Below, piece after piece: positions 1 to 64,000 of a DNA stretch of 64,000 bases. Made by a program: the position numbers and the translations under genes. Origin of the DNA: Luteolibacter sp. LG18 (GTDB lineage Bacteria > Verrucomicrobiota > Verrucomicrobiia > Verrucomicrobiales > Akkermansiaceae); NCBI RefSeq assembly GCF_036322585.1, contig NZ_AP024600.1:1364001-1428000 (forward strand). Reading direction: 5' to 3'. Numbering within the stretch: the first letter of the stretch is position 1; the number at the start of each line of letters is the position of its first letter. The notes under the pieces are model-generated. The model saw only the letters and a program-made list of their open reading frames with translations. It had not been told where the DNA came from and searched no databases.

Positions 1-42
1 GTCCACGACGCGTTCGAACTCGACAAGGAACCGGTCCGCTGA
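1..42 (+). CDS. 3' end of a gene cut by the window edge
   Basis: The first 42 bases read in frame 1 as the last 13 codons of a protein ending in KEPVR, closed by TGA at 40-42. Too little is present to name a family. The next gene starts 82 bases downstream on the same strand. Confidence 0.4.
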   Translation, partial: VHDAFELDKEPVR

Positions 43-124
43 GGCGGGCCGGGACTGGTCGGTTCAAACGATTAGACAATTCTGCTTCCGGAGGGCGCTG
101 GATTCGCGTAAGTCCGCTGCCCTC

Positions 125-649
125 ATGAAGAAAGCCCTCGTTTGCCTCAGCCTGCTGTTCGCCGTCTCCGGTTCCGGATTGGCGAAGGAGAAGAAGGACG
201 CCGCGCCGGTGCCGAACGCCTCCGTGGACCAGGTCCAGTGGGGCACCCAGGCCAACGACGTGGCCTTCGACAAGGCCCAGCTCAAGGGCAAGGTCGTGGT
301 GGTCGAGGAATGGGGCGTCAACTGCGCGCCCTGCATCGCCAGCCTGCCGGAACTCGCCAAGATGGCGAAGAGCTACGAGAAGGCCGGCCTGGTGGTCGTG
401 GGCCTGGAGCGCCAGGGCAGCACCAAGGAAGCCATCAACAAGGTGCTCGACGCGGCCAAGGTGAAGTATCCCGTCCTCTCCGGCGGCTCCTCACCCGCCC
501 CCAGCTCCGGCATCCCGCACGCCTCGGTCTTCAATGCCGAAGGCAAGCTGACCTGGCACGGCAACCCGCACGACGAGGATTTCGAAAAAGAGGTCAAGAA
601 GGCCCTCCGCGACGCCAAGGCCGGTGCCAAGGCCGACTCCAAACTTTAA
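125..649 (+). CDS. Secreted TlpA-like thioredoxin-fold protein
   Basis: A 174-residue protein with an N-terminal signal peptide (MKK followed by a hydrophobic run, cleavage probably near residue 20), so it acts outside the cytoplasm. The thioredoxin active site is CAPC at residues 67-70, preceded by the strand VVVVEEWGV, as in TlpA/ResA-type thiol-disulfide reductases. The later conserved proline is in the SGIPHASVF segment. Its redox partner cannot be told from the neighbours. A strong terminator follows directly, so it is probably transcribed alone or as the last gene of an upstream unit. Confidence 0.85.
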   Translation: MKKALVCLSLLFAVSGSGLAKEKKDAAPVPNASVDQVQWGTQANDVAFDKAQLKGKVVVVEEWGVNCAPCIASLPELAKMAKSYEKAGLVVVGLERQGSTKEAINKVLDAAKVKYPVLSGGSSPAPSSGIPHASVFNAEGKLTWHGNPHDEDFEKEVKKALRDAKAGAKADSKL

Positions 650-681
650 TTGCCCCGGAACGCGCATCTTCCGGTTTCTCA

Positions 682-715
682 AACGCCGTCCCGGTCCGCC
701 GGGGCGGCGTTTTTC
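682..715 (+). terminator. Rho-independent terminator after the TlpA-like gene
   Basis: A 13-base inverted repeat (AACGCCGTCCCGG with CCGGGGCGGCGTT, one mismatch, TCCG loop) is followed by a T run at 710-714. It lies 33 bases after the stop codon of the thioredoxin-like gene. Confidence 0.85.
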
Positions 716-787
716 GTTTCCCCGAGGGGTTTCCAAATTGACCGCAACAAGACGAGAGGAAGAATGGGGTGTTCCATTTGCCTGCCC

Positions 788-2197
788 ATGTCTTTCCGGA
801 TCACCTCCGCCCTGTGGTTGGCCACGGCCAGCCTACTCGCCGCCGCGCCGAAGCCGAACGTGCTGTTCATCGCCGTGGATGACCTGCGGCCCTGGCTGGG
901 CTGCTATGATCCGGGGCTGAAGATCTCTCCGAACATCGACAAGCTGGCCGCCACCGGCCGCATCTTCACCCGGCACTACGTGCAAGTGCCGACCTGCGGG
1001 GCCTCCCGCTGCGCGCTGATGTTTGGCCGTCGGGCGGGCCACCTGGCAGGCGACGGGGGCAACGAGGCGGCGCTCAAGACCGCCGCGAAGCAGCCGGTCC
1101 CGGCCCTGCCCGCGCTTTTCAAGGCGAACGGTTACCAAACGATCTCGGTGGGCAAGGTCACCCACTATCCCGGCAACCACACGGGCAAGGACTGGGTGGC
1201 TGGGGCGGAGGAATTGCCCGGAGCTTGGGACGTGGCCTCCATGCCCTGCGGCCCATGGCAGACCCCGGAGGCCGCCATGCACGGCTACGCCGGGGGCATC
1301 GCCCGCTCCGCCATGGCCGGGAAACCCGTCACCCAGCAGGCGGAGGGCGATGACAAGACCTACCCCGATGGCTGGATCGCGGAGGAAGCCATCGCCCGGC
1401 TGAAGGCGGCCGCCGCCGCGGACAAGCCGTTCTTCCTCGCCGCGGGATTCATCAAACCGCACCTGCCTTTCGCCGCGCCCAAGTCGTATTATGAGGAACT
1501 GGCGCACATCGATCCACCGTCGCCCAAGGTCACCACCAAGCCCGGCTTCCCCACCACCTGGCACAATAGCAACGAGTTCCGCGGTTATACCGCCAATGCC
1601 GGGGACCCCTTCCAATCGCCCGCCGCTGCGGTGGAATACCGCCGGGCCTACCTCGCCTGCATCCGCTACACCGATGCCCAGGTGGGCAAGCTGCTGGCCG
1701 CGCTGGATGCGTCGCCCGCCGCGGGCAACACCCTCGTCGTCCTGTGGGGCGACCACGGCTGGCTGCTCGGCGAGCACGGCGTGTGGGGCAAGCACTGCCT
1801 GTTCGAGGAAGGCCTGCGGTCCCCGCTCATCATCCGCGCGCCGGGGCAGACGCAACCCGGGGCGAAAACCGAGGCCGTGGTCGAAACGGTGGATCTCTAT
1901 CCGACTCTCGCCAGCTATGCGGGCCTGCCATTACCGGACCAACTGGAGGGCCGCTCGCTCAAGCCACAACTCGACGAGCCGAAAACGCCATCGGGACGAC
2001 CGGCCCTGGCGGCGTGGGAAAGCTTCCGCTCGATCCGCGACGAACGCTTCCATCTGGTGGTCTCCTCGAAGAACCCGGGACACGTGGAACTCTACGACCA
2101 CCAGGGCGATCCCGGCGAAGCGGTCAACGTCGCCGCGGATCACCCCGCCGAGGTGGCGGGGCTCCGAGCCAAGCTGGAAGCCAGCTCTCAGCGGTAG
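788..2197 (+). CDS. Secreted sulfatase, iduronate-2-sulfatase type
   Basis: A 469-residue sulfatase; an upstream in-frame start at 650 would give an implausible leader, while ATG 788 gives a normal signal peptide (MSFRITSALWLATASLLAAA). The metal-binding aspartates are in the AVDDLRPW segment (residues 31-32). The sulfatase motif is CGASR at residues 70-74, so the cysteine would be converted to formylglycine by a separate maturase not seen here. The second family signature (GDHGWLLGEHG) is present. Family knowledge points to removal of sulfate from sulfated polysaccharides, common in verrucomicrobia; the substrate cannot be read from sequence. Its stop overlaps the convergent downstream gene by 10 bases. 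Confidence 0.9.
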   Translation: MSFRITSALWLATASLLAAAPKPNVLFIAVDDLRPWLGCYDPGLKISPNIDKLAATGRIFTRHYVQVPTCGASRCALMFGRRAGHLAGDGGNEAALKTAAKQPVPALPALFKANGYQTISVGKVTHYPGNHTGKDWVAGAEELPGAWDVASMPCGPWQTPEAAMHGYAGGIARSAMAGKPVTQQAEGDDKTYPDGWIAEEAIARLKAAAAADKPFFLAAGFIKPHLPFAAPKSYYEELAHIDPPSPKVTTKPGFPTTWHNSNEFRGYTANAGDPFQSPAAAVEYRRAYLACIRYTDAQVGKLLAALDASPAAGNTLVVLWGDHGWLLGEHGVWGKHCLFEEGLRSPLIIRAPGQTQPGAKTEAVVETVDLYPTLASYAGLPLPDQLEGRSLKPQLDEPKTPSGRPALAAWESFRSIRDERFHLVVSSKNPGHVELYDHQGDPGEAVNVAADHPAEVAGLRAKLEASSQR

Positions 2198-2952
2198 CTC
2201 ACCACCGTCCGGCCGGTGGGATTGTACTTCGCATCGAGGTGGGCGTTCGCCTTGACGGTCAGCAGCGGCTTGAGCGCCGTGGGATCGGATTTCAGGATCT
2301 CGTTGAGCTTCGCGCAACTGCCCGTCTGCTGGACGACATTGTCCTTCGAATCCAGGATCACCAGGAAGTAGCCTTCGTATTGGTCACCGCCGATGTTGCC
2401 CGCGCCCTTGTTGTCGCTGTCGTAAACGGTGGTCACGGCGTCCAGGTTCCGGGCGTCCATCATCCCGGCTGCGATCTGGATTTCATAATCCCGCACGCCG
2501 AGAACGGAGTGCTCCTTGCCGGTGCTGCGGTCCTCGCCGAGATAGAGCAGCCGCACCTTCGCCTTCGGTCCGGCCACGGTGCGCTCGGGATTCTTGATCA
2601 CGACCTTTGCCGAGACCTCCTGTCTCACGAGATAATCGCTGCCGTTGTTTTTCTTGCGGCGCTTCTCGACCACCACGTCGATCGCGTAATTGGGATGGGT
2701 CTCGCTGGTGCTGGCCGCCGGGGCTTTCGCCGCGGAGATTTGTTTCGCGGACTCCTCGTCAAAGGTGGAAAGGGGCAGCTCGAAGCGTTTGCCGTCCGAC
2801 TTGCGGTTGAAGGAAACCTTGTCGCCGGTGACGCCGACGATCTCAATCTCCATGGACCGGCCGGTCTTGTCCTTCACCGTCAACTCGGTTCCCGCGAACA
2901 GGCAGGCCGAGGAAAGGAGGAAACACGCCAGGATGGGGGATGCTTTGCTCAT
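2188..2952 (-). CDS. Secreted protein with SHD1-like N-terminal domain
   Basis: A 254-residue protein with a signal peptide (MSKASPILACFLLSSACLFAG); ATG 2952 is preferred to the longer reading from 2991. After the signal, the segment ELTVKDKTGRSMEIEIVGVTGDKVSF...RFELPLSTFDEES resembles the SHD1-type small beta barrel found in many planctomycete and verrucomicrobial secreted proteins. The rest is beta-rich without recognised catalytic residues. It converges on the sulfatase gene with overlapping 3' ends. Function unknown. Confidence 0.75.
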   Translation of the reverse strand: MSKASPILACFLLSSACLFAGTELTVKDKTGRSMEIEIVGVTGDKVSFNRKSDGKRFELPLSTFDEESAKQISAAKAPAASTSETHPNYAIDVVVEKRRKKNNGSDYLVRQEVSAKVVIKNPERTVAGPKAKVRLLYLGEDRSTGKEHSVLGVRDYEIQIAAGMMDARNLDAVTTVYDSDNKGAGNIGGDQYEGYFLVILDSKDNVVQQTGSCAKLNEILKSDPTALKPLLTVKANAHLDAKYNPTGRTVVSYR

Positions 2953-3188
2953 GGGGTGGCAGGTGATATCATCGGCATCATGCCTATCCATCGGATAGAC
3001 ATCGATTCCAAAGCAGTTCCGATTTTGTCATTTCCGACAGGGAGCCGGTTTCATGGATACGACCTATCCGCGACACATTTCTTGGAAGATTGTGTCTTTT
3101 TACTCCTACCCCGGCCGTCAGCCTGCTCCTCGCACATCGTCTATCGGGAATCGGCACTCTTGCGCCCCGGTAGGGGCAGGAGAAATTA

Positions 3189-3433
3189 GCCGGTGGTCGA
3201 GGAGCCTTGGCGACGACACCACCGGACTGGTCGAGTCATGGACAGGCACCCCGGAGGGCGTGCGAGAAGCGTGCCCCGGGCTCCACGCGAAAAATGGGCA
3301 ATGAAATTCCACGGGCCTCCGAACCCGGCTGCGATCCCCTTCGGGATCGAATGACCTTTCCGGCCTCACCGGAGGTTTCGTCGCCAAGGCTCCTCAACCT
3401 CCGGCTACTGGGGCTGCCATCCCCTTCGGGGAT
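3189..3433. repeat. Long inverted repeat with CCCCTTCGGGG hairpins in a gene-free spacer
   Basis: The 570-base stretch 2953-3522 has no convincing gene. It contains arms GGTCGAGGAGCCTTGGCGAC (3195-3214) and GTCGCCAAGGCTCCTCAACC (3380-3399) in inverted orientation, plus short hairpins built on ATCCCCTTCGGGAT near 3335-3349 and 3419-3433. Hairpins of this kind are dispersed intergenic elements in verrucomicrobial and planctomycete genomes (from memory, not checked). Promoters of the flanking divergent genes must lie here too, but I cannot place them. Confidence 0.6.
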
Positions 3434-3522
3434 ACAGAGTCCACGATTTGCATAAAGATCAGGGTGCGAGCCCCGGCCACGCGGTGCTTGGAATCCCGTC
3501 CCGGACGCGGTAAGCCCCGTCC

Positions 3523-4059
3523 GTGGACGAGAGCCCGATCATCGATTTGCAAAGCGACGCCTTCTTCATGGGCCAGGCCCTGCGCGAAGCGCGGAAGGCC
3601 TATCAGGCCACGGAAGTGCCGATCGGCGCGGTGGTCGTGCGCGAAGGCAAGGTGATCGCCCGCGCCTGGAACCAGGTGGAAACGCTGAAGGACGCCACCG
3701 CCCACGCCGAGATGCTGGCCCTCACCGCCGCCCAACAGGCGCTGGGGGACTGGCGGCTGGAGAAATGCACGCTCTACGTGACGAAGGAACCCTGCCCGAT
3801 GTGCGCCGGGGCCATCGTCCACTGCCGCCCGGAACGCGTCGTCTTCGGCTGCCCGGACGCCAAGGCCGGGGCTGCCGGCGGCTGGATCAACCTGCTGGAA
3901 TCGAACCCGCCGCTCAACCACCGCTGCGACATCACCTCTGGAGTGATGGGGGACGAATGCCTGGCCCTGCTCCAGGGGTTCTTCCGCGAAGCGCGGGAGA
4001 AGAAGAAGGCGGAGCGGCTGGGGCTCAACCTTCCCCCTATTCCGGAGATCGGCGAGTAA
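3523..4059 (+). CDS. tadA: tRNA-specific adenosine deaminase
   Basis: A 178-residue TadA. It converts adenosine 34 to inosine in the tRNA-Arg anticodon, in the cytoplasm. The zinc site is complete: HAE at residues 61-63 (zinc ligand and catalytic glutamate) and PCPMC at 90-94 (two zinc cysteines). The start is GTG 3523; ATG 3568 (MGQALREAR) would also give a full deaminase domain, so the N-terminal 15 residues are uncertain. The C-terminal tail after residue 150 is lysine-rich and slightly extended. holA follows 65 bases downstream on the same strand. Confidence 0.93.
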   Translation: MDESPIIDLQSDAFFMGQALREARKAYQATEVPIGAVVVREGKVIARAWNQVETLKDATAHAEMLALTAAQQALGDWRLEKCTLYVTKEPCPMCAGAIVHCRPERVVFGCPDAKAGAAGGWINLLESNPPLNHRCDITSGVMGDECLALLQGFFREAREKKKAERLGLNLPPIPEIGE

Positions 4060-4124
4060 GCGGCCGGGGACACGAAACCCGCTGGAAACTTGTGCTGCCT
4101 CCTCCCCGCCGCTAAATCCCGGGC

Positions 4125-5270
4125 GTGGCAGCGAAAGCGAAATCCTCCGGTGGCGGCAACGTGTTCGTCGTGGCGGGCACCGACGAGGGGCTCGTGAAGG
4201 AGCGTGCCCTGGAGCTCTACCGCGAGATGACCGGCGGGGTGGACGATGGCTTCACCCACGAGACCATCGACGGGGTGGCCGACAATTCCGACAAGGCCCA
4301 CGAGATCTGCGGCTCCACCATCCAGGCGCTGCAAACGCTGCCGATGTTCGGCGGCGACAAGGTGGTGTGGCTGCGCAACGCCAGCTTCCTCTCCGACGAC
4401 GTCACCGGCCGGTCCGAGCGCACGCTTTCCGGCGTGGAGGCGCTGCGGAAGGTGCTGGAGGCCGGACTCGCGGACGGGGTGAAGTTCCTCGTCACCGCCA
4501 GCGCGCCGGACAAGCGCCGGGCGTTCTGGAAGTTTCTCGAAAAAGTCGCCGACGTGCAGGTGCACGACCGCATCGACACCAGCCGCGAAGGCTGGCAGGA
4601 CCAAGTGGCGCGGCTGGTCGACGACCGCGCCCGCGAGCTGGGGCTGCGCTTTGAATCCGACGCGCTGGCGCTGTTCGTGATGCTGGCGGGCGAGGCCACC
4701 CAGCAGATCGGCAACGAGCTGGAGAAGCTCGACCTCTACCTCGGCGAGCGCCGCACGGTGACCGAGCAGGACGTGTTCACGATGGTGCCGCTGAGCCGCG
4801 CCGGGATCGTGTTCGAGATCGGCAACGCGCTCCAGAAGGGCGACGCCGCCCGTGCGATCGCCCTGATCGACCAGCAGCTCGAACAGGGGGACAGCGCGAT
4901 CGCCATCATCCGCGCCTCGATCATCCCCACGGTGCGGAACCTGTTCATGGCGAAGGTGGTGGGGGACACTATGAAGGTCCCGACCAACAACTACCAATCG
5001 TTCTCCGGAGCCCTCGACCGGCTGCCGGAAATCGAGCGCGCCTGGTTGCCGCAGAAGAAAACCGGCGGCGTGAACGTCTATCCCGTCTTCCTCGCCCTGC
5101 GCGGGGCCGCGGCCTTCACCCTGGACGGCCTGCGGACGGCGATGGAGGCCACGCTCAAGGCGGACCAGGCGCTGGTCACCACCGGCCTCGACCACCGGCT
5201 GGTCCTGCACCGCCTGATCGCGGAGATCACGGCGACCCGCCCCCAGAAGCGGATGGCGGGGAGGAGTTGA
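4125..5270 (+). CDS. holA: DNA polymerase III delta subunit
   Basis: A 381-residue HolA-like protein, the clamp-loader subunit that opens the beta clamp during replication. The order of segments fits the family: an N-terminal nucleotide-binding-like region (NVFVVAGTDEGLVKERALEL), a middle helical region with the FESDALALFVMLAGEATQQIGNELEKLDLYLG signature, and a C-terminal helical collar (IALIDQQLEQGDSAIAIIRASIIP). GTG 4125 is the first plausible start. The stop codon lies inside a dispersed repeat (see 5264-5526). Confidence 0.85.
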   Translation: MAAKAKSSGGGNVFVVAGTDEGLVKERALELYREMTGGVDDGFTHETIDGVADNSDKAHEICGSTIQALQTLPMFGGDKVVWLRNASFLSDDVTGRSERTLSGVEALRKVLEAGLADGVKFLVTASAPDKRRAFWKFLEKVADVQVHDRIDTSREGWQDQVARLVDDRARELGLRFESDALALFVMLAGEATQQIGNELEKLDLYLGERRTVTEQDVFTMVPLSRAGIVFEIGNALQKGDAARAIALIDQQLEQGDSAIAIIRASIIPTVRNLFMAKVVGDTMKVPTNNYQSFSGALDRLPEIERAWLPQKKTGGVNVYPVFLALRGAAAFTLDGLRTAMEATLKADQALVTTGLDHRLVLHRLIAEITATRPQKRMAGRS

Positions 5271-5526
5271 GGCTTCAGCCGAGGAGGGTCTTTAGAGGGG
5301 GCGGAGTCTGGCGAGCCTCGACATCATCCCGGGGCTTGCTTGAAAGCCCGTGAGGACGTGTCGCGATAAGCGCAACACGCTTGGGAGGGAGAGCGAATGT
5401 GACGTGACTTTTCAACCGCCTCGTCACTTCGGAGAGGAATGGACGATTGGAGAGCCGAAGAGCGGAAGTCTTTCGCCAGACTCCGCCCCCCTCTAAAGAC
5501 CTTCCTCGGCTAAAGCCTCAACTCCT
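5264..5526. repeat. Inverted pair of the 'CCTCGGCTAAAGCC' repeat
   Basis: The spacer between holA and citrate synthase is bracketed by two copies of one repeat in opposite orientation, about 5264-5317 and 5474-5526. Their cores are CTTCAGCCGAGGAGGGTCTT and AAGACCTTCCTCGGCTAAAG, next to GGCGGAGTCTGGCG and CGCCAGACTCCGCC. The left copy contains the holA stop codon. The right copy ends just before the citrate synthase stop at 5530. Related copies lie at 20208-20268 and 60165-60213. Confidence 0.85.
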
Positions 5527-5529
5527 TCC

Positions 5530-6663
5530 TTACCGCTCCGCGATCGGCTCGACTTCCTTCAGTTCCACCGGACCGGTGTAGAGGGTGAGCGGGCGGTAGA
5601 GGCGGTTGTCGCGGAGCTGCTCGAGCACTTGGGCGGTCCAGCCGGCGGTGCGGGCGATGGCGAAGATCGGCGTGAACAGGTCGGTCGGGATGCCCAGCGA
5701 GTAGTAAACGGTGGCCGAGTAGAAATCGACGTTGGCGTTCAGGTTCTTCTGCTCGCGCATGATCGTGGCGATGCGCTCGGACATCTGGATCCACTTCGGC
5801 TCGCCAAGCTCCTCGGTGAGCTGGATCGCCAGCTTGCGGAGGTGCGGGGCGCGGGGATCGAGCACCTTGTAGACGCGGTGGCCGATGCCCATGATCTTTT
5901 CCTTACGGGCCATCTTGCCGGCCACGTAGTCGTCCACCTTGTCGAGGCTTCCGATCTCCTGGAGCATGTGGATCACGCCCTCGTTGGCCCCGCCGTGAAG
6001 CGGCCCCTTGAGGGTGCCGATGGCGGAAGTGATGGCGGAGTAGAAGTCGGAAAGGGTGGCGATGGTGACGCGGGCGGAGAACGTGGAAGCGTTCATGCCG
6101 TGGTCGGCGTGGAGGGTGTAGGCCACGTCGAGCGTGCGGGTGGCAGCCTCGGACGGGGCTTCACCGGTGATGAGGTAGAGGAAGTGGGCGGCCTCGGAGA
6201 GGTCCTCGCGGACCGGCGGCAGCTCCAGCCCCTGGCGGAAGCGGTGGTAGGCGGCGACGATCACCGGGGTCTTCGCGACCAGCGAGAGGGCGATCTCGGA
6301 GTCCTTCGCGATGTCCGGCTCACCGATGCTGACGCGGGCGTCATAGAGACCCAGCATCGAAACGGCGGTGCGGAGCACATCCATCGGCGAGGCGTCCTTC
6401 GGAGCGGCCTTGAGGAAATCGATCACCCCGGCGGGCAGCTCGCGGTCGGAACGGAGGCGTTTCTCCAGCGCGTCCAGCTCGGACTGTTTCGGCAGGCGGC
6501 CGTTATGGAGCAGATAGGTGACCTCTTCGAACGAGCAATTCTCCACGAGGGTATCGATCCCGTAGCCGAGATAGCTGAGGCGGCCTTCCGCGCCTTCCAC
6601 GTTGCTGAGGGCGGATTCGTTGGCGATGACGCCTTCCAGGCCTTTTGCGTAGGTGGTGGTCAT
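5530..6663 (-). CDS. gltA: Citrate synthase
   Basis: A 377-residue citrate synthase, condensing acetyl-CoA and oxaloacetate at the entry of the TCA cycle. Active-site segments are all visible: GPLHGGANEGV (first histidine), GIGHRVYKVLDPRA (second histidine and substrate arginine) and NVDFYSA (catalytic aspartate). The length matches the short dimeric Gram-positive/archaeal type rather than the longer E. coli GltA. ATG 6663 gives MTTTYAKGLEGV, a typical N-terminus; the 100-residue upstream reading is rejected. An AT-rich divergent spacer of 212 bases separates it from tsaB. Confidence 0.95.
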   Translation of the reverse strand: MTTTYAKGLEGVIANESALSNVEGAEGRLSYLGYGIDTLVENCSFEEVTYLLHNGRLPKQSELDALEKRLRSDRELPAGVIDFLKAAPKDASPMDVLRTAVSMLGLYDARVSIGEPDIAKDSEIALSLVAKTPVIVAAYHRFRQGLELPPVREDLSEAAHFLYLITGEAPSEAATRTLDVAYTLHADHGMNASTFSARVTIATLSDFYSAITSAIGTLKGPLHGGANEGVIHMLQEIGSLDKVDDYVAGKMARKEKIMGIGHRVYKVLDPRAPHLRKLAIQLTEELGEPKWIQMSERIATIMREQKNLNANVDFYSATVYYSLGIPTDLFTPIFAIARTAGWTAQVLEQLRDNRLYRPLTLYTGPVELKEVEPIAER

Positions 6664-6875
6664 GGGTCGATGAGTGTGGGGAAAATGGTTCGAAGAAGCG
6701 CCCGGAACAAAGCGGTTCGCATGAGTCGGCGCAAGGTAGAAAGCATTGGGCGGACCACCATTCGTGTGGCTAAAATTCATTCGAAGATGAACAAAGATTT
6801 TCACAGAATATAGACGATGTCGCGTTCTGAGGATCGGGCTGGCGGCAGACCTTTCCCGAAGGGTAAACTCACGCC

Positions 6876-7532
6876 GTGCCCGGCTCCTACACGCTCGTTT
6901 TCGAAACCTCCGCTCCCACCGCCTCGCTGCTGCTGGCCGGTCCCGATGGCGTGGTGGCGGAACGGGCATTCTGCAGCGACCGCAGCCACAACGCGGTGCT
7001 TTTCGGCCCGCTTTCCGAGGTTCTGAACGGCCTGCCGCCCACCTCGATCGGGCGGGTGCTGGTGGGTAGCGGCCCCGGCAGCTACAGCGGCACGCGGGTC
7101 GGCATCGCCGCGGCCCAAGGAATCGCCCTCGCCGCGGGTTGCCCGGCGGTGGCCGTGCCGTCCATTCTCGCCGCCCCCTCGGCGGCCAATGGCAATGCCT
7201 GGGTGGTGGGGGACGCCCGCCGCGGCAGCTTCTGGATCTCCCGGATCGAGGAGGGTCGGATCACCCGTGAGCCGGAATTGATCGATGGCGCGGATTTTGC
7301 CCGCGAACTAGCCGGGATCCCCGCCGTGACCTTCGAAACCGCCGCCCGCGATCCCTTCCCGGCCGGGTTGGAGATCACCCGCGAAATCCCGACCGCCCGC
7401 CTGCTGTGGGACGCCTGGCAGCGTTCGCCGGAAAGCGAACGCGCCCGCTGGGCCGCGGACAGCCCGCAGCCGCTCTACCTGCGCCCGCCGCACATCACGG
7501 AATCGAAGCGTCCGTGGGCGGGGCGCCTCTAA
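6876..7532 (+). CDS. tsaB: tRNA threonylcarbamoyladenosine biosynthesis protein TsaB
   Basis: A 218-residue TsaB, the non-catalytic partner of TsaD in making t6A37 of ANN-decoding tRNAs. The N-terminus (YTLVFETSAPTASLLL) is the ASKHA beta-strand start, and the hallmark GPGSYSGTRVGIAAAQGIA follows at about residue 70. The start is GTG 6876. The C-terminal half is shorter and more variable than the N-terminal half, as usual for TsaB. An ABC exporter gene pair follows on the same strand 62 bases later. Confidence 0.92.
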   Translation: MPGSYTLVFETSAPTASLLLAGPDGVVAERAFCSDRSHNAVLFGPLSEVLNGLPPTSIGRVLVGSGPGSYSGTRVGIAAAQGIALAAGCPAVAVPSILAAPSAANGNAWVVGDARRGSFWISRIEEGRITREPELIDGADFARELAGIPAVTFETAARDPFPAGLEITREIPTARLLWDAWQRSPESERARWAADSPQPLYLRPPHITESKRPWAGRL

Positions 7533-7594
7533 CTCCAAACGATCACGCCGTTTATCATCGCCGCCGTTCCGGAAAACGGCCAGAAACCGGACCG

Positions 7595-8365
7595 ATGATC
7601 TCGCTGCGAGCGCTCACGAAACGGTTCGGCCCCCAGACCGCGGTCGATGCCCTGACCTTCGACATCCCGGCCGGACAGATCGTGGGCCTGCTGGGACCGA
7701 ACGGCGCGGGGAAATCAACCACCCTGAAGATGCTCACCGGCATGCTGGTGCCCACCTCGGGCACGGCGGCGATCTGCGGCCATGACCTGATCGCCGAGCC
7801 GATGGCGGTGAAGCAGCGGGTCGGGTTCGTGCCGGATTCCGGCGCGGTGTTCGAGTCCCTCAGCGGGCTGGAGTATCTGGAAATGATCGCGGCGCTCTAC
7901 GGCATCCCGGCGGCAGCGGCGCGCGAGCGGATCCGCCAGTTCATCACCTTCTTCGACCTCGGCTTCGACACCCTGACCGACAAGCTGCTCGGCGCGTATT
8001 CGAAAGGCATGCGCCGCAAGGTGGTGATCACCGCCGCGCTGCTGCACAATCCCGAGGTGGTGTTCTTCGATGAACCGCTCGACGGCCTCGACGCCAACGC
8101 GGCGGTCGGGTTCAAGGCGCTCATCCAAACGCTGGCGAAGGAGGGCAAGACGATCGTCTACAGCTCCCACATTCTCGACGTGGTGGAGCGTGTCTGCGAC
8201 CGCGTCATCATCATCGACAAGGGCGTGGTGAAGGTGGACGGCGCTCCCGCGGAGTTGGTGGCCACCCATCACGCGCGCTCGCTGGAACATCTCTTCACGG
8301 ACCTCACCGGCGGCAGCGACCTGGAGCGGAAGGCCGAGGACTTCGCGAAAACCTTCCGCGCATGA
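7595..8365 (+). CDS. ABC transporter ATP-binding protein
   Basis: A 256-residue nucleotide-binding subunit of an ABC-2-like exporter. Walker A is GPNGAGKS (residues 34-41). The signature is the degenerate YSKGM (135-139) seen in the CcmA/YadG-type group. Walker B is VVFFDEP (155-161), followed by the D-loop GLD and the switch histidine in SSHILD. The stop overlaps the start of the permease gene by 4 bases (ATGA), so the two are translationally coupled. The substrate is unknown. Confidence 0.93.
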   Translation: MISLRALTKRFGPQTAVDALTFDIPAGQIVGLLGPNGAGKSTTLKMLTGMLVPTSGTAAICGHDLIAEPMAVKQRVGFVPDSGAVFESLSGLEYLEMIAALYGIPAAAARERIRQFITFFDLGFDTLTDKLLGAYSKGMRRKVVITAALLHNPEVVFFDEPLDGLDANAAVGFKALIQTLAKEGKTIVYSSHILDVVERVCDRVIIIDKGVVKVDGAPAELVATHHARSLEHLFTDLTGGSDLERKAEDFAKTFRA

Positions 8366-9960
8366 ACGAGGTGCCCTCCAATGCCCGGGTGCTGCGGAAG
8401 CTGTATCTGACGCTCTTCCTGCGTGGCCGCACCTCCCGCGGGCTGCGCCGCGAAACCGCACCCCGGTCGGTGGGCGGGAAGCTCGCGATGACGTTGGTGG
8501 TTTACACCCTGTTCGGGTTGCTGGCGCTGTTCCTGCACGGGCAGGGGACGTTCACGCTCTCGCTATACCTCCATGGGATGACCTTCGTGTTCCTCGGGAT
8601 GTTCATCGCGGCCTCGGCGGGTGAGATCCTGTTCAACAAGGAGGAAGGGGAAATCCTGATGCACCGGCCGATCGACCCGCGCGCGGTGCTGTGGGCGAAG
8701 GTGGCGGTGCTGGTGCAGGTTTCGCTGTGGCTGGCGGGTGCCTTCAATCTCCCGAGCCTGGTGGCGGGGTTCTCGCTCAACCCGCTGTTTCCGCTGGCCC
8801 ATGCCCTGTCCACGCTGATGGCGGCGGTGCTGTGCGCCAGCGGGGTGGTCCTGGCCTACCAGCTCTGCCTGCGGTGGTTCGGCCGCGAGAAGCTGGAGAA
8901 CCTGATGACCGGCGCGCAGATCGTGATGGCGATCGGCCTCGTCATCGGCGGCCAGGTGATTCCCCAGGTGATGCGCCACCTCGACATGTTCCACGGTGAA
9001 CCCTCCGCCCAGTGGTGGATCTGGGTGCTGCCACCGGCGTGGTTCGCGGGCTTCGATGAAGTCCTCGGCGGCCATGTCACGCCGGTCACGGTCGGGCTTG
9101 GCGGACTGGCGATCGTCACCACGCTGGTCGTGCCGTGGCTGGCCTTCGGCAAGCTGGCGGACGCGTATCAGGAAGGCGTTCAAATTCTCAACGAATCGGC
9201 CCCGGCGCGGCCCGGGCAGGCGGCACGCCGCCAGTGGCTGGACCGCCTGATGGCGCTGCCGCCGCTGTGCTGGCTGCTCCGCGATCCGCTCACCCGCCAG
9301 GGCTTCCGGCTGACCGCCGCCTACATGCTGCGCGACCGGGAAACCAAGCTGCGGCTGTATCCCGGAGTGGCCCCGGTGCTGGTGATGCCGCTGGTATTTT
9401 TCCTGCAGGGCAGCAGCCGGATCGGCAACGGCTTCGGGATCGTGTTCAGCGGCAGCTACATGGCCGTGCTGCCAATGATGGCGCTGGGCCTGCTGCAATA
9501 CTCGCAGCACTGGCAGGCCGCCGACCTCTTCCGCGCCGCGCCGGTTCCCGGTCCGGCCCCTTTCATCCATGGCGCGCGCCACGCGGTGATGTGGCTGCTG
9601 GTGCTGCCGATGGTCCTGGGCATCTGCGCGCTCGCCCTGTTCCTGCTGCCGGGCGGTTTGCCGAACCTGCTGCTCCTGCTGCCGGGCATCATTGCCCTGC
9701 CCGCCTATGGCATGGTCCCCGGCGCGGTGGGCCAAGCGATCCCGCTCTCGATGCCCGCCGAGGAAGCGCGGGCGGCGGGACGCGGGGCGCGGCTGACACT
9801 CGCCCTCTTCAGCGCGATGGCCCTAGGCGGCCTCGCCACGCTGGCGCGCTCGCTCGGCTGGTTCGAGTGGTTCCTCGCGGGCGAGGCGGTGCTGGTGGTG
9901 CTGCTGTGCCTGACCTTCCGCGCGGCGATCCGGAACACGGCGTGGCCCGCGGCGGAGTGA
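8362..9960 (+). CDS. ABC transporter permease, multi-spanning
   Basis: A 532-residue integral membrane protein with about ten or more hydrophobic segments, for example LAMTLVVYTLFGLLALFL near residue 37 and several long leucine-rich helices in the C-terminal third. It is coupled to the ATPase by an ATGA overlap, so it should be that transporter's membrane half. It is about twice the size of a common ABC-2 permease, so one chain may supply both membrane halves (inference). The long cytoplasmic loop around residues 270-320 is rich in arginine. Confidence 0.82.
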   Translation: MNEVPSNARVLRKLYLTLFLRGRTSRGLRRETAPRSVGGKLAMTLVVYTLFGLLALFLHGQGTFTLSLYLHGMTFVFLGMFIAASAGEILFNKEEGEILMHRPIDPRAVLWAKVAVLVQVSLWLAGAFNLPSLVAGFSLNPLFPLAHALSTLMAAVLCASGVVLAYQLCLRWFGREKLENLMTGAQIVMAIGLVIGGQVIPQVMRHLDMFHGEPSAQWWIWVLPPAWFAGFDEVLGGHVTPVTVGLGGLAIVTTLVVPWLAFGKLADAYQEGVQILNESAPARPGQAARRQWLDRLMALPPLCWLLRDPLTRQGFRLTAAYMLRDRETKLRLYPGVAPVLVMPLVFFLQGSSRIGNGFGIVFSGSYMAVLPMMALGLLQYSQHWQAADLFRAAPVPGPAPFIHGARHAVMWLLVLPMVLGICALALFLLPGGLPNLLLLLPGIIALPAYGMVPGAVGQAIPLSMPAEEARAAGRGARLTLALFSAMALGGLATLARSLGWFEWFLAGEAVLVVLLCLTFRAAIRNTAWPAAE

Positions 9961-9963
9961 AGT

Positions 9964-10434
9964 TCACTCGATGCCCGCCTTCTTTTTCAGGAAGCCGAGC
10001 ACCTTCGAGAAATCCGCTTTCACCTTCGATTCCGCGGGTGCCACGGTGAAGACGATGCGGGACGTCTTCCCATCGGCCACCACGTTGGCGAGGTAGGTGC
10101 CGGGAGCCAGCTTCTTCTTGTCCATGGTGGCATCCAGCTTCACCTCCTTCACCTTCTGGGCATAGAGGATCGCGGCGGCCTGGGTTTCCTCGACGCTGCC
10201 GTCCTCCTTGCACGGGAACGCGTTCACGATGAGCATCGGCACCTCGTGGTCGAGCGCCAGCACGGCATTGTCCGTCACCGGCTTCGGCACCTCGGCGAAG
10301 AGCTGGTTGCCGGGTTTCACCTCCGCCTTCACGCCACCGAGGGTGACATCGAAGGGATAGATCGCCGGGCGCTCGTCGGCATGGGCCACGGCGCAGACCA
10401 CGATCCCGGCACACAGGAGAAGGACATTTTTCAT
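9964..10434 (-). CDS. Secreted protein of unknown function
   Basis: A 156-residue protein with a signal peptide (MKNVLLLCAGIVVCAVAHA, cleavage near 19-20). The mature part has one cysteine and an alternating beta-like pattern ending in a lysine-rich tail (FLKKKAGIE). I recognise no family. It converges on the ABC permease gene, with 3 bases between the stop codons. Confidence 0.7.
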   Translation of the reverse strand: MKNVLLLCAGIVVCAVAHADERPAIYPFDVTLGGVKAEVKPGNQLFAEVPKPVTDNAVLALDHEVPMLIVNAFPCKEDGSVEETQAAAILYAQKVKEVKLDATMDKKKLAPGTYLANVVADGKTSRIVFTVAPAESKVKADFSKVLGFLKKKAGIE

Positions 10435-10482
10435 GACTCCTCATTGCAGCACGAAACCGTGTCCGTTGCAAAGCAGGGCTGC

Positions 10483-12882
10483 TTACTTCAAATCCGGCAG
10501 ATCTTCCACCACGTCGATCTGATCCTGCAGCCCCCAAGCCGTGAGCAAGGCACCCACCGCCGAACGGATCGCGGCCGGATCGGCACCCGGCTCGCTATGA
10601 ACCAAAGTGCGGGGAGGTTGGACGGCTTCGAACTTGGTGTTGTAGCGATCCCACAGGTGCACCAGCAGGTTACTGCGCCGGGCACGGGGCTGGTCGAAGG
10701 TCTTGTTCGAAGCCACGAGCACGGGAACGACCAGCGAATGCAGGTGGCCGAACGCCGGGGAGGCCACGAACGCCTCGCACGCGTCCATCTGGGCGTCCGT
10801 CAGCTCCTGGCCCATGTCGATGGCCCGCATCGCCAGCATCCGCGCGTCATAGCTAAGGGTGGCCAGATGCGCCGCCGCCCGGTCCAGCCGGACCTGGGCT
10901 CGCCCGAAACACTCGCTGCCCGTGTCCGGCGACGACACCGCCTTCGTCGCCGGGCTGGTGAGGTGGATGTTGTCCGGCTCCCGTTCCATGCCGGTGATGT
11001 CGTTCGCCAGCCACCGCGGGTCATTCCGCATCGCCTGGCGGAGGTTCCAGTTTCTCCGGACAATGCCTTCCTCCTGGACCATGCCGGGCTGGAGCGCGTC
11101 CGGAAACGCGACGAAGTGGTAGATGAAAAACGCGTCTGGACAGGCGTAGGTGGTGCGGATGTGCGCGTTCCAGCCCGCCGCCAGGGTCGGGTAATCGTCG
11201 GCATTCTGATACGCGTCCTTCATGACCAGCGACCAGTCGCCGTCGGTATTGGGCAGCCAGGTGTAACGGCTATCGCCAGTGGCGGTTTCGCCTTCCGACC
11301 AATGGACGAAAACCTGGCGGCGCGGATTCGCGGCGATTCCCTCCAGGGCGGTCTTCCACGAATCCAGCGTGGCCTGTCCCCTGAACTTGCCCGCCGCCTG
11401 CCGGGCCACGGAATTGACGGGGGCCGCCGACACATCGATCTCGGGACAGACCCCCATGCCTTGGCGAGGATCATTGTGGACGAAACTCCACCAGTAGTAG
11501 AGCGGCGTCCCTCCCGTGCCGGCATCCACCGCGAACGAAGGATTGGGGAAGGCCGCGGCCCGCATGCCGCTGGTGGTGGCGTGCGAGACCTGGTGGTTGC
11601 TCTGCCCGCCTTCGATGAAGAGGGTGGTGGGCGGAGACTGTCCTTCCTTCAATCCCTCCAGATAGGTCGAGAGGGCTCCCAACTGGGCGGCATTGAGGCT
11701 GGAGGGATAGAATGCCAGCCAGCGCAGGGAGAAAGGCGCGTTGGCACTGCCATCGCGGCCCTTGCCGACACGGAACGCCCCGCTCAACGAGGCTGCCACC
11801 CCGGTCGTCGCCGCCGTGCTCTGGCCCACCCCGTCGATCCAGCACCGGATCGTTCCACCCTCGCTCGTCATGACGACCTTGCGCCAATTGTCATTGGGAA
11901 GCAGCAGGCCGAACCCGGGCGAGGCCACGAACGCCTCCTTCTCCGTCCCGGTGATGAGGCCCAGGCCGTTTTTGAAATGAAAGGTCTCGAGAGCCCGGTT
12001 CGAGGTGGCGCCCCACAAGGTGCCGTAATCCGGGATGGAGGGATTATCGAACTTCGCGAGTGCCGCGATCGTCCAACTCCCGCCGATGCCGCCCTCCCAC
12101 ATCGGGAAGGAGAGATGGTCGTTGCCATCGAAGGTCACAGCATGGTTCCGGTAGACCGGACGCGCCGTGGCGAGATCCTGCACCGCCGAGCTGATGCCGG
12201 TGCCGGTCCATTGCGGAACGACCGCGCCTTCGCCCACCGAAGGGAAATCCCTCGCGCCATCGAGACGCCAGCGAAAGGAAAACGGGGCCTGCGGAATCGG
12301 AGTGCCGACGGTCCGGATGACGCTACCCTGTCCGCCGTCCGAAATCGTGATCTCGCAACTCAGCACGCCATCCGCGGCGGGAACCACCAGCCAGGAGCGG
12401 GTCTCACCGGGAATCGCCACTCCGTTCAACAACCATTGATAGCGGATCGCCGGGCTGGAGTCCGATTGCCACGACGCCCGTCCCACGGTCACCATTTCTC
12501 CCATCGTGACGGGCCCTTGGATCGTGTATTCGGCCGGGGCGGGCGCGGTAGCGGACGAGACCTTCAGACGCAGGAACCCGTACGCTCCGGAGGTCACGGC
12601 TGCCTGTCGCAGAACGACCTCATCCGAGCTGCCCGCCACCGGCTCCAAAACCGAAAAGCAAGTGCTCCAAGGACCACTGGGTGTGGACGCGGCCAACAGT
12701 TCATAATTCGAACCCGCCACCGTGGCGGAACGCTTGAAGCGGACGCCCGGATAACGGATTCCGCCTTTGGTGACGAAATCGAAGGTCGCACGAGGAGCAA
12801 CCTCAACCGCCGCCACGCCCACCGAAGTGACAACACACAGCCATGAGGCCGCAAGACAGGCGATCGACGACGGGAAAGACAT
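10483..12882 (-). CDS. Secreted multidomain SGNH (sialate O-acetylesterase-like) esterase
   Basis: A 799-residue exported protein; ATG 12882 gives a signal peptide, while the longer reading to 13197 overlaps the divergent gene. After the signal comes a short beta module (YPGVRFKRS...YGFLRLKVS), then an Ig-like segment (residues ~110-170), a LamG/concanavalin-like segment (~190-410) and an SGNH hydrolase region (~420-650). In the last, GQSN is at about 427, HWSEGE at about 527 and DNIHL at about 636; these match the block I, WxxGE and D-x-x-H motifs of carbohydrate acetylesterases. The likely role is deacetylation of an external polysaccharide. The assignment rests on motifs only. Confidence 0.72.
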   Translation of the reverse strand: MSFPSSIACLAASWLCVVTSVGVAAVEVAPRATFDFVTKGGIRYPGVRFKRSATVAGSNYELLAASTPSGPWSTCFSVLEPVAGSSDEVVLRQAAVTSGAYGFLRLKVSSATAPAPAEYTIQGPVTMGEMVTVGRASWQSDSSPAIRYQWLLNGVAIPGETRSWLVVPAADGVLSCEITISDGGQGSVIRTVGTPIPQAPFSFRWRLDGARDFPSVGEGAVVPQWTGTGISSAVQDLATARPVYRNHAVTFDGNDHLSFPMWEGGIGGSWTIAALAKFDNPSIPDYGTLWGATSNRALETFHFKNGLGLITGTEKEAFVASPGFGLLLPNDNWRKVVMTSEGGTIRCWIDGVGQSTAATTGVAASLSGAFRVGKGRDGSANAPFSLRWLAFYPSSLNAAQLGALSTYLEGLKEGQSPPTTLFIEGGQSNHQVSHATTSGMRAAAFPNPSFAVDAGTGGTPLYYWWSFVHNDPRQGMGVCPEIDVSAAPVNSVARQAAGKFRGQATLDSWKTALEGIAANPRRQVFVHWSEGETATGDSRYTWLPNTDGDWSLVMKDAYQNADDYPTLAAGWNAHIRTTYACPDAFFIYHFVAFPDALQPGMVQEEGIVRRNWNLRQAMRNDPRWLANDITGMEREPDNIHLTSPATKAVSSPDTGSECFGRAQVRLDRAAAHLATLSYDARMLAMRAIDMGQELTDAQMDACEAFVASPAFGHLHSLVVPVLVASNKTFDQPRARRSNLLVHLWDRYNTKFEAVQPPRTLVHSEPGADPAAIRSAVGALLTAWGLQDQIDVVEDLPDLK

Positions 12883-13027
12883 GCGAGGATTCCGGATCTC
12901 CGTGACAGGCCGACACGGGACACGCGTGACCACCTCCACGCAATGCCAAAAGTCCCACCAGCCCCTAACAGGGCAAATGGCATCCTGACATTGGACATTT
13001 CGGTAATTCCGGCGGATCGTCGGGATC

Positions 13028-13471
13028 ATGGCACAACCCCGACCGGAGCCTGTCGATCCCGCCCGCCTGCCCGAGCTCGCGCTGGCGGCGATGAAGGCCG
13101 CCAAGTTCCCGATGCTCGCCACGGACGACGCCGGGCAGCCGCGGCTGCGCCCGGTCTCACCGGTGAAGACCGAGGGCTTCACGATCTGGGTGGCCAACCT
13201 GAAAAGCTACCACAAGACCATCGAGATGGCCGCCAATCCGAAGGTGGAGCTGTGCTACCTCGATCCCAACCACGACCAGGTGCGCATCACCGGCACCGCC
13301 GCCGTGGAGACGGATGCCGCGCTGCTCGCCGCGATTTGGGAGAAGAACCCGCTGCTGCGCTCCTATCTGGGCACCCCGGACAACCCGGCACTGGTGATCT
13401 ACCGGATCACGCCGGGGCGTGTCCGGTTCATGCGGGAGTGGGCTCTGGAGTATCACGAGGTGCCACTGTGA
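13028..13471 (+). CDS. Pyridoxamine 5'-phosphate oxidase family protein
   Basis: A 147-residue split-barrel flavin-binding-like protein. The family pattern is FPMLATDDAGQPRLRPVSPVKTEGFTIWV, a helix with HKTIEM, then NPKVELCYLDPNHDQVRITGTAAV. It resembles the small stress-related PPOX proteins rather than true PdxH. The substrate is unknown. It lies divergent from the esterase gene, and its stop codon directly abuts that of the giant surface-protein gene. Confidence 0.82.
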   Translation: MAQPRPEPVDPARLPELALAAMKAAKFPMLATDDAGQPRLRPVSPVKTEGFTIWVANLKSYHKTIEMAANPKVELCYLDPNHDQVRITGTAAVETDAALLAAIWEKNPLLRSYLGTPDNPALVIYRITPGRVRFMREWALEYHEVPL

Positions 13472-16400
13472 TCACGGCACCTGTGTCACGCGCAGGCGCA
13501 GGAACCGCTTCGGCTGGGCGTCGGTCTGAATGTCCCGGATCACCACCTCCTCGTTGCCATTGCCGAGGGCGGTGGTGCTGGCGGGAGTGGTGGACACGGT
13601 GTTCCAGGTGATCATGTCGGTGCTGGCCCGGAGTTCATAGAGCGCGCCGCTGATGCCGACGGGACGCTTGAACTTCAAACCCGGATAACGGGTCGCGCCA
13701 TCCTGGCTCCAGGCGAACTTCACATCGGCGAGATCCTTCGAGAGCGGCAGCGAAGCGAGGGCGAACTCCATGAAGTTCGAACGGCCGTCGCCATCGGCAT
13801 CCGCGTCCGTGCCGGAGACCGCGGTGCTCGCCTGCTGGGACGAATCGAAAGCCGTGGTGATCCAATTCGCATAGGTGCCGGGAATCGGGTAGCCGGTGAC
13901 GGTGAAGTTGTCGAAACGGTTGTTGCCGACCGTGCCGCCGGCACCCGCACTGAAGGTCACCTTCAACCCGAATTTCGGATTGTTGCTCGCCGCGGAAATC
14001 GCCCGGAAATCGAACTCCGCGATGGCCGGTGCCGTGGACGACACCGTCACCGTGCCGTAGGAGGTGTAGTTGGTGCCGTCGGTGGTGTAGCTCCAACTCT
14101 GGGTGCCCGCGCCAGAACCGGACCGGAAGACCTCCACCGCGGCGACGATGTTCGAGTAGCCGGTGGTGGGCAGCGCGAAGGTCAGGGAGGAGCCGATCGG
14201 ATTGTTCAACCGGAGATGGCTGAGGGCGGTATCCCCGTTCCGCGCGTTCGCGGCGGCGAAGCCCTGGCCGGTACCGCTTTCGTAGGTGGACCCGGCGATC
14301 AACTGCGGGGTCACCGTGCCGTAACCCTTGTTCGCCGTGATGAGCGTGGCCAGCGAGGCGGTGTTGTTGAAATTCCAGTAGTGGACCAGCGTGCTGGTGG
14401 GCGTGGCGGCCGAGAACTGGATCGGGTTCGACCACGAGCTGGTGCGGCCGGTGCTGTCCACGTAGCGGACACGGGCCCGATAGGTCTTGCCTGCGCCGAG
14501 GGCGGAGGAGGGGATCAGCGCCGTGGTGCCGGTGTTCGAAAGCGACCAAGTCGCCTGGATCTCATACTTCCGCGCGGTGCCCGCGGTGTAGCCCGCGATG
14601 CCGGGAGCCGAAATCTCCGCGATGCGCCACTGGGTGCCGGTGTAGGTGCCCGCGCCCGGCGTGCTGAAGGCGGAGGCGGAAAACGACAGGGCATCCGCCG
14701 GATAGCCGGGGGCTCCGGAATAGGTGATCACCGGCTTGTTCGGAGCGGCGGCGTCCGCGGCCTCGGAAGCGAGGTACTGGTAGCCGTAGCCGCGCTGGTC
14801 TCCGTTGTTCGCCGCCCACGCGCCACCCGGCCAGGTGTTGGTGGCGTAGTCGCGGAGGTAGTTCATCAGGTCCTCGTGCTCGGCCACGCCGGTGTAGGAG
14901 GTGTTCTTCAGCCAGCGGGTCCACGAACCGCCCGAACGGCTGTCACTGAAGGGCGAGTAGTAGAAGTTCCCCTTGTGGTTGGTCTGGCCGCTGTGGTTGC
15001 CATCGGTGCCCTGGGTGCGCGGGTGCATGTTCCACATCGCCGCGTCGGCATCCGCCAGGGTGAGCGGCGCGCCGGCGGGGTTCACGATCTGGCTGAACTC
15101 GTCGATGAGCTGGCCGATCTGGCCGCCGTTCGGGGTATTGTCCGAGCCCATCAGGTCGAGGATCTCGCGGGCGCGGTTGCGGAACTCCAGCGCCAGCGCG
15201 GGATTGTCCAGCAGCGCCTTGTGGGCGGCGATGACGCCCGGGTAGGCGGTGCCGTTGAGGGTAGTGGTCCAGTGGCGTTTCGGGATGAACATCATGTCCA
15301 CGTCCCACGGGATCACCAGCCAGCGGTTGTCCGTGCTACGGTGGTAGTAGTAATGGTTGTAGCCGCCACGCAGGTCGACGTTGCCGATCAGGCGGTTGAT
15401 GGCGTGGAACGTGTAGTAGTTGTTCACGTCCATGTTCGCCCGCCACCAGGCCTCTGTCTGGGTGCTGGCGCCGGTGTCGCGGAAGGTGTTCCAGTCGGAC
15501 GAATCGACGGCCTGGCCGGGGGCCTGGTGCTTCTTGTCGCCCGCGCTGTTCTCGATCTTGTAGACGTTGCCATCGGCAAGGCCGCGCTCGTCGAGGAAGG
15601 ATCCGTCGATCTGTTCGATGGCCATATAGAGGCCCCAGAAATCCCCGGCGTACTGGCCGTCGGCGGTGCCGATGGGATCGGCGATGGTCGTGCCCGCGGC
15701 CGGGGTCTCGGTCGCGCCGCGGACCACGCGGAACTGGTAGTAGTGGGTGTTCGGCGAGGGCATCCCGGCGAGCGCGAAGGCCTTGAAGGAAACGGATTCC
15801 TCGACGCCCGCCATGCCGCGATGGACCGCGCACCAAGGCGAGGCGCAGGCGTTCGCGGAAAACGAGCCCCAGGTTTCAAGATATGGCTGGCCGAGGTTGT
15901 TCTTCGCCACCAGGTCACGGGCGCGGTTGAAGTAGAAGCGCCACTTGTTTTTGCCCGAAACGTAGGTCGAGGCCTCGCCGCGGTTGCGGAACTGGATGTT
16001 GTCATACACCACGCCGTCGTAGACGAAGGTGCCGTAGAAACGGGTCTCGTCGTAGCCGCTGTTGTATTGGCAGTTGATGACGTCGGTGCCGTTCGCCACC
16101 AGGGTGTAGACCGGCACCGTGTTCAGGACGGACGGCGAAAATGTCTGCACGGCGGTGGTGCCGGGGCGGAACGCGCCCTGCCAGGACGGCAGCCCGTCAT
16201 AAACGTAGTAGGCGAAGTTCTTCTGCTCGTCGTCGTCGTAGGGCACCGTCTGGGAATTCCCCAGCGCGTCGGCGAAGGTGACCTTGTAGCGCACCAGCCG
16301 CCGGTTGGTTTGGACCGTGCCGGGAATGACGGCGGTGTAGGTGGAGTCACCAGCGGTGACGTCGCCATTGGTACCGTCGTCCACCATCGTCACGGACGTC

Positions 16401-19099
16401 CAGCCGGTGGCGTAGGCGGCATCGGTGGGGCGGATGTAGCTGCCGGGATTCACCGTCTGGTAGGCCAGCGATACCGCGCCCATGCCATCCGGATCGGTGA
16501 TGCGGGCGGTGATGGTCACCGGCTGGTTCGCCACCGGCTGGGCTGGGGAATGCGCCACCTGGCGGGCCTGCGGGGCCACCAGGTTCGGGGCTCGGTAAAC
16601 CGAATTTTTCGCGCCGGGCGTGGGCACGGAACTGACCGCCGGAACCTCCTTGAGCTCCAGGTCGAAGAAGAAGTCCGAGCTGTTCTTAGTGAGGTTCAGG
16701 CCCTGCACGGCGATCACGTTGGTGCCGCCGACGAGCACCGAATCCGCGGGATCGATGGTCACCTCCTCGAACGCCGAGGCCGGATGATCCGTTGTCGCGA
16801 GCGCGGTGTAGGCGAGCTGGCCGCTGGCGGCGGACTTGCGCGCCACCTCGTGGCCGTTGATCCAGACCACGCAGCCATCGTCGTATTTCAGACGCAGCAG
16901 CAGCTTCTGCGGGGTCTGGGTGATGGTGAAGGATTTCCGCAGATAGAGGGTGCTGTAGTTGCTGGCCCCGGTGCCCTTCATGTCACTGAGGGTGGTGCCG
17001 AGGGTGTAGCCACCGGCGTAACCGAAGCCCGCCGTGCCGGTGGTCCAGGCGCTGTCGTTGTAGGCGGTGTCCCGCCAAGCCTCGACCGGGCTGGAAGCCT
17101 CCGCCGTGCCCTTCTTGTATTTCCAACCGGTGGCCCCGGCCGCGATGTAGGTGGCTGGAGTGGTCGCGCCGGCACCCGAGGCCCGCCACGAGCCGCCGAG
17201 GTCGTTGTCGAGCGTGGCATTGACGAGCTCGGCCGAGCTGCCGCCCCCCGCCGAAGCCGTGGGCCACGGGAAGCCGACCTTGTAATCGACGCTGTCGATC
17301 GTGGTGCCACCCGCGTTTTTCAGCACGATCTTCTCGCCGGACGAATTCAAGCTGCCGCTCCAGGGACCCAGCGCGGTCACGCCGAACTTCGACAACATCG
17401 TCGCGGGATCCTGGCAGATCACGAGGTAACCGCCGGCCGGAATGCTGACCGTCGCCCCGATGGTGTAGGTGACCGCGCTCGAAAGCGTCCACCCGGAGAC
17501 ATCCAGCGAGGTGTCACCCGGATTGTAGAGTTCGATGAACTCCTCGAGGCTGGTGTCATCCGCCGCCTTGTAGTGGAACTCATTGATCACCGCCGTGGTC
17601 GGCACCAACGCGGTGGTGGTGAAGCTGGCGGCGTCCGCCGACCAGGCCGTGCCCGAGGCATTCACCGCGCGGAAGCGGTAATACAGCGTGGTCGAGGGGC
17701 TCAGACCCGTGACGAACTTCGAAAACTCGCCGCTCTGGGTGTTGAGCGAAACCGTGTTTGCCCACGAGCCCGGGTTGGTCCCGCCATCGCTGGGGCCATA
17801 AAACAGGGTGATCGTGGGCACGCTGCCACCGGTGGAAGTAACTTCGCCCTTCATGGTGGCGGTGCTGCCGGTCACGCCGTCCGCGGACCGGGTCTCCACC
17901 ACCGGCAGGACCACCACCGGCGTGCTGAACGATCCCGAAGCGGCGGCCCAGGCATTGCCCCCGGAGTTCTGGGCGTAGGCGCGGAAGTAGTAGGTCGCCC
18001 CCGAGGTCAGGCCCGCCAGGTTGGTGGTGGCCGAAGTCGTGAGGGTGCCGAGGGACATCGAGCTGGCCCACGCCCCCTGGGCGGTTCCGCCATCGGTGGT
18101 GCCGTAGTAGAGCGTCACCACCGGAGCTTCGCCGCCATCATCGGTCACCTGCGCGCCGATGGTGGCACTGGTGGCGCCGACGTTGGTGGCCGCGAGGTTC
18201 GACACCGCCGCGGGCAGCGGATCGGTTTCGAAGCTGCCCGCCGGCTGGGCCCAGGAATCGCCGGCGCTGTTGGTGGCGCGGGCGGCGTAATAGTAAGCGG
18301 TGCCGCGGGTCAGGCCGCTGAGACTGGTGGAAAAATCGCCGCTCCAGGTGCCCGCCAAGGTCACCGAGTGCGCCCAGTTCGCGGGGGTAATGCCGCCGTT
18401 CTGCGGGCCCCAGAAAATTGTCACGCTTGGCGCGTCGTTCCCGATCGCGGTGATGCTGCCATTGAGCGTGGCGGTGGTCGCGGTCACGGCGGTGGCCGGG
18501 TTGTTCACCACGGTGGCGCCGCCCGCCGGGATCAGCGTCTGGGCATCCAGGCGGATGTTGTCGAAATGGGACCGGCCGGTGCCGCGGGAGCGCAGCAGAA
18601 TCCGGATCGTTTTCCCGACCGCCGTGGGATCGTTCGGCGTATCGAACACCAGCGCCGGAGCATCGGCGAAGGTCATCGCCGTGAGGGTGGAGGCATTGAA
18701 CAGGCCGGTGGCGTGGACCGCGCCGGTGGAGTCCGCGAGATGATACTCGGACTGGTTCCCCGGCTGGGTGTTGCCGGTGCGGTTGCCGCAGCCGACGGTG
18801 AGCGTGTAGCGCGTGTTCGCCTGGTAGGTGACACCCAGGTCCTGCCAGACGTCATAGTTCAACTCCATCCCGAGATGGTCGGTGCCGCTGGACGCAAAAC
18901 CGGTGATATACTCCTCGAAGGCGTTGCCGCTGTTCTGGCCGTTGGTGCCGGTCCACTCCGGACCGATGTTCGTGCTGTAGCCGCTGGCGGCGAGCGAGTT
19001 CCCTTCAAACGAAGGGTCCCCGATGGTGACAGGGGTGGCATCCAGACACGCGGACGCGACGAGATAGCAGGCCAGGCCTGCGAGGGGGTGGGTTTTCAT
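13472..19099 (-). CDS. Giant secreted CotH-domain surface protein with fibronectin and lamin-tail domains
   Basis: An 1875-residue exported protein with a signal peptide (MKTHPLAGLACYLVASACLDA). Domains in order, roughly: a jelly-roll-like segment to residue 190; three fibronectin type III-like repeats (200-500), each with an 'ATSATIG...YYFRAYAQNSGG' pattern; a lamin-tail domain (VINEFHYKAADDTSLEEFIELYN, about 505-640); a galactose-binding-like domain (655-830); and a CotH kinase-like domain (about 1040-1330; NKWRFYFNRARD, GLYMAIEQIDGSFL, WLVIPWDVDMMF). The C-terminus is the YPGLKFKR...FLRLRV module also found in the 10483-12882 protein. CotH proteins are atypical protein kinases in spore formers; here the role is unknown, presumably at the cell surface. 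Confidence 0.88.
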   Translation of the reverse strand: MKTHPLAGLACYLVASACLDATPVTIGDPSFEGNSLAASGYSTNIGPEWTGTNGQNSGNAFEEYITGFASSGTDHLGMELNYDVWQDLGVTYQANTRYTLTVGCGNRTGNTQPGNQSEYHLADSTGAVHATGLFNASTLTAMTFADAPALVFDTPNDPTAVGKTIRILLRSRGTGRSHFDNIRLDAQTLIPAGGATVVNNPATAVTATTATLNGSITAIGNDAPSVTIFWGPQNGGITPANWAHSVTLAGTWSGDFSTSLSGLTRGTAYYYAARATNSAGDSWAQPAGSFETDPLPAAVSNLAATNVGATSATIGAQVTDDGGEAPVVTLYYGTTDGGTAQGAWASSMSLGTLTTSATTNLAGLTSGATYYFRAYAQNSGGNAWAAASGSFSTPVVVLPVVETRSADGVTGSTATMKGEVTSTGGSVPTITLFYGPSDGGTNPGSWANTVSLNTQSGEFSKFVTGLSPSTTLYYRFRAVNASGTAWSADAASFTTTALVPTTAVINEFHYKAADDTSLEEFIELYNPGDTSLDVSGWTLSSAVTYTIGATVSIPAGGYLVICQDPATMLSKFGVTALGPWSGSLNSSGEKIVLKNAGGTTIDSVDYKVGFPWPTASAGGGSSAELVNATLDNDLGGSWRASGAGATTPATYIAAGATGWKYKKGTAEASSPVEAWRDTAYNDSAWTTGTAGFGYAGGYTLGTTLSDMKGTGASNYSTLYLRKSFTITQTPQKLLLRLKYDDGCVVWINGHEVARKSAASGQLAYTALATTDHPASAFEEVTIDPADSVLVGGTNVIAVQGLNLTKNSSDFFFDLELKEVPAVSSVPTPGAKNSVYRAPNLVAPQARQVAHSPAQPVANQPVTITARITDPDGMGAVSLAYQTVNPGSYIRPTDAAYATGWTSVTMVDDGTNGDVTAGDSTYTAVIPGTVQTNRRLVRYKVTFADALGNSQTVPYDDDEQKNFAYYVYDGLPSWQGAFRPGTTAVQTFSPSVLNTVPVYTLVANGTDVINCQYNSGYDETRFYGTFVYDGVVYDNIQFRNRGEASTYVSGKNKWRFYFNRARDLVAKNNLGQPYLETWGSFSANACASPWCAVHRGMAGVEESVSFKAFALAGMPSPNTHYYQFRVVRGATETPAAGTTIADPIGTADGQYAGDFWGLYMAIEQIDGSFLDERGLADGNVYKIENSAGDKKHQAPGQAVDSSDWNTFRDTGASTQTEAWWRANMDVNNYYTFHAINRLIGNVDLRGGYNHYYYHRSTDNRWLVIPWDVDMMFIPKRHWTTTLNGTAYPGVIAAHKALLDNPALALEFRNRAREILDLMGSDNTPNGGQIGQLIDEFSQIVNPAGAPLTLADADAAMWNMHPRTQGTDGNHSGQTNHKGNFYYSPFSDSRSGGSWTRWLKNTSYTGVAEHEDLMNYLRDYATNTWPGGAWAANNGDQRGYGYQYLASEAADAAAPNKPVITYSGAPGYPADALSFSASAFSTPGAGTYTGTQWRIAEISAPGIAGYTAGTARKYEIQATWSLSNTGTTALIPSSALGAGKTYRARVRYVDSTGRTSSWSNPIQFSAATPTSTLVHYWNFNNTASLATLITANKGYGTVTPQLIAGSTYESGTGQGFAAANARNGDTALSHLRLNNPIGSSLTFALPTTGYSNIVAAVEVFRSGSGAGTQSWSYTTDGTNYTSYGTVTVSSTAPAIAEFDFRAISAASNNPKFGLKVTFSAGAGGTVGNNRFDNFTVTGYPIPGTYANWITTAFDSSQQASTAVSGTDADADGDGRSNFMEFALASLPLSKDLADVKFAWSQDGATRYPGLKFKRPVGISGALYELRASTDMITWNTVSTTPASTTALGNGNEEVVIRDIQTDAQPKRFLRLRVTQVP

Positions 19100-19271
19100 G
19101 CGAACGAACGTCGAAGGCGGGTTTTCCAAAGACGTCCGGCAAGCTGGACCATGCCTTTGCGGGGGTCCACCTCATTTTAAAAAAATAACAAACGCCCTTT
19201 CAGTTAACAATGAAAGGATTACGCCATGAAAGATCCTCGGTGACAACAACGTAACTTGACGCTTGCCCGGA

Positions 19272-20015
19272 TCAAACCGGCTTTCGCTTCCGCCGCCAGA
19301 GCGTCAACAGCGAGAACGTGAACTGGAACTTCCGGGCGGTTTCCCGGATCAGGAACGGCTCGTCTTGGGCGTGGAGAAGCTCGAACGCCGGGGACAGGGA
19401 GTCTTGGAGCCAATCGAAGGTGGAGCCGGGCGGCCAGTTCTCCGGCGGGGTGAAATCCGCCAGCCAGGTGCAGGGCGTGGCGAGGACCAGCTCGCCGCCG
19501 GGGTGGACCAGATCGGGAAGGCGATCGATCAAGCGCCGCGGTTCCGGCAGGCGGCACAGCAAGTTCGCGGCGTGGACGCGGTCGAACGAGCCGAGATCCG
19601 CGCGCAGGTCCATGGCATCGCCGGTTTCGAAGCGGACGCGCGCCGGGTCGATGCCCTCCGGGGCCTGGGCGACGAGGCCGATGGACACGGCGGCCTCCTC
19701 CAGCCGCGCGTAGCGGAGACTGTGGCCATCCCGCAGCGTTTCCGCCGCGGACACGAACGACGCGGAGAAATCGACGCCGGTCACCTCCGCGCAGTTACGG
19801 GACATCTCGTAGGTGGATCGTCCGACCGCACAGCCGAGGTCCAACCCGCGCGCCACCTCGCCCGGCGTGAAGCGGGAGGCGGTGCGGACCGGAAACCCGA
19901 GGGCGGAGGACAAGGCCGGATTGCCAGCCCGCTCGCCGAGGATCTCCGCGTCGCTGCCGTAGTGGAAGAGGAGATACTCGGAGAGGAGCTTGTCGGTTTC
20001 GTAGATGTTCGGCAT
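19272..20015 (-). CDS. SAM methyltransferase, putative 4-mercaptohistidine N1-methyltransferase
   Basis: A 247-residue class I methyltransferase. The SAM-binding glycine motif is GLDLGCAVGRSTYEM (about residues 56-70), followed by the acidic strand end VTGVDFS. The N-terminal NIYETDKLLSEYLLFHYG is, as I recall it, characteristic of the C-terminal methyltransferase domain of OvoA, which methylates 4-mercaptohistidine in ovothiol synthesis. This would be a stand-alone version; no OvoA-type sulfoxide synthase is in the window. The methyltransferase fold is certain; the substrate is a family-level guess. Confidence 0.75.
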   Translation of the reverse strand: MPNIYETDKLLSEYLLFHYGSDAEILGERAGNPALSSALGFPVRTASRFTPGEVARGLDLGCAVGRSTYEMSRNCAEVTGVDFSASFVSAAETLRDGHSLRYARLEEAAVSIGLVAQAPEGIDPARVRFETGDAMDLRADLGSFDRVHAANLLCRLPEPRRLIDRLPDLVHPGGELVLATPCTWLADFTPPENWPPGSTFDWLQDSLSPAFELLHAQDEPFLIRETARKFQFTFSLLTLWRRKRKPV

Positions 20016-20059
20016 CTGTTAGAGGCAGGGCAGGTGTGATGGCAAGAAGCTCGGATTTG

Positions 20060-20175
20060 GACAGAATTCACAAAATTGTCAGAATTTACAGAGTGAGTTT
20101 GGTCGGCGATTTCCACAGACCGAAGTCTCCACCCATTTCGTGAATTCTGAAAATTCTGTTAATTCTGTCTGACAA
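20060..20175. repeat. Inverted repeat of the ACAGAATT/AATTCTGT family
   Basis: The left arm (20060-20091) carries GACAGAATTCACAAAATTGT followed by CAGAATTTACAGA. The right arm (20140-20175) carries TGAATTCTGAAAATTCTGTT followed by AATTCTGTCTGA. Each arm is itself a short tandem of an AATTCTG unit. A second copy with the same layout is at 24279-24396. Confidence 0.85.
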
Positions 20176-20207
20176 AGGGCTCAGCGTCCATGTGGAGCGC
20201 TTTGAGA

Positions 20208-20268
20208 AAAAGGTCTTCCGGAGACTCCGCCTCCCGGAAGACCTTCCTCGGCTAAAGCCTCGACTCCT
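20208..20268. repeat. 'CCTCGGCTAAAGCC' repeat copy with perfect hairpin
   Basis: A perfect 12-base hairpin, AAGGTCTTCCGG with CCGGAAGACCTT, surrounds GACTCCGCC. It is followed by CCTCGGCTAAAGCCTCGACT, and the next base group is the TGA stop (complement) of the minus-strand peptidase gene. It could also act as that gene's transcription terminator. Confidence 0.8.
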
Positions 20269-21477
20269 TCAGAGACCGCTCGCCAGCGCCTCCATGAGGT
20301 AGCGCGAGGGCCGGAAGTTCTCGATGAGCACCTCCTCCTGCGCGCCGCGCTTCATGCGGACCTGGCTGATATTGAAATTCGGCGTCTTGTGCGGGGCGAA
20401 GAGAATGTCGTCGTGGGTCGAGTTCTCGTGCTTCTTGAACATCTCCGGCACGATGTCGCCGCCGAGATGGTCGTCGCGGCCGGTGGCGAGGTGGCAGGTG
20501 CCGAGCACCTTCTCGTCCTGGATGTCCGCGCCGGAGACCGGCAGCACCTGGGTGCCGAAACCGAGCTCGCCGAGCGTGCCGGTCATCGGGTCATCCGCGA
20601 GGCGGGCGTTGTGGGCGTCGATGGTGGCCTGGTTGCCCGCGATGAGGGTGGAGCGGATGATGCAGCGGTCGACCACCTCGAGCACGCCGAGGGTGCCGTC
20701 CTCGTACTTCATCGGGAACTGGCCGCGGGCGTCCACGGGCACGAAATAGACCTCGCCGGCGGGCAGGTTGGCGATGTCCGGAGCCTTGCCCTGGCAAAGG
20801 CCGTGGGACTTCTGGGCTTCCTGGGCATCGAGGCCGAGCCAGGCGGTGAGCACGCGACCGTCCTCGAGGGCGAAATCGATCTCGATGGCGTCCGCCTTGG
20901 TCAGGGCGAGGCGGAGCTTTTCCGCGTCGCGGGAGACCTCGTGGTAGTCCACGGCCAGGCCGGAGCGGAGGATGACGTCATTAAGCCCGTGCAGGGTGGC
21001 TCCGCGGAAGCCGAACTCCTTCGCCTTCGCCGTGAGCGGCGCGGTGGCGGAGAAGATCGAGATGCAGAGGATCAGGTCGTAATTTGGGTAGATGTCCCGG
21101 TCCAGCGAGAGGTGGTTGCCGGCGGTGTCCCAGACGTCGTCAGCCAGGTCGAGGTTCGAGCCGTGGGTGGACTTGTAGGCGAACATCTCGCCGCCGGTCA
21201 TGCCGAGCGCTTCCAAGCCGCCGTTCTTCAGGCCCTGGTAAAACACCTCGTGGGCCTTCTTCTGCACCGGGAAGCCGTCCTGGCCGAGGAAGGCGAAGTC
21301 CTTGATCAGCAGGGCCGGATCTTCAAATTCCGTTAGAATACAGACCCGACACCCCTCGGTGGGCTTGAACACGGTGCCCAGCAGCCGGACGAGGTCGAAG
21401 GCGGGGAACTTCCGGTTCTCCGGGTGAAGCAGGATCTCCTCGTGGAGGTAATCTGGGAGGGAGGCGATGGAAGGCAT
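20269..21477 (-). CDS. M29-like (aminopeptidase T / NicX-related) protein
   Basis: A 402-residue protein. The C-terminal half shows the M29-like pattern of acidic and histidine ligands: GTLGELGFGTQ, then EKVLGTCHLATGRDDHLGGDI and STHDDILFAPHKTPNFNI. M29 aminopeptidases use two metals and cut N-terminal residues; the related NicX enzymes are ring-opening dioxygenases, so the reaction is not fixed by sequence. The N-terminal half is divergent. ATG 21477 is the first start. A dispersed repeat abuts its stop codon. Confidence 0.6.
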   Translation of the reverse strand: MPSIASLPDYLHEEILLHPENRKFPAFDLVRLLGTVFKPTEGCRVCILTEFEDPALLIKDFAFLGQDGFPVQKKAHEVFYQGLKNGGLEALGMTGGEMFAYKSTHGSNLDLADDVWDTAGNHLSLDRDIYPNYDLILCISIFSATAPLTAKAKEFGFRGATLHGLNDVILRSGLAVDYHEVSRDAEKLRLALTKADAIEIDFALEDGRVLTAWLGLDAQEAQKSHGLCQGKAPDIANLPAGEVYFVPVDARGQFPMKYEDGTLGVLEVVDRCIIRSTLIAGNQATIDAHNARLADDPMTGTLGELGFGTQVLPVSGADIQDEKVLGTCHLATGRDDHLGGDIVPEMFKKHENSTHDDILFAPHKTPNFNISQVRMKRGAQEEVLIENFRPSRYLMEALASGL

Positions 21478-21545
21478 GCAGCCACCCTAAAAGGGAATCG
21501 GCGGCGTGCAAGTGGCAGTCGCGGGCACGGGAACCCACCGGACGC

Positions 21546-22013
21546 TCACCCGTGCTCCGGATCGCCGAAGCCGAGGCCCTTTTCCCGCATCTCCTCCAGC
21601 ACCGCGGACATGTCCTGCAGGGACTCCCACAGCTCCCGGACCACGAAAACCGGTGCCCCGCAGCGCACGGACAGCGCCAGGCAATCGCTCGGGCGGGCGT
21701 CCAGCTCGACGATCTTCCGCTCCATGATCTCGTTCTCCGCCTCCAGGATCAGGCGGGCGTAGTAAATGTCGTTCTCCACCCGCACGATGACGATCCGCGC
21801 CACCTTCGCGCCGAAGGTCTCCAGCGCCAGCAGGAACAGGTCGTGGGTCAGCGGCCGCGGCGGCGTCTGGCCCGCCATCGAGGTGTTGATCGAGGCTCCT
21901 ACCGCCGGATCGATGTAGAACACGATCGCCTTCTGGCCGTCCCCCAGGAACACGGCGCAACCGGCCTGGGTGGGGAGCAGCGCCACGGGTTCGACACGGA
22001 CGAGATCGGACAT
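21546..22013 (-). CDS. Bifunctional nuclease family protein (DUF151)
   Basis: A 155-residue protein; ATG 22013 (MSDLVRVEPVALLPTQAGCAVFL) fits the family N-terminus better than the upstream reading at 22154. Segments typical of DUF151 are the strand around KAIVFYIDPAVGASI, the helix THDLFLLALETFGAKV, YYARLIL, and the well-conserved DARPSDCLALSVRCGAPVFV. Plant and mycobacterial members have been reported to cut RNA and DNA; the bacterial role is poorly known. Confidence 0.88.
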   Translation of the reverse strand: MSDLVRVEPVALLPTQAGCAVFLGDGQKAIVFYIDPAVGASINTSMAGQTPPRPLTHDLFLLALETFGAKVARIVIVRVENDIYYARLILEAENEIMERKIVELDARPSDCLALSVRCGAPVFVVRELWESLQDMSAVLEEMREKGLGFGDPEHG

Positions 22014-22245
22014 CGCTCGGAATATGCAGCCTGTTAGGCAGCGAGCCAAGTAGAAGTGGCGGCCCGCGGAACAATCGCCCGCCGCGGGCGGATGCGAAAT
22101 GCTCAAGATCTTTTGGACTTCGGCAGGCGGGTGGGAAACCTCGTTCCTTGACACCTTTCATGGCGGGGCGTCTCGTGGTATCGCATGGGGAGTGGAGGAA
22201 GGTTTTTCCGCGGCCGCATGCGTGTTTCCGCAAACCACCATCCAC

Positions 22246-23739
22246 ATGCTCCACGAACGTCCAACGCTGAAAGACCGCTACCTCAATTTCATCGGCGGCC
22301 AGTATGTCGCACCGGTCGATGGCCGGTATTTCGAAAACCCCTCGCCGGTCGACGGCAAGGTCCTCTGCGAAGTCGCGCGATCGAACGACAAGGACGTCGA
22401 TCTGGCGGTCGACGCGGCCTGGCGGGCCTTCGAGGGCGGCTGGAAGAACACCTCGGTCACCACCCGCAGCAACCTGCTGCTGAAGATCGCGCAGATCACC
22501 GAGGACCACCTCGTCCACCTCGCGCGGGTGGAGACCGTGGACAACGGCAAGCCGATCCGCGAGACGCTGGCCGCGGACCTGCCGCTGGTGGTCGACCACT
22601 ACCGCTACTTCGCCGGGGTGATCCGCGGCGAGGAGGGCGGCATCTCGGAGCTGGATCCGGACACCGTGAGCATCCAGCTCCACGAGCCGCTGGGCGTGGT
22701 CGGCCAGATCATCCCGTGGAACTTCCCGCTGCTGATGGCCGCGTGGAAACTCGCCCCGGCCCTGGCTGCCGGAAACTGCGTGGTGCTCAAGCCCGCCGAG
22801 CAAACCCCGGTGGGCATCATGGAATGGGTGGAGTTGATCAAGGAGGTGCTGCCGCCCGGCGTGCTCAATGTCGTCCACGGCTTCGGCCCGGAGGCCGGCA
22901 AGCCACTGGCCCAGCATCCGCGGGTCAAGAAGGTGGCCTTCACCGGGGAAACCACCACCGGCCGGTTGATCATGCAGTACGCGTCCGAGAACATCATTCC
23001 CGTCACCCTCGAACTCGGCGGCAAGTCGCCGAATGTCTTCTTCGAGAGCGTCATGGACGACGACGATGACTTCTTCGACAAGTGCCTGGAGGGTGCCGCC
23101 ATGTTCGCGCTGAACCAGGGCGAGGTCTGCACCTGTCCGAGCCGCATCCTGGTGCAGGAATCGATCGCCGAGTCCTTCGCCGAACGGCTGGTGGAGCGAG
23201 TGGGGAAAATCAAGCTGGGCGATCCGTTCGACACCGACACCATGGTCGGCGCGCAGGCGTCCAACGACCAATACGAGAAGATCCAGAGCTACCTGAACGT
23301 CGGCCGGGAGGAAGGCGCCAAGGTGCTGTGTGGCGGCGGCATCCACCGCGGCATCGAGGGCGGCTACTACGTCCAGCCGACCATTTTCCGCGGCCACAAC
23401 ACCATGCGCATCTTCCAGGAGGAGATCTTCGGCCCGGTGGCGAGCTTCACCACCTTTAAGGACGAGGAGGACGCCATCCGCATCGCCAATGACACGCTCT
23501 ACGGCCTGGGAGCGGGGGTGTGGACGCGCGATGCTCACCAGCTCTACCGCGTCCCGCGGGCCATCGAAGCGGGCCGGGTGTGGGTGAACTGCTACCACCT
23601 CTATCCCGCCCACGCCGCCTTCGGTGGCTACAAGAAATCCGGCATCGGCCGCGAAACCCACAAGATGATGCTCAACCACTACCGGCAGACGAAGAACATG
23701 CTGGTGTCCTATTCGAAGAAGGCCCTCGGGTTCTTTTGA
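22246..23739 (+). CDS. NAD-dependent aldehyde dehydrogenase (acetaldehyde-type)
   Basis: A 497-residue aldehyde dehydrogenase, length and motifs as in the ExaC/AldB acetaldehyde dehydrogenase group. Visible: the cofactor-binding [15 protein letters not shown], the glutamate-containing [11 protein letters not shown], and the catalytic cysteine segment [11 protein letters not shown]. The asparagine site is in [17 protein letters not shown] 22246 ([20 protein letters not shown]) is the family-like start. A DUF779 gene follows on the same strand, a pairing often seen for this enzyme group. Confidence 0.94.
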
Positions 23740-23743
23740 AAAT

Positions 23744-23854
23744 AGCTGAGAGTGAATGGTTGAGAGTCAGAAACTGGACGTCGTGCTGTCGTCGTGGAGC
23801 GCGGCGTCCATTCCGCTTACTCTTTCCTTTCTTACTCTCAACCTTCAACTCTCC
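23744..23854. repeat. Inverted TTGAGAGT/ACTCTCAA repeat between aldehyde dehydrogenase and DUF779 genes
   Basis: The left arm reads GAGAGTGAATGGTTGAGAGT (about 23749-23768); the right arm reads ACTCTCAACCTTCAACTCTC (23834-23853). The repeat fills most of the 121-base spacer inside what is otherwise a two-gene unit, and could form a large hairpin in the messenger. Confidence 0.7.
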
Positions 23855-23860
23855 AATTCC

Positions 23861-24235
23861 ATGCCCTCCCGCGTCCTCATCACCGATGCCGCCGCCGCGG
23901 TCATCGACCAATTGCGCGCCGTCCACGGACCGCTGATGTTCCACCAGTCCGGCGGCTGCTGCGATGGTTCGCAGCCGATGTGCTACGCCGCGGGGGAGTT
24001 CCGGCTGGGACGGTCCGACGTGAAACTCGGCGAGATCCACGGCTGCCCGTTCTACATGGAAAGGTCCCAGTTCGAATGCTGGCAGCACACCCAGCTCACG
24101 ATCGACGTGAAGCCGGGCCGGGGCTCCAGCTTCTCGCTGGAGATCCCGCTCGGCCTCCGGTTCCTGGTCGACAGCCGGGTGTTCACCCCGGAGGAAACCG
24201 CCGGGCTGCCCCCGGTGGAACCGGTCGAAGCGTGA
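23861..24235 (+). CDS. DUF779 family protein, aldehyde dehydrogenase companion
   Basis: A 124-residue protein. ATG 23861 gives MPSRVLITDAAAAVIDQL; the reading from 23756 runs through repeat sequence. The DUF779 pattern is clear: GPLMFHQSGGCCDGSQPMC with its double cysteine (residues ~25-43), DVKLGEIHGCPFYM, QFECWQHTQLTIDVKPGRGSSFSLE. Members are commonly encoded beside acetaldehyde-type dehydrogenases. The molecular role is unknown; the conserved cysteines suggest metal or thiol chemistry (inference). Confidence 0.9.
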   Translation: MPSRVLITDAAAAVIDQLRAVHGPLMFHQSGGCCDGSQPMCYAAGEFRLGRSDVKLGEIHGCPFYMERSQFECWQHTQLTIDVKPGRGSSFSLEIPLGLRFLVDSRVFTPEETAGLPPVEPVEA

Positions 24236-24278
24236 AGGACACGAAAGTGCCGCATACCCATTCCGCGAGCTGGATTTC

Positions 24279-24396
24279 GACAGAATTAACAGAATTTGCA
24301 GAATTTAAAAATAGAGAGGAGGAGACGGTTGCAGCGAAACCATGCTGGCTTCCATGCCTCCTGTTAATTCTGAAAAATTCTGTTAATTCTGTCTGA
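24279..24396. repeat. Second copy of the ACAGAATT/AATTCTGT inverted repeat
   Basis: The left arm is GACAGAATTAACAGAATTTG (24279-24298); the right arm is TTAATTCTGAAAAATTCTGT and TTAATTCTGTC (24364-24394). The layout and spacing of the arms match the copy at 20060-20175, while the sequence between the arms is unrelated. It lies between the converging DUF779 and carbonic anhydrase-like genes. Confidence 0.85.
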
Positions 24397-24446
24397 AATG
24401 GCCCGGAGTTTTGAGACGCAGATTTGCTGACTGCCTTCGAAACACC

Positions 24447-24956
24447 TCAGCGCGCGAGATACTTCCGCGAGACGGTCACGTACTTCTCGGCCCACGACTT
24501 CACCTTCGATTGCTCGTCGAGCGAAAGGGTGCGCACCACCTTCGCGGGCGAACCGATGACCAGCGAGCCGGGCGGAATGATGGTGCCGCCGGTGACCAGC
24601 GCGCCCGCGCCGATGATCGAGCGTTCCCCGATCACCGCGCCATCGAGGATGATCGCTCCCATGCCGACAAGCACCTCATCCTTGATCGTGCAGGCGTGGA
24701 TGACGGCGGAGTGGCCCACGGTGACGAGTTCGCCGACGTGGCAGCCGTAATCGTCCGCGAGGTGGACCACCACGTTGTCCTGGATGTTCGAGCGCGGGCC
24801 GATGGTGATCTCATTGATGTCGCCGCGCAGGACGGCGTGGTACCAGACGCTCGATTCCTCGCCCAGGGTGACCCGGCCGATCACATCGGCGCTGCCCGCG
24901 ATGTAGGCGGAGGAGGGGATCACGGGCGAGATGCCGTCATACGATTCAATGGCCAT
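24447..24956 (-). CDS. Gamma carbonic anhydrase-like hexapeptide protein
   Basis: A 169-residue left-handed beta-helix protein. Hexapeptide turns run from SAYIAGSADVIGRVTLGEES through IGPRSNIQDNVVVHL to VLVGMGAIILDGAVIGERSIIGAGA. The gamma-carbonic-anhydrase-type positions are visible: RGDINEITIG, a histidine in VVVHLAD, and GHSAVIHACTI with two histidines that would ligate zinc. The C-terminal helix (DEQSKVKSWAEKYVTVSRKYL) is typical. Whether it is an active anhydrase or a YrdA/PaaY-type relative is open. ATG 24956 is chosen; the much longer antisense reading is rejected. Confidence 0.88.
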   Translation of the reverse strand: MAIESYDGISPVIPSSAYIAGSADVIGRVTLGEESSVWYHAVLRGDINEITIGPRSNIQDNVVVHLADDYGCHVGELVTVGHSAVIHACTIKDEVLVGMGAIILDGAVIGERSIIGAGALVTGGTIIPPGSLVIGSPAKVVRTLSLDEQSKVKSWAEKYVTVSRKYLAR

Positions 24957-25148
24957 GGGGAAACCATGGCGCGGGACCGGGACGGGGGCCAGCGCGGAAC
25001 ACCGCCCGCGATCCCTCACGGATTTGTCACCCATCCGGACTGCCCGCGGCTCTCCATCCGGTGCATCTCCCTCACCGCCTTTCCCCCCATTCCGCACCGA
25101 CCTTCCCCGGACCGGTTTCGCGGAACTCCTCCCACCGTTCCCCCCCTC

Positions 25149-25901
25149 ATGACCTTCCGACATCTCCTGTGCTGTGGCCTGCTCGCCGCGGCCACCGGCG
25201 GCGCTCACGCGGCCAGCATTCAGTTCACCGCCATCAATGCCGATGAAGACGGCTGGGCGGTGGTGACCCTCCAGGACATCACTCCCGGCACCACCATCTA
25301 CTTCACCGACAACGAATGGAACGGCAGCGCCATCGGCAGCGGCGGAGCCTTCAATACCGGTGAAAGCTACTTCCAATGGGCCAGCGGGGCCACCGCCATC
25401 ACCGCCATCACCGCCGGCACCGTGATCCGCTTCTCGGCGGTCGACACCACCAGCCTGGCGGCCACCGTGGGCACGCTGAGCCGCGCCACCGTTTCCGGCA
25501 GCACCAACTACGGCATCAGCCAGAGTGCCGACACCATCTACGCCTATCTCGGCACGGCCGCCGACACGCCGACCCAGTTCCTGGCGGCGATCGCGACCAC
25601 CACCTTCTCCGCCGCGGAAGGCGTGATCACCAGCACCGGCCTGACGCTCGGCGCCACCGCCATCCAGCTCAACATCGGCACCGGCGGCGACTACGCCGAA
25701 TACACCGGTGCCCGCACCGGCCAGACCACCTTCGCCGGCTACCAATCGGCGGTGGGCAACATCGCGAATTGGAACAACCCGGGCGATGGCAACTTCGCCT
25801 CGACGGAGCCGAACACGACCGCTTTCACCGTGGTCCCAGAGCCCTCGGCGGCCCTGATCGGCGGTTTGGGGGTATTCGCCCTGATCCGCCGCCGCCGCTG
25901 A
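25149..25901 (+). CDS. PEP-CTERM exported protein
   Basis: A 250-residue protein with a signal peptide (MTFRHLLCCGLLAAATGGAHA) and a C-terminal sorting tag: VPEP, a short hydrophobic helix (SAALIGGLGVFALI), then RRRR. Such tags are cut by exosortase in bacteria with extracellular polysaccharide. The mature part is threonine/alanine-rich, with SIQFTAINADEDGWAVVTLQDITPGTTIYFTDNEW near its start. That segment resembles a domain common in PEP-CTERM proteins of this phylum. The ligand is unknown. Confidence 0.88.
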   Translation: MTFRHLLCCGLLAAATGGAHAASIQFTAINADEDGWAVVTLQDITPGTTIYFTDNEWNGSAIGSGGAFNTGESYFQWASGATAITAITAGTVIRFSAVDTTSLAATVGTLSRATVSGSTNYGISQSADTIYAYLGTAADTPTQFLAAIATTTFSAAEGVITSTGLTLGATAIQLNIGTGGDYAEYTGARTGQTTFAGYQSAVGNIANWNNPGDGNFASTEPNTTAFTVVPEPSAALIGGLGVFALIRRRR

Positions 25902-25923
25902 ATCCTTTCCCTCCTGCCCCTTG

Positions 25924-25953
25924 GTGACGGTGGACCTACGGGTCCGCCGTCAC
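25924..25953. terminator. Hairpin terminator after the PEP-CTERM gene
   Basis: A 13-base stem (GTGACGGTGGACC with GGTCCGCCGTCAC, one T-G wobble) closes a TACG loop 22 bases after the stop codon. Only a weak T-rich tail follows, so it may instead be an mRNA-stabilising hairpin. Confidence 0.65.
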
Positions 25954-26095
25954 TATTTCGGCCATGGCGAAAGCCCCCTTGCGGAGCGGGCGGAGGCGTG
26001 GAATCTGTCGTCATGCGGGAAGCCGCACGGGCAGCCACTGCTTGACGGGGCGGCCCGCCATGCCTAGTTGCTGCGCTCCCGCTTCGAATCCCACC

Positions 26096-26914
26096 ATGTG
26101 CAAACCCCTCATCGTCCTCGGCTTGGTCGTGCTGGCCCTGGGACTGCGCAGCTCCCGTCTCGGGTGGCTCCGCAAGACGGGCGCGTTCACCTTCCTGGCC
26201 GCCAGCTTCTGCATGGTGTGGTTCCTGACCGGCCAGGTGATGGCGGGTTTCTTCGGCGTGGCCGCCTGGTTTTTCCTGCCGTGGATCGAGCTGCTCACCC
26301 GCATCCGCCGCCTGCGGCTGCCGCTGAACAACCGGCTGCGCCACCGCCCGCTGCCCGATCCCGCGTTTTTCCCGAACGCGGTGGAAGCCACCCACGCGAT
26401 GGAGGAAGCGGGCTTCGAACACGTGACCGACTGCGGCTGGGACTGGGGCGGCATGCAGCAATTCTTCCGCCTGTTCTGGCACCCGGAGGAAATGGCCGTC
26501 GCCGCCGTCTGCCTCTGCGAACAGAGCGAGGTGGCCTTCGCCTTCATCTCGGTGACGTCCTATGACGAGGACGGCCGCACCTGGCGGACCACCAACTATC
26601 CGTTTTCCCCGACCCTGAAGTGCACCCCCGGCGTGCGCTGGAACCACGTGCCCTGCGAGCGGGCGTGCTTCCACCACATCCTGCGGGACCACAAGTGCTT
26701 CCTGTCCCGCGTGGGCGTGGACCGCGACCACCTGCGCATGCCCGACCCGGACGAGCTGGAAGGCAGGATCGAGGGCGAGATGCAGGCCCAGGTGCAGCAC
26801 AACCTGAAGGCGGGCATCATCCGCCTGACCGATGACGGCCATTTCGAATACTCGCGCCGCGGGCTATTCTTCCTCTGGGGCCAGTTCGTAAAGGACATGC
26901 TCAGATTGTGCTGA
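26096..26914 (+). CDS. Membrane protein of unknown function
   Basis: A 272-residue protein; ATG 26096 (MCKPLIVLGLVVLALGL) is preferred to several upstream starts because it opens with a membrane segment. Two or three hydrophobic helices lie in the first 80 residues. A long soluble C-terminal part follows, rich in tryptophan, histidine and cysteine (DCGWDWGGMQQFFRLFWHPEEM; PCERACFHHILRDHKCFL). I recognise no family. It stands alone. Confidence 0.72.
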   Translation: MCKPLIVLGLVVLALGLRSSRLGWLRKTGAFTFLAASFCMVWFLTGQVMAGFFGVAAWFFLPWIELLTRIRRLRLPLNNRLRHRPLPDPAFFPNAVEATHAMEEAGFEHVTDCGWDWGGMQQFFRLFWHPEEMAVAAVCLCEQSEVAFAFISVTSYDEDGRTWRTTNYPFSPTLKCTPGVRWNHVPCERACFHHILRDHKCFLSRVGVDRDHLRMPDPDELEGRIEGEMQAQVQHNLKAGIIRLTDDGHFEYSRRGLFFLWGQFVKDMLRLC

Positions 26915-27011
26915 GCCCGCCCGGCGGAGCCGGGAGAATCCAGAGTCCAGAGAAAGGGAAGAGGTGTTGACCAGCCTTTACGGAACGCCCGGGATCCACT
27001 AGCTTCCATTC

Positions 27012-27242
27012 ATGACGAGGATTGTCACAACCACGGCGGTTGCCACCGATCCGCGGCATCTGGAGCTCCAGCGTCCCTTGGACCGCACTCCGGATGAAGA
27101 GGTTCGCGTGTGGATTTTCATGCAGACTCCTTCGTCGCAGGAAAACACCCAGAGGGCGGACGATTTCCTCCAATGGGCAAACCGGGAGCGTCCTCACGTC
27201 GGCTTGCCCGATGCCGGTCGCGACACCATTTACGACGACTGA
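27012..27242 (+). CDS. Putative antitoxin upstream of a PIN-domain toxin
   Basis: A 76-residue acidic protein ending in DTIYDD. It ends 4 bases before the PIN-domain gene on the same strand, the usual order of a vapBC-type pair. The middle (EEVRVWIFMQTPSSQENTQRADDFLQWANRER) could hold a toxin-binding helix. I cannot assign it to a known antitoxin family by eye, so the call rests on position and size. Confidence 0.6.
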   Translation: MTRIVTTTAVATDPRHLELQRPLDRTPDEEVRVWIFMQTPSSQENTQRADDFLQWANRERPHVGLPDAGRDTIYDD

Positions 27243-27246
27243 CGCC

Positions 27247-27705
27247 ATGGCCCGGGTTTTGGCGGATACCAACATCTGGTTGCGGGTGGCAGATCCCGGC
27301 TCGGCCCATCACCCGGCGGCTGTCGCGGCGATCGCCCTCTTGCTCGGGAGCGGTCACGACGTCTGCCTATGCCCTCAGAATCTGATCGAGTTCTGGGCAG
27401 TCGCCACCCGTCCCGTGGCCGCCAACGGATTGGGATGGAACCGGGTCCAAGCCGCTACAGAACTTTCCGGCTTGGAAGCCAGATTCACCCTGATTCCGGA
27501 AACGCCGGATATCTTCGCGCGCTGGAAGCAACTCGTGAGCCATGCGGATGTCCACGGAAAGCGAACCCACGACGCCCGGTTGGTGGCGGTCTGCCTGTCA
27601 CAGGACCTGGATGCCCTATTGACTTTCAATGTTGGGGATTTCACCAGTTTCCCGCAGGTTCGGACGCTGGATCCCAACCGGCCGGACGAATGGAACCTGG
27701 CCTGA
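27247..27705 (+). CDS. PIN-domain ribonuclease toxin (VapC type)
   Basis: A 152-residue PIN-domain protein. The acidic metal site is visible: DTNIWLR near the N-terminus (first aspartate, residue 7), an acidic position in the NLIEFW helix, HDARLVAVCLSQDLDALLTFNVGDF with the last two aspartates. Such toxins usually cut tRNA or rRNA. ATG 27247 is favoured because it starts the domain at once and sits 4 bases after the putative antitoxin. Confidence 0.85.
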   Translation: MARVLADTNIWLRVADPGSAHHPAAVAAIALLLGSGHDVCLCPQNLIEFWAVATRPVAANGLGWNRVQAATELSGLEARFTLIPETPDIFARWKQLVSHADVHGKRTHDARLVAVCLSQDLDALLTFNVGDFTSFPQVRTLDPNRPDEWNLA

Positions 27706-27741
27706 GAAACCGGTTCCGTTCGTGACAGCGGCGGGGGGCGC

Positions 27742-28824
27742 GTGGATGCTGCGGGGGTGAATTTCCTGACGATCGCGTCCCTGAAGAACGAGGCTGGCGA
27801 GCAAGCGCTGGCCGCTGCCGTCGATGCCGAGCTGCAATCCCGCAGCCAGCGCCAAACCAAGACCGGCAAGCCCTATCTGGTGCTCACCTTCGCCGACGCA
27901 ACCGGCTCGTTCTCGCTCAATGCGTGGTCGGACGCTCCGCTGTTCGACGCCGCCTCCAGCCTGCCGGATGGCACGGTGATGCGCCTCGATGCGGAGTGGA
28001 CCCAGAACACCTACGGGGTGAACGCCACCAACGTGGCCTGGGAACGCCTGACCGGCGATGCACTGGAAGTCTTCTATGCCGGGGATGCCGCCACGGCGGA
28101 AAAGCAGCGCCGGGATTGGGACACGATCACCGGCCTGTGTGCCTCGGTGAACGACCCGCGCCTGCACGCGCTGGCGGACCATTTCCTGAAGGAATTCGGG
28201 CCCCGATTCCGCCGGGCGGCGGCAGCCCGGAAGAACCACCACGCCCGCCGTGGCGGACTCATCGAACACGTCTCCCAGATGATGCGCACCGCCGACGCGG
28301 TCTGCACCGCCTACCCGCGCCTGAACCGCGACCTGCTGCTGGTGGGCGTGCTGTTTCACGACTGCGGGAAGCTGTGGGAAAACCAGTACCGCGAGCGCGG
28401 TTTCACCCAAGACTACTCGCTCCATGGCGAGATGCTCGGCCACATCCCGCTGGGCATCGAACTGGTGAACAAGCTGTGGCGGGACGTGGCGGATTCCCCG
28501 GCCGGGCGCGGCTGGCTGCCACTGGAGCCCGCCACCGAAACCGTGCGCCTGCACCTGCTCCACCTCATCGCCAGCCACCACGGCGAATACCAGTTCGGCT
28601 CGCCCGCGCTGCCGCGGACCCCGGAGGCCATCGCCCTGCACCACATCGACAACCTCGACGCCAAGCTGGAGATGATGGCGGACGTTTACGCGAACTCGAA
28701 CGAGCTGGCTGAAGGGATCTACGAGAAGCAGTTCCCGCTGCCCGCGAACCTGGTCGAACCGCTGCCTTCCTTCGAGCCCCTGCCTGCCGTGGCCGCCGCA
28801 CCACCGCGGGGCGAGCTGTTCTGA
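27742..28824 (+). CDS. OB-fold/HD-domain 3'-5' exoribonuclease, YhaM-like
   Basis: A 360-residue protein. The N-terminal OB-fold (about 15-100; TKTGKPYLVLTFADATGSFSLNAW) is followed by an HD phosphohydrolase domain: HHARRGGLIEHVSQM, LFHDCGK (HD pair) and LIASHHGEYQFGSP. That order is the YhaM layout, a metal-dependent 3'-5' exonuclease for RNA and single-stranded DNA. The start is GTG 27742; GTG 27757 is an alternative. recO follows 3 bases after its stop, so the two are probably one transcript. Confidence 0.85.
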   Translation: MDAAGVNFLTIASLKNEAGEQALAAAVDAELQSRSQRQTKTGKPYLVLTFADATGSFSLNAWSDAPLFDAASSLPDGTVMRLDAEWTQNTYGVNATNVAWERLTGDALEVFYAGDAATAEKQRRDWDTITGLCASVNDPRLHALADHFLKEFGPRFRRAAAARKNHHARRGGLIEHVSQMMRTADAVCTAYPRLNRDLLLVGVLFHDCGKLWENQYRERGFTQDYSLHGEMLGHIPLGIELVNKLWRDVADSPAGRGWLPLEPATETVRLHLLHLIASHHGEYQFGSPALPRTPEAIALHHIDNLDAKLEMMADVYANSNELAEGIYEKQFPLPANLVEPLPSFEPLPAVAAAPPRGELF

Positions 28825-28827
28825 GCC

Positions 28828-29409
28828 ATGGAGCAATCGCCCGCCATCCTGATCCGGCTGACCAAGCTCACCGACACGAGCTTGATCGTCCATTGGCTCA
28901 CGGAGGAGGCGGGGGTTGTCAAAACGGTGGCCCGGGGTGCCAAACGCCCCGGCGGCCCCTTCACCGGGAAGCTCGATTTGTTTTTCGGGGGCGAAATCGC
29001 GTGGGAACCCGCCAAGCGGGGCGAGCTTCACCTCCTCAAGGAAATCGCGATCTCCGCCTGGCGGACCGGCCTGCGGAAAAGCTACGCCGCCACCCTGCTG
29101 GCTGGCTATTGCTGCCGCCTGATCGAGCAGGGGGTGGAGCCGGGGCATCCGGAACCGGAACTATTCGACCTGCTGAGGCGGGCGCTGGACCACATCGACG
29201 AAAAGGGGGCCAGCGAGCGGGCGATGCGCCATTTCGAACGGGAATTGGCCCGATTGTTCGGAGTTTCGAACGATCAGCGGGCACCGGATGCAGCTTTGAG
29301 GGATGCCATCGGAGATTTACCTTCCATTCGGCGGGATTTGATCGAACGGTTAGCCGGTTTCGGGGATTTTGGCTCGTCAGGAGCCCCCTCCGGTGTTAAC
29401 GATGTATAG
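28828..29409 (+). CDS. recO: DNA repair protein RecO
   Basis: A 193-residue RecO, the mediator that loads RecA onto SSB-covered DNA together with RecR. The N-terminal OB-fold is recognisable (AILIRLTKLTDTSLIVHWLTEEAGVVKTVARGAKRP..PFTGKLDLFF), followed by the helical part. The protein is shorter than the usual 230-250 residues, and I see no zinc-finger cysteines in the C-terminal part. It lies 3 bases after the HD nuclease gene and 5 bases before the TPR gene. Confidence 0.87.
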   Translation: MEQSPAILIRLTKLTDTSLIVHWLTEEAGVVKTVARGAKRPGGPFTGKLDLFFGGEIAWEPAKRGELHLLKEIAISAWRTGLRKSYAATLLAGYCCRLIEQGVEPGHPEPELFDLLRRALDHIDEKGASERAMRHFERELARLFGVSNDQRAPDAALRDAIGDLPSIRRDLIERLAGFGDFGSSGAPSGVNDV

Positions 29410-29414
29410 ACCTT

Positions 29415-30305
29415 ATGAATTCGCCAACCGCGACCCTGATTGGAATTCTCCGTGAGCGCGTGGACGCCCTGCGCCAAGGCGGGGACTTGGACGAAGCGCT
29501 CCACGCCGCCAACGCCGCCGTGGAACGCGCTCAGTATGAACTGAGTAGCGATTTTGACAGCATCGACAATTTTGCCACCTGCCTGGAGATCCGGGCGGAA
29601 ATCCTCCGCGAACTCGGCCGCTACGAGCCCGCCCGCGACGATTACCGCCAGGCGATCGACCAGCTCGACAGCCGTCTCGACCGCCTCGACCAGATCGGCC
29701 GCCTCTACGCCGGTCTCGGGGCCGTGTACGACGCGCTCGGAGATGAGATGAAGGCTTTCAGCACGTGGGAAAAGGCCATCGATTGTTTCGAAAAGCACGA
29801 TCCGCCGCTCCTCCTCGATGTCGCCTCGCTGGCGAACAACCTCGGGGTGATCAAGAAGGCCGCAGGCAACCACGATGCCGCGGAGTCCTATTTCCTGCGC
29901 GCGCTGGAGATCCTCCACGCCCATGTGGGATCCACCAACGAGGAAACCGCCGCCGTTTCGAACAATCTCGGCGCGCTTTACCTCTCCGCTGGCTTCACCG
30001 AGCAGGCCCGCGAGATGCACATGATGGCATTGGAAGCCCGCCGCCAGCTCTTCGGCGAATACCACCCGGACACCGCCCAGTCCCACAATAACCTCGCGCT
30101 GGCCCTGCTCCAGACCGGCGACCGGGCGTGGGCGAAGCGGCATTTCGAGAAGGCGCTGGCCGCCTTCGAGGCACTCGGCGTCCAGTATGCCGACGACCTT
30201 GAGGCCGTGTCCTCGAACTACTGCGACTTCCTCCGCGAGGACGGCGAAGCCGGTCTGGCCGAGGTGATCGACCAGCGCGTGCAGGCCTCGCTCGGCCGCG
30301 TGTAA
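29415..30305 (+). CDS. Tetratricopeptide repeat protein
   Basis: A 296-residue all-helical protein with at least five TPR-like units, for example LDRLDQIGRLYAGLGAVYDALGDEMKAFSTWEKAIDCFEK and the kinesin-light-chain-like VSNNLGALYLSAGFTEQAREMHMMALEARRQLFG. No signal peptide or catalytic domain is seen, so a cytoplasmic scaffold is likely. It starts 5 bases after recO and ends before a strong terminator, probably the last gene of the HD-nuclease/recO unit. Confidence 0.85.
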   Translation: MNSPTATLIGILRERVDALRQGGDLDEALHAANAAVERAQYELSSDFDSIDNFATCLEIRAEILRELGRYEPARDDYRQAIDQLDSRLDRLDQIGRLYAGLGAVYDALGDEMKAFSTWEKAIDCFEKHDPPLLLDVASLANNLGVIKKAAGNHDAAESYFLRALEILHAHVGSTNEETAAVSNNLGALYLSAGFTEQAREMHMMALEARRQLFGEYHPDTAQSHNNLALALLQTGDRAWAKRHFEKALAAFEALGVQYADDLEAVSSNYCDFLREDGEAGLAEVIDQRVQASLGRV

Positions 30306-30323
30306 GCGTTTGATTTTCAGAAA

Positions 30324-30355
30324 GGCCGCGTTCCCCACCGGAGCGCGGCCTTTTT
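30324..30355 (+). terminator. Rho-independent terminator after the TPR gene
   Basis: The stem GGCCGCG/CGCGGCC (30324-30330 with 30344-30350) is followed by five T, 18 bases after the stop codon. Confidence 0.88.
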
Positions 30356-30362
30356 GCGTCGG

Positions 30363-30701
30363 TCAGCGCTTCTTTTTCGGCAGCGAGGCGACGACCAGAT
30401 CGTAGGAGTGGTCGATGAGCTCCCGCACCAGCTTCGGCGGGAGGGCACCATTGAGAATCACCGTGTTCCAGTGGCGTTTGTTCATGTGGTAGCCGGGGAT
30501 CACGGACTCGTATTCGTCCCGCAGCTCCACGGCGCGTTCCGGGTCGCACTTCAGGTTCACCCGTGCCGGGAAATCGTCCGGCACGGTGAGGGCGAACATC
30601 TTGCCGCCCACCTTGTAGACGAGCACGTCCGGGCCGAACGGCGTGGTTTCCTCCACGCCGGGCTTCGACAGGCAATGGGCGATGACGTCGGGAAGATCCA
30701 T
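30363..30701 (-). CDS. MmcQ/YjbR family protein
   Basis: A 112-residue protein beginning MDLPDVIAHCLSKPGVEETTPFGPDVLVYKVGGKMFAL and containing GYHMNKRHWNTVIL. Both are the conserved core of the YjbR double-wing DNA-binding-like fold. The C-terminus is lysine-rich. ATG 30701 is the family-like start. The function of the family is not established; members are single small cytoplasmic proteins. Confidence 0.88.
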   Translation of the reverse strand: MDLPDVIAHCLSKPGVEETTPFGPDVLVYKVGGKMFALTVPDDFPARVNLKCDPERAVELRDEYESVIPGYHMNKRHWNTVILNGALPPKLVRELIDHSYDLVVASLPKKKR

Positions 30702-30726
30702 GGCCAGCGCCCTTGGCAAAAGACGA

Positions 30727-31245
30727 TCAGAGGCCGTCCGGGTGGCGCATCACGGTGCCACCGGCGGAGCGGGTCTGTGGACGCCAACGCGGGCCATCAC
30801 CACCCCCGCGGCCACCGGTATCGAGGCGCAGGCCGGCGATGGTCATGAAGACGTGGCCCTTGCGCGTGTAGATGGTGATCCACCTGCCTTCGCCCTTGTT
30901 GCCGTAGCTGAAGTAGTCCTTCGAGGTGCCGACGCCATTGAGCAGACCGGCGGAGCGCAGGACGTAGGAGACGGTGCCGGAGCAATCGTAGCCCCAGTCC
31001 TCGCCATTGGCGTGGCCACCGCCCCACTTGTAGGGTTTGCCCTGAAGACGGTTGCCCGCCTGGATGGCGCGTTTCACGGCATCGGGGGCATTGCGCGGGG
31101 CGTAGGCCATGCCGCCTTGGAGCAGCGCGGTCTTGCCGGACTCAAAGTGATAGGAAACCGGGCGCTTCGCCGGAACCTGGCTGGAGCAGGAGGACAAGCC
31201 GCCGGCCACCGGAAGGGCGAGCAGGAGCAGCAAAAAGCGTTTCAT
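30727..31245 (-). CDS. NlpC/P60-like cell-wall peptidase lipoprotein
   Basis: A 172-residue protein with a lipobox (GLSSC, lipidated cysteine 20). The catalytic region fits a small NlpC/P60 or CHAP-type cysteine peptidase: GKPYKWGGGH...GYDCSGTVSYVLRSAGLL with Cys88, then GHVFM with His131. Such enzymes cut peptide bonds in peptidoglycan. The C-terminal arginine/glycine-rich tail is unusual. It lies 25 bases upstream of the YjbR gene on the same strand and may be cotranscribed with it. Confidence 0.78.
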   Translation of the reverse strand: MKRFLLLLLALPVAGGLSSCSSQVPAKRPVSYHFESGKTALLQGGMAYAPRNAPDAVKRAIQAGNRLQGKPYKWGGGHANGEDWGYDCSGTVSYVLRSAGLLNGVGTSKDYFSYGNKGEGRWITIYTRKGHVFMTIAGLRLDTGGRGGGDGPRWRPQTRSAGGTVMRHPDGL

Positions 31246-31407
31246 GAAAGGGGTTGTAGCCAAATTTATTAAGTTTTACAAAATATTTATAGCCGCCGGG
31301 GAAATTTTTGATCCGCGGTTGTTAGCGGCTGGATGCGGCCGAGGGCAAGCCCCGGGGTCTAACAAATTTTATGGCGCTTGGTTGCGCGGCCCCGCGCATT
31401 TTCCTCA

Positions 31408-33087
31408 TCAGCCGAATCCCGGCCTTCCGGATTCACTGACCGGGATCTCCAGATCCTCCGGAACCGCGGGCAGCCAGGAGGCCATGCGGGGAGAGAAACG
31501 GATCTTCCAGATCAGCTTGCCCGGGCCATCGGCCTGAAAAACCGGAAGCTTTATCCGGATGGCTTGGAGAGAGCCGTCTCCCGGCTGCTGGATCTCGGCG
31601 AGGGTTTCCCGGTGGGCGACCTTCTCGTGGCCGTCCCCCGCCGAGGAGGATTTTACCCCGATGAGCAGGATGGAGAGCCGGAGCGGCTGGCCCTTGCCCT
31701 CGCGGCGACACCACCTGAACTCACCTTCATCCCCCGGGGCCATCGGTCCGGGCAGCAGCCGGACTTCATAGGTGGGAGCACGGAACTGAAGCAACCGGTT
31801 GAAGGCGGCCAGCAGGAGCCAGGTGCCGACGGCCACGAAGGGAATGAGGAAGAGATTGAGAAACACCTCGGACCGCCCGCTCCGCCACTCTGAGACCGCG
31901 ACGCTCACGAATACTCCCACGATGCTGTTCCAGAAGATCGCCGCGAATCCGATTCCCAGCAACGTGGTCAAACGCTTCGTCCCGCCGCTGAGCAACACGC
32001 CTTGCTCCGTCCGGCACCCCCTCCCGGGAAGATTGAAGGAAGCCTTGAGCGCCAGCCTCCTCTGGTAGCGGGGCCACCACCACATTCCGAACAATCCACC
32101 CACGCCCACGACGGTGAACGGGATCGGAAAAAGGACCAGAATGATGCCGCCCACGATTTCCCGGTCCACCACCGCCTGCCACGGCTTACCGGGATTCACA
32201 TGGCAGACGATCGGAGAACCTGCCGGATGGGACTGCAGGAAATTGCTCATGATCGTGGACTTGGTATTTAACCCTCCGAAGGCCCCGCCGAGATCATAGC
32301 GGTTCGAACGGTACTCACGCCCGGAGAAGGTATAGCGGTAGAAGAAGTCCCGTTTCACGCTGCGGTCCTCGCCGCTGCCGCGCTCCACCGTCCGGTTCCA
32401 GATCACCTGGGCGGGAACCTCCACCCAATCCCTGGCCGCGAACTTCCTCACCAAGGCGGGCACGGTCACGCCTCCGAGCATGCCGAGTCCCACGAGGGCG
32501 AAGACCGCGAAGAAGGGGATTCCGGGAAGCCTGCCCATTCCCGGCTCCGGGGATGATCCGTCATCCAATGGAGCGACCTGGGGTCCCGATCGCGCTGGCA
32601 TCCGCATGATGCCGATGCCGATCAGCACGAACAAACCGCCCACCGTGGCGAAGATCAGCCCGCCCCACGCTCCTCCCGATACCCCCAGTAGCGAAGCTGC
32701 GGTGGGGTTGTTCGGATTCACCCGGCATGCCGAGGAAACTCCTTGGATGACGTCCCGCCCCGCACCGGTGCGCATCGTCTCCAAAACCTCCCCGAGATCC
32801 TCGTATGCATCGCTACCGTTCTTGTCCGGCCACAGACGATCGGAGGTATACTCGCGGCCGTCCCATGTGTAGCGGAAGCGGAGATCCGCTTGATAAGGTG
32901 GATCTTGTTTGGGATCCGCGCGGATCCCGAACCGCTCGACCACACAGGGCACCCGGTCCCAAGCGAGGTAGGAAAGGCTCTTGAAGACCGACAGCAAGCC
33001 GACCACCAGGAAGATCGAGCTGAAGAGCGTCCAGACGATGCCGAACCCCACCGACCCCGAACTCCCCGCCCTCCTGCGCTTTCCCAT
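31408..33087 (-). CDS. DUF3592-related membrane protein, full-length paralog 1
   Basis: A 559-residue membrane protein, last gene of a five-gene operon that begins with rdgB. Two tandem DUF3592-like units (each a membrane helix, 'VPCVVERFGI...FRYTWDGREY', and 'CRVNPNNPTAASLL' or 'CHVNPGKPWQAVV') are followed by a C-terminal part with further helices and a beta-rich domain (APTYEVRLLPGPMAPGDEGEFRW). ATG 33087 is chosen, with GTG 33093 just upstream. Function unknown. It is homologous over its full length to 33222-34766. Confidence 0.8.
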   Translation of the reverse strand: MGKRRRAGSSGSVGFGIVWTLFSSIFLVVGLLSVFKSLSYLAWDRVPCVVERFGIRADPKQDPPYQADLRFRYTWDGREYTSDRLWPDKNGSDAYEDLGEVLETMRTGAGRDVIQGVSSACRVNPNNPTAASLLGVSGGAWGGLIFATVGGLFVLIGIGIMRMPARSGPQVAPLDDGSSPEPGMGRLPGIPFFAVFALVGLGMLGGVTVPALVRKFAARDWVEVPAQVIWNRTVERGSGEDRSVKRDFFYRYTFSGREYRSNRYDLGGAFGGLNTKSTIMSNFLQSHPAGSPIVCHVNPGKPWQAVVDREIVGGIILVLFPIPFTVVGVGGLFGMWWWPRYQRRLALKASFNLPGRGCRTEQGVLLSGGTKRLTTLLGIGFAAIFWNSIVGVFVSVAVSEWRSGRSEVFLNLFLIPFVAVGTWLLLAAFNRLLQFRAPTYEVRLLPGPMAPGDEGEFRWCRREGKGQPLRLSILLIGVKSSSAGDGHEKVAHRETLAEIQQPGDGSLQAIRIKLPVFQADGPGKLIWKIRFSPRMASWLPAVPEDLEIPVSESGRPGFG

Positions 33088-33221
33088 TCTCACGGCTGCC
33101 CTCTAACCAACCGCGGAGACACGGTCGATGGGAAACGCCCGGCGGCATTCCAATGGCCGGTCGTGACGAAACCGGGCAAGTTCGTGGAATCCCCGGGAGA
33201 GATCCACGAGACGGCACCCTC

Positions 33222-34766
33222 TCATGATCCGGCGGCCTTTACCTCGATTCCGTGCTCGTCCTTGGCGGTCGGGCGACGCGGGGCCTCTGTTAGAATGTGG
33301 AGCTTCCATTCGACGCGGGTTTCATCGTGGGCCTCGGACGGCCGGGCGTCGGACGGCACGGCGAACTCGATGGGGCGGATGGATTCCGCGCCCGGTGATG
33401 GAATGTCTGCAAGGGGAAGCAGGTGCAGGAGGCGGCGGCGCTTGTGTTTACCGTAGCCGCGGATTTCCGTGCACTCGAGGCGCAAGGTCAACCTGCGCAC
33501 CTCGCCCCGCCCAGTGGTGCGGCGCCAAGAGAGGCTCGCGCGCCCGCCCGGGGCCAGGACGGCGGGACTCATCCGCAGCTCGAAGCGGGGGCCATTCAGG
33601 GTCAGCATCCACCGGGCCGCATGCCAGGTGAGGAAGGCACCGAAGGGGAGAAACGGCCAGGCGTCCCAACCTGCGAGGAAGACGGGCCCATAGCACATGG
33701 CGGCGAGGATGCCCAAGCCCACCGCCCCCCCCATGCGCCCGGGCGGAGCAAGGACGAGGGTTGCCGGAGGCACCGAACCGACTTCGGAGCGGGCTTGGCT
33801 GCCGCGATTCTTCCAGAGGTCCCTCCACCCCGCGACCCCGATGGCGGCGAAGGGCAGCGACAACAAGGCGAAGAACACCAACTGGCCGAGCGAGCCGGTG
33901 ACAGGCTCCACCACCGCCATCCATGGCTTCGATGGGTTCACCAGACAGGTGAACGTCGAGCCCGGAGGATGAGCGTCCACTGCCTGCTGTTTGGCGGAGA
34001 AGCCGCTGGAGCCGCCTTCGCTGGCCCCATACCGGTTCGAGGCATAGGCGTGGCCTTCGAAAGTGTAACGGTAGAAGATGTCCACGCGGTAGGTGGTGCC
34101 GCGGCCATGGGAGACGCCGACACGGCTCCAGACGACCTCGGCCGGCACCGGCACCCACCGGCGGGCCTGCACCGAACGGACGATTCCGGGAACGACAAAG
34201 GCTCCGAGCACGCCGAAACCGATCAGCCCGAAGAAGCTCACCAGGGCCAACTGCATCCACTTCCCGAAGGTGTCCCGGAACGCGCACACGCCGATCGCGA
34301 GGAACAGCGCGCCCATCCCGGCCATCAGCACGCCAATCCATCCATCACCGGTGCGAACCAGAATGGCCTGATCCGGGTCCGCGGGATTCACACGGCATTC
34401 GGTGGCAGTGCCAGCAATCACCTCGCGGCCCGCGCTCAGGCGCAGCGTTTCCCGGATCTCGGCAATCGATTCGTATGCATCGCGGCCATCGGCTGCGCCC
34501 CACAGCCGGGTGCCGAGTTTCTCCTGCCCCTCCCACCTGTAGCGAAAGGCAAGATCCGGTTGAAACGCCGGAGTGTGGGTTGGGTCCGCGGCGATTTCGA
34601 AGCGCTCGATGATACAGGGCACCTTGGTCCAGCTGAACTTCGAAAACTCCGTCCACGTGTGCCAGATTCCCAGCCCCACGAATATCGACGACACGAGGAA
34701 CCACAGCCCCATGAAGGCAAACGCGCCCCACGACTTGGAGCCCGAGCGGTTGATCACCCCTGACAC
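33222..34766 (-). CDS. DUF3592-related membrane protein, full-length paralog 2
   Basis: A 514-residue paralog of the next gene in the operon, starting at GTG 34766. It repeats the same order: a membrane helix, VPCIIERFEIAADP, CRVNPADPDQAILV, a second unit with VPAEVVWSRV and FTCLVNPSKPWMAVVE, and the C-terminal domain GPRFELRMSPAVLAPGGRASLSW. The three-residue pattern VNP before the [DRK]PW/DQ segment is shared by all copies. Function unknown. Confidence 0.8.
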   Translation of the reverse strand: MSGVINRSGSKSWGAFAFMGLWFLVSSIFVGLGIWHTWTEFSKFSWTKVPCIIERFEIAADPTHTPAFQPDLAFRYRWEGQEKLGTRLWGAADGRDAYESIAEIRETLRLSAGREVIAGTATECRVNPADPDQAILVRTGDGWIGVLMAGMGALFLAIGVCAFRDTFGKWMQLALVSFFGLIGFGVLGAFVVPGIVRSVQARRWVPVPAEVVWSRVGVSHGRGTTYRVDIFYRYTFEGHAYASNRYGASEGGSSGFSAKQQAVDAHPPGSTFTCLVNPSKPWMAVVEPVTGSLGQLVFFALLSLPFAAIGVAGWRDLWKNRGSQARSEVGSVPPATLVLAPPGRMGGAVGLGILAAMCYGPVFLAGWDAWPFLPFGAFLTWHAARWMLTLNGPRFELRMSPAVLAPGGRASLSWRRTTGRGEVRRLTLRLECTEIRGYGKHKRRRLLHLLPLADIPSPGAESIRPIEFAVPSDARPSEAHDETRVEWKLHILTEAPRRPTAKDEHGIEVKAAGS

Positions 34767-34865
34767 GGCTGCGATCTAACGGACCCTGATGGCGGGGTCC
34801 ATGGAAAACGCGGATGGTGCCGCCAGGCACGGAGGAGAGGTACCTGTCTCCGGGGCCAGCGGTAT

Positions 34866-35618
34866 TCAACGAACAACTCGCTCCAGCGACTTCCGATGCT
34901 TCCACAGGAACCGCAATAAGAAGATACCACCGCCGGAGATGGCGAGGCAGAGGGTCCAATACGCCACTGCACCGCCGATCCCTCTCTCCACCACCGCCAT
35001 CCACGGCTTCCGGGGATTCACCAAGCAGGTGACGGTCGAGCCCACCGGATGCGCCCGCACGGCAGCCTTCTTGGCTCCGTCCGTGAAAATACTGCCGCGG
35101 ATCAGTTCATACCGATCCGATTCAAAGTCGTGCCCCTCGAAGCGATAGATATAGCGGACGTCGATTTCCAGATGGGCGTGTTTTCCCCGCCCCTCGATCA
35201 CCGTGCCGATGGAGGTGATCCGGGCTGGAACTTCGGGCCAATCACGGGCGGCGAATACCGCATAGAGGTCCGGCATCATCCCCCCAATCACCAGCACCGA
35301 GCCGGTCGTGGCAAAAAGCCCGCCCGCCAGCCACAGAATGGCCACCCGCGGGTTCATCGCCTTTGGAGCGCCGGGTGCGCGCGTGCGCTCCGGGAGCCCG
35401 AGCTCGATCAGCATCACGCCGATGGCCACGAAGAACCCGATGAAGAACAAGGGAAAGAGCAGCCCCCAATTCACCGACCCGAACCCGTAAGCCATCTGGG
35501 AGAGCAGGGGACTCAAGGCCCCCAGCCACAGAAACACCAAGCTGATCAGGGTGAAAACGACGCCGAAGATCAGGGTACGCCAATCAATCTTCTTTCTCCT
35601 CTTTTTCTTTTTCGCCAC
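34866..35618 (-). CDS. DUF3592 membrane protein, N-terminal-half paralog
   Basis: A 250-residue protein (GTG start at 35618) with a very basic N-terminus (AKKKKRRKK) and about four membrane helices. It carries one DUF3592 unit (VPARITSIGTVIEG...VRYIYRFEGHDF...VTCLVNPRKPWMAVVERG). It matches only the second DUF3592 unit and neighbouring helices of the full-length paralogs and lacks their C-terminal beta domain. The missing part resembles the separate upstream gene at 35678-36550. Confidence 0.78.
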   Translation of the reverse strand: MAKKKKRRKKIDWRTLIFGVVFTLISLVFLWLGALSPLLSQMAYGFGSVNWGLLFPLFFIGFFVAIGVMLIELGLPERTRAPGAPKAMNPRVAILWLAGGLFATTGSVLVIGGMMPDLYAVFAARDWPEVPARITSIGTVIEGRGKHAHLEIDVRYIYRFEGHDFESDRYELIRGSIFTDGAKKAAVRAHPVGSTVTCLVNPRKPWMAVVERGIGGAVAYWTLCLAISGGGIFLLRFLWKHRKSLERVVR

Positions 35619-35677
35619 GGAATGCCTCCGTCTAGCAGCGGCCGGATCCCCAGGCGACGGGAATCAAGCCTGCTGTT

Positions 35678-36550
35678 TCAACCGACCCGCCGCTCGGGCA
35701 GGTCGAGCATGGGCAGGTCGCAGCGATCCAAATTACGGAGGGGGAGTGTGTAGCCATCACGAACGACCAAGCCGCAGCGGTAACGGGCCTGGAGTTGGAT
35801 CCCCCATTCCAAGCTTGCCCCTGCCTCCAGAGCAACGGACGGGAGCGAGATCGGGATGGGGGAGGCGGATCGCTCTTCAGGACACGGAACGTTCGCCAGT
35901 TCCTCCCGGTGAAACCGATCGGTCACGGTCTGCGAGGGAGACTGCCCGGCGGCCGACTGAATGGTTTTCACTCCGACGAGCTCGAAGGTGAACTGTCGGA
36001 CGGGCCAGGTGCCGCGACGCCGGTGCCATTGGAAGGACGTGGCGCCGCCCTTGCGGGGGGATGGTTCGAGGCACAGGTCGAAGGTCGGGGCAAAACAACC
36101 AAGGACCTGTTGCAGCGAGCGCCAGGCCACGGCGGCTCCCGCGACCACCGCACCTCCTGTGACCAGGAGGAGAATCCACGGAGCTTTGCCTTTGGCCCAT
36201 TCCTGCCAGGCCACCCCGACAAAGGTCCATGCCAGACAGTTCATCGCGATGGCACCCACCACGACCGGAATGGCATCGCGAACCCGGCCTGTGCCTCCCG
36301 GCAGGATCACCCGGCCCAGATCATCCTGTGTGGGGGTGGATCGAATGGCCGCTCGCGCGGAAAGTTTTCCGTACAGGATGCCTCCGACGCCAATCGCGAG
36401 GAAGGGCCACGGAAACAGCCAGACATACCACGGACTTTCTCCTCCGCCACGGGCGTGGCCGAAGATGGCCAGCGCGAGCATCCCGCAACCGCCCAGCAGC
36501 ATGAGGATGCCGAAGAGCCGCGGAACCTTGCTTTCTTTCCTAGCGTTCAT
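35678..36550 (-). CDS. Membrane protein resembling the C-terminal half of the DUF3592 paralogs
   Basis: A 290-residue protein with about four membrane helices, then a beta-rich domain. The segment 'LGCFAPTFDLCLEPSPRKGGATSFQWHRRRGTWPVRQFTFELVGVKT' aligns by eye with 'FRAPTYEVRLLPG...GEFRWCRREG...LRLSILLIGVKS' of the 31408-33087 protein. It lacks a DUF3592 unit. Its start overlaps the rdgB stop (ATGA at 36547-36550), so it is translationally coupled to rdgB. Confidence 0.75.
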   Translation of the reverse strand: MNARKESKVPRLFGILMLLGGCGMLALAIFGHARGGGESPWYVWLFPWPFLAIGVGGILYGKLSARAAIRSTPTQDDLGRVILPGGTGRVRDAIPVVVGAIAMNCLAWTFVGVAWQEWAKGKAPWILLLVTGGAVVAGAAVAWRSLQQVLGCFAPTFDLCLEPSPRKGGATSFQWHRRRGTWPVRQFTFELVGVKTIQSAAGQSPSQTVTDRFHREELANVPCPEERSASPIPISLPSVALEAGASLEWGIQLQARYRCGLVVRDGYTLPLRNLDRCDLPMLDLPERRVG

Positions 36551-37140
36551 CGCCGGGTTTCCAGCCACTCGACCACCTTGGCCAGGGCGCGGGCACGGTG
36601 GCTGAGCTGGTTCTTCACGTCGTCGCCGAGTTCGGAGAAGGTCCGGTCGTAGCCAGCGGGGACGAAAAGCGGATCGTAGCCGAAGCCGCCCGTGCCGCGG
36701 CGCTCCTCAATGATCGCGCCCTCCACGCTGCCGTCGAAATTGCCGAGCTCCGTGCCGTGCTCGGCGACAACCATGGTGCAGCGGAAGCGGGCGGTACGCT
36801 GGTTCTTGTCGGACATCTCGCGCATAAGGCGCTCGTTGTTGCGGGTGTGGTTGCCCTCCTCGCCGCCGTAGCTGGAGGACCAGACGCCGGGAGCTCCGGC
36901 GAGGGCGTCGACCTCGAGGCCGGAGTCGTCGGAGAGGACGATGCCCTCGATTTCGCGGCTGATGGCGAGGGCCTTGAGGCGGGCGTTTTCGAGGAAGGTG
37001 GTGCCGGTTTCCGGGACGGAGGGGAGGTCCGGGAAGGCGGTGACGTCGAGGACTTCGTAGCGATCCCCGATCATCGAGCGGATTTCCGCGGTCTTGTGGG
37101 CGTTGCGGGTGGCGATGACGAGCCGGGGGCGGGTTTCCAT
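36547..37140 (-). CDS. rdgB: Non-canonical purine NTP pyrophosphatase (RdgB/HAM1)
   Basis: A 197-residue RdgB/HAM1 protein that hydrolyses dITP, ITP and XTP to keep deaminated purines out of nucleic acids. Family motifs: LVIATRNAHKTAEI (residues ~7-20), SDDSGLEVDALAGAPGVWSSSY with catalytic acidic residues (about 70-90), GFGYDPLFVP and the C-terminal SHRARAL. It is the first gene of the minus-strand operon with four DUF3592-type membrane proteins and overlaps the next one by 4 bases. Confidence 0.94.
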   Translation of the reverse strand: METRPRLVIATRNAHKTAEIRSMIGDRYEVLDVTAFPDLPSVPETGTTFLENARLKALAISREIEGIVLSDDSGLEVDALAGAPGVWSSSYGGEEGNHTRNNERLMREMSDKNQRTARFRCTMVVAEHGTELGNFDGSVEGAIIEERRGTGGFGYDPLFVPAGYDRTFSELGDDVKNQLSHRARALAKVVEWLETRR

Positions 37141-37217
37141 ACCTCCGGCTACCGGTTTGCGGGACCGGGGCCAAGATTTTTGAAATAATCCGGCGTTGTG
37201 CTACGCCTTATAGGTCA

Positions 37218-37676
37218 ATGAAAGCAATCACCTGGCTTGCCTCTGTCACGGTCGGTGTCGCCGCCCTTTCCGCTTCCGCCTTCTCCGCCACGCTCGAAGG
37301 CTGGTCCACCGATCTCGAAAAAGCCCTCGCCACCGCCAAGAAGGAGAAGAAATCCGTGCTGGTGGAGTTCACCGGCTCCGACTGGTGCCCGCCGTGCATC
37401 GCGATGCGGAAGAACGTCTTTTCGAAGAAGGACTTCGTGGACAAGGCCTCGAAGAAGTTCGTGCTGGTGGAGCTGGATTTCCCGAAGGCCGAGAAGGAAA
37501 TCGCCGAGAAGAACAAGCCGCTGGCGGAGAAGTACAAGATCGAAGGCTTCCCGACGGTGGTGCTGCTGGACCCGCAGGGCAAGGAGTTCAACCGCTTCTT
37601 CGCCTCCCAGTTTCCCGATAGCGAGGGCTTCCTGAAGCACCTCGACGAGTCCCTCACGAAGAAGGAACTCGACTGA
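37218..37676 (+). CDS. Exported thioredoxin-like protein (CPPC)
   Basis: A 152-residue protein with a signal peptide (MKAITWLASVTVGVAALSASAFS). The thioredoxin fold has CPPC at residues 57-60 in the context VEFTGSDWCPPC and the cis-proline region GFPTVVLLD. It is probably an extracytoplasmic thiol reductase or isomerase. The next gene encodes a close relative, and a terminator lies between them. Confidence 0.88.
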   Translation: MKAITWLASVTVGVAALSASAFSATLEGWSTDLEKALATAKKEKKSVLVEFTGSDWCPPCIAMRKNVFSKKDFVDKASKKFVLVELDFPKAEKEIAEKNKPLAEKYKIEGFPTVVLLDPQGKEFNRFFASQFPDSEGFLKHLDESLTKKELD

Positions 37677-37704
37677 CCCCTTTGAACGGAATACCTGTCA
37701 TGGT

Positions 37705-37736
37705 GCCCCGTCCGGACCTGGTCCGGGCGGGGCTTT
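37705..37736 (+). terminator. Rho-independent terminator between the thioredoxin-like genes
   Basis: The stem GCCCCGTCCGGA with TCCGGGCGGGGC (one mismatch) around CCTGG is followed by TTT, 28 bases after the stop codon. Confidence 0.8.
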
Positions 37737-37757
37737 CCCCTATCTGAACCCCGCTTG

Positions 37758-38207
37758 ATGAAAAAGATTATCGCATCCGCCGCCACCCTTTTCGCCACCG
37801 CCGCCCTCGCCCTCGCCGGAAGTGGCGCGGGCTGGACGGACAACTACGAGGCCGCCAAGGCCCAGGCGAAGAAGGAGAACAAGACCATCCTGCTCGACTT
37901 CACCGGCTCCGACTGGTGCGGCTGGTGCATGAAACTGGACAAGGAGGTCTTCTCGCAGAAGGCCTTCAAAGACTACGCCAAGGACAAGCTGATCCTGGTG
38001 GAAGTGGATTTCCCACACGACAAGCGCCAGAGCCGCAAGCTCAAGGAGCAGAACGAGGCGCTGGCCAAGGAATTCGGCGTGCGGGGCTACCCGACGGTGA
38101 TCCTGGTGGACGGCGACGGCAAGAAGGTCGGCCAGACCGGCTACAAGGACGGTGGCGACACGGCCTACGTGACGCACCTGAAGGGCCTGCTCGGCGCGAA
38201 GGGCTGA
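37758..38207 (+). CDS. Exported thioredoxin-like protein (CGWC)
   Basis: A 149-residue exported thioredoxin-fold protein; ATG 37758 follows a TTG that could read as an earlier start. The signal peptide [20 protein letters not shown] is followed by [11 protein letters not shown] (active cysteines 54 and 57) and GYPTVILVD. The phrase FTGSDWC is shared with the preceding gene, so the two are tandem paralogs that differ in the dipeptide between the cysteines, a position that tunes redox potential in this fold. Confidence 0.88.
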
Positions 38208-38255
38208 TCCTTTGGGTTTCCGAAAGATTCCGGCGGGTTGTCCGCCATTCGATTT

Positions 38256-38284
38256 CCCCGCCCGGCCTGGTGGCCCGGCGGGGT
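38256..38284 (+). terminator. Rho-independent terminator before leuS
   Basis: The GC-rich stem CCCCGCCCGGCC with GGCCCGGCGGGG around TGGT is followed by TTTT (38284-38287). It separates the thioredoxin-like gene from leuS. Confidence 0.85.
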
Positions 38285-38347
38285 TTTGCTTTTCAAGGTG
38301 AAGGCGTTCCGCCAGAGTCCGCGCCCCTTTCCCGTTTTCCGAAGACC

Positions 38348-40888
<2,541 letters not shown>

Positions 40889-40907
40889 ACCCCTGCTTTT
40901 TTCCCAA

Positions 40908-40940
40908 GGGCGGCGGTTCTCCGGAACCGCCGCCCTTTTT
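40908..40940 (+). terminator. Rho-independent terminator after leuS
   Basis: A perfect 12-base stem GGGCGGCGGTTC/GAACCGCCGCCC around TCCG is followed by five T. Confidence 0.92.
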
Positions 40941-40965
40941 GTTTTCCTCGCCAACTCCATCTCCC

Positions 40966-42573
40966 ATGAGCCAACGGAACGCCCTCACTGAAATCGCCCG
41001 GTCCGCCGTGGCGGCGATCTGGCGCGCCCTGACCGCGGCGAACTCTGAACCAGAAGAGAAGTTCCCCACGGCGGCCGAACTCGATGCCGCCCTCGGCCAC
41101 CTCCAGACGGAAAAGCCCGAACTCGCCCTGCTCCAGTCCTTGGACCTCCTTGCCACCGATCAACGCGGCATTTGCCCGCCGCTGGGAACGGTGGCGATGG
41201 AGCTTGCGATGAAACTCCCCATCCGGATGTGGCCGCGGGTGGACGAGGCGATCCGGCGCAACATGCTTTCCTCCCGCCGTCCCTTGGCCCCCCTGCCAAC
41301 GCTCCATGGCCCTGCCGTGGAGATACTCGCGCTTTGCCATCACTCCGGACAGGTCCGGGCGGAGGCGATCCGCCACCGTGGACAATTGCCTGCCCTGCTC
41401 CGGGCCAGCTTGCTGTTCGTCCGCCTGAACGATTGGGCTCCGCCGGTACGTGACCTGGCGGAGAAACATCTGCCGCAGGTGGTAGGAGAATTGGATCAAA
41501 ACGAGCGGATGCGGTTGGTCCCACTGGTGGAGCGACTCCGGGATTGCGGACGCAGCGGATTCCGCGAGCGGCGCGACGCGCTTGAGGCATGGCGGATGGC
41601 TCTTGTCGGAGAGCGCGATGAGGACGCCTGGCTGTGGTGCTGGAACCACGCACAAGGGAAGGAACGCGGGCTCTACCTCGGCATCCTGAAATCGGAAGCC
41701 GGTGTGCCAGGGCCGCGGACAAGGAGGGCCCTGCTGGAGAGCAACGACCGCACGGCCTTGCTGTGGTACATCCGCTCGGTGTTGCCACGCTTGGGCGATG
41801 AGGACCGCGAGGCGGCCACCCTGCGGCTGGACCATGCGCGCGTGGTGCCGGTCCGCCGCGAATGGCTGACATTTCTCGTGGAAACCGAACCACAGGCGGT
41901 GGTGCCGAAGTTGGTCACCACGCTCCTCGTTCCCAGCAAGAGCCTGCGCCAGTTCGCCCGATTCCACCTTGCCCGGTTGGCCCCGATGGACTTCGCCGCC
42001 CATTACCGGGCGGCGCTGAACACCGCGGCTTACGCGCCGGTGGCCTTGCAGGGATTGTGCGAAACCTGTCCGGCAGAAGGCCGTGCCATGGCCGCACGCC
42101 ATCTGGACTCGGATGATGCGGCCCTCAAGAAAGCCGCCCTGCTGTGTTTGCCCGCGGATTCCATCGCGGAACACGTCGACCGGTTTCTTCAGGATGCGGA
42201 CGATCCACGGCCTGGCATCGGCAAGGTCGCGAGGAGGCGACTGGGTGATGCGGGGCAGGCCCTTGGCGTGCATCTGCTTTCCGGCACCGCCGATTGGAAT
42301 CGCTTTTCCATCGAGCTGCGCACCGTGCTGATGAAGCTGTGCATCGCCTTCAACAAATGGGACGGCCTCGAACTGCTTCTGAGCCATGCCCGTGAACACG
42401 ATCCGGCCTTCGTGCTGACCTTGGTCAGGCAATGGCGACAGCGGGAGAACAGGGCGTTTCTCCGTCTCCCGCCCGAGCGGAAGGAGCGGTTGAAGAAGCT
42501 CGCCCGGACGGCTCCGCTACCGGATCACGAAAAGGAGGAGCTCGCCTTCATCCTCGAAAAAGCCATGGCGTGA
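40966..42573 (+). CDS. Helical-repeat protein of unknown function
   Basis: A 535-residue all-helical protein without signal peptide. Helix pairs resembling HEAT repeats run through most of its length (for example VRDLAEKHLPQVVGEL, FARFHLARLAPMDFAAHYRAAL, LKKAALLCLPADSIAEHVDRFL). The C-terminus is lysine- and glutamate-rich. No catalytic motif is recognised. It begins 26 bases after the leuS terminator, so it probably has its own promoter. Confidence 0.72.
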   Translation: MSQRNALTEIARSAVAAIWRALTAANSEPEEKFPTAAELDAALGHLQTEKPELALLQSLDLLATDQRGICPPLGTVAMELAMKLPIRMWPRVDEAIRRNMLSSRRPLAPLPTLHGPAVEILALCHHSGQVRAEAIRHRGQLPALLRASLLFVRLNDWAPPVRDLAEKHLPQVVGELDQNERMRLVPLVERLRDCGRSGFRERRDALEAWRMALVGERDEDAWLWCWNHAQGKERGLYLGILKSEAGVPGPRTRRALLESNDRTALLWYIRSVLPRLGDEDREAATLRLDHARVVPVRREWLTFLVETEPQAVVPKLVTTLLVPSKSLRQFARFHLARLAPMDFAAHYRAALNTAAYAPVALQGLCETCPAEGRAMAARHLDSDDAALKKAALLCLPADSIAEHVDRFLQDADDPRPGIGKVARRRLGDAGQALGVHLLSGTADWNRFSIELRTVLMKLCIAFNKWDGLELLLSHAREHDPAFVLTLVRQWRQRENRAFLRLPPERKERLKKLARTAPLPDHEKEELAFILEKAMA

Positions 42574-42590
42574 CGATGCTCGCACGAAAA

Positions 42591-42618
42591 CGCCGCTCCT
42601 GAAGAGGAGCGGCGCTTT
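42591..42618. terminator. Bidirectional hairpin terminator
   Basis: The perfect stem CGCCGCTCCT/AGGAGCGGCG around GAAG has A residues on the left and TTTT on the right (42616-42619). It lies between two converging genes and could stop both. Confidence 0.85.
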
Positions 42619-42646
42619 TCATATCCGGGATGAACCTCCGCCCCGA

Positions 42647-43069
42647 TCAGAGGCCGAGCGCGCGGCGGGTGGACCAGTCGAGCCAGCCGCTGATGCGGAG
42701 GCGGTGGTCGCGCTGGAAGCGGGCGAGCGCGCGGCGGGAACCGTAGCCGAAGTCACCGTCGATCGGGCCACGGTAGTAGCCCATCTGGCGGAGGCGGAGC
42801 TGGGCGCGGGCTTCGAGGCTCATCGGGCGGCGATGATAGCCGCCGTAGCCGCCACCACCTCCGTAGCCGCCGCCATAGCCACCACCGTATCCGCGGTCGC
42901 GGTCGTAATCACCGCCGCGGCCACCGCGGTAGTCGACTTCGACGTAGCCGCTGCCACGGGCTTCGTAAGAGCCGCGGTCGTCGTAGGAACCAAACCAGTC
43001 GGCCTTGGCCAGGGAAGTGGTGGAAAGGGTCGCGGCGATCAGGGCACCGAACAATTGGGTCGTTTTCAT
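42647..43069 (-). CDS. Exported peptidoglycan-binding-domain protein with Gly/Tyr-rich linker
   Basis: A 140-residue protein; ATG 43069 gives a signal peptide (MKTTQLFGALIAATLSTTSLAKA). A glycine/tyrosine/arginine-rich linker (about residues 40-80) is followed by a peptidoglycan-binding-like domain: LRLRQMGYYRGPIDGDFGYGSRRALARFQRDHRLRISGWLDWSTRRALGL. A paralog with the same C-terminal domain but a proline-rich linker is at 60214-60564. The likely role is a small envelope protein; no enzyme domain is present. Confidence 0.85.
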   Translation of the reverse strand: MKTTQLFGALIAATLSTTSLAKADWFGSYDDRGSYEARGSGYVEVDYRGGRGGDYDRDRGYGGGYGGGYGGGGGYGGYHRRPMSLEARAQLRLRQMGYYRGPIDGDFGYGSRRALARFQRDHRLRISGWLDWSTRRALGL

Positions 43070-43281
43070 GACACTGGGTGGAACGAAGAACCAATCCGAA
43101 TTATTCAGGTCCATTCGCGATTCTTTTTTCTCCCGCCGAATCCGTGCGGAGTGCAACGCGGCACCGGGCAAATCACGCCCTCGCCGCATCTTGCATGAAT
43201 ACATGAAGTCGCTTAGCGTTTAAGCTTGGGGAGCGATCACTGCATCCCATTCAGAACCCGCTTTTTGAGAAAGGACCGATC

Positions 43282-45207
43282 ATGAACCTGAAACACATTC
43301 CAATCTGGGGAACCGTGGGCGCGTGGGCGCTGTGCGGCTCTCTGACCACGCTCCAACCGGCGCGGGCCATCCCGGCCGAAGAGCAGCAGCAAGAGGGAGT
43401 CGAAACGCTGACCCGCGGGCCGGTGCACGAGGCCTTCGCCGAAACGATCAGCTACAACCCGACGCCCGGCCTCATCGTGAAGAAGGAGCCGCCGGCCGCG
43501 ATCGAAGAGGTGCCGCCGGAGCAGCAATTGGTCGGCACGAACGTCACCTGGATCCCCGGCTACTGGGCGTGGGACGACGAGACCGCCGACTTCATCTGGA
43601 TCAGCGGCATCTGGCGCAACCTGCCGCCGGGCCGCCAGTGGGTACCCGGTTATTGGAACCCGCTCGATGACGGCTACCAATGGGTGTCCGGCTATTGGTC
43701 GGACGCGAAGACCGAGGAAGTGACGTATCTTCCCGAGCCGCCGGCGAGCCTGGAGCGCGGCCCGAGCGTGGTCTCCACCTCGGACAATGACGTGTGGATT
43801 CCGGGAAGCTGGCTCTATCAGGAGGACCGCTACGCCTGGAGCCCCGGCTACTGGCAACCCGCACAACCGGAGTGGACGTGGATTCCCTCGCACTACAGTT
43901 GGACGCCGCATGGCTATGTCTACGTGCCGGGCTACTGGGACTATGACGTGCCGCGCCGCGGGGTGCTGTTCGCGCCGGTCCATTTCGCGTCCGGCTATTA
44001 CTCGCGCCCGGGCTTCCTGTATTCGCCGCTCACGGTGATCAGCCTGGCAATCTTCGGCGACCACCTGTTCCTCCGCCCGAACTACGGCCACTACTACTAC
44101 GGCGACTACTATGCACCCCGTTACAGCGACAGCGGGTTCTACGCCGCCTATTCGTTCAACTCGGGACGCCGCGGCTTCGACCCGATCTTCGCGAAGGAGA
44201 TCTGGCTGAACCGCAAGGACAAGGGCTGGCTGCACGCCCGCGAGACGGACTTCATGTTCCGCCGCGACAACGAGAACGCCCGCCCGCCACGCAACTGGGC
44301 GGCGCTCCAGGCGCTGGCACAGGCCGGCAAGCCCGGCAAGGGCATGGCGTTCGTGACGCCGCTTTCGCAGTACGCGAAGGATCCGAAGGGCCCGATGAAA
44401 TTCAAGACGCTGGCCGCTCCGGACAAGGCGAAGTTCATCGAGCAGAAGAAGGAGATGGTGAAGTTCGCCATGGACCGCAAAAAGCTCGAAGGCTCCGCCA
44501 AGGGCGATGCTCCGAAGCTCACGGCCCCCGCGAAACTCCAGCTCGCGAAGTCCCCGATCATGGGACGCTCCGCGGACAAGCTGGCGAAGGGTGAGGCCCC
44601 GCCGAAATTGCCGATGGCGAAGAAGGCCGTCATCCCTGGCGACGAGAACCTCGACAAGGGCAAAGGCAAAGGCAAGGGCGACACCGCGATCGACGACAAG
44701 ATCAAGCCCGGCCCCGGCCCGAAGATCGACACGCCGGATGAAGGCAAGGGCAAGAAGGGCATGGGTCCGAAGTCCGGTGACTCCACCGAGCCGAAGGGTG
44801 GCGAAGAGCCGCGCCGCAAGGTGGTCCCGCAGGACACTCCAAGGGGCGACATGGACAAGGGCCCGAAAAGCAACACCGACAAAGGACCCAAGATCGATCC
44901 GGACAAAGGACCGAAGGTGGAACCGAAAAAGGTGATTCCGAAGGAAGCGCCGGAGAAGAAGGAGATCGAGCGCAAGGTGATCCCGCAGGACACGCCGAAG
45001 GTGGAGCGCCGCGAGGTTCCCAAGGTGGAACCGAAGGTGGTTCCGAAGCTTGAACCCAAGGTTCAGCCGAAGCCTCAACCCGAGCCGAAGCAGGTGGAGC
45101 GGGTGGTGCCGAAGGGACCGCAGGTGGCCCCCTCCGGTGGAAGCGGTCCACAATCCGGCAAGGGCGCAGGCAAGGACAGGGAGAAGGGCAAGAAGGACGA
45201 CAACTGA
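43282..45207 (+). CDS. Exported YXWGXW-repeat-like protein with long Lys/Pro-rich tail
   Basis: A 641-residue protein with a signal peptide (ending near LQPARA). The first half is built of aromatic repeats of the type W-[IVS]-P/S-G-x-W/Y-W (TWIPGYWAWDD, QWVPGYWNPLDDGYQWVSGYW, VWIPGSWLYQEDRYAWSPGYW, YVYVPGYWDYD), as in YXWGXW-type proteins. A tyrosine-rich stretch and a globular part follow. The last 230 residues are a low-complexity lysine/proline/glycine tail with repeats such as KVVPQDTP and DKGPK. It is probably envelope-associated; function unknown. Confidence 0.83.
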   Translation: MNLKHIPIWGTVGAWALCGSLTTLQPARAIPAEEQQQEGVETLTRGPVHEAFAETISYNPTPGLIVKKEPPAAIEEVPPEQQLVGTNVTWIPGYWAWDDETADFIWISGIWRNLPPGRQWVPGYWNPLDDGYQWVSGYWSDAKTEEVTYLPEPPASLERGPSVVSTSDNDVWIPGSWLYQEDRYAWSPGYWQPAQPEWTWIPSHYSWTPHGYVYVPGYWDYDVPRRGVLFAPVHFASGYYSRPGFLYSPLTVISLAIFGDHLFLRPNYGHYYYGDYYAPRYSDSGFYAAYSFNSGRRGFDPIFAKEIWLNRKDKGWLHARETDFMFRRDNENARPPRNWAALQALAQAGKPGKGMAFVTPLSQYAKDPKGPMKFKTLAAPDKAKFIEQKKEMVKFAMDRKKLEGSAKGDAPKLTAPAKLQLAKSPIMGRSADKLAKGEAPPKLPMAKKAVIPGDENLDKGKGKGKGDTAIDDKIKPGPGPKIDTPDEGKGKKGMGPKSGDSTEPKGGEEPRRKVVPQDTPRGDMDKGPKSNTDKGPKIDPDKGPKVEPKKVIPKEAPEKKEIERKVIPQDTPKVERREVPKVEPKVVPKLEPKVQPKPQPEPKQVERVVPKGPQVAPSGGSGPQSGKGAGKDREKGKKDDN

Positions 45208-45224
45208 TCCTTCGCGCGAACACA

Positions 45225-45254
45225 CGGGCTGCCGGAATTCCGGCAGCCCGTTTT
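45225..45254 (+). terminator. Rho-independent terminator after the YXWGXW gene
   Basis: A perfect 11-base stem CGGGCTGCCGG/CCGGCAGCCCG around AATT is followed by TTTT, 17 bases after the stop. It directly faces the stop of the converging kinase gene at 45259. Confidence 0.9.
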
Positions 45255-45258
45255 CGTT

Positions 45259-46989
45259 TCAAGAGGGCAGGGTCAGGAGGAAGGACGCACCGCGGCCGCC
45301 GGGGGCATCCTCGTAGGATAAGTCGCCGTGCATGGAGCGGGCGAGGCGGCGGGAAAGGGCGAGTCCGAGACCGACACCCGGGCGGGTTTCCGCGGCATCG
45401 CGGGCGGACTTGTGGAAGGCGCGGAAGATGCGCTTGTGCTCCTTCGCGGGAATGCCGGGTCCACCGTCCGTGACACGGATGGCCACGCCACGCGGTCGGG
45501 CCTCGACACGGATCGCGAGCGCGCCTTCTCCCGCGTACTTCGCGGCATTGTCGACGAGATTGAAGAGGACATGCTCCACCGCGGCGGCATCGACTTTCAA
45601 CAGGCGCGAGGCGGAGTCTCCGGCGAGGTTCATGTCGAGCGTCATGCCCACCGCCGCGAGGCGCGAGGCGAAGCGTTCGTGCATCGGCTCAAGGAGTTCG
45701 CGGGCGCTGGTCTGGCGCACGGCGGCGCGAGCGCTGCCGCGTTCGATGCGGGAGAAGGCGAGGACGTTCTCGACGAGGTGGGAGAGGCGGTCCGCCTCGC
45801 GGGACAACACACGCAGGTAGTCGCCGCGTTTTTCTTCCTTCACCGCGCCCACCTCCAGCATGTCCGAATAGAGGCGGAAGGTGGTGAGCGGCGTGCGCAG
45901 CTCGTGGGTGACGGCGGAGACGAACGAGGCGCGGCGTTCGCTGAGACGCATCACGCCGCGGACGAGCACGGCGGCGGCGAGGATGGCGAGCACGGCGGCA
46001 GCCCAGCCCGCAGCGAGGGAGATCACGATGGGGCGGGGGACCACCGCGGGCGAAGGCTTCTCACCGGTGACCAGGCGGAAGGGGAACGAGGCGAGCACCA
46101 TGCCATCGTCCGAGCTGCCATTCGCGGCGATCAACGAGGCGGAGGGAAGGAGATCGCGGATGTTTCCGGCGAGGGACTTTTTCAATGGTGCCGAGTTCAG
46201 CCAGACGCCCTGGATGCTCTTCCCCCCGCGGGGCGGGCTGCCCTCCCACACGATGCGGCGCAGCAGGAAAAGCTCGCCGCCGATCCAGGAGGCGCGGAGC
46301 GGCCCGGCATCGAGCAGCACGCGGGTGTTTCCGCTGGCATCCATCTGGGGGATGACGCGGGGCAATGGCTGGTTATCGGCTTGGTAGACACCGTTGTTGA
46401 CGTTGGAAAACGTGTTCTGTGCCTTGGCGACCTGGCTTTCCACCGCCTTGCTCCGCTCGGCGCGCTCCTTCACGTTGTAATAGGCCTGCTCGGGATCACT
46501 GCCGCCGCGCTTGCCGGCGACTTTCAATTCCTGACTTGGCTTCGGTTCCTGGAGATTGGCCCCCCAGGCATTGGCGCTGACCTCGATTGATCCGCACACG
46601 GCGGTAAAGACCGCGCGGCCCTCGCTGGTCTCACGGAGCAGGCGCTTCAACTCGGGCAGGCGCTCCTCGCCCTCCCGCGAGGAGAGGCTGCCAGTCTCGG
46701 CGAGTTCGAAGCGCATCCGCACCGGGGTATCGGAGGCAATGGGTGGTGTGCCGGGCACGTCCGTCACGGGGCGCTGGCTTTCCTCCACGATGATGGCCGC
46801 GCCCGCGGCATCCATGCGCCAAAGGGAAAGGCGGATGCGCTCCTGGAGGTCCGCGCGGGCCTCGGCGCCCGCGCGGTCCCGCTCCGAGTCGAGCACGTTG
46901 CGGGTGAGCCAGGTCATCGCACCCAGGACCACGGCCGCGCACACGGCGAGCGTGAGCCAGATGCACCAACCGCCACCGGTCGATTTCAT
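45259..46989 (-). CDS. Membrane sensor histidine kinase
   Basis: A 576-residue kinase with a membrane helix at residues ~9-28, a sensor region of about 300 residues, a second helix (IVISLAAGWAAAVLAILAAAVLV) and then the catalytic core. The H-box is SAVTHELRTPLTTFRLYSDM, the N-box is NLVDNAAKYAG, and the G-boxes are DGGPGIP and GVGLGLAL. The start overlaps the response-regulator stop (ATGA at 46986-46989), so the pair is coupled. The signal is unknown. Confidence 0.93.
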   Translation of the reverse strand: MKSTGGGWCIWLTLAVCAAVVLGAMTWLTRNVLDSERDRAGAEARADLQERIRLSLWRMDAAGAAIIVEESQRPVTDVPGTPPIASDTPVRMRFELAETGSLSSREGEERLPELKRLLRETSEGRAVFTAVCGSIEVSANAWGANLQEPKPSQELKVAGKRGGSDPEQAYYNVKERAERSKAVESQVAKAQNTFSNVNNGVYQADNQPLPRVIPQMDASGNTRVLLDAGPLRASWIGGELFLLRRIVWEGSPPRGGKSIQGVWLNSAPLKKSLAGNIRDLLPSASLIAANGSSDDGMVLASFPFRLVTGEKPSPAVVPRPIVISLAAGWAAAVLAILAAAVLVRGVMRLSERRASFVSAVTHELRTPLTTFRLYSDMLEVGAVKEEKRGDYLRVLSREADRLSHLVENVLAFSRIERGSARAAVRQTSARELLEPMHERFASRLAAVGMTLDMNLAGDSASRLLKVDAAAVEHVLFNLVDNAAKYAGEGALAIRVEARPRGVAIRVTDGGPGIPAKEHKRIFRAFHKSARDAAETRPGVGLGLALSRRLARSMHGDLSYEDAPGGRGASFLLTLPS

Positions 46990-47684
46990 GACAGCACCTC
47001 CGCGTTGAACCGGTAGCCCTTGCCACGCACGGTGACGAGGACGGTCTGGTCCTTGTCGCCGAGTTTCGTCCGCAGGTGCATGACGTGCATGTCGATGGTG
47101 CGGGTCTCGGTGCGGTCGGGATCGAGGCCCCAGATCTGGCGGAGGATTTCCTCGCGGGTGACGATGCGGCCGGGAGACTCCACCAGGTAGCGCAGCAGGT
47201 CGGCCTCGCGCTCCGAAAGCTCCTCGCAACGCCCGTCTGCGAAGGTCAGGCGGCGGGCGGTGAAATCGGCGGTGCCGCCGGGGATGGCGCTCTCGCTGGC
47301 CGGGGCGGCGCGTTCGCAGGTGCGGCGCAGCACGGCATCCACGCGGGCGAGAAGTTCCTTCATGCTGAAAGGTTTCACGACGTAGTCATCCGCGCCGGTG
47401 GTGAGGCCGCGGACGCGGTCGTTCTCCTCGCCGCGGGCGGAAAGGATGATCACGGCCTGGCCGGGGCGCTTCTTCCGCAAGGCCTCCAGGATCTCGAAGC
47501 CGGAGGGCCCGGGCATGACCAGATCGAGCAGCGCGAGGCGGTAGTTCGCCCGCAGCGCGAGGTCCATGCCGGCGTGGCCGTCGGCGGCCTCCAAGGTACG
47601 ATAACCGGCGTACTCCAGCACATCGACGACCCCGCGGCGGACGGCGGGGTCGTCTTCGACAACGAGGATGGTGGTTTCAGCCAT
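46986..47684 (-). CDS. OmpR-family response regulator
   Basis: A 232-residue regulator. The receiver domain has the acidic pair EDD near residue 10, the phosphorylated aspartate in LALLDLVMPGPSG and lysine in VVKPF. The C-terminal winged helix (LTFADGRCEELSEREADLLRYLVESPGRIVTREEILRQIWG ... VMHLRTKLG) is OmpR/PhoB-like. It is cotranscribed with the histidine kinase. Its targets are unknown. Confidence 0.94.
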   Translation of the reverse strand: MAETTILVVEDDPAVRRGVVDVLEYAGYRTLEAADGHAGMDLALRANYRLALLDLVMPGPSGFEILEALRKKRPGQAVIILSARGEENDRVRGLTTGADDYVVKPFSMKELLARVDAVLRRTCERAAPASESAIPGGTADFTARRLTFADGRCEELSEREADLLRYLVESPGRIVTREEILRQIWGLDPDRTETRTIDMHVMHLRTKLGDKDQTVLVTVRGKGYRFNAEVLS

Positions 47685-47732
47685 GTCGGCTTCCTTGATA
47701 CACGCGGGAGCGTGCCGTGGGCAAGGCGGCGT

Positions 47733-48284
47733 CTATTTCCGGATCTCCGTGCCCTCCATCGGCAGTTTCACCTTCGAGATCTCGATGAGCGGGGCGAGTT
47801 CCTTCACGTTCTTGTAGCCGTAGGTGTGGAGATTGATGAAGGTCTGGACATTGAGGGCGACCTGCACGGCCTTCGAGGGGAAGGAGCGCTCGGCGCCCTG
47901 GAAGTTGTTGTTGCAGTAGATGAGGATGCGCGTGGTCTTGTCCGGGATCAGCTTTTCCAACGCCGGGGCGTTGAAATCGGTGAGATCGAGGTGGATCGCT
48001 CCCTTGACGTGCATTTCATCGAACTTCGCCTGGCTGCGGGCATCGAGCACGACGGTCTTCGGCTCGGCCATCATGCGGAGGAAATCGTCCTCGCTGATCC
48101 GATTCGCAGCACGGACGGTCTCCAGGCTTTCGGCGGCTTTGACGAAACCCGGGTAGTCGATCTTCGGGTTCGGCGCCGCTTGCACCGGTGAGGGTGAGCC
48201 GACCAAGAGGAATGCGGGAGGACGAGGCCCGTCCTGTGCGACGGCGAGGCAGGGCAGCAGGGCGAGAAGGAGGGTGGTTTTCAT
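47733..48284 (-). CDS. Exported rhodanese-like protein
   Basis: A 183-residue protein with a signal peptide (MKTTLLLALLPCLAVA). The rhodanese domain contains VVLDARSQAKFDEMHVKGAIHLDLTDF and the active loop ILIYCNNNFQGAERSFPSKA, whose cysteine would carry the persulfide. The loop is longer than usual for a sulfurtransferase. It lies 7 bases after the VWA gene on the same strand, so the two are one operon. Confidence 0.83.
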   Translation of the reverse strand: MKTTLLLALLPCLAVAQDGPRPPAFLLVGSPSPVQAAPNPKIDYPGFVKAAESLETVRAANRISEDDFLRMMAEPKTVVLDARSQAKFDEMHVKGAIHLDLTDFNAPALEKLIPDKTTRILIYCNNNFQGAERSFPSKAVQVALNVQTFINLHTYGYKNVKELAPLIEISKVKLPMEGTEIRK

Positions 48285-48291
48285 GGCGGGG

Positions 48292-49452
48292 TTATTTGGC
48301 AAAGGTGTAACCGAGGGCCGTGGCCTGCTCGCGGGTGGCCTCGACGAGGGCTTCATCGAGCGTCTTGTCCCCCTTCACGGCCTGCTTCTTCATTTCCTCG
48401 GCGACGAACGCCTCGCGCTCGCGGTTGAGGGTGCGGATCTGCTCCTGGATGTCGGCACGGGCCTTCGCGGTCTTTTCGACGTAAGCGGTGCGTTCCTCCG
48501 GCTTGAGATCGCGCATGGCGGCGGGCACGGCGGAATCCGCGAGCTTCGCCGGATCGACCTTCTTCTCCCTCCAGGCATCGACGAGATCCCAACTGGTGTT
48601 CGAGTAATTGGTGCCGGTCTTGGCGGCGATCCGGCTGCTGGCCGCGCCGGACTTGGCGTTCGCGTCGGCATCGCGGTCGGCCTCCTGCTGGCGTGCGGCT
48701 CCGGCGGCACCATCCTTTCCGTAGCCGAGGTAGGTCTTGTTGAGCTCGAGGTTGAGCTCCGAGATCCGCTTGTCCTGCGGTGCAGGGACGCTGACGATGG
48801 CGCGGTCCTGGTTGATGACCATGAACTTTCCGCCACCGAGCGCGGCTCCATCGTGCCACGAGCCGGACATGCCTTCCTCGCGGCTGCCGCAGTGGATGGT
48901 GTTGACGGTGACGCCCTTGGCGAGAGCCTCCTTGCAGGCCTTCCGCGCATCAACGGAGCCCTGGGTGAAGGGTTCATTGCCGGCGATGAAGATCACCTTG
49001 TAGGTGTCCTTGGCGTCATCCCAGCGGAGGTCGGAAAGCGAGCGCTGGATGACCGCGCCGCAGTATTCCTCGCCACCGTTGGTCTTGAGCGAGAACAACG
49101 ACTTGCTCAGCGAATCGAGGTCGCGGGTGAGCGGCTGGACCTGGCGGACCCACTGGTTGTCGACGCTGAGGTTGTTGTTGCCGTATTCGTAGAGGGCCAC
49201 CTCGATGCGCGGCGGCTCGCCGTCGCGCTTGGCGTCGGTGAAAGTATTGACGACTTTCCAGAGCTGGGTCTTCGCCTGGTCGATCAGTCCATCCATGCTG
49301 TTCGAGGTGTCGAGCAGCAGGGCGATCTGGACCTTGTTCTTGGCCGGGGACGGATCGACCTCCGGCGGGCGCGGGTCTTCCGCGCCTTTCGCCATCAACG
49401 GGAGAGCGAGGCCCAGCCAGGCGGCGGACAGGAAATGGATGTGCGTTTTCAT
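48292..49452 (-). CDS. Exported von Willebrand factor A domain protein
   Basis: A 386-residue protein with a signal peptide (MKTHIHFLSAAWLGLALPLMAKG). A VWA domain starts at about residue 40, with the MIDAS motif DTSNS in IALLLDTSNSMDG. Later segments (VIFIAGNEPFTQGSV, VNTIHCGS) fit the same fold. The C-terminal third is helical and charged, with many DAD/KAR clusters. It is cotranscribed with the rhodanese gene. Role unknown; probably metal-dependent protein binding outside the cytoplasm. Confidence 0.85.
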   Translation of the reverse strand: MKTHIHFLSAAWLGLALPLMAKGAEDPRPPEVDPSPAKNKVQIALLLDTSNSMDGLIDQAKTQLWKVVNTFTDAKRDGEPPRIEVALYEYGNNNLSVDNQWVRQVQPLTRDLDSLSKSLFSLKTNGGEEYCGAVIQRSLSDLRWDDAKDTYKVIFIAGNEPFTQGSVDARKACKEALAKGVTVNTIHCGSREEGMSGSWHDGAALGGGKFMVINQDRAIVSVPAPQDKRISELNLELNKTYLGYGKDGAAGAARQQEADRDADANAKSGAASSRIAAKTGTNYSNTSWDLVDAWREKKVDPAKLADSAVPAAMRDLKPEERTAYVEKTAKARADIQEQIRTLNREREAFVAEEMKKQAVKGDKTLDEALVEATREQATALGYTFAK

Positions 49453-49506
49453 CACACCCCACGGATACCGCGTCCCCGCCGGGCTGTCCGTAAACGCCCG
49501 GTAAAT

Positions 49507-50526
49507 TCAAGCCGGGCCGCAGGCGATCACCCGCAGGCCACGCTCGACCTCCCGGACGGTGAACTTCACCGGCAGGAAACGCTCGATCACGGCGATATTG
49601 GTACGGACGTGGTCGTCCGGCTTCATCGTGGTGAAGGAGCCGCCGCCCGCGAGAGCCATCGGGATGAGGAGCTGGTCGGCGAGGTGGGTGCCCACGGCCG
49701 CCCGGCTGCCGAGGAAATTCTGCATCGCCCGGGCCGCGCGGTGGCCGATCTTTTCCGCCAGCACGCCGATCTCGCCGAAGGACGAGCACAGCTCCGAGCC
49801 GTGCTCGAAACGCTGCTCGACCAGCAGGCAGATCCCCATGCCGGGCCCGTCCTCACGGGTGTCCAAACAGTGCTCGTCCCACTCCAACACGGCGCGCGCG
49901 GACTCCAGCATGCGCTGGGGAATCCGGGCGGGCAGGCGACGCGAGACGACGGTGAGGGAGCGCTCCAAGGGAGTGCCCAGCTCATGCAGTTCCAGCTTCG
50001 CCAGGCTGCCGCACGGCCGGACCACCGCCGAGATCCGCCCGCCGCCCGCGGGCGCGAAGCCGGTTTGATCGAGGGTGAGTGAGGCCTCGACACCGAGCCT
50101 GCGCACGGCGGGGAGGAAGACACGGTCGAGGAACTCGAAGGGCGGCGCCAGCGGGTTGTGGGTGCCACCTTCGAGCACGAGGGTGCTTTCCCCGTCCGCG
50201 TGCCACAGGGCCGGGAGCAGGGTCTGGAACAACAGGCCGGTGCTGCCCGCGGTGCCGATGGCGAATTGGTACGATCCGGGCCGTACCTTCCCGGCGCGGA
50301 ACACCAGCTCCGTGGAGCCGGGTTCCGCGCCATCGGCGGTGCCGTCCGAAACTTCCATCGCGGCGCGGACGCAGGTGAGATGCTGGCGCATCAAGCCCGG
50401 CCGCGGTCGCTTGCCACGGATGTTCGTCATGCGGAACGGCTGCCCGGTGATCATGGCGAGCGAGAGGGCGGTGCGGAGCATCTGCCCGCCGCCTTCGGAG
50501 CCGTCGAGTTGGATGGGTTTCATCAT
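49507..50526 (-). CDS. rtcA: RNA 3'-terminal phosphate cyclase
   Basis: A 339-residue RtcA that converts RNA 3'-phosphate ends to 2',3'-cyclic phosphates using ATP. Family signatures are LDGSEGGGQMLRTALSLA at the N-terminus, RPGLMRQHLTCVRAA, and near the C-terminus HLADQLLIPMALAGGGSFTTMKPDDHVRTNI, which contains the histidine that would be adenylylated. It is the last gene of the RNA-repair operon, 42 bases after rtcB. Two adjacent ATG codons (50526, 50523) can start it. Confidence 0.95.
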   Translation of the reverse strand: MMKPIQLDGSEGGGQMLRTALSLAMITGQPFRMTNIRGKRPRPGLMRQHLTCVRAAMEVSDGTADGAEPGSTELVFRAGKVRPGSYQFAIGTAGSTGLLFQTLLPALWHADGESTLVLEGGTHNPLAPPFEFLDRVFLPAVRRLGVEASLTLDQTGFAPAGGGRISAVVRPCGSLAKLELHELGTPLERSLTVVSRRLPARIPQRMLESARAVLEWDEHCLDTREDGPGMGICLLVEQRFEHGSELCSSFGEIGVLAEKIGHRAARAMQNFLGSRAAVGTHLADQLLIPMALAGGGSFTTMKPDDHVRTNIAVIERFLPVKFTVREVERGLRVIACGPA

Positions 50527-50568
50527 TCCTTTTCGAAGAGACGGGACAGGAATGTCCCTACTCCTTGG

Positions 50569-52050
50569 TTAATCGTCCGCTTCGGCGGAGTCCTTGATCA
50601 CGAAACGGGCCTGGAGCTTCGCCACGGTTTCGGCGAGACCGGCGGCCTCGACGCTCCGCAACACCTCCGGGAAATTCTTGTAGGCGTCCGGTGCTTCGTC
50701 GATCGGGTACTGGCGGCAGTTCGTCAGGATGTCCGAGGCATCGAAGTCCGCGTCCACCGACTTCTGGTCGAGCGTGCGCGCCGCGTGCTTCCGGCCCATC
50801 TGTCGCCCGGCGCCGTGGTTGACCGACCAGGCGGTGCGCTCGGCCCCGCCCTTCGCCACCATCACCACCGAGCCGTCGCGCGGGTTGCCCGGCAGCAGGA
50901 TCGGGTGACCGGTTTCCGCGAACGGGGTTCCGGCGAGCGAGAAGTGACCGCCCGGGATCGCGCGGGTCGCGCCCTTGCGGTGGACCCAGGCCTTCTTGCC
51001 ATCGAGCACCTCTTCCCGCGCGATGTTGTGCGAGATGAAGTAAACGAGGTTTCCCTGCGCGCCCGGCAGGACTTCCTGGAAGGCTTCCAGCACGAGCGCG
51101 TTGATGAGCAGGTGGTTCACCGTGGCGAAGTTCGCGCCGATGGCCATGTCATCAAGGTAGGCATCCGCCTCGGGGGTTCCGAGCGGCGCGTAGACGAGCT
51201 GCTTGTCCCCGGCCGGGAACGGCGTGGCCCACTGGCGGAACTTGTGCTCCAGGTCCTTGAACTGGCCCTGCGCGAGCAGGTTGCCGAGGCCGCGCGATCC
51301 ACAGTGGCTGAGGAACGACACGTGGCCGTCCTTCAGGCCGAAGGTGTCCGCGGCGGCGAGCATCGACGGACGGTCCGACAAGCGGGTGATCTCGCACTCG
51401 CCGAAGTGGTTGCCTCCGCCGTAGGAGCCGAGCTGTTCGATCTTCGACGCGAAGTTCCGCACCAGCCCGGAGGCGAGGATGAAGTCGAGGCGGCTACGGA
51501 GCGCGTCGTAGGTTCCATCGTGGCCGTGGTGCGTGGAGTCCTCGCATCGGGTCGCCCATTCGGGCGGGATGCCGAGGGCCTCGCAGACGCGGGCGGTGGC
51601 ACCCTCGGTCACGGCGAGCACGCCGGTCGACTGGTCCACGCGGCGCGACTTCTTCACGGTCCGCTGGCCACGGCCAGCACCGGTCGGAGTGCGCTCGATG
51701 ATGGCGTTGATCAACGCGCGGCGGACCTTCTTGTCGACGATCGCGTCCTCCGGGATGTCGAGCTGGAGCAGCGACATCGAGCACTTGATGTCGACGCCCA
51801 CCGGGCCCGGATAGATGTGGGTCGGCGAAACCATCACGCAGCCGACCGGCGCACCGTAACCGGCGTGGCCGTCCGGGTTGAGGATCACGTCCGTCACTCC
51901 CGGGGCGAGGCGGGAATTGACCGCCTGCTGGAGGCAGGTGGAGTCGAAGTGGTCGCGGATCGCATCGGTTCCGACCACGGTGATCGGCTTGCCGGAGTCA
52001 TTCGGGAGGGGGATGAAGCCCAGCGCTTCATCGGTCTTGTGGATGTTCAT
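50569..52050 (-). CDS. rtcB: RNA ligase RtcB
   Basis: A 493-residue RtcB, the GTP- and manganese-dependent ligase that joins 2',3'-cyclic phosphate or 3'-phosphate ends to 5'-OH ends. Metal and guanylate residues are visible in NPDGHAGYGAPVG, GVDIKCSM (metal cysteine), GGGNHFGEC, HCGSRGLG, ISHNIAREE and SVNHGAGRQMGR (the histidine expected to take GMP). It lies in the operon with rtcA and the Ro60-like gene, under a sigma-54 promoter more than 4 kb upstream. Confidence 0.97.
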   Translation of the reverse strand: MNIHKTDEALGFIPLPNDSGKPITVVGTDAIRDHFDSTCLQQAVNSRLAPGVTDVILNPDGHAGYGAPVGCVMVSPTHIYPGPVGVDIKCSMSLLQLDIPEDAIVDKKVRRALINAIIERTPTGAGRGQRTVKKSRRVDQSTGVLAVTEGATARVCEALGIPPEWATRCEDSTHHGHDGTYDALRSRLDFILASGLVRNFASKIEQLGSYGGGNHFGECEITRLSDRPSMLAAADTFGLKDGHVSFLSHCGSRGLGNLLAQGQFKDLEHKFRQWATPFPAGDKQLVYAPLGTPEADAYLDDMAIGANFATVNHLLINALVLEAFQEVLPGAQGNLVYFISHNIAREEVLDGKKAWVHRKGATRAIPGGHFSLAGTPFAETGHPILLPGNPRDGSVVMVAKGGAERTAWSVNHGAGRQMGRKHAARTLDQKSVDADFDASDILTNCRQYPIDEAPDAYKNFPEVLRSVEAAGLAETVAKLQARFVIKDSAEADD

Positions 52051-52095
52051 GTTTTTGAAAAGGAAAATTGGAAGGGCGTGAAATCGAGAGGATTG

Positions 52096-52428
52096 CTACA
52101 GGAGATACAGCTCCACGAATTGCTTGAGTCCGAAAAGAGCGAAGACGGCGACCAAAACGATCAGGGTGAGACAGCCCAGCAGGCTGCAGCGGTTCCCAAA
52201 GCTCTCCGCCTCGACTCGCTTCTCTTCAGGCGTCTTGATGAATTCAATGCAGGCGATGTTCATATCGGCATCCCCCACGAGAACGGAGCGCTCATCTCCA
52301 TCGAGAAGCCGGTTCACGGCGTCCCGCAGAAGTTCAAAGGCAGGCCGACTGCCCATGACCTTCATCAGGCCACGGTTCTCCGGATATTCATCGAGTTCGA
52401 AAAAGGGATGATCGGGTTCGTTGTCCAT
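52096..52428 (-). CDS. Small tail-anchored membrane protein inside the RNA-repair operon
   Basis: A 110-residue protein starting at ATG 52428 (MDNEPDHPFFELDEYPEN); a start at 52458 would run into the sixth Y-RNA-like element. The acidic N-terminal part is soluble. Residues ~88-110 (SLLGCLTLIVLVAVFALFGLKQF) form one membrane helix at the C-terminus. I know no family. It lies between the sixth RNA and rtcB on the same strand, 45 bases from rtcB. Confidence 0.7.
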   Translation of the reverse strand: MDNEPDHPFFELDEYPENRGLMKVMGSRPAFELLRDAVNRLLDGDERSVLVGDADMNIACIEFIKTPEEKRVEAESFGNRCSLLGCLTLIVLVAVFALFGLKQFVELYLL

Positions 52429-52442
52429 GGTGCTGATAAGGA

Positions 52443-52584
52443 GATCGAACGGCGGCAAGGGTGTGGTGGAACGTTCCTGCTCTACCTGACTGAGCTACCG
52501 GACCACCGGGGGAAGTCCGGGTCGGATTCGAACCGACGACCAGGTTGTCTTTAACAATGTAGTTTCACCGGCATCCGCCGATCG
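52443..52584 (-). ncRNA. Y-RNA-like element 6 with permuted tRNA core
   Basis: On the minus strand the outer helix pairs CGGCGG with CCGCCG, with an internal loop AUGCC opposite CCCUUG. Then GGUGAAAC pairs with GUUCCACC (one mismatch), followed by UACAU. Inside is a complete tRNA core in permuted order: T arm GTCGG-TTCGAAT-CCGAC (52521-52537), acceptor strands CCGGAC/GTCCGG closed by an 11-base loop (52504-52514), the two bases UA, and D arm GCTC-AGTCAGGTA-GAGC (52479-52495). The ends meet where a tRNA has its anticodon stem. It lies between a CPCC gene (stop at 52600) and a small membrane protein gene. Confidence 0.85.
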
Positions 52585-52599
52585 GGAGTGGTTGGAAAA

Positions 52600-53352
52600 T
52601 CAAAGGTAGGCGAGACGGACGAAGTCGGGAACCCATTGACTCCATCCGGCTTTGAGGCCCTTGGTCGCCTCCTCGTTCCCAGCCGGATCGTAGCGTTCAT
52701 AAAAACAGAGGAAGGCGGCGACCGCCTGGTGCTGTGACTTCGAAAGCAGGTTGAATCGCTGGTCATCCGGCGTAGGGCCGCATTCCAAGCTGTAAAAGAT
52801 GAGATTGTGGCAGAGTTCCCGGTGGCGATTGCTTTTCAGCGTGAAGCGCAGGAACGCCGGGAGATGGAATCGGACGGAAACGGGGTCGAGGCAGTTCAAC
52901 GTGAGATGACGCAGGCTGATGAGGGCGGAATCCGGAATGTCTTGCCATCGAAGCTGCGGGGATCCCGCGAGAGACTGGTATTGGGCATCGGTATGCCAGT
53001 CCTCCAGGAGTCCCTGCTGGGCCAGATTCATTCCGTTGCCGAGCAATACCTTTTCGAAGGATTCCTCCACGAAACGGAGGATCTTTTCCCGCATCTGCTC
53101 CACCGACAGCCAATGCCCGGAGCGGGCTTCCTCCGACGAGGGAGGTCTGACCATGTTCAGGAACTGGGCAGCAGTGGCTCCATGAGCCAGGAAGTTCCGC
53201 TGGGCCTCGGCGAGGGTCGGCTGGTCAATCAGCCAGCATGCCTCTCCGACATCCTCCCAGAAGCACACCGGACAGATCTCCATCGTCCCGCCCGCCGGAG
53301 ACGGCAGCGTGCGGTAGCCGCAGCAGGGACATGGATGACGATCGGAATTCAT
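52600..53352 (-). CDS. CPCC cysteine-cluster protein, paralog 1
   Basis: A 250-residue protein starting MNSDRHPCPCCGYRTL. The CPCC-type cysteine domain has CPCC at residues 8-11 and ICPVCFWEDV about 20 residues later, four to five cysteines able to bind zinc. The remaining 200 residues are helical (VEQMREKILRFVEESFEKVLLG) and end PDFVRLAYL. It is a tandem paralog of 53402-54166, with identical last nine residues. The GC content looks lower than in the flanking genes. Function unknown; CPCC proteins often appear as single accessory genes. Confidence 0.8.
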   Translation of the reverse strand: MNSDRHPCPCCGYRTLPSPAGGTMEICPVCFWEDVGEACWLIDQPTLAEAQRNFLAHGATAAQFLNMVRPPSSEEARSGHWLSVEQMREKILRFVEESFEKVLLGNGMNLAQQGLLEDWHTDAQYQSLAGSPQLRWQDIPDSALISLRHLTLNCLDPVSVRFHLPAFLRFTLKSNRHRELCHNLIFYSLECGPTPDDQRFNLLSKSQHQAVAAFLCFYERYDPAGNEEATKGLKAGWSQWVPDFVRLAYL

Positions 53353-53401
53353 GGGTGGAAGGATCGAGTGACAAATGTTGGAAATGAGTCGAGGACGGAT
53401 A

Positions 53402-54166
53402 TCAAAGGTAAGCGAGACGGACGAAATCGGGGAGGTGGTTGCTCCATCCTCTTTCGAGGCCCTTGGCGGCTTCCCAATTCTTGCTGTGGTCGTAGTGGGT
53501 GAAAAAAGAGAGGAACGCCGCCACGGCCTGGCGTTGTTTACCCTCCAGCGAGCGGAACTTCGGTCCGAAGTGATCGCTTGATTCCGGGCCTCCGGCGAGA
53601 TCGGAAAGCACGAATCCGGTCTCGGAATCGACAATCGACCAATGCCTCAAGATGTATCGCATGAATGCGGGGAGATGGAAGTGGATGGATTCCAGATCGA
53701 GGTAAGTAAGCGTGAGTCCGAACTGGGCCGCCAAAGCGCCATCCGGAATATCCTGCCAGCGGGCGGACGGATCTTTCGAGGCAGCCGCGACAATTTCTTC
53801 CTCCGTTCCCCAGTCGTCGATGATCTGCTGTTGGCGGAGATTGATGCCACCGCCGAGAAGAATCTTCGCGAACGCTTCCTCGATGAAGCGGATGGTTTTC
53901 TCCCGCATTCCTTCGACCGAAAGCCAATGAACCGAGCGTTCTTCTTCAGGCAATGGCCTGCGGACGGAATCGAGGAACGCAGGCACCACAGCTCCCGTGA
54001 GGAGAAACTCCGCTTGGGCCTCGGAGAGCCAGGGCAGATCGAGCACCCACCAGCCATCCCCGACATCCTCCCAGAAGCACACCGGACAGATCTCCATCGT
54101 CCCGCCCGCCGGAAGTGGCAGCGTGCGGTAGCCGCAGCAGGGACATGGATGACGATCGGCGTGCAT
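53402..54166 (-). CDS. CPCC cysteine-cluster protein, paralog 2
   Basis: A 254-residue paralog starting MHADRHPCPCCGYRTL at ATG 54166, chosen because it matches paralog 1. Upstream in-frame starts (54217, 54535) would translate the Y-RNA array. Same layout: a CPCC domain with ICPVCFWEDVGDGWW, then a helical region (VEGMREKTIRFIEEAFAKILLGGGINLRQQQ) ending PDFVRLAYL. It begins 14 bases after Y-RNA-like element 5 on the same strand. Confidence 0.8.
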   Translation of the reverse strand: MHADRHPCPCCGYRTLPLPAGGTMEICPVCFWEDVGDGWWVLDLPWLSEAQAEFLLTGAVVPAFLDSVRRPLPEEERSVHWLSVEGMREKTIRFIEEAFAKILLGGGINLRQQQIIDDWGTEEEIVAAASKDPSARWQDIPDGALAAQFGLTLTYLDLESIHFHLPAFMRYILRHWSIVDSETGFVLSDLAGGPESSDHFGPKFRSLEGKQRQAVAAFLSFFTHYDHSKNWEAAKGLERGWSNHLPDFVRLAYL

Positions 54167-54180
54167 GATTGAAGAAGAGG

Positions 54181-54253
54181 GAACGGCGACAAGGAGTGGT
54201 GAAACGTCCGTTGTCATGGGCAAGTGATGTAGTTTCACCGGCATTCGCCGTTC
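54181..54253 (-). ncRNA. Y-RNA-like element 5, minimal form
   Basis: A 73-base element. The outer helix GAACGGCGA/TCGCCGTTC is perfect (54245-54253 with 54181-54189). The internal loop is AUGCC opposite ACUCCUUG. The inner helix GGTGAAAC/GTTTCACC is also perfect, then UACAU and a loop of about 21 bases. No tRNA-like arms are present. This is the cleanest view of the shared helix. Confidence 0.85.
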
Positions 54254-54305
54254 GGGATGGTTTGGAATGAAAGCGCCAGTATGCGGCGTGAAGGATTGAA
54301 GGGGA

Positions 54306-54436
54306 TTCGCGACAAGGGGCGGAAAGAGACGGGTCCACTGCTCTACCCCTGAGCTACCGCAGTCCCAGCGAGGGAACGGGGGCGGACTCGAACCGCCGAC
54401 CAATGGAATCAATGTAATCTTTCCTGCATTCGCGAA
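54306..54436 (-). ncRNA. Y-RNA-like element 4 with permuted tRNA arms
   Basis: Outer helix TTCGCGA/TCGCGAA (54430-54436 with 54306-54312), internal loop AUGCA opposite GCCCCUUG, inner helix GGAAAGA/TCTTTCC, then UUACAU. The interior has T arm GGCGG-TTCGAGT-CCGCC (54381-54397), a short imperfect acceptor-like hairpin with TCCC/GGGA core and TCGCT loop, then UA and D arm GCTC-AGGGGTA-GAGC (54340-54354). As in element 6 the T arm precedes the D arm. Confidence 0.85.
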
Positions 54437-54443
54437 AGGAGGT

Positions 54444-54540
54444 GCCGACAAGGAGCGGCGGGACGTGACCGGATCATTTGATCCGGGCGGGTTCTCAGGC
54501 CCGCGGTTCAGTGGTGATGTAGTCCCGCCTGGCATTCGGC
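54444..54540 (-). ncRNA. Y-RNA-like element 3
   Basis: Outer helix GCCGA/TCGGC, internal loop AUGCCA opposite GCUCCUUG, perfect 8-base inner helix GGCGGGAC/GTCCCGCC, then UACAU. Two hairpins lie inside: GCGGG/CCCGC, in the place of the T arm but without the TTC loop, and the perfect CCGGATC-AAAT-GATCCGG. It ends 7 bases before element 4. Confidence 0.8.
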
Positions 54541-54556
54541 GTGTGTTTGAAGGAGG

Positions 54557-54654
54557 TCCACGACAAGAATTGGCGGAAGAACATTCCGGCCGCTTGGGTT
54601 CGTATCCGAACCTGCCATGCCGGTCCCAAATGTAATCTTCCGGGCATTCGTGGA
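54557..54654 (-). ncRNA. Y-RNA-like element 2
   Basis: Outer helix TCCACGA/TCGTGGA (54648-54654 with 54557-54563), internal loop AUGCC opposite CCAAUUCUUG, inner helix CGGAAGA/TCTTCCG, then UUACAU. The interior holds a hairpin GGTTCG-GATA-CGAACC inside a CCGGC/GCCGG helix, so a compact rod replaces the tRNA-like core. Confidence 0.8.
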
Positions 54655-54667
54655 GAGGGGATGCCGA

Positions 54668-54786
54668 CGCGGCGGCAAGGAGGGTGAGAATGTGCCGGCC
54701 ATCGGCGTCCGGACTGGTCGATCAGCCCGACGGGAGTCGAACCCGCTATCTGCTTTCGAGATGTATTCCCGCCGGCATTCGCCGCG
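54668..54786 (-). ncRNA. Y-RNA-like element 1, first after rsr
   Basis: It begins 11 bases after the rsr stop codon. Outer helix CGCGGCG/CGCCGCG (54780-54786 with 54668-54674), internal loop AUGCC opposite CUCCUUG, inner helix GGCGGGAAT/ATTCTCACC (one mismatch), then ACAU. A T arm GCGGG-TTCGACT-CCCGT (54730-54746) is followed by an acceptor-like hairpin GGGCTG-ATCGAC-CAGTCC. The D-arm position holds a small hairpin instead of a standard D arm. Confidence 0.82.
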
Positions 54787-54797
54787 GCGGCAAAAGG

Positions 54798-56375
54798 TCA
54801 TGCGATTTTCAGTCGTGTCTTGAGGGGTTGCTTTTCGATTTCGCGGAGCCAGTGGTCCGTTCCGTCCGCTCCCGCCGCGAAGGCGGCGACGAGGTCGAAG
54901 ACGGTGTCGCTGAATCCGCCGATATTGAGGATGTCCGCGCGGTCCGGTGCCTGCACGGTGGTGTTCGGCACCAGGTCGATGCAGACGAGACGGGCGTTCG
55001 GATTGCGCTGCTTGAAGAGATTCCACTCCGCGAGCACCGCGGTCCCGCGGCCACCCTGGCGGGCATCCATCCACGACTCGTTGTCCGAGACGTAGATCAC
55101 GAGGTCGGCCTGGGCCTTCTCCGCGTTCAGCAACCGGAGCGGGGCCGAACAGTTCGTTCCGCCGCCGCCGACCTTCGCCAGCTTCGCCGCGTTGGTCATG
55201 ACGCTGTCGCGGGGATTGAGCTTCAGCTTCACCACGTCGCACTCGAAGGGCAGGACGCGGGCGTCCCGGTTCTTCCGCAGGAAGGCAGCGGCGATAAGAC
55301 CGGCGACATCGACGCAGCGGACCTTCGAGCTCGCGCCCTTCTGGTAACCGGTCACGGAAGACTGCATCGATCCCGACACATCCGCGCACACGACCACCCG
55401 CCCGGCGATGTCCGGCACGTTTCCGAGCGCGGCTTCCATCGCATCCTGGAGCGCCTCCTTGATCGCGTGCGGCATTTCCGCCGCGGCGTTGAGGAAGGCA
55501 ACCAGCAACTGGTAGGGGAAGACACGGGCGCGACGGATCGCTTCGGGATCGGCGAGACGCTTGGCCAGCGTGGCGACGAGTTCCCGATTTCCGGCGAGGC
55601 CGTGGCGGAGGAAGGTGTTCAGGTTCATCCGCGTGGTCTGCCACGAGGCATTCCGCGCGATGGCGGCCCATTCCTTTTCACCGAGGTCCTGCGCGGTGAG
55701 CATCTGGAAGGGCACGGCCGGGATGTCACCGGCGCGGTCGCGCTTCCAGTCCTCGAAGCAGCGCAGCGCGGCGGGCAGGACGTCCGGGTTCCACGGCTTT
55801 CCGATCAGCCAGGCGTAGAACGCCTCGCGGGACGGCTCGGCCGGACGCGGGTGGACCATCTTCACGATGTCCGCCAGCGACGGCGCGTTGCCGATGGAGG
55901 CGTCGATGAGCTGGCGCTCGGTGGCGCGTTCGAGCCACTGGCGGACGAGGCGCTTCGGCGCGGAGCCGAGCGACTTCCGGCCGGTGACGCCGGAACGGAG
56001 GATCTGGACGAAGGTCCGGAGCATCCGGCCATTGTCGATGACCTGCGGGAAGACTTCGGCGAGCCGGTCGAGATCGCGGGTGGCGAGCACGGCGCAGAGC
56101 AGGGCGGGCACGTCCTTCATGAACGCGCGGCGTCGGGCATAGAGGGCAGTGCGGGCGAGGAAATCCACGTCCACCTGCTTCGCGAACTCCAGCACGCGGT
56201 CGAGCTGGGTCTCGGCGGTCGCGTAGAACGTGCGGTTCAGGCAGCCGGTGGCGGCGAGCTGAGCGAGCGCGGCCTCCGGGGAACCGGCGTAGGCGGGAGC
56301 CTGGGCGTCGTTGACCGCATCGGTGCGGGGAGCGAGGACGCCGCGAATGGTCTGGAAGAGGTTGCGATTGGCCAT
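54798..56375 (-). CDS. rsr: Ro60-like TROVE/VWA RNA-binding protein (Rsr)
   Basis: A 525-residue bacterial Ro60. The N-terminal two thirds are the ring of helical repeats typical of the TROVE module (CLNRTFYATAETQLDRVLEFAKQVDVDFLARTALYARRRAFMKDVPALLCAVLATRD). The C-terminal VWA-like domain has the MIDAS motif DVSGSM at residues 332-337. In characterised bacteria Rsr binds Y RNAs and joins polynucleotide phosphorylase in RNA decay. Here it is the first gene after a sigma-54 promoter and is followed immediately by Y-RNA-like elements. ATG 56375 is chosen; the upstream reading crosses the promoter. Confidence 0.93.
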   Translation of the reverse strand: MANRNLFQTIRGVLAPRTDAVNDAQAPAYAGSPEAALAQLAATGCLNRTFYATAETQLDRVLEFAKQVDVDFLARTALYARRRAFMKDVPALLCAVLATRDLDRLAEVFPQVIDNGRMLRTFVQILRSGVTGRKSLGSAPKRLVRQWLERATERQLIDASIGNAPSLADIVKMVHPRPAEPSREAFYAWLIGKPWNPDVLPAALRCFEDWKRDRAGDIPAVPFQMLTAQDLGEKEWAAIARNASWQTTRMNLNTFLRHGLAGNRELVATLAKRLADPEAIRRARVFPYQLLVAFLNAAAEMPHAIKEALQDAMEAALGNVPDIAGRVVVCADVSGSMQSSVTGYQKGASSKVRCVDVAGLIAAAFLRKNRDARVLPFECDVVKLKLNPRDSVMTNAAKLAKVGGGGTNCSAPLRLLNAEKAQADLVIYVSDNESWMDARQGGRGTAVLAEWNLFKQRNPNARLVCIDLVPNTTVQAPDRADILNIGGFSDTVFDLVAAFAAGADGTDHWLREIEKQPLKTRLKIA

Positions 56376-56416
56376 GGTGGGGATGTCCGGGAGTTGCGCC
56401 GGACGAAAGAGGTATT

Positions 56417-56432
56417 GGCATGGCCCGTGCCA
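56417..56432 (-). promoter_or_regulatory. Sigma-54 promoter of the RNA-repair operon
   Basis: On the minus strand the sequence is TGGCACGGGCCATGCC: a -24 GG and -12 GC with exactly ten bases between, and a full TGGCAC element. It lies about 42 bases before the rsr start, facing it. RtcR, a sigma-54 activator, is encoded divergently 137 bases away. Confidence 0.85.
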
Positions 56433-56552
56433 AAGGGGGTGAGAGGCAAAATCCACCAATCGCAATTCACTCACTACGAATTGATTAAAAATGTTCGGAT
56501 TTTTTCGAGGGTCGGAATCGGTCGCTATTTTCTTCCTTTAGAATCGCTTATC

Positions 56553-56568
56553 GGATAAGAATTTATCC
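56553..56568. promoter_or_regulatory. Palindrome touching the rtcR start codon
   Basis: The sequence GGATAAGAATTTATCC is a perfect palindrome with 6-base arms and ends one base before the rtcR ATG. It overlaps a second small palindrome, CTTATCGGATAAG (56547-56559). The surrounding spacer 56460-56568 is clearly AT-rich. An operator for rtcR or an RNA hairpin at its ribosome site are both possible. Confidence 0.45.
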
Positions 56569-58167
56569 ATGAAGCGAGTGGCCATCGGAATCCTCGGCAC
56601 AAAGCTGGACCACGGCTTCTGGGAAGACCGCTGGGACACCTGGCGACCGACGGTTTCGCTGTTCCAGCACGAGGAGCTGCTGTTCGACCGCTTCGAACTG
56701 CTGGCCGAGAAGAGCTTTTCGAAGTTGTCCGGGCAGGTGCTGGCGGACGTGCGGCAGGTCTCGCCGGAAACCGAGGCGCGGCTGCACGAGGTTGCGTTCG
56801 GGCGCGACCCGTGGGACCTGGAGGCGGTGTACGGGGCGCTGCACGATTGGGCGCGGGCCTACCCCTTCGATCCGGAGCACGAGGAGTACTACGTCCACAT
56901 CACCACCGGCACCCACATCGCCCAGATCTCGCTGTTCCTGCTGAACGAGGCGGGAACCCTTCCGGGGAAGCTGATCCAGACCTCGCCGCCGGTGGGGAAG
57001 AGCCATCGCAAGGCCCCGCGCGCGAGCTACTCACTGATCGACCTGGATCTCTCGAAGTACGATAAACTTAGTACCCGTTTCGCCGAAGAGCAGGCGGAGG
57101 CCACGGATTTCCTGAAGAGCGGGATCGCGACGCGGAACTCCGCGTTCAACCGGATGATCGACCGCATCGAGCAAGTGGCGCTGCGGTCGAAGGCCCCGAT
57201 CCTGCTGCACGGCGCGACCGGCGCGGGGAAGTCCCAGCTCGCGCGGCGGCTGCACGAGCTGAAGAAGCAGCGCGGCGGTCTGAAGGGGCCCTTCGTGGAG
57301 ATCAACTGCGCGACCCTCCAGGGCGACACGGCGGCCTCGGCTCTGTTCGGCCACGTGCGGGGCTCGTTCACGGGCGCACAGCGCGACCGGCCGGGGCTGC
57401 TGCGGGAGGCGGACGGCGGCATGCTGTTTCTCGACGAGATAGGGGAACTGGGGCTGGACGAGCAGGCGATGCTGCTGAGGGCGTTGGAGGACAAGACCTT
57501 CCTGCCGGTGGGCTCCGACCGCCCGGCGACGAGCGATTTCCTTCTGATCGCGGGCACCAACCGCGACCTGCGCGGCGAGGTGGCGCAGGGGCGCTTCCGC
57601 GAGGACCTGCTGGCACGCATCAACCTGTGGACCTTCACGCTGCCCTCACTGGCGCAGCGGCGGGAGGACATCGCGCCGAACCTGGACTACGAGCTGCGCC
57701 GGTTCGCGGGATCGCACGGGCGTGAGGCGAGTTTCAACAAGGAGGCACGGCAGCGTTTCCTGGCCTTCGCGGAGGCGGTGGACACGCCGTGGTCCGGGAA
57801 CTTCCGCGACCTGAACGCGGCGGTCACGCGGATGGCCACGCTGGCACCGCGCGGACGCATCCGGGTGGAGGAAGTGGACGAGGAAATCGACCGCCTGCGC
57901 GAAAGCTGGCACCGGCCGGGCGCGGGCGGCACGGCGGACGGCGTGGATCTGGAAGAGGTGCTCGGGGAGCGGGTGGAAAAGATCGATCCGTTCGACCGGG
58001 TGCAGCTCGCGCACGTGGTGGCGGTGTGCCGTCGCTCGAAGACGCTGTCGGAAGCGGGAAGGCAGTTGTTCGCGGTATCGCGGAAGAAGCGGGCGGTGAC
58101 GAACGACGCGGACCGATTGAAGAAGTACCTGGCGAAATTCGGGCTGGTGTTTGAGGGGCTGAGGTAG
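56569..58167 (+). CDS. rtcR: Sigma-54-dependent activator RtcR
   Basis: A 532-residue RtcR. The N-terminal domain (residues 1-180; VAIGILGTKLDHGFWEDRWDTWRPTVSL, YYVHITTGTHIAQISLFLLNEAG) is the CARF-type sensor that in other RtcR proteins is thought to sense an RNA-end-derived ligand. The AAA+ domain follows: Walker A GATGAGKS (215-222), sigma-54 contact loop GSFTGA (265-270, variant of GAFTGA) and Walker B GMLFLDEIGEL. The C-terminal helices would bind DNA upstream of the rsr promoter. Its stop codon lies at the edge of an inverted repeat. Confidence 0.95.
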   Translation: MKRVAIGILGTKLDHGFWEDRWDTWRPTVSLFQHEELLFDRFELLAEKSFSKLSGQVLADVRQVSPETEARLHEVAFGRDPWDLEAVYGALHDWARAYPFDPEHEEYYVHITTGTHIAQISLFLLNEAGTLPGKLIQTSPPVGKSHRKAPRASYSLIDLDLSKYDKLSTRFAEEQAEATDFLKSGIATRNSAFNRMIDRIEQVALRSKAPILLHGATGAGKSQLARRLHELKKQRGGLKGPFVEINCATLQGDTAASALFGHVRGSFTGAQRDRPGLLREADGGMLFLDEIGELGLDEQAMLLRALEDKTFLPVGSDRPATSDFLLIAGTNRDLRGEVAQGRFREDLLARINLWTFTLPSLAQRREDIAPNLDYELRRFAGSHGREASFNKEARQRFLAFAEAVDTPWSGNFRDLNAAVTRMATLAPRGRIRVEEVDEEIDRLRESWHRPGAGGTADGVDLEEVLGERVEKIDPFDRVQLAHVVAVCRRSKTLSEAGRQLFAVSRKKRAVTNDADRLKKYLAKFGLVFEGLR

Positions 58168-58272
58168 CGTAAGTTTCCAACTTGCGCATGGGTGCAGCGG
58201 ACCCATGGGAAATGTCGCGGGTATTTCACCACGGTCCGCCGCCAGCGCTCACAAGTTGGAAACTTGTGCTAC
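58163..58272. repeat. Inverted repeat AAGTTTCCAACTTG at converging gene ends
   Basis: The left arm GTAGCGTAAGTTTCCAACTT (58164-58183) and the right arm AAGTTGGAAACTTGTGCTAC (58253-58272) face each other. The rtcR stop TAG lies in the left arm. The last six codons (AQVSNL) and stop of the converging nucleotidyltransferase gene are formed by the right arm. Confidence 0.88.
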
Positions 58273-60096
58273 TTCAAACTCGTTTCGGATGTCGACGAGC
58301 AGGGCGTTGATCCGGTCGCGATCGGGTTCGTCCGGCAGCGAGCTCTTCTCGAATGCCTGGCGGACGCGAAGGAGCTGCTGCTCGGCGCGATCGACGAGTT
58401 CGTCGTATTCGAACTCCCCGGCGCGGACCCGGAGCAGGAAGTCGCGGTTCGGGCGGCGGACCCGCAGCACGCCCTCGCGGGCGATTTCCTCGGCCATGTC
58501 GAGCAGGCGCAGGGTGTGGAGGAGGTTCTTGGAATCGTAGCCGCGGCCGTGCTCCGCGTTGGTGCGGTAGCGCTGCTCGTTGCGGTTGGCGACCCATTCC
58601 CAGTATTCGCGGTGGGCCTTGCAGTGGGCGCGGAAGGCATCGCGGTTGCAGGTCATCCAGGCGATGGGCGCGGCGTCCTTCGGCACGCTGCTGAAATGGA
58701 GCGCGTCCGGATCCTTCGGCGACACGATGCCGCGGTAGTTCACGGCGGGATCATGGTAGATCGCGAAGAGGTCGCTGGCGTGGGTCAGGGCGGTGAGGCC
58801 GCAGTCTTCCGCGTGCAGGCCGCGCGCCGCCAGCCAATCGCGGACCGGCAGGCTGCCCTGGCCTTCCGGCACATGGCAGAACTCGAGCAGTTCCATGCGC
58901 CGCTCCGGCTGGGGATTGACGATCTTCTTGTTCAGCCCGCGGGCCTTGCGGATCTGGCCCATGGCGTATTCGCCGAAGGTGGCGGCGCAGCGCTTCGACA
59001 GGAACAGCTCCGGCCGGAGACGGTCGAACAAGGGATGGCGGTAGCGGATGCAGTCGTCCGGCGAGGCGAGTAGCTCAAGGACGTTCGGATTGTTCCGCAG
59101 CAGCAGCTCCACGAAACGGCCGAGCTCATAGTAGACCTCGTCGTTGCGTTCATCGGCGACCTGCTCGATGGCATCGAGTCCGAACAGGAACGAGGTCGGC
59201 GCGAGGAAGACGCCGCGGCGGTCCTCATCCGAGCCCTCAACCGCGGTGCCATAGGCGTGGCTGCCCGCAACGGTATCGAACAACAGCAGGTCCGGCTGGC
59301 GGACGCGATCCAAGGTGAGGTCCTCCGGCTTGAGAATCGTGGTGGCGGGATCACGCAGTTCGGTGGCGAACAGGCGGTCGAGCACGGCCAGGTCCGCGTG
59401 TGAGCGGTCCGGCAGATCGTCGAACTGTCCGGAGGCTTCCTCCAGAAACGCATCGAGCACCGGCAGACGGGCCATGCGTTCGCCCTCGTTGGTGGCGGCT
59501 TTGTGTTTCAGCAGGGCTGGCACCAGCTCCTGCACATCGGACGGAGCAATCGGCAACAGTTCCGCGAAGGCGACCGATGGGATGCCCTTGCCGGAAAGGA
59601 TCCAACGCGCGGCGAGGGTGGCGCGGAGGGCGTAGAGGTAGTCCTTCGCCCGGACTTGGTCGGACTGGAGCTTGCCGAGCCACATCTGCTTCGCGAGACC
59701 GCGGTAGTGATCGGAGGCGGCGCGCGGCGAGAAGACGTCGCGGGCCGTGGCGCGCCAGCGGCCTAGGAAACCGGGTTCTTCGCGATAGACGATGGGAGAA
59801 TGCAGCCACTCGAGGAGAGCGCCGTTCGATTTCCCGAGGAGGCCCGCCGCCTTCCGCACGTCCCAGCCGCCGGCATCGAGTTCATCCACGATCGGGAGAT
59901 CGATGGCCGAAGTGGCGCCCCCGATGGCGAGGTAGGCGTGCCGCGGGTGGACGAAGAGGAAGCGGATGTCGTAATCGCTGTCCGGGGAGGCAAAGCCCCA
60001 CGCACGGCTGCCGGATTCGCAGGCGTAGAGGATGCGGAAACCGTGCTGGCGCTCGATGCCATCCAGTAGATCCCCGATGCGTTTCTCGACGGTCAT
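58249..60096 (-). CDS. Double RlaP-type nucleotidyltransferase
   Basis: A 615-residue protein with two polymerase-beta-type nucleotidyltransferase domains of the YcgL/RlaP group. Domain 1 has ESGSRAWGFASPDSDYDIR (about 27-45); domain 2 has AGSHAYGTAVEGSDEDRR (about 277-294). Both show the G-S helix start and two acidic positions for metal, though the second reads D-E-D rather than D-Y-D. RlaP-type proteins are known neighbours of RNA ligases in repair operons and are thought to add nucleotides to, or modify, RNA ends. It converges on rtcR. ATG 60096 is chosen; a longer reading to 60165 exists. Confidence 0.85.
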   Translation of the reverse strand: MTVEKRIGDLLDGIERQHGFRILYACESGSRAWGFASPDSDYDIRFLFVHPRHAYLAIGGATSAIDLPIVDELDAGGWDVRKAAGLLGKSNGALLEWLHSPIVYREEPGFLGRWRATARDVFSPRAASDHYRGLAKQMWLGKLQSDQVRAKDYLYALRATLAARWILSGKGIPSVAFAELLPIAPSDVQELVPALLKHKAATNEGERMARLPVLDAFLEEASGQFDDLPDRSHADLAVLDRLFATELRDPATTILKPEDLTLDRVRQPDLLLFDTVAGSHAYGTAVEGSDEDRRGVFLAPTSFLFGLDAIEQVADERNDEVYYELGRFVELLLRNNPNVLELLASPDDCIRYRHPLFDRLRPELFLSKRCAATFGEYAMGQIRKARGLNKKIVNPQPERRMELLEFCHVPEGQGSLPVRDWLAARGLHAEDCGLTALTHASDLFAIYHDPAVNYRGIVSPKDPDALHFSSVPKDAAPIAWMTCNRDAFRAHCKAHREYWEWVANRNEQRYRTNAEHGRGYDSKNLLHTLRLLDMAEEIAREGVLRVRRPNRDFLLRVRAGEFEYDELVDRAEQQLLRVRQAFEKSSLPDEPDRDRINALLVDIRNEFEVAQVSNL

Positions 60097-60164
60097 GCGC
60101 AGCGGATAGCGGGATGCTTGGTCTGCGGCAAGGGCATCCGGTGGATGCAGAAAGGGCGAAGTCA

Positions 60165-60213
60165 CCAGACTCCGCCCCCCTTGAAGACCTTCCTCGGCTG
60201 AAGCCTCAACTCC
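60165..60213. repeat. 'CCTCGGCTRAAGCC' repeat, single copy
   Basis: The segment ACCAGACTCCGCCCCCCTTG is followed by AAGACCTTCCTCGGCTGAAG and CCTCAACTCC, then the TGA (complement, 60214-60216) of the peptidoglycan-binding protein gene. It is a further copy of the family at 5264-5526 and 20208-20268, again directly 3' of a stop codon. Confidence 0.82.
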
Positions 60214-60564
60214 TCAGAGCACGCCGAGGGCGCGGAGGGTGAAGACGTCCAGCCACGCGGTGACGCGGAGGCGGTGGTCGCGCTGGAAGCGGGCGATGGC
60301 GCGCTGGGTCACCGGGCCGATGTCGCCATCGACGCGGCCGTGGTAGTAGCCAAGCTGGCGGAGGCGGAGCTGGGCACGAATTTCCTTCCGCTCGCGCGGG
60401 CTGGCCGGACGCTGCGGGTAGACCAGGGCCGGCGGCGGGCCGGGGTAGTAGCCCGGTGGGCGGGACGGATACGTGGGGCCATGATGATAGGGAGCTGCTT
60501 CCGCGGGAACAGCGGCTGCCACGGTGAGAAGGGCACCGAACACGAGGGTCGGGATGTTTTTCAT
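60214..60564 (-). CDS. Exported peptidoglycan-binding-domain protein with Pro-rich linker
   Basis: A 116-residue paralog of 42647-43069. ATG 60564 gives the signal peptide MKNIPTLVFGALLTVAAAVPAEA. A histidine/proline/tyrosine-rich linker is followed by LRLRQLGYYHGRVDGDIGPVTQRAIARFQRDHRLRVTAWLDVFTLRALGVL. The domain is the same as in the paralog (identical ARFQRDHRLR); the linker is not. No enzyme domain. Confidence 0.85.
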   Translation of the reverse strand: MKNIPTLVFGALLTVAAAVPAEAAPYHHGPTYPSRPPGYYPGPPPALVYPQRPASPRERKEIRAQLRLRQLGYYHGRVDGDIGPVTQRAIARFQRDHRLRVTAWLDVFTLRALGVL

Positions 60565-60691
60565 GACGTGATTTTCAACGCATTCCCGGATACCTTTATT
60601 CAGATCCGTTAGATCGCAACGGGGATTTTCTCGGCCGAAAGATCCGGTTTTTTGAAATGCGCGGGCCCGAATGGCTGTTACGGTGGCACTC

Positions 60692-61231
60692 ATGCTCCAC
60701 CGAATCGTCATTCCCTCGATCGTGTTCGCGGCCTCCGCCTTCGCCGCCGACCTCACCGCGATCCCGTTCAAGGACATCCAGGGCAAGGAAACCTCGCTGA
60801 AGGACTACAATGGCAAAGTCGTCCTGGTGGTGAACGTGGCCTCGAAGTGCGGCAACACGCCGCAGTACAAGCCGCTGGAGGCGATGTATGAGAAATACAA
60901 GGAGAAGGGCCTGGTGATCCTGGGCTTCCCCTGCAACGACTTCAACGGCCAGGAACCCGGCACCGCCACGGAGATCCAGGAATTCTGCAAAAGCACCTAC
61001 GCCGTGACCTTCCCGCTGATGGAGAAGATCCACGTGAAAGGCCCGGAGCAACACCCGCTCTACGCCGCGCTGACCGGCCCGCAGGGAGCTTTCCCGGGCG
61101 ATGTGAAGTGGAACTTCGGCAAGTTCCTGATCGGCAAGGACGGCAAGCCGATCGCGCGCTTCGAACCGAAGACCAAGCCGGACCTCTCCGACGTGAGCGA
61201 GGCGGTCGAGAAGGCGCTGGAGGCGAAATAG
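60692..61231 (+). CDS. Exported glutathione peroxidase-like thiol peroxidase
   Basis: A 179-residue GPx-family protein. ATG 60692 gives a signal peptide (MLHRIVIPSIVFAASAFA); ATG 60671 is also in frame. The catalytic tetrad region is present: NVASKCGNTPQY (peroxidatic cysteine, not selenocysteine), GFPCNDFNGQEPGT (glutamine and the probable resolving cysteine) and KWNFGKFLIG (tryptophan, asparagine). It probably uses thioredoxin-like proteins to reduce peroxides outside the cytoplasm. Confidence 0.92.
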   Translation: MLHRIVIPSIVFAASAFAADLTAIPFKDIQGKETSLKDYNGKVVLVVNVASKCGNTPQYKPLEAMYEKYKEKGLVILGFPCNDFNGQEPGTATEIQEFCKSTYAVTFPLMEKIHVKGPEQHPLYAALTGPQGAFPGDVKWNFGKFLIGKDGKPIARFEPKTKPDLSDVSEAVEKALEAK

Positions 61232-61232
61232 G

Positions 61233-61339
61233 GTAGCGCGAAGCTTGGCTTCGCATCCTTCTCGTGGATCGCATGGGGGGAGGATGCCCTTGCCTTGAAA
61301 AGCACCCTGCCCCGCACGCGAAGCTCAGCTTCGCGCTAC
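61233..61339. repeat. Inverted repeat GTAGCGCGAAGC at converging gene ends
   Basis: Arms GTAGCGCGAAGCTTGGCTTC (61233-61252) and GAAGCTCAGCTTCGCGCTAC (61320-61339) are inverted. Each arm is also an imperfect palindrome. The peroxidase stop lies just before the left arm, and the right arm supplies the last codons (VARS) and stop of the ankyrin gene. Confidence 0.88.
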
Positions 61340-61837
61340 TTCGCGGCGCGCGAACCAACGCCGCAACGCGGACACCAGCCGCGCCCAACTGGTGAGTTTC
61401 AATCCGAGCATCCGCGACCGCGGGCGCTCGGATTTTTCATTCAGCAGGGTGAGCAGGTCGGTGTGGCCGAACATGGCGGCGAACATCGCCGGGGTCCGAC
61501 CGCCGCCTTGGTCCGCGGCAGCATCCGCCCCGGCGGCGAGCAGGACACGGGCGACTTCCAGATGGCCCTTGAAGGCAACCCCGGCCAACGGCGTTTGCTG
61601 GCGGTCGTTGCGGGCATCGGGATCGGCCCCGTGTCCGAGCAGGAGTTCCACCGCCGCCTGCTCGCCGTGGTAGGCGGCGAGCATGAGGAGGGAGTTGCCC
61701 TTTTCATCGCGGAGGTCCACCGGCAGGCCCGCGTCCAGCATGGGCGCGAGCGTGGCGATGTCTCCGTGGCGGGCGGCGTCGAGCGCGATGCGCTGCAGCT
61801 CGGCGTAGCGGGCTTCCTCGGCGGCGGTGGCGTGCAT
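61325..61837 (-). CDS. Ankyrin-repeat protein downstream of catalase (AnkB-like)
   Basis: A 170-residue protein with three to four ankyrin repeats (DIATLAPMLDAGLPVDLRDEKGNSLLMLAAYHGEQAAVELLLGHGADPDARND, then two more). It begins 22 bases after the catalase gene on the same strand. In Pseudomonas aeruginosa an ankyrin gene follows katB and supports catalase activity, so a similar partnership is likely here. The C-terminus runs into a dispersed repeat. Confidence 0.88.
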   Translation of the reverse strand: MHATAAEEARYAELQRIALDAARHGDIATLAPMLDAGLPVDLRDEKGNSLLMLAAYHGEQAAVELLLGHGADPDARNDRQQTPLAGVAFKGHLEVARVLLAAGADAAADQGGGRTPAMFAAMFGHTDLLTLLNEKSERPRSRMLGLKLTSWARLVSALRRWFARREVARS

Positions 61838-61859
61838 GGTTCCGGTCAGGTTGGGGTTC

Positions 61860-63344
61860 TCAGGCGCTGCCAGCTCCGACCGGCTCGTTCGGGTAAGCGC
61901 CGCTGGCGGTCCAGTCGATTTCCAGGGCCTTCGCCACGCCAGCGGCGTAGGCAGGGTCGGCCTTGTGGAAGTGAGCGAGCTGGCGGTGGATGATTGGAAG
62001 CGGCACGCCGTCCATGGCGGCGGCGATGTTGCCGAAGAGCGCCTGCTGCTGGGCATCGCTCATCAGGCGGAACAGGTTGCCGGGCTGGGTGTAGTCGTCG
62101 TTGCCCTCGCGGTGGTTGTAGCGGTCCGCATCGCCGGAGATTTTCAGCGGCGGCTCGGCGAAGCGCTCGTGCTCGATGGGACCGTTGAAGCTATTCGGTT
62201 CGTAGTAGGCGTCGCTGGCGGCGGGCGTGGCGAAGTTCATCGCGCCGTCCTGGTGGTAGTGGTTGGCCGCGGACTTCGGACGGTTCACCGGCAGGGCCTC
62301 ATACCAGGTGCCGACGCGGTAGCGGTGGGCGTCCGCGTAGGAGAAGATGCGGGCCTGGAGCATTTTATCCGGCGAGAAGCCGATGCCCGGCACGATGTTG
62401 GAAGGGGAGAAGGCCGATTGCTCGATCTCCTGGAAATAGTTCGCGGGGTTGCGGTTCAGCTCCAGCACGCCCACGTCGATGAGCGGGTAGTCGCCGTGCG
62501 GCCAGACCTTGGTGAGATCGAAGGGATTGAGGTGGTACGTCTCCGCATCGGCCTCCGGCATCACCTGGATCTTCACGTCCCACCTCGGGAAATCGCCCCG
62601 CTCGATCGCCTCGTAGAGATCGCGCTGCGACGATTCGCGGTCCTTGGCGATGACCTGTTCGCTTTCGGCATTGGTCATGGTCTCGATGCCCTGGCGGGTC
62701 TTGAAGTGGAACTTCACCCAGAAGCGTTCGCCCGCGGCATTCAGCAGCGAGTAAGTGTGGGAACCGTAGCCGTTGACGTGGCGGTAGCTCTTCGGCAGGC
62801 CGCGGTCCGACATCAGGATGGTGACCTGGTGCAGACTCTCCGGAGAGAGCGACCAGAAATCCCACATCGCGGTGGCGCTGCGCAGGTTGGTGCGCGGATG
62901 GCGTTTCTGGGTGTGAATGAAGTCCGGGAATTTCAGAGGATCGCGAACGAAGAAGACGGGCGTGTTGTTGCCCACCAGATCCCAGTTGCCCTCGTCGGTG
63001 TAGAACTTCAGCGCGAAGCCGCGCACGTCGCGCTCGGCATCGGCCGCGCCGCGTTCACCGGCCACGGTGGAGAAGCGCAGCAGCGTTTCCGTCTGCTTGC
63101 CAACCTGGGAGAAGATGGCGGCCTTCGAGTACTTCGTGATGTCGTGGGTCACGGTGAAAGTGCCGAACGCGCCGGAGCCCTTCGCATGAACCACGCGCTC
63201 GGGGATGCGCTCGCGGTTCTGGTGGGCGAGCTTCTCAATGAGCTGGTAGTCCTGCAGCAGCAGCGGACCGCGCGGTCCGGCGCTGAGGGAGTTCTGGTTG
63301 TCGGCGACGGGATTGCCTGCGGTGGTGGTAAGGGTCGGTTTCAT
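61860..63344 (-). CDS. Heme catalase (small-subunit, clade 3 type)
   Basis: A 494-residue monofunctional catalase. The catalytic histidine is in [18 protein letters not shown], the asparagine in [19 protein letters not shown], and the heme-ligand tyrosine in [14 protein letters not shown]. Size and motifs suit a clade 3 (KatA-like, NADPH-binding) enzyme. It belongs to an operon with a 51-residue membrane peptide upstream and an ankyrin protein downstream, divergent from a LysR regulator. Confidence 0.97.
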
Positions 63345-63353
63345 GGGTTGCGG

Positions 63354-63509
63354 TCAGGAAAGGAAGAGGATGCCGAGGATCGAGAGCCCGGAGAGCACGG
63401 CGGCAATGACATGGCGGAGGCGGTTGCCATCGGCGGGCGTGGTTTCCCGCCACATCAGGACGAAGCTCCGGAACTCGGCGGGGTAGTGGTTTCGCAGGAA
63501 GTAGATCAT
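63354..63509 (-). CDS. 51-residue membrane peptide upstream of catalase
   Basis: An ATG at 63509 opens a 51-codon frame ending with TGA at 63354-63356. The peptide starts MIYFLRNHYPAEFRSF and ends in a hydrophobic segment (VIAAVLSGLSILGILFLS) able to span the membrane. It ends 9 bases before the catalase start on the same strand. No family known to me. It could be a real small membrane protein of the peroxide-stress operon. Confidence 0.55.
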   Translation of the reverse strand: MIYFLRNHYPAEFRSFVLMWRETTPADGNRLRHVIAAVLSGLSILGILFLS

Positions 63510-63562
63510 GGCCTTTGAGGAACGACGTGATCATGCCCGGAAACCCGCCATCCAGGTAATCG

Positions 63563-63578
63563 CTTGTTGCGAAACAAG
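63563..63578. promoter_or_regulatory. Palindromic site between catalase operon and LysR gene
   Basis: CTTGTTGCGAAACAAG is a perfect palindrome with 6-base arms in the 98-base spacer between the divergent genes, 30 bases before the LysR ATG. LysR regulators commonly bind such sites beside their own gene. Confidence 0.5.
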
Positions 63579-63607
63579 GCATTGGATTTACTTATGGATC
63601 GGACACC

Positions 63608-64000
63608 ATGGAAATCCGCCAGCTCGAACTCCTGCGCGCGATCCTCGAGGAGGGATCGCTCACCGCCGCGGCGAAACGCTGCCATCTCTCGCAGCCCGCC
63701 CTCAGCCAGCAGATCCAGGCGCTGGAGGCGGAGCTGGGCGAACCGCTGCTGATCCGCAAGCCGCGCGGCGTGGAACCCACCGCCGCGGGCACGCTGCTGA
63801 TGGAGCACGCCGGACGCATCTTGGAGGAAACGGAGCGGGTGAAGGATGCCTTCACCGGGCGGCGCGAGCTCCAGTCCGGGCGGGTGGCGTTCGGGATCAT
63901 CCCCACCATAGCGCCCTACCTGTTGCCGCGCTTGCTGGGACCGTTCCGGAAGCGGTTTCCCGGGATCGACCTCGCGGTGTCCGAGGCCCGCACCGCGGAT
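63608..64000 (+). CDS. LysR-family regulator (OxyR-like position), 3' end outside window
   Basis: The 131 residues present begin MEIRQLELLRAILEEGSLTAAAKRCHLSQPALSQQIQALEAELGEPLLIR, a standard LysR winged helix-turn-helix, then the linker helix and the start of the effector domain (GRVAFGIIPTIAPYLLP). Divergent placement next to catalase suggests an OxyR-like peroxide sensor. The redox cysteines would lie beyond the window, so this cannot be confirmed. Confidence 0.88.
   Translation, partial: MEIRQLELLRAILEEGSLTAAAKRCHLSQPALSQQIQALEAELGEPLLIRKPRGVEPTAAGTLLMEHAGRILEETERVKDAFTGRRELQSGRVAFGIIPTIAPYLLPRLLGPFRKRFPGIDLAVSEARTAD

What the first reader, a model, noticed from the sequence alone, without database searches (positions are those of the whole stretch)
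54181..54786. Tandem array of five Y-RNA-like elements plus one more at 52443-52584
All six share the order outer helix, AUGC opposite CUUG internal loop, inner helix, UACAU. The helices differ in sequence but stay paired (GGCGGGAC/GTCCCGCC, GGAAAGA/TCTTTCC, CGGAAGA/TCTTCCG, GGTGAAAC/GTTTCACC), which is covariation inside one genome. The constant internal loop is the natural Ro60 contact. Known operons usually carry one or two Y RNAs; six is unusual.
Basis: partly seen in the sequence, partly recalled or inferred. Interest (0 to 1): 0.92.

Follow-up and report, generated by a model that had tools for sequence, protein, structure and literature searches.

The report
Bank of six bacterial Y RNAs
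In a bacterial RNA-repair operon lies a bank of six small RNA genes, five of them in a row, that share one presumed protein-binding stem but carry different heads, some shaped like a transfer RNA; relatives carry two to nine, so one repair protein may be fitted with a changeable set of RNA attachments.

Summary
The window carries six Y RNA genes, all on the minus strand, in an RNA-repair operon: rsr (Ro60 orthologue), five Y RNAs, two CPCC/DUF6714 genes, a sixth Y RNA, a small ORF, rtcB, rtcA, with rtcR divergent upstream. The constant stem (AUGC opposite CUUG, then UACAU) is in all six, and they are the six best matches to the Y model in the 5.8 Mb genome. Covariation in a wider alignment is strong. 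Only Y6 passes Rfam's YrlA threshold. Six is above the clade median of four but not exceptional: 50 operons with rtcB in sight (this one included) carry 2 to 9 copies. Arrays are polar: the copy next to rsr is mostly short and headless, the last mostly tRNA-headed. A second, distant Rsr family keeps the tRNA-like head but has another stem, which supports the stem as the protein contact. Best reading: a polycistronic bank of Rsr-binding RNAs with exchangeable heads, induced by tRNA damage; binding, processing and function are inferred. New variant of a known kind (rsr-yrlBA operons).

The parts
54669..54785 (-). Y1: Y RNA, 16 nt behind the rsr stop; handle plus T arm (GGGTTCGACTCCC) and an acceptor-like hairpin, no canonical D arm
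   Evidence: R1 57.2 bits; Rfam YrlA 23.4 bits, below gathering; orthologue in L085, 104 of 117 aligned positions identical
54557..54654 (-). Y2: Y RNA with a non-tRNA head (long apical hairpin)
   Evidence: R1 33.8 bits; 96 of 98 positions identical in L085 while four-fold degenerate sites of rsr are 125 of 176 identical
54442..54542 (-). Y3: Y RNA with two hairpins in place of T arm and acceptor stem, no D arm
   Evidence: R1 33.3 bits; free MFE fold contains the handle
54306..54436 (-). Y4: Y RNA with full tRNA-like domain (T arm, acceptor hairpin, D arm)
   Evidence: R1 96.3 bits (in the model's seed); Rfam YrlA 55.1 bits, below gathering; alignment A1
54183..54251 (-). Y5: minimal 69-nt Y RNA, handle with a short loop
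   Evidence: R1 45.6 bits; Rfam 38 bits; handle form 19.7 kcal/mol stable, a different fold is 0.4 kcal/mol better
52449..52581 (-). Y6: Y RNA with full tRNA-like domain, separated from the array by two genes
   Evidence: Rfam YrlA 72.9 bits, over the gathering score of 69; R1 109.2 bits (in the model's seed)
54798..56375 (-). rsr, Ro60 orthologue (HEAT-like helices plus vWA with DVSGS MIDAS motif); start placed where the homologues align, the longest ORF begins at 56474
   Evidence: Pfam vWA_Ro60 68.4 bits, TROVE 21.3 bits (just under its cut-off 23); phmmer to 2nvo E 2.4e-21; Foldseek: all 13 PDB matches with E<=0.001 are Ro60/Rsr/TROVE
56417..56432 (-). sigma54-type promoter-like site TGGCACGGGCCATGCC, 41 nt before the rsr start
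   Evidence: the form TGGC[AC][CT]-N6-TGC occurs before rsr in 20 of 49 related loci, 0.28 expected by shuffling (the window is not among the 20 because there the stretch was anchored at the longest ORF)
56569..58167 (+). rtcR, sigma54 activator with RtcR/CARF-type sensor domain
   Evidence: Pfam RtcR 248.2 bits and Sigma54_activat 170.9 bits
53402..54169 (-). CPCC + DUF6714 protein gene, first copy
   Evidence: Pfam
52600..53352 (-). CPCC + DUF6714 protein gene, second copy
   Evidence: Pfam
52096..52431 (-). small ORF, 111 aa, no Pfam match; also seen in L030, L085, L091, L101
50569..52050 (-). rtcB, RNA ligase
   Evidence: Pfam RtcB 330.3 bits
49507..50526 (-). rtcA, RNA 3'-phosphate cyclase
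   Evidence: Pfam RTC 254.8 bits

Best explanation
This is an rsr-Y RNA-rtcBA RNA-repair operon with an expanded, modular bank of Y RNAs. Each RNA is a handle plus a head. The handle (outer helix, AUGC opposite CUUG, inner helix, UACAU) is constant in form and holds Rsr; the heads differ: full tRNA-like domain (Y4, Y6), T arm only (Y1), other hairpins (Y2, Y3), nearly none (Y5). Broken tRNAs activate RtcR, which with sigma54 switches on the operon; one long transcript is cut into Rsr mRNA, six Y RNAs and rtcBA mRNA; Rsr is loaded with one of several Y RNAs. Headless ones would only occupy the Rsr ring; tRNA-headed ones would bring it to enzymes that know tRNA (modification enzymes, PNPase, RtcB substrates) or act as decoys of tRNA; Y2/Y3-type heads would bring other partners. 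SHOWN by sequence: six handles, head types, covariation, one strand, rsr/rtcR/rtcB/rtcA context, conserved promoter-like site, array size and polarity in relatives, matching of handle type to Rsr type. INFERRED: transcription, processing, Rsr binding, induction, the role of each head.
For: Six handles, 6 of 6 with all three sequence signatures, top six of the genome. Covariation on a MAFFT alignment of 29 full-headed copies. Rsr fold. Operon genes. All 224 copies found in 53 type I rsr loci lie on the rsr strand; spacers: median 26 nt, 152 of 171 at most 60 nt: packed like a tRNA precursor. Handle of 188 anchored copies: own outer arms fully paired in 164 of 188 against 21% after exchange, with 33 distinct outer 5' arms. 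Heads evolve apart from handles, and a non-tRNA head is conserved: Y2 96 of 98 against 71% at four-fold sites. Polarity: first copies 41 of 52 without a full tRNA-like domain and 36 of 52 at most 100 nt; last copies 39 of 52 full and 1 of 52 at most 100 nt. Type I handle (strict scanner) in 48 of 53 type I and 0 of 12 type II rsr loci; type II RNAs carry a different stem in 14 of 14 aligned copies. Sigma54-like site. Literature passages: Salmonella operon order rsr-yrlB-yrlA-rtcB-rtcA, sigma54/RtcR control (PMC9879122); tRNA fragments with cyclic phosphate activate RtcR (PMC7790460); YrlA tethers Rsr to PNPase and is a substrate of DusA and TruB (PMC8394870).
Against: No RNA data: discrete RNAs, processing and Rsr binding are unproven. 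Y5's handle form is not its free-energy minimum (by 0.4 kcal/mol), Y6's by 4.5 and Y1's by 1.5 kcal/mol; Y2, Y3 and Y4 fold into the handle freely. Y1-Y3 are far below Rfam's gathering score, in the range of tRNA-pair spacers. Polarity and median rest partly on 28 copies found by my scanner alone (23 of them in first position): with R1 copies only the median is 3.5 and first copies are 24 of 51 without full head, 14 of 51 at most 100 nt; the scanner's false-positive rate is however about 0 (0 in 20 simulated sets, 0 on the opposite strand, 1 in 433,765 bases elsewhere). No single host tRNA stands out as the model of Y4 or Y6 (25 distinct tRNAs from the 30 loci fetched of 54 matches).
Confidence: 0.75

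Rival explanations
1. Dosage and decay: the copies are redundant tandem duplicates that raise Y RNA output; only Y4 and Y6 matter, and Y1, Y2, Y3 and Y5 are heads in neutral decay.
For: Copy number varies from 2 to 9 among relatives; heads range from full to absent; Y5's handle resembles that of Y6 and of full-headed copies in relatives (nearest: L098 copy 3, 49 of 54 handle positions, 126 nt), as if the head had been deleted.
Against: Y2, which lacks a tRNA-like head, is the most conserved copy (96 of 98 against 125 of 176 four-fold sites). Headless copies sit by preference first, full ones last, and headless handles keep pairing. 51 of 53 loci keep at least one full head, which decay under redundancy would also allow.
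Confidence: 0.2
2. mRNA elements, not free RNAs: the hairpins act in the long transcript, as processing sites or stabilisers between rsr and rtcB.
For: Y1 begins 16 nt behind the rsr stop and spacers are short; no separate promoters or terminators were established.
Against: They match a family whose members are known as free, Rsr-bound RNAs (PMC8394870 passages); tRNA-like heads with T and D arms have no reason to exist in a UTR; type II copies lie in front of rsr, not between genes of one transcript in the same order.
Confidence: 0.07
3. Decoy bank: the tRNA-like heads mainly protect tRNAs by occupying an anticodon nuclease or another tRNA-reading enzyme, and Rsr only stores them.
For: Raised as a possibility for YrlA in PMC7790460 (passages); operon induced there by broken tRNAs; heads look like whole tRNAs without anticodon arm, some with the CCA end built in.
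Against: The anticodon arm, which such nucleases cut, is the part that is missing; four of six copies here have no full head.
Confidence: 0.15
4. Permuted tRNA genes or tRNA-gene relics unrelated to Rsr.
For: Heads match tRNA halves in permuted order; Rfam YrlA and R1 also match spacers of tandem tRNAs.
Against: Constant handle outside the tRNA part, present also in headless Y5; one locus in the genome, next to rsr; ARAGORN finds no tRNA in the window.
Confidence: 0.01

Closest known systems
YrlA/YrlB of the Salmonella rsr-yrlB-yrlA-rtcB-rtcA operon
   Same: Same gene order logic, RtcR/sigma54 setting, Rfam YrlA match of Y6; several Y RNAs between rsr and rtcB. (That YrlB lacks a tRNA-like domain is recalled, not tested.)
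   Different: Six RNAs instead of two, up to nine in relatives; graded head types; two extra CPCC/DUF6714 genes inside the operon; RlaP gene beyond rtcR.
Deinococcus radiodurans Rsr/Y RNA/PNPase (RYPER)
   Same: Rsr orthologue: phmmer 2nvo E 2.4e-21, Foldseek 2nvo E 4.9e-19; Y RNAs presumed to tether Rsr.
   Different: D. radiodurans Y RNA sequences were not compared here; PNPase was not examined.
Phage Ro60 (Thermus phage phiLo, PDB 9l5y) and the type II Rsr of this order
   Same: Same Ro60 fold; type II loci carry RNAs with the same tRNA-like head.
   Different: 24-30% protein identity; different RNA handle (GGYAGUGA, UACUUCG, UUUUCUCC); RNA in front of rsr.
Rfam RF02553 (YrlA)
   Same: All six match over the full model.
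   Different: Gathering score reached by 1 of 6 here, and by 7 of 40 copies over the window, L030, L038, L043, L085 and L091 together: current annotation misses most of the bank.

Membership tests
Bacterial Y RNA (Rsr-bound) | Conserved basal stem with internal loop, closed by 5' and 3' ends | tested here: met
   6 of 6 copies; covariation
Bacterial Y RNA (Rsr-bound) | Gene next to an rsr gene, same strand | tested here: met
   Y1 is 16 nt behind rsr; 224 of 224 copies in 53 loci on the rsr strand
Bacterial Y RNA (Rsr-bound) | Physical binding to Rsr | not testable with these tools
   Only indirect: handle type follows Rsr type
YrlA (RF02553) | Score over Rfam gathering threshold (69 bits) | tested here: met
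   Y6 only, 72.9 bits
YrlA (RF02553), Y1-Y5 | Score over Rfam gathering threshold | tested here: not met
   55.1, 38, 26.3, 25.4, 23.4 bits: Y1-Y5 are not filed as YrlA, only as Y RNAs
YrlA (tRNA-like domain) | T arm, acceptor hairpin and D arm in permuted order | tested here: met
   Y4 and Y6. Not met in Y1 (no D arm), Y2, Y3, Y5
Rsr / Ro60 | Ro60 fold with vWA domain and MIDAS motif | tested here: met
   AlphaFold2 model mean pLDDT 83.1, Foldseek top 13 all Ro60/Rsr/TROVE, TM 0.59-0.75 by query; DVSGS; vWA_Ro60 over cut-off, TROVE model 21.3 under its cut-off 23
RtcR-controlled RNA-repair operon | rtcR divergent, sigma54-type promoter, rtcB and rtcA | tested here: met
   the promoter is a sequence match only
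RYPER (Rsr-Y RNA-PNPase) | Y RNA tethers Rsr to PNPase | not testable with these tools
   recalled and from PMC8394870 passages

The most novel reading that the evidence does not exclude
Ro-type ring proteins in bacteria are platforms with plug-in RNAs: a protein-specific handle is kept (AUGC/CUUG for type I Rsr, AGUGA/UUUUCUC for type II Rsr, other handles beside DUF2828/DUF7788 proteins) while heads are freely swapped, copied, lost or replaced along an array of up to nine genes. The tRNA-like heads are permuted tRNAs, ten of which still hold the tRNA's CCA end inside the RNA, and at least one non-tRNA head (Y2) is under strong selection. The array would then be a repertoire that sends one ring protein to several RNA-handling partners after tRNA damage.
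Probability: 0.35. Interest if true: 0.8.

Novelty: new variant of a known kind. Interest (0 to 1): 0.58.

Why it matters
What bacterial Ro60 proteins and Y RNAs do is open; work cited here rests on one- or two-RNA systems. A clade in which one Rsr faces 2 to 9 natural Y RNA variants, some with full tRNA-like heads and some without, makes the split between handle and head directly testable: which head brings which partner, and whether headless Y RNAs act as gates. The match between Rsr type and handle type gives a ready specificity swap. It also shows that current annotation (Rfam gathering threshold) finds only 7 of 40 copies in six operons.

Tried and rejected
Rejected or set aside: (1) Rfam score alone as proof: tandem-tRNA spacers reach the same scores as Y1-Y3. 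(2) 'Six is a record': G152 (L091) has nine, G239 (L085) eight. (3) A specific tRNA as model of the heads: no clear winner among 25 distinct tRNAs. (4) A regular expression for the type II handle was too strict, finding 3 of 12 type II loci; I then aligned the R1 matches instead. RNAalifold finds only the head, not the stem, in that alignment, so the type II stem is shown by conserved letters, not by covariation. (5) A sigma54 pattern with at most one mismatch missed the site before rsr (2 matches, 2.77 expected); a looser pattern found it. (6) The first AlphaFold2 job, on three sequences, was poor (mean pLDDT 59.5) and was replaced. (7) A viral-contig scan with the DUF2828 protein found no relative, although tblastn found 672 of 50,697 phage records. 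(8) Weak R1 matches in six rsr-poor genomes: 11 of the 14 loci fetched hold tRNA genes at the match; the other three are a type II rsr locus and two parts of a DUF2828 locus.

Selection: loci L030-L049 were picked by the rsr protein (20 stretches from 19 relatives out of 58 relatives searched); 18 are type I. Loci L085-L124 are 40 of the 116 genomes with an R1 match, mostly the best-scoring, so counts from them lean high; in the rsr-picked subset with rtcB in sight (17 loci) the median is also 4, with 16 of 17 at three or more and 2 of 17 at six or more. L115 has no rsr match and was left out of the counts; L049 (type II) has no R1 match over 21 bits. Of 224 copies 36 lacked one of the two sequence anchors and were left out of the arm-exchange test.

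Literature: the papers most likely to have described multi-copy arrays (Chen 2014 RNA; Sim and Wolin 2018; Wang 2018; Sim 2020; Chen 2013) are not held; of them I recall at most the abstracts. Recalled from Chen 2014: likely Y RNAs near Ro60 in over 250 bacterial and phage species, at least one per species with a tRNA-like domain. Searches of the open library found no account of such arrays; that is no proof of novelty.

Full report
OBSERVATION. Six elements with the order outer helix, AUGC opposite CUUG, inner helix, UACAU lie on the minus strand at the places given; each signature is in 6 of 6. A scanner found exactly these six in the window and none in 30 simulated windows. In the whole 5.8 Mb genome model R1 ranks the six first (109.2 to 33.3 bits); the next match, 27.0 bits, is to the tRNA-like part only. 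Y4 and Y6 are in R1's seed, the other four are not. Rfam calls all six YrlA over the full model, one above its gathering score; because tRNA-pair spacers score 21.8-23.1, this is not enough alone for Y1-Y3.

SETTING. Reading the minus strand: rlaP (on the far side of rtcR), then rsr, Y1-Y5, two CPCC/DUF6714 genes, Y6, a 111-aa ORF, rtcB, rtcA; rtcR runs the other way in front of rsr. Rsr has a vWA_Ro60 domain over its cut-off and a TROVE match just under it (21.3 against 23). A model from 24 sequences (mean pLDDT 83.1) finds 13 PDB chains with E at most 0.001, all Ro60, Rsr or TROVE proteins. The genome has one Rsr by this test. A sigma54-like site, TGGCAC-N5-ATGCC, lies 41 nt before the likely start; a looser form is found before rsr in 20 of 49 related loci against 0.28 expected.

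ANATOMY. Y4 and Y6 carry variable loop, T arm (GGUUCGANNCC), a hairpin that stands for the acceptor stem, UA and D arm, in the order of a tRNA cut in the anticodon arm and rejoined at the acceptor end. Y1 has T arm and acceptor hairpin but no D arm; Y3 has two hairpins in those places without the T-loop letters; Y2 has one long hairpin; Y5 has a short loop. Forced into the handle, Y2, Y3 and Y4 keep their best energy, Y5 loses 0.4, Y1 1.5 and Y6 4.5 kcal/mol. In ten of the 224 copies of relatives a 7-base acceptor strand is followed at once by ACCA and, after 5-12 bases, by a partner strand pairing in 6 or 7 of 7 places: the tRNA's end is built in. Window Y6 has lost it; its orthologue in L085 has it.

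COVARIATION. On a MAFFT alignment of 29 full-headed copies 94.1% of 774 cells pair against 76.6% in shuffles and 37.8-50.5% when partners are slid; 19 of 27 pairs have changes on both sides (12.8 in shuffles). The structure was predicted on the same alignment. Exchanging arms between 188 anchored copies lowers full outer pairing from 164 of 188 to 21%. Without asking for pairing, 52 of 61 sequence-motif instances in the window and L030-L049 pair in at least 5 of 6 outer places.

RELATIVES. 53 loci with window-type (type I) Rsr hold 224 copies, 196 found by R1 and 28 by my scanner only. In the 50 loci with rtcB in sight, this one included, array sizes are 2 (2 loci), 3 (9), 4 (25), 5 (6), 6 (3), 7 (2), 8 (2), 9 (1); median 4. 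With R1 copies only the median is 3.5 and the range still 2-9. The scanner is clean: 0 in 20 simulated sets, 0 on the opposite strand, 1 in 433,765 bases outside arrays. Three sphingomonad loci (L051-L053) hold four each, so arrays are not confined to this order. All 224 copies lie on the rsr strand, spacers median 26 nt. In the nearest relative (L085, Rsr 464 of 528 identical) Y1, Y2, Y3, Y4 and Y6 have orthologues in the same order (copies 1, 2, 3, 4, 8); Y5 has no own one, being nearest to copy 8, and copies 5-7 of L085 have none here. Y2 is 96 of 98 identical while four-fold sites of rsr are 125 of 176.

POLARITY. First copies: 31 without T or D arm, 10 with T only, 11 full; 36 of 52 at most 100 nt. 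Last copies: 39 full of 52, 1 of 52 at most 100 nt. Of the 28 scanner-only copies 23 are first copies, so with R1 copies only the trend is weaker: first 27 of 51 full, last 38 of 51 full; at most 100 nt 14 against 1. 51 of 53 loci have a full-headed copy; the two without are L050 and L054. The published Salmonella order is rsr-yrlB-yrlA-rtcB-rtcA (PMC9879122, passages).

HANDLE FOLLOWS PROTEIN. Twelve loci hold a second Rsr (type II), at least 56% identical among themselves and 24-30% to type I. Eleven of the twelve have one or two RNAs with the tRNA-like head (R1 48 bits or more) in front of rsr; their stem has GGYAGUGA, UACUUCG and UUUUCUCC instead (14 copies). The strict type I motif is found in 48 of 53 type I loci and 0 of 12 type II loci. 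Same head, different stem, different Rsr: the best evidence here that the stem is the Rsr contact. RNAalifold does not find the type II stem, so its pairing is not shown. A thirteenth case turned up in L125 (Rsr 66.9% identical to type II).

MECHANISM. See Best explanation. Shown: sequence, structure conservation, context. From papers seen as passages: RtcR responds to tRNA fragments with cyclic phosphate (PMC7790460); YrlA links Rsr to PNPase and is modified by DusA and TruB (PMC8394870). Inferred: that the six are cut from one transcript, bind Rsr, and differ in partners by head.

VERDICT. Real, and a Y RNA bank; not a new kind of system. New are, as far as the open library shows, its size and head diversity across a clade, the polarity, the built-in CCA and the match of handle to Rsr type. 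The decisive older papers could not be read, so this claim of novelty is weak.

Noticed in passing
L139:3500-4200 (-) with L139:1966-3465 (-); L144:2950-4000 (-): A third kind: in 2 of 195 genomes of the family a DUF2828/DUF7788 protein (vWA-type) occurs, and both have RNAs with the tRNA-like head just in front of it (R1 42.2/38.0 and 52.5/38.6 bits), in arrays of about four and five copies with other handles (GAACUUU..CUGCAA / GAAGUUCCGGCAACUCC; CAGCAA..CUUG). Rfam YrlA matches only the head; no TROVE protein in that genome.
   Followed up: partly
phage records, e.g. L145: DUF2828 relatives in 672 of 50,697 phage records, e.g. Felixounavirus, where the gene is followed by tRNA genes and a 28-bit tRNA-like match at L145:4894-4980.
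   Followed up: partly
52600-53352 and 53402-54169 (-): Two CPCC/DUF6714 genes split the Y array; the same gene lies in the operon in 6 of 53 type I loci (window, L085, L089, L090, L091, L101). Function unknown.
   Followed up: partly
L115:3302-3433 (-): An RNA with full tRNA-like head (59.8 bits) between rtcR and rtcB in a locus where no rsr was found; its stem is neither type I nor clearly type II.
   Followed up: no
L118:1519-2419 (+): A type II rsr locus lies beside six tRNA genes; partial R1 matches suggest tRNA genes near other type II loci too.
   Followed up: no
58249-60165 (-): RlaP, an RNA-repair-associated nucleotidyltransferase (Pfam PF10127, 315.2 bits), next to rtcR.
   Followed up: no
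48292-49455 (-): A vWA-domain protein gene directly beyond rtcA.
   Followed up: no
L040:3056-3271 and 3428-3648 (+): Two unusually long Y copies (216 and 221 nt) in one relative.
   Followed up: no
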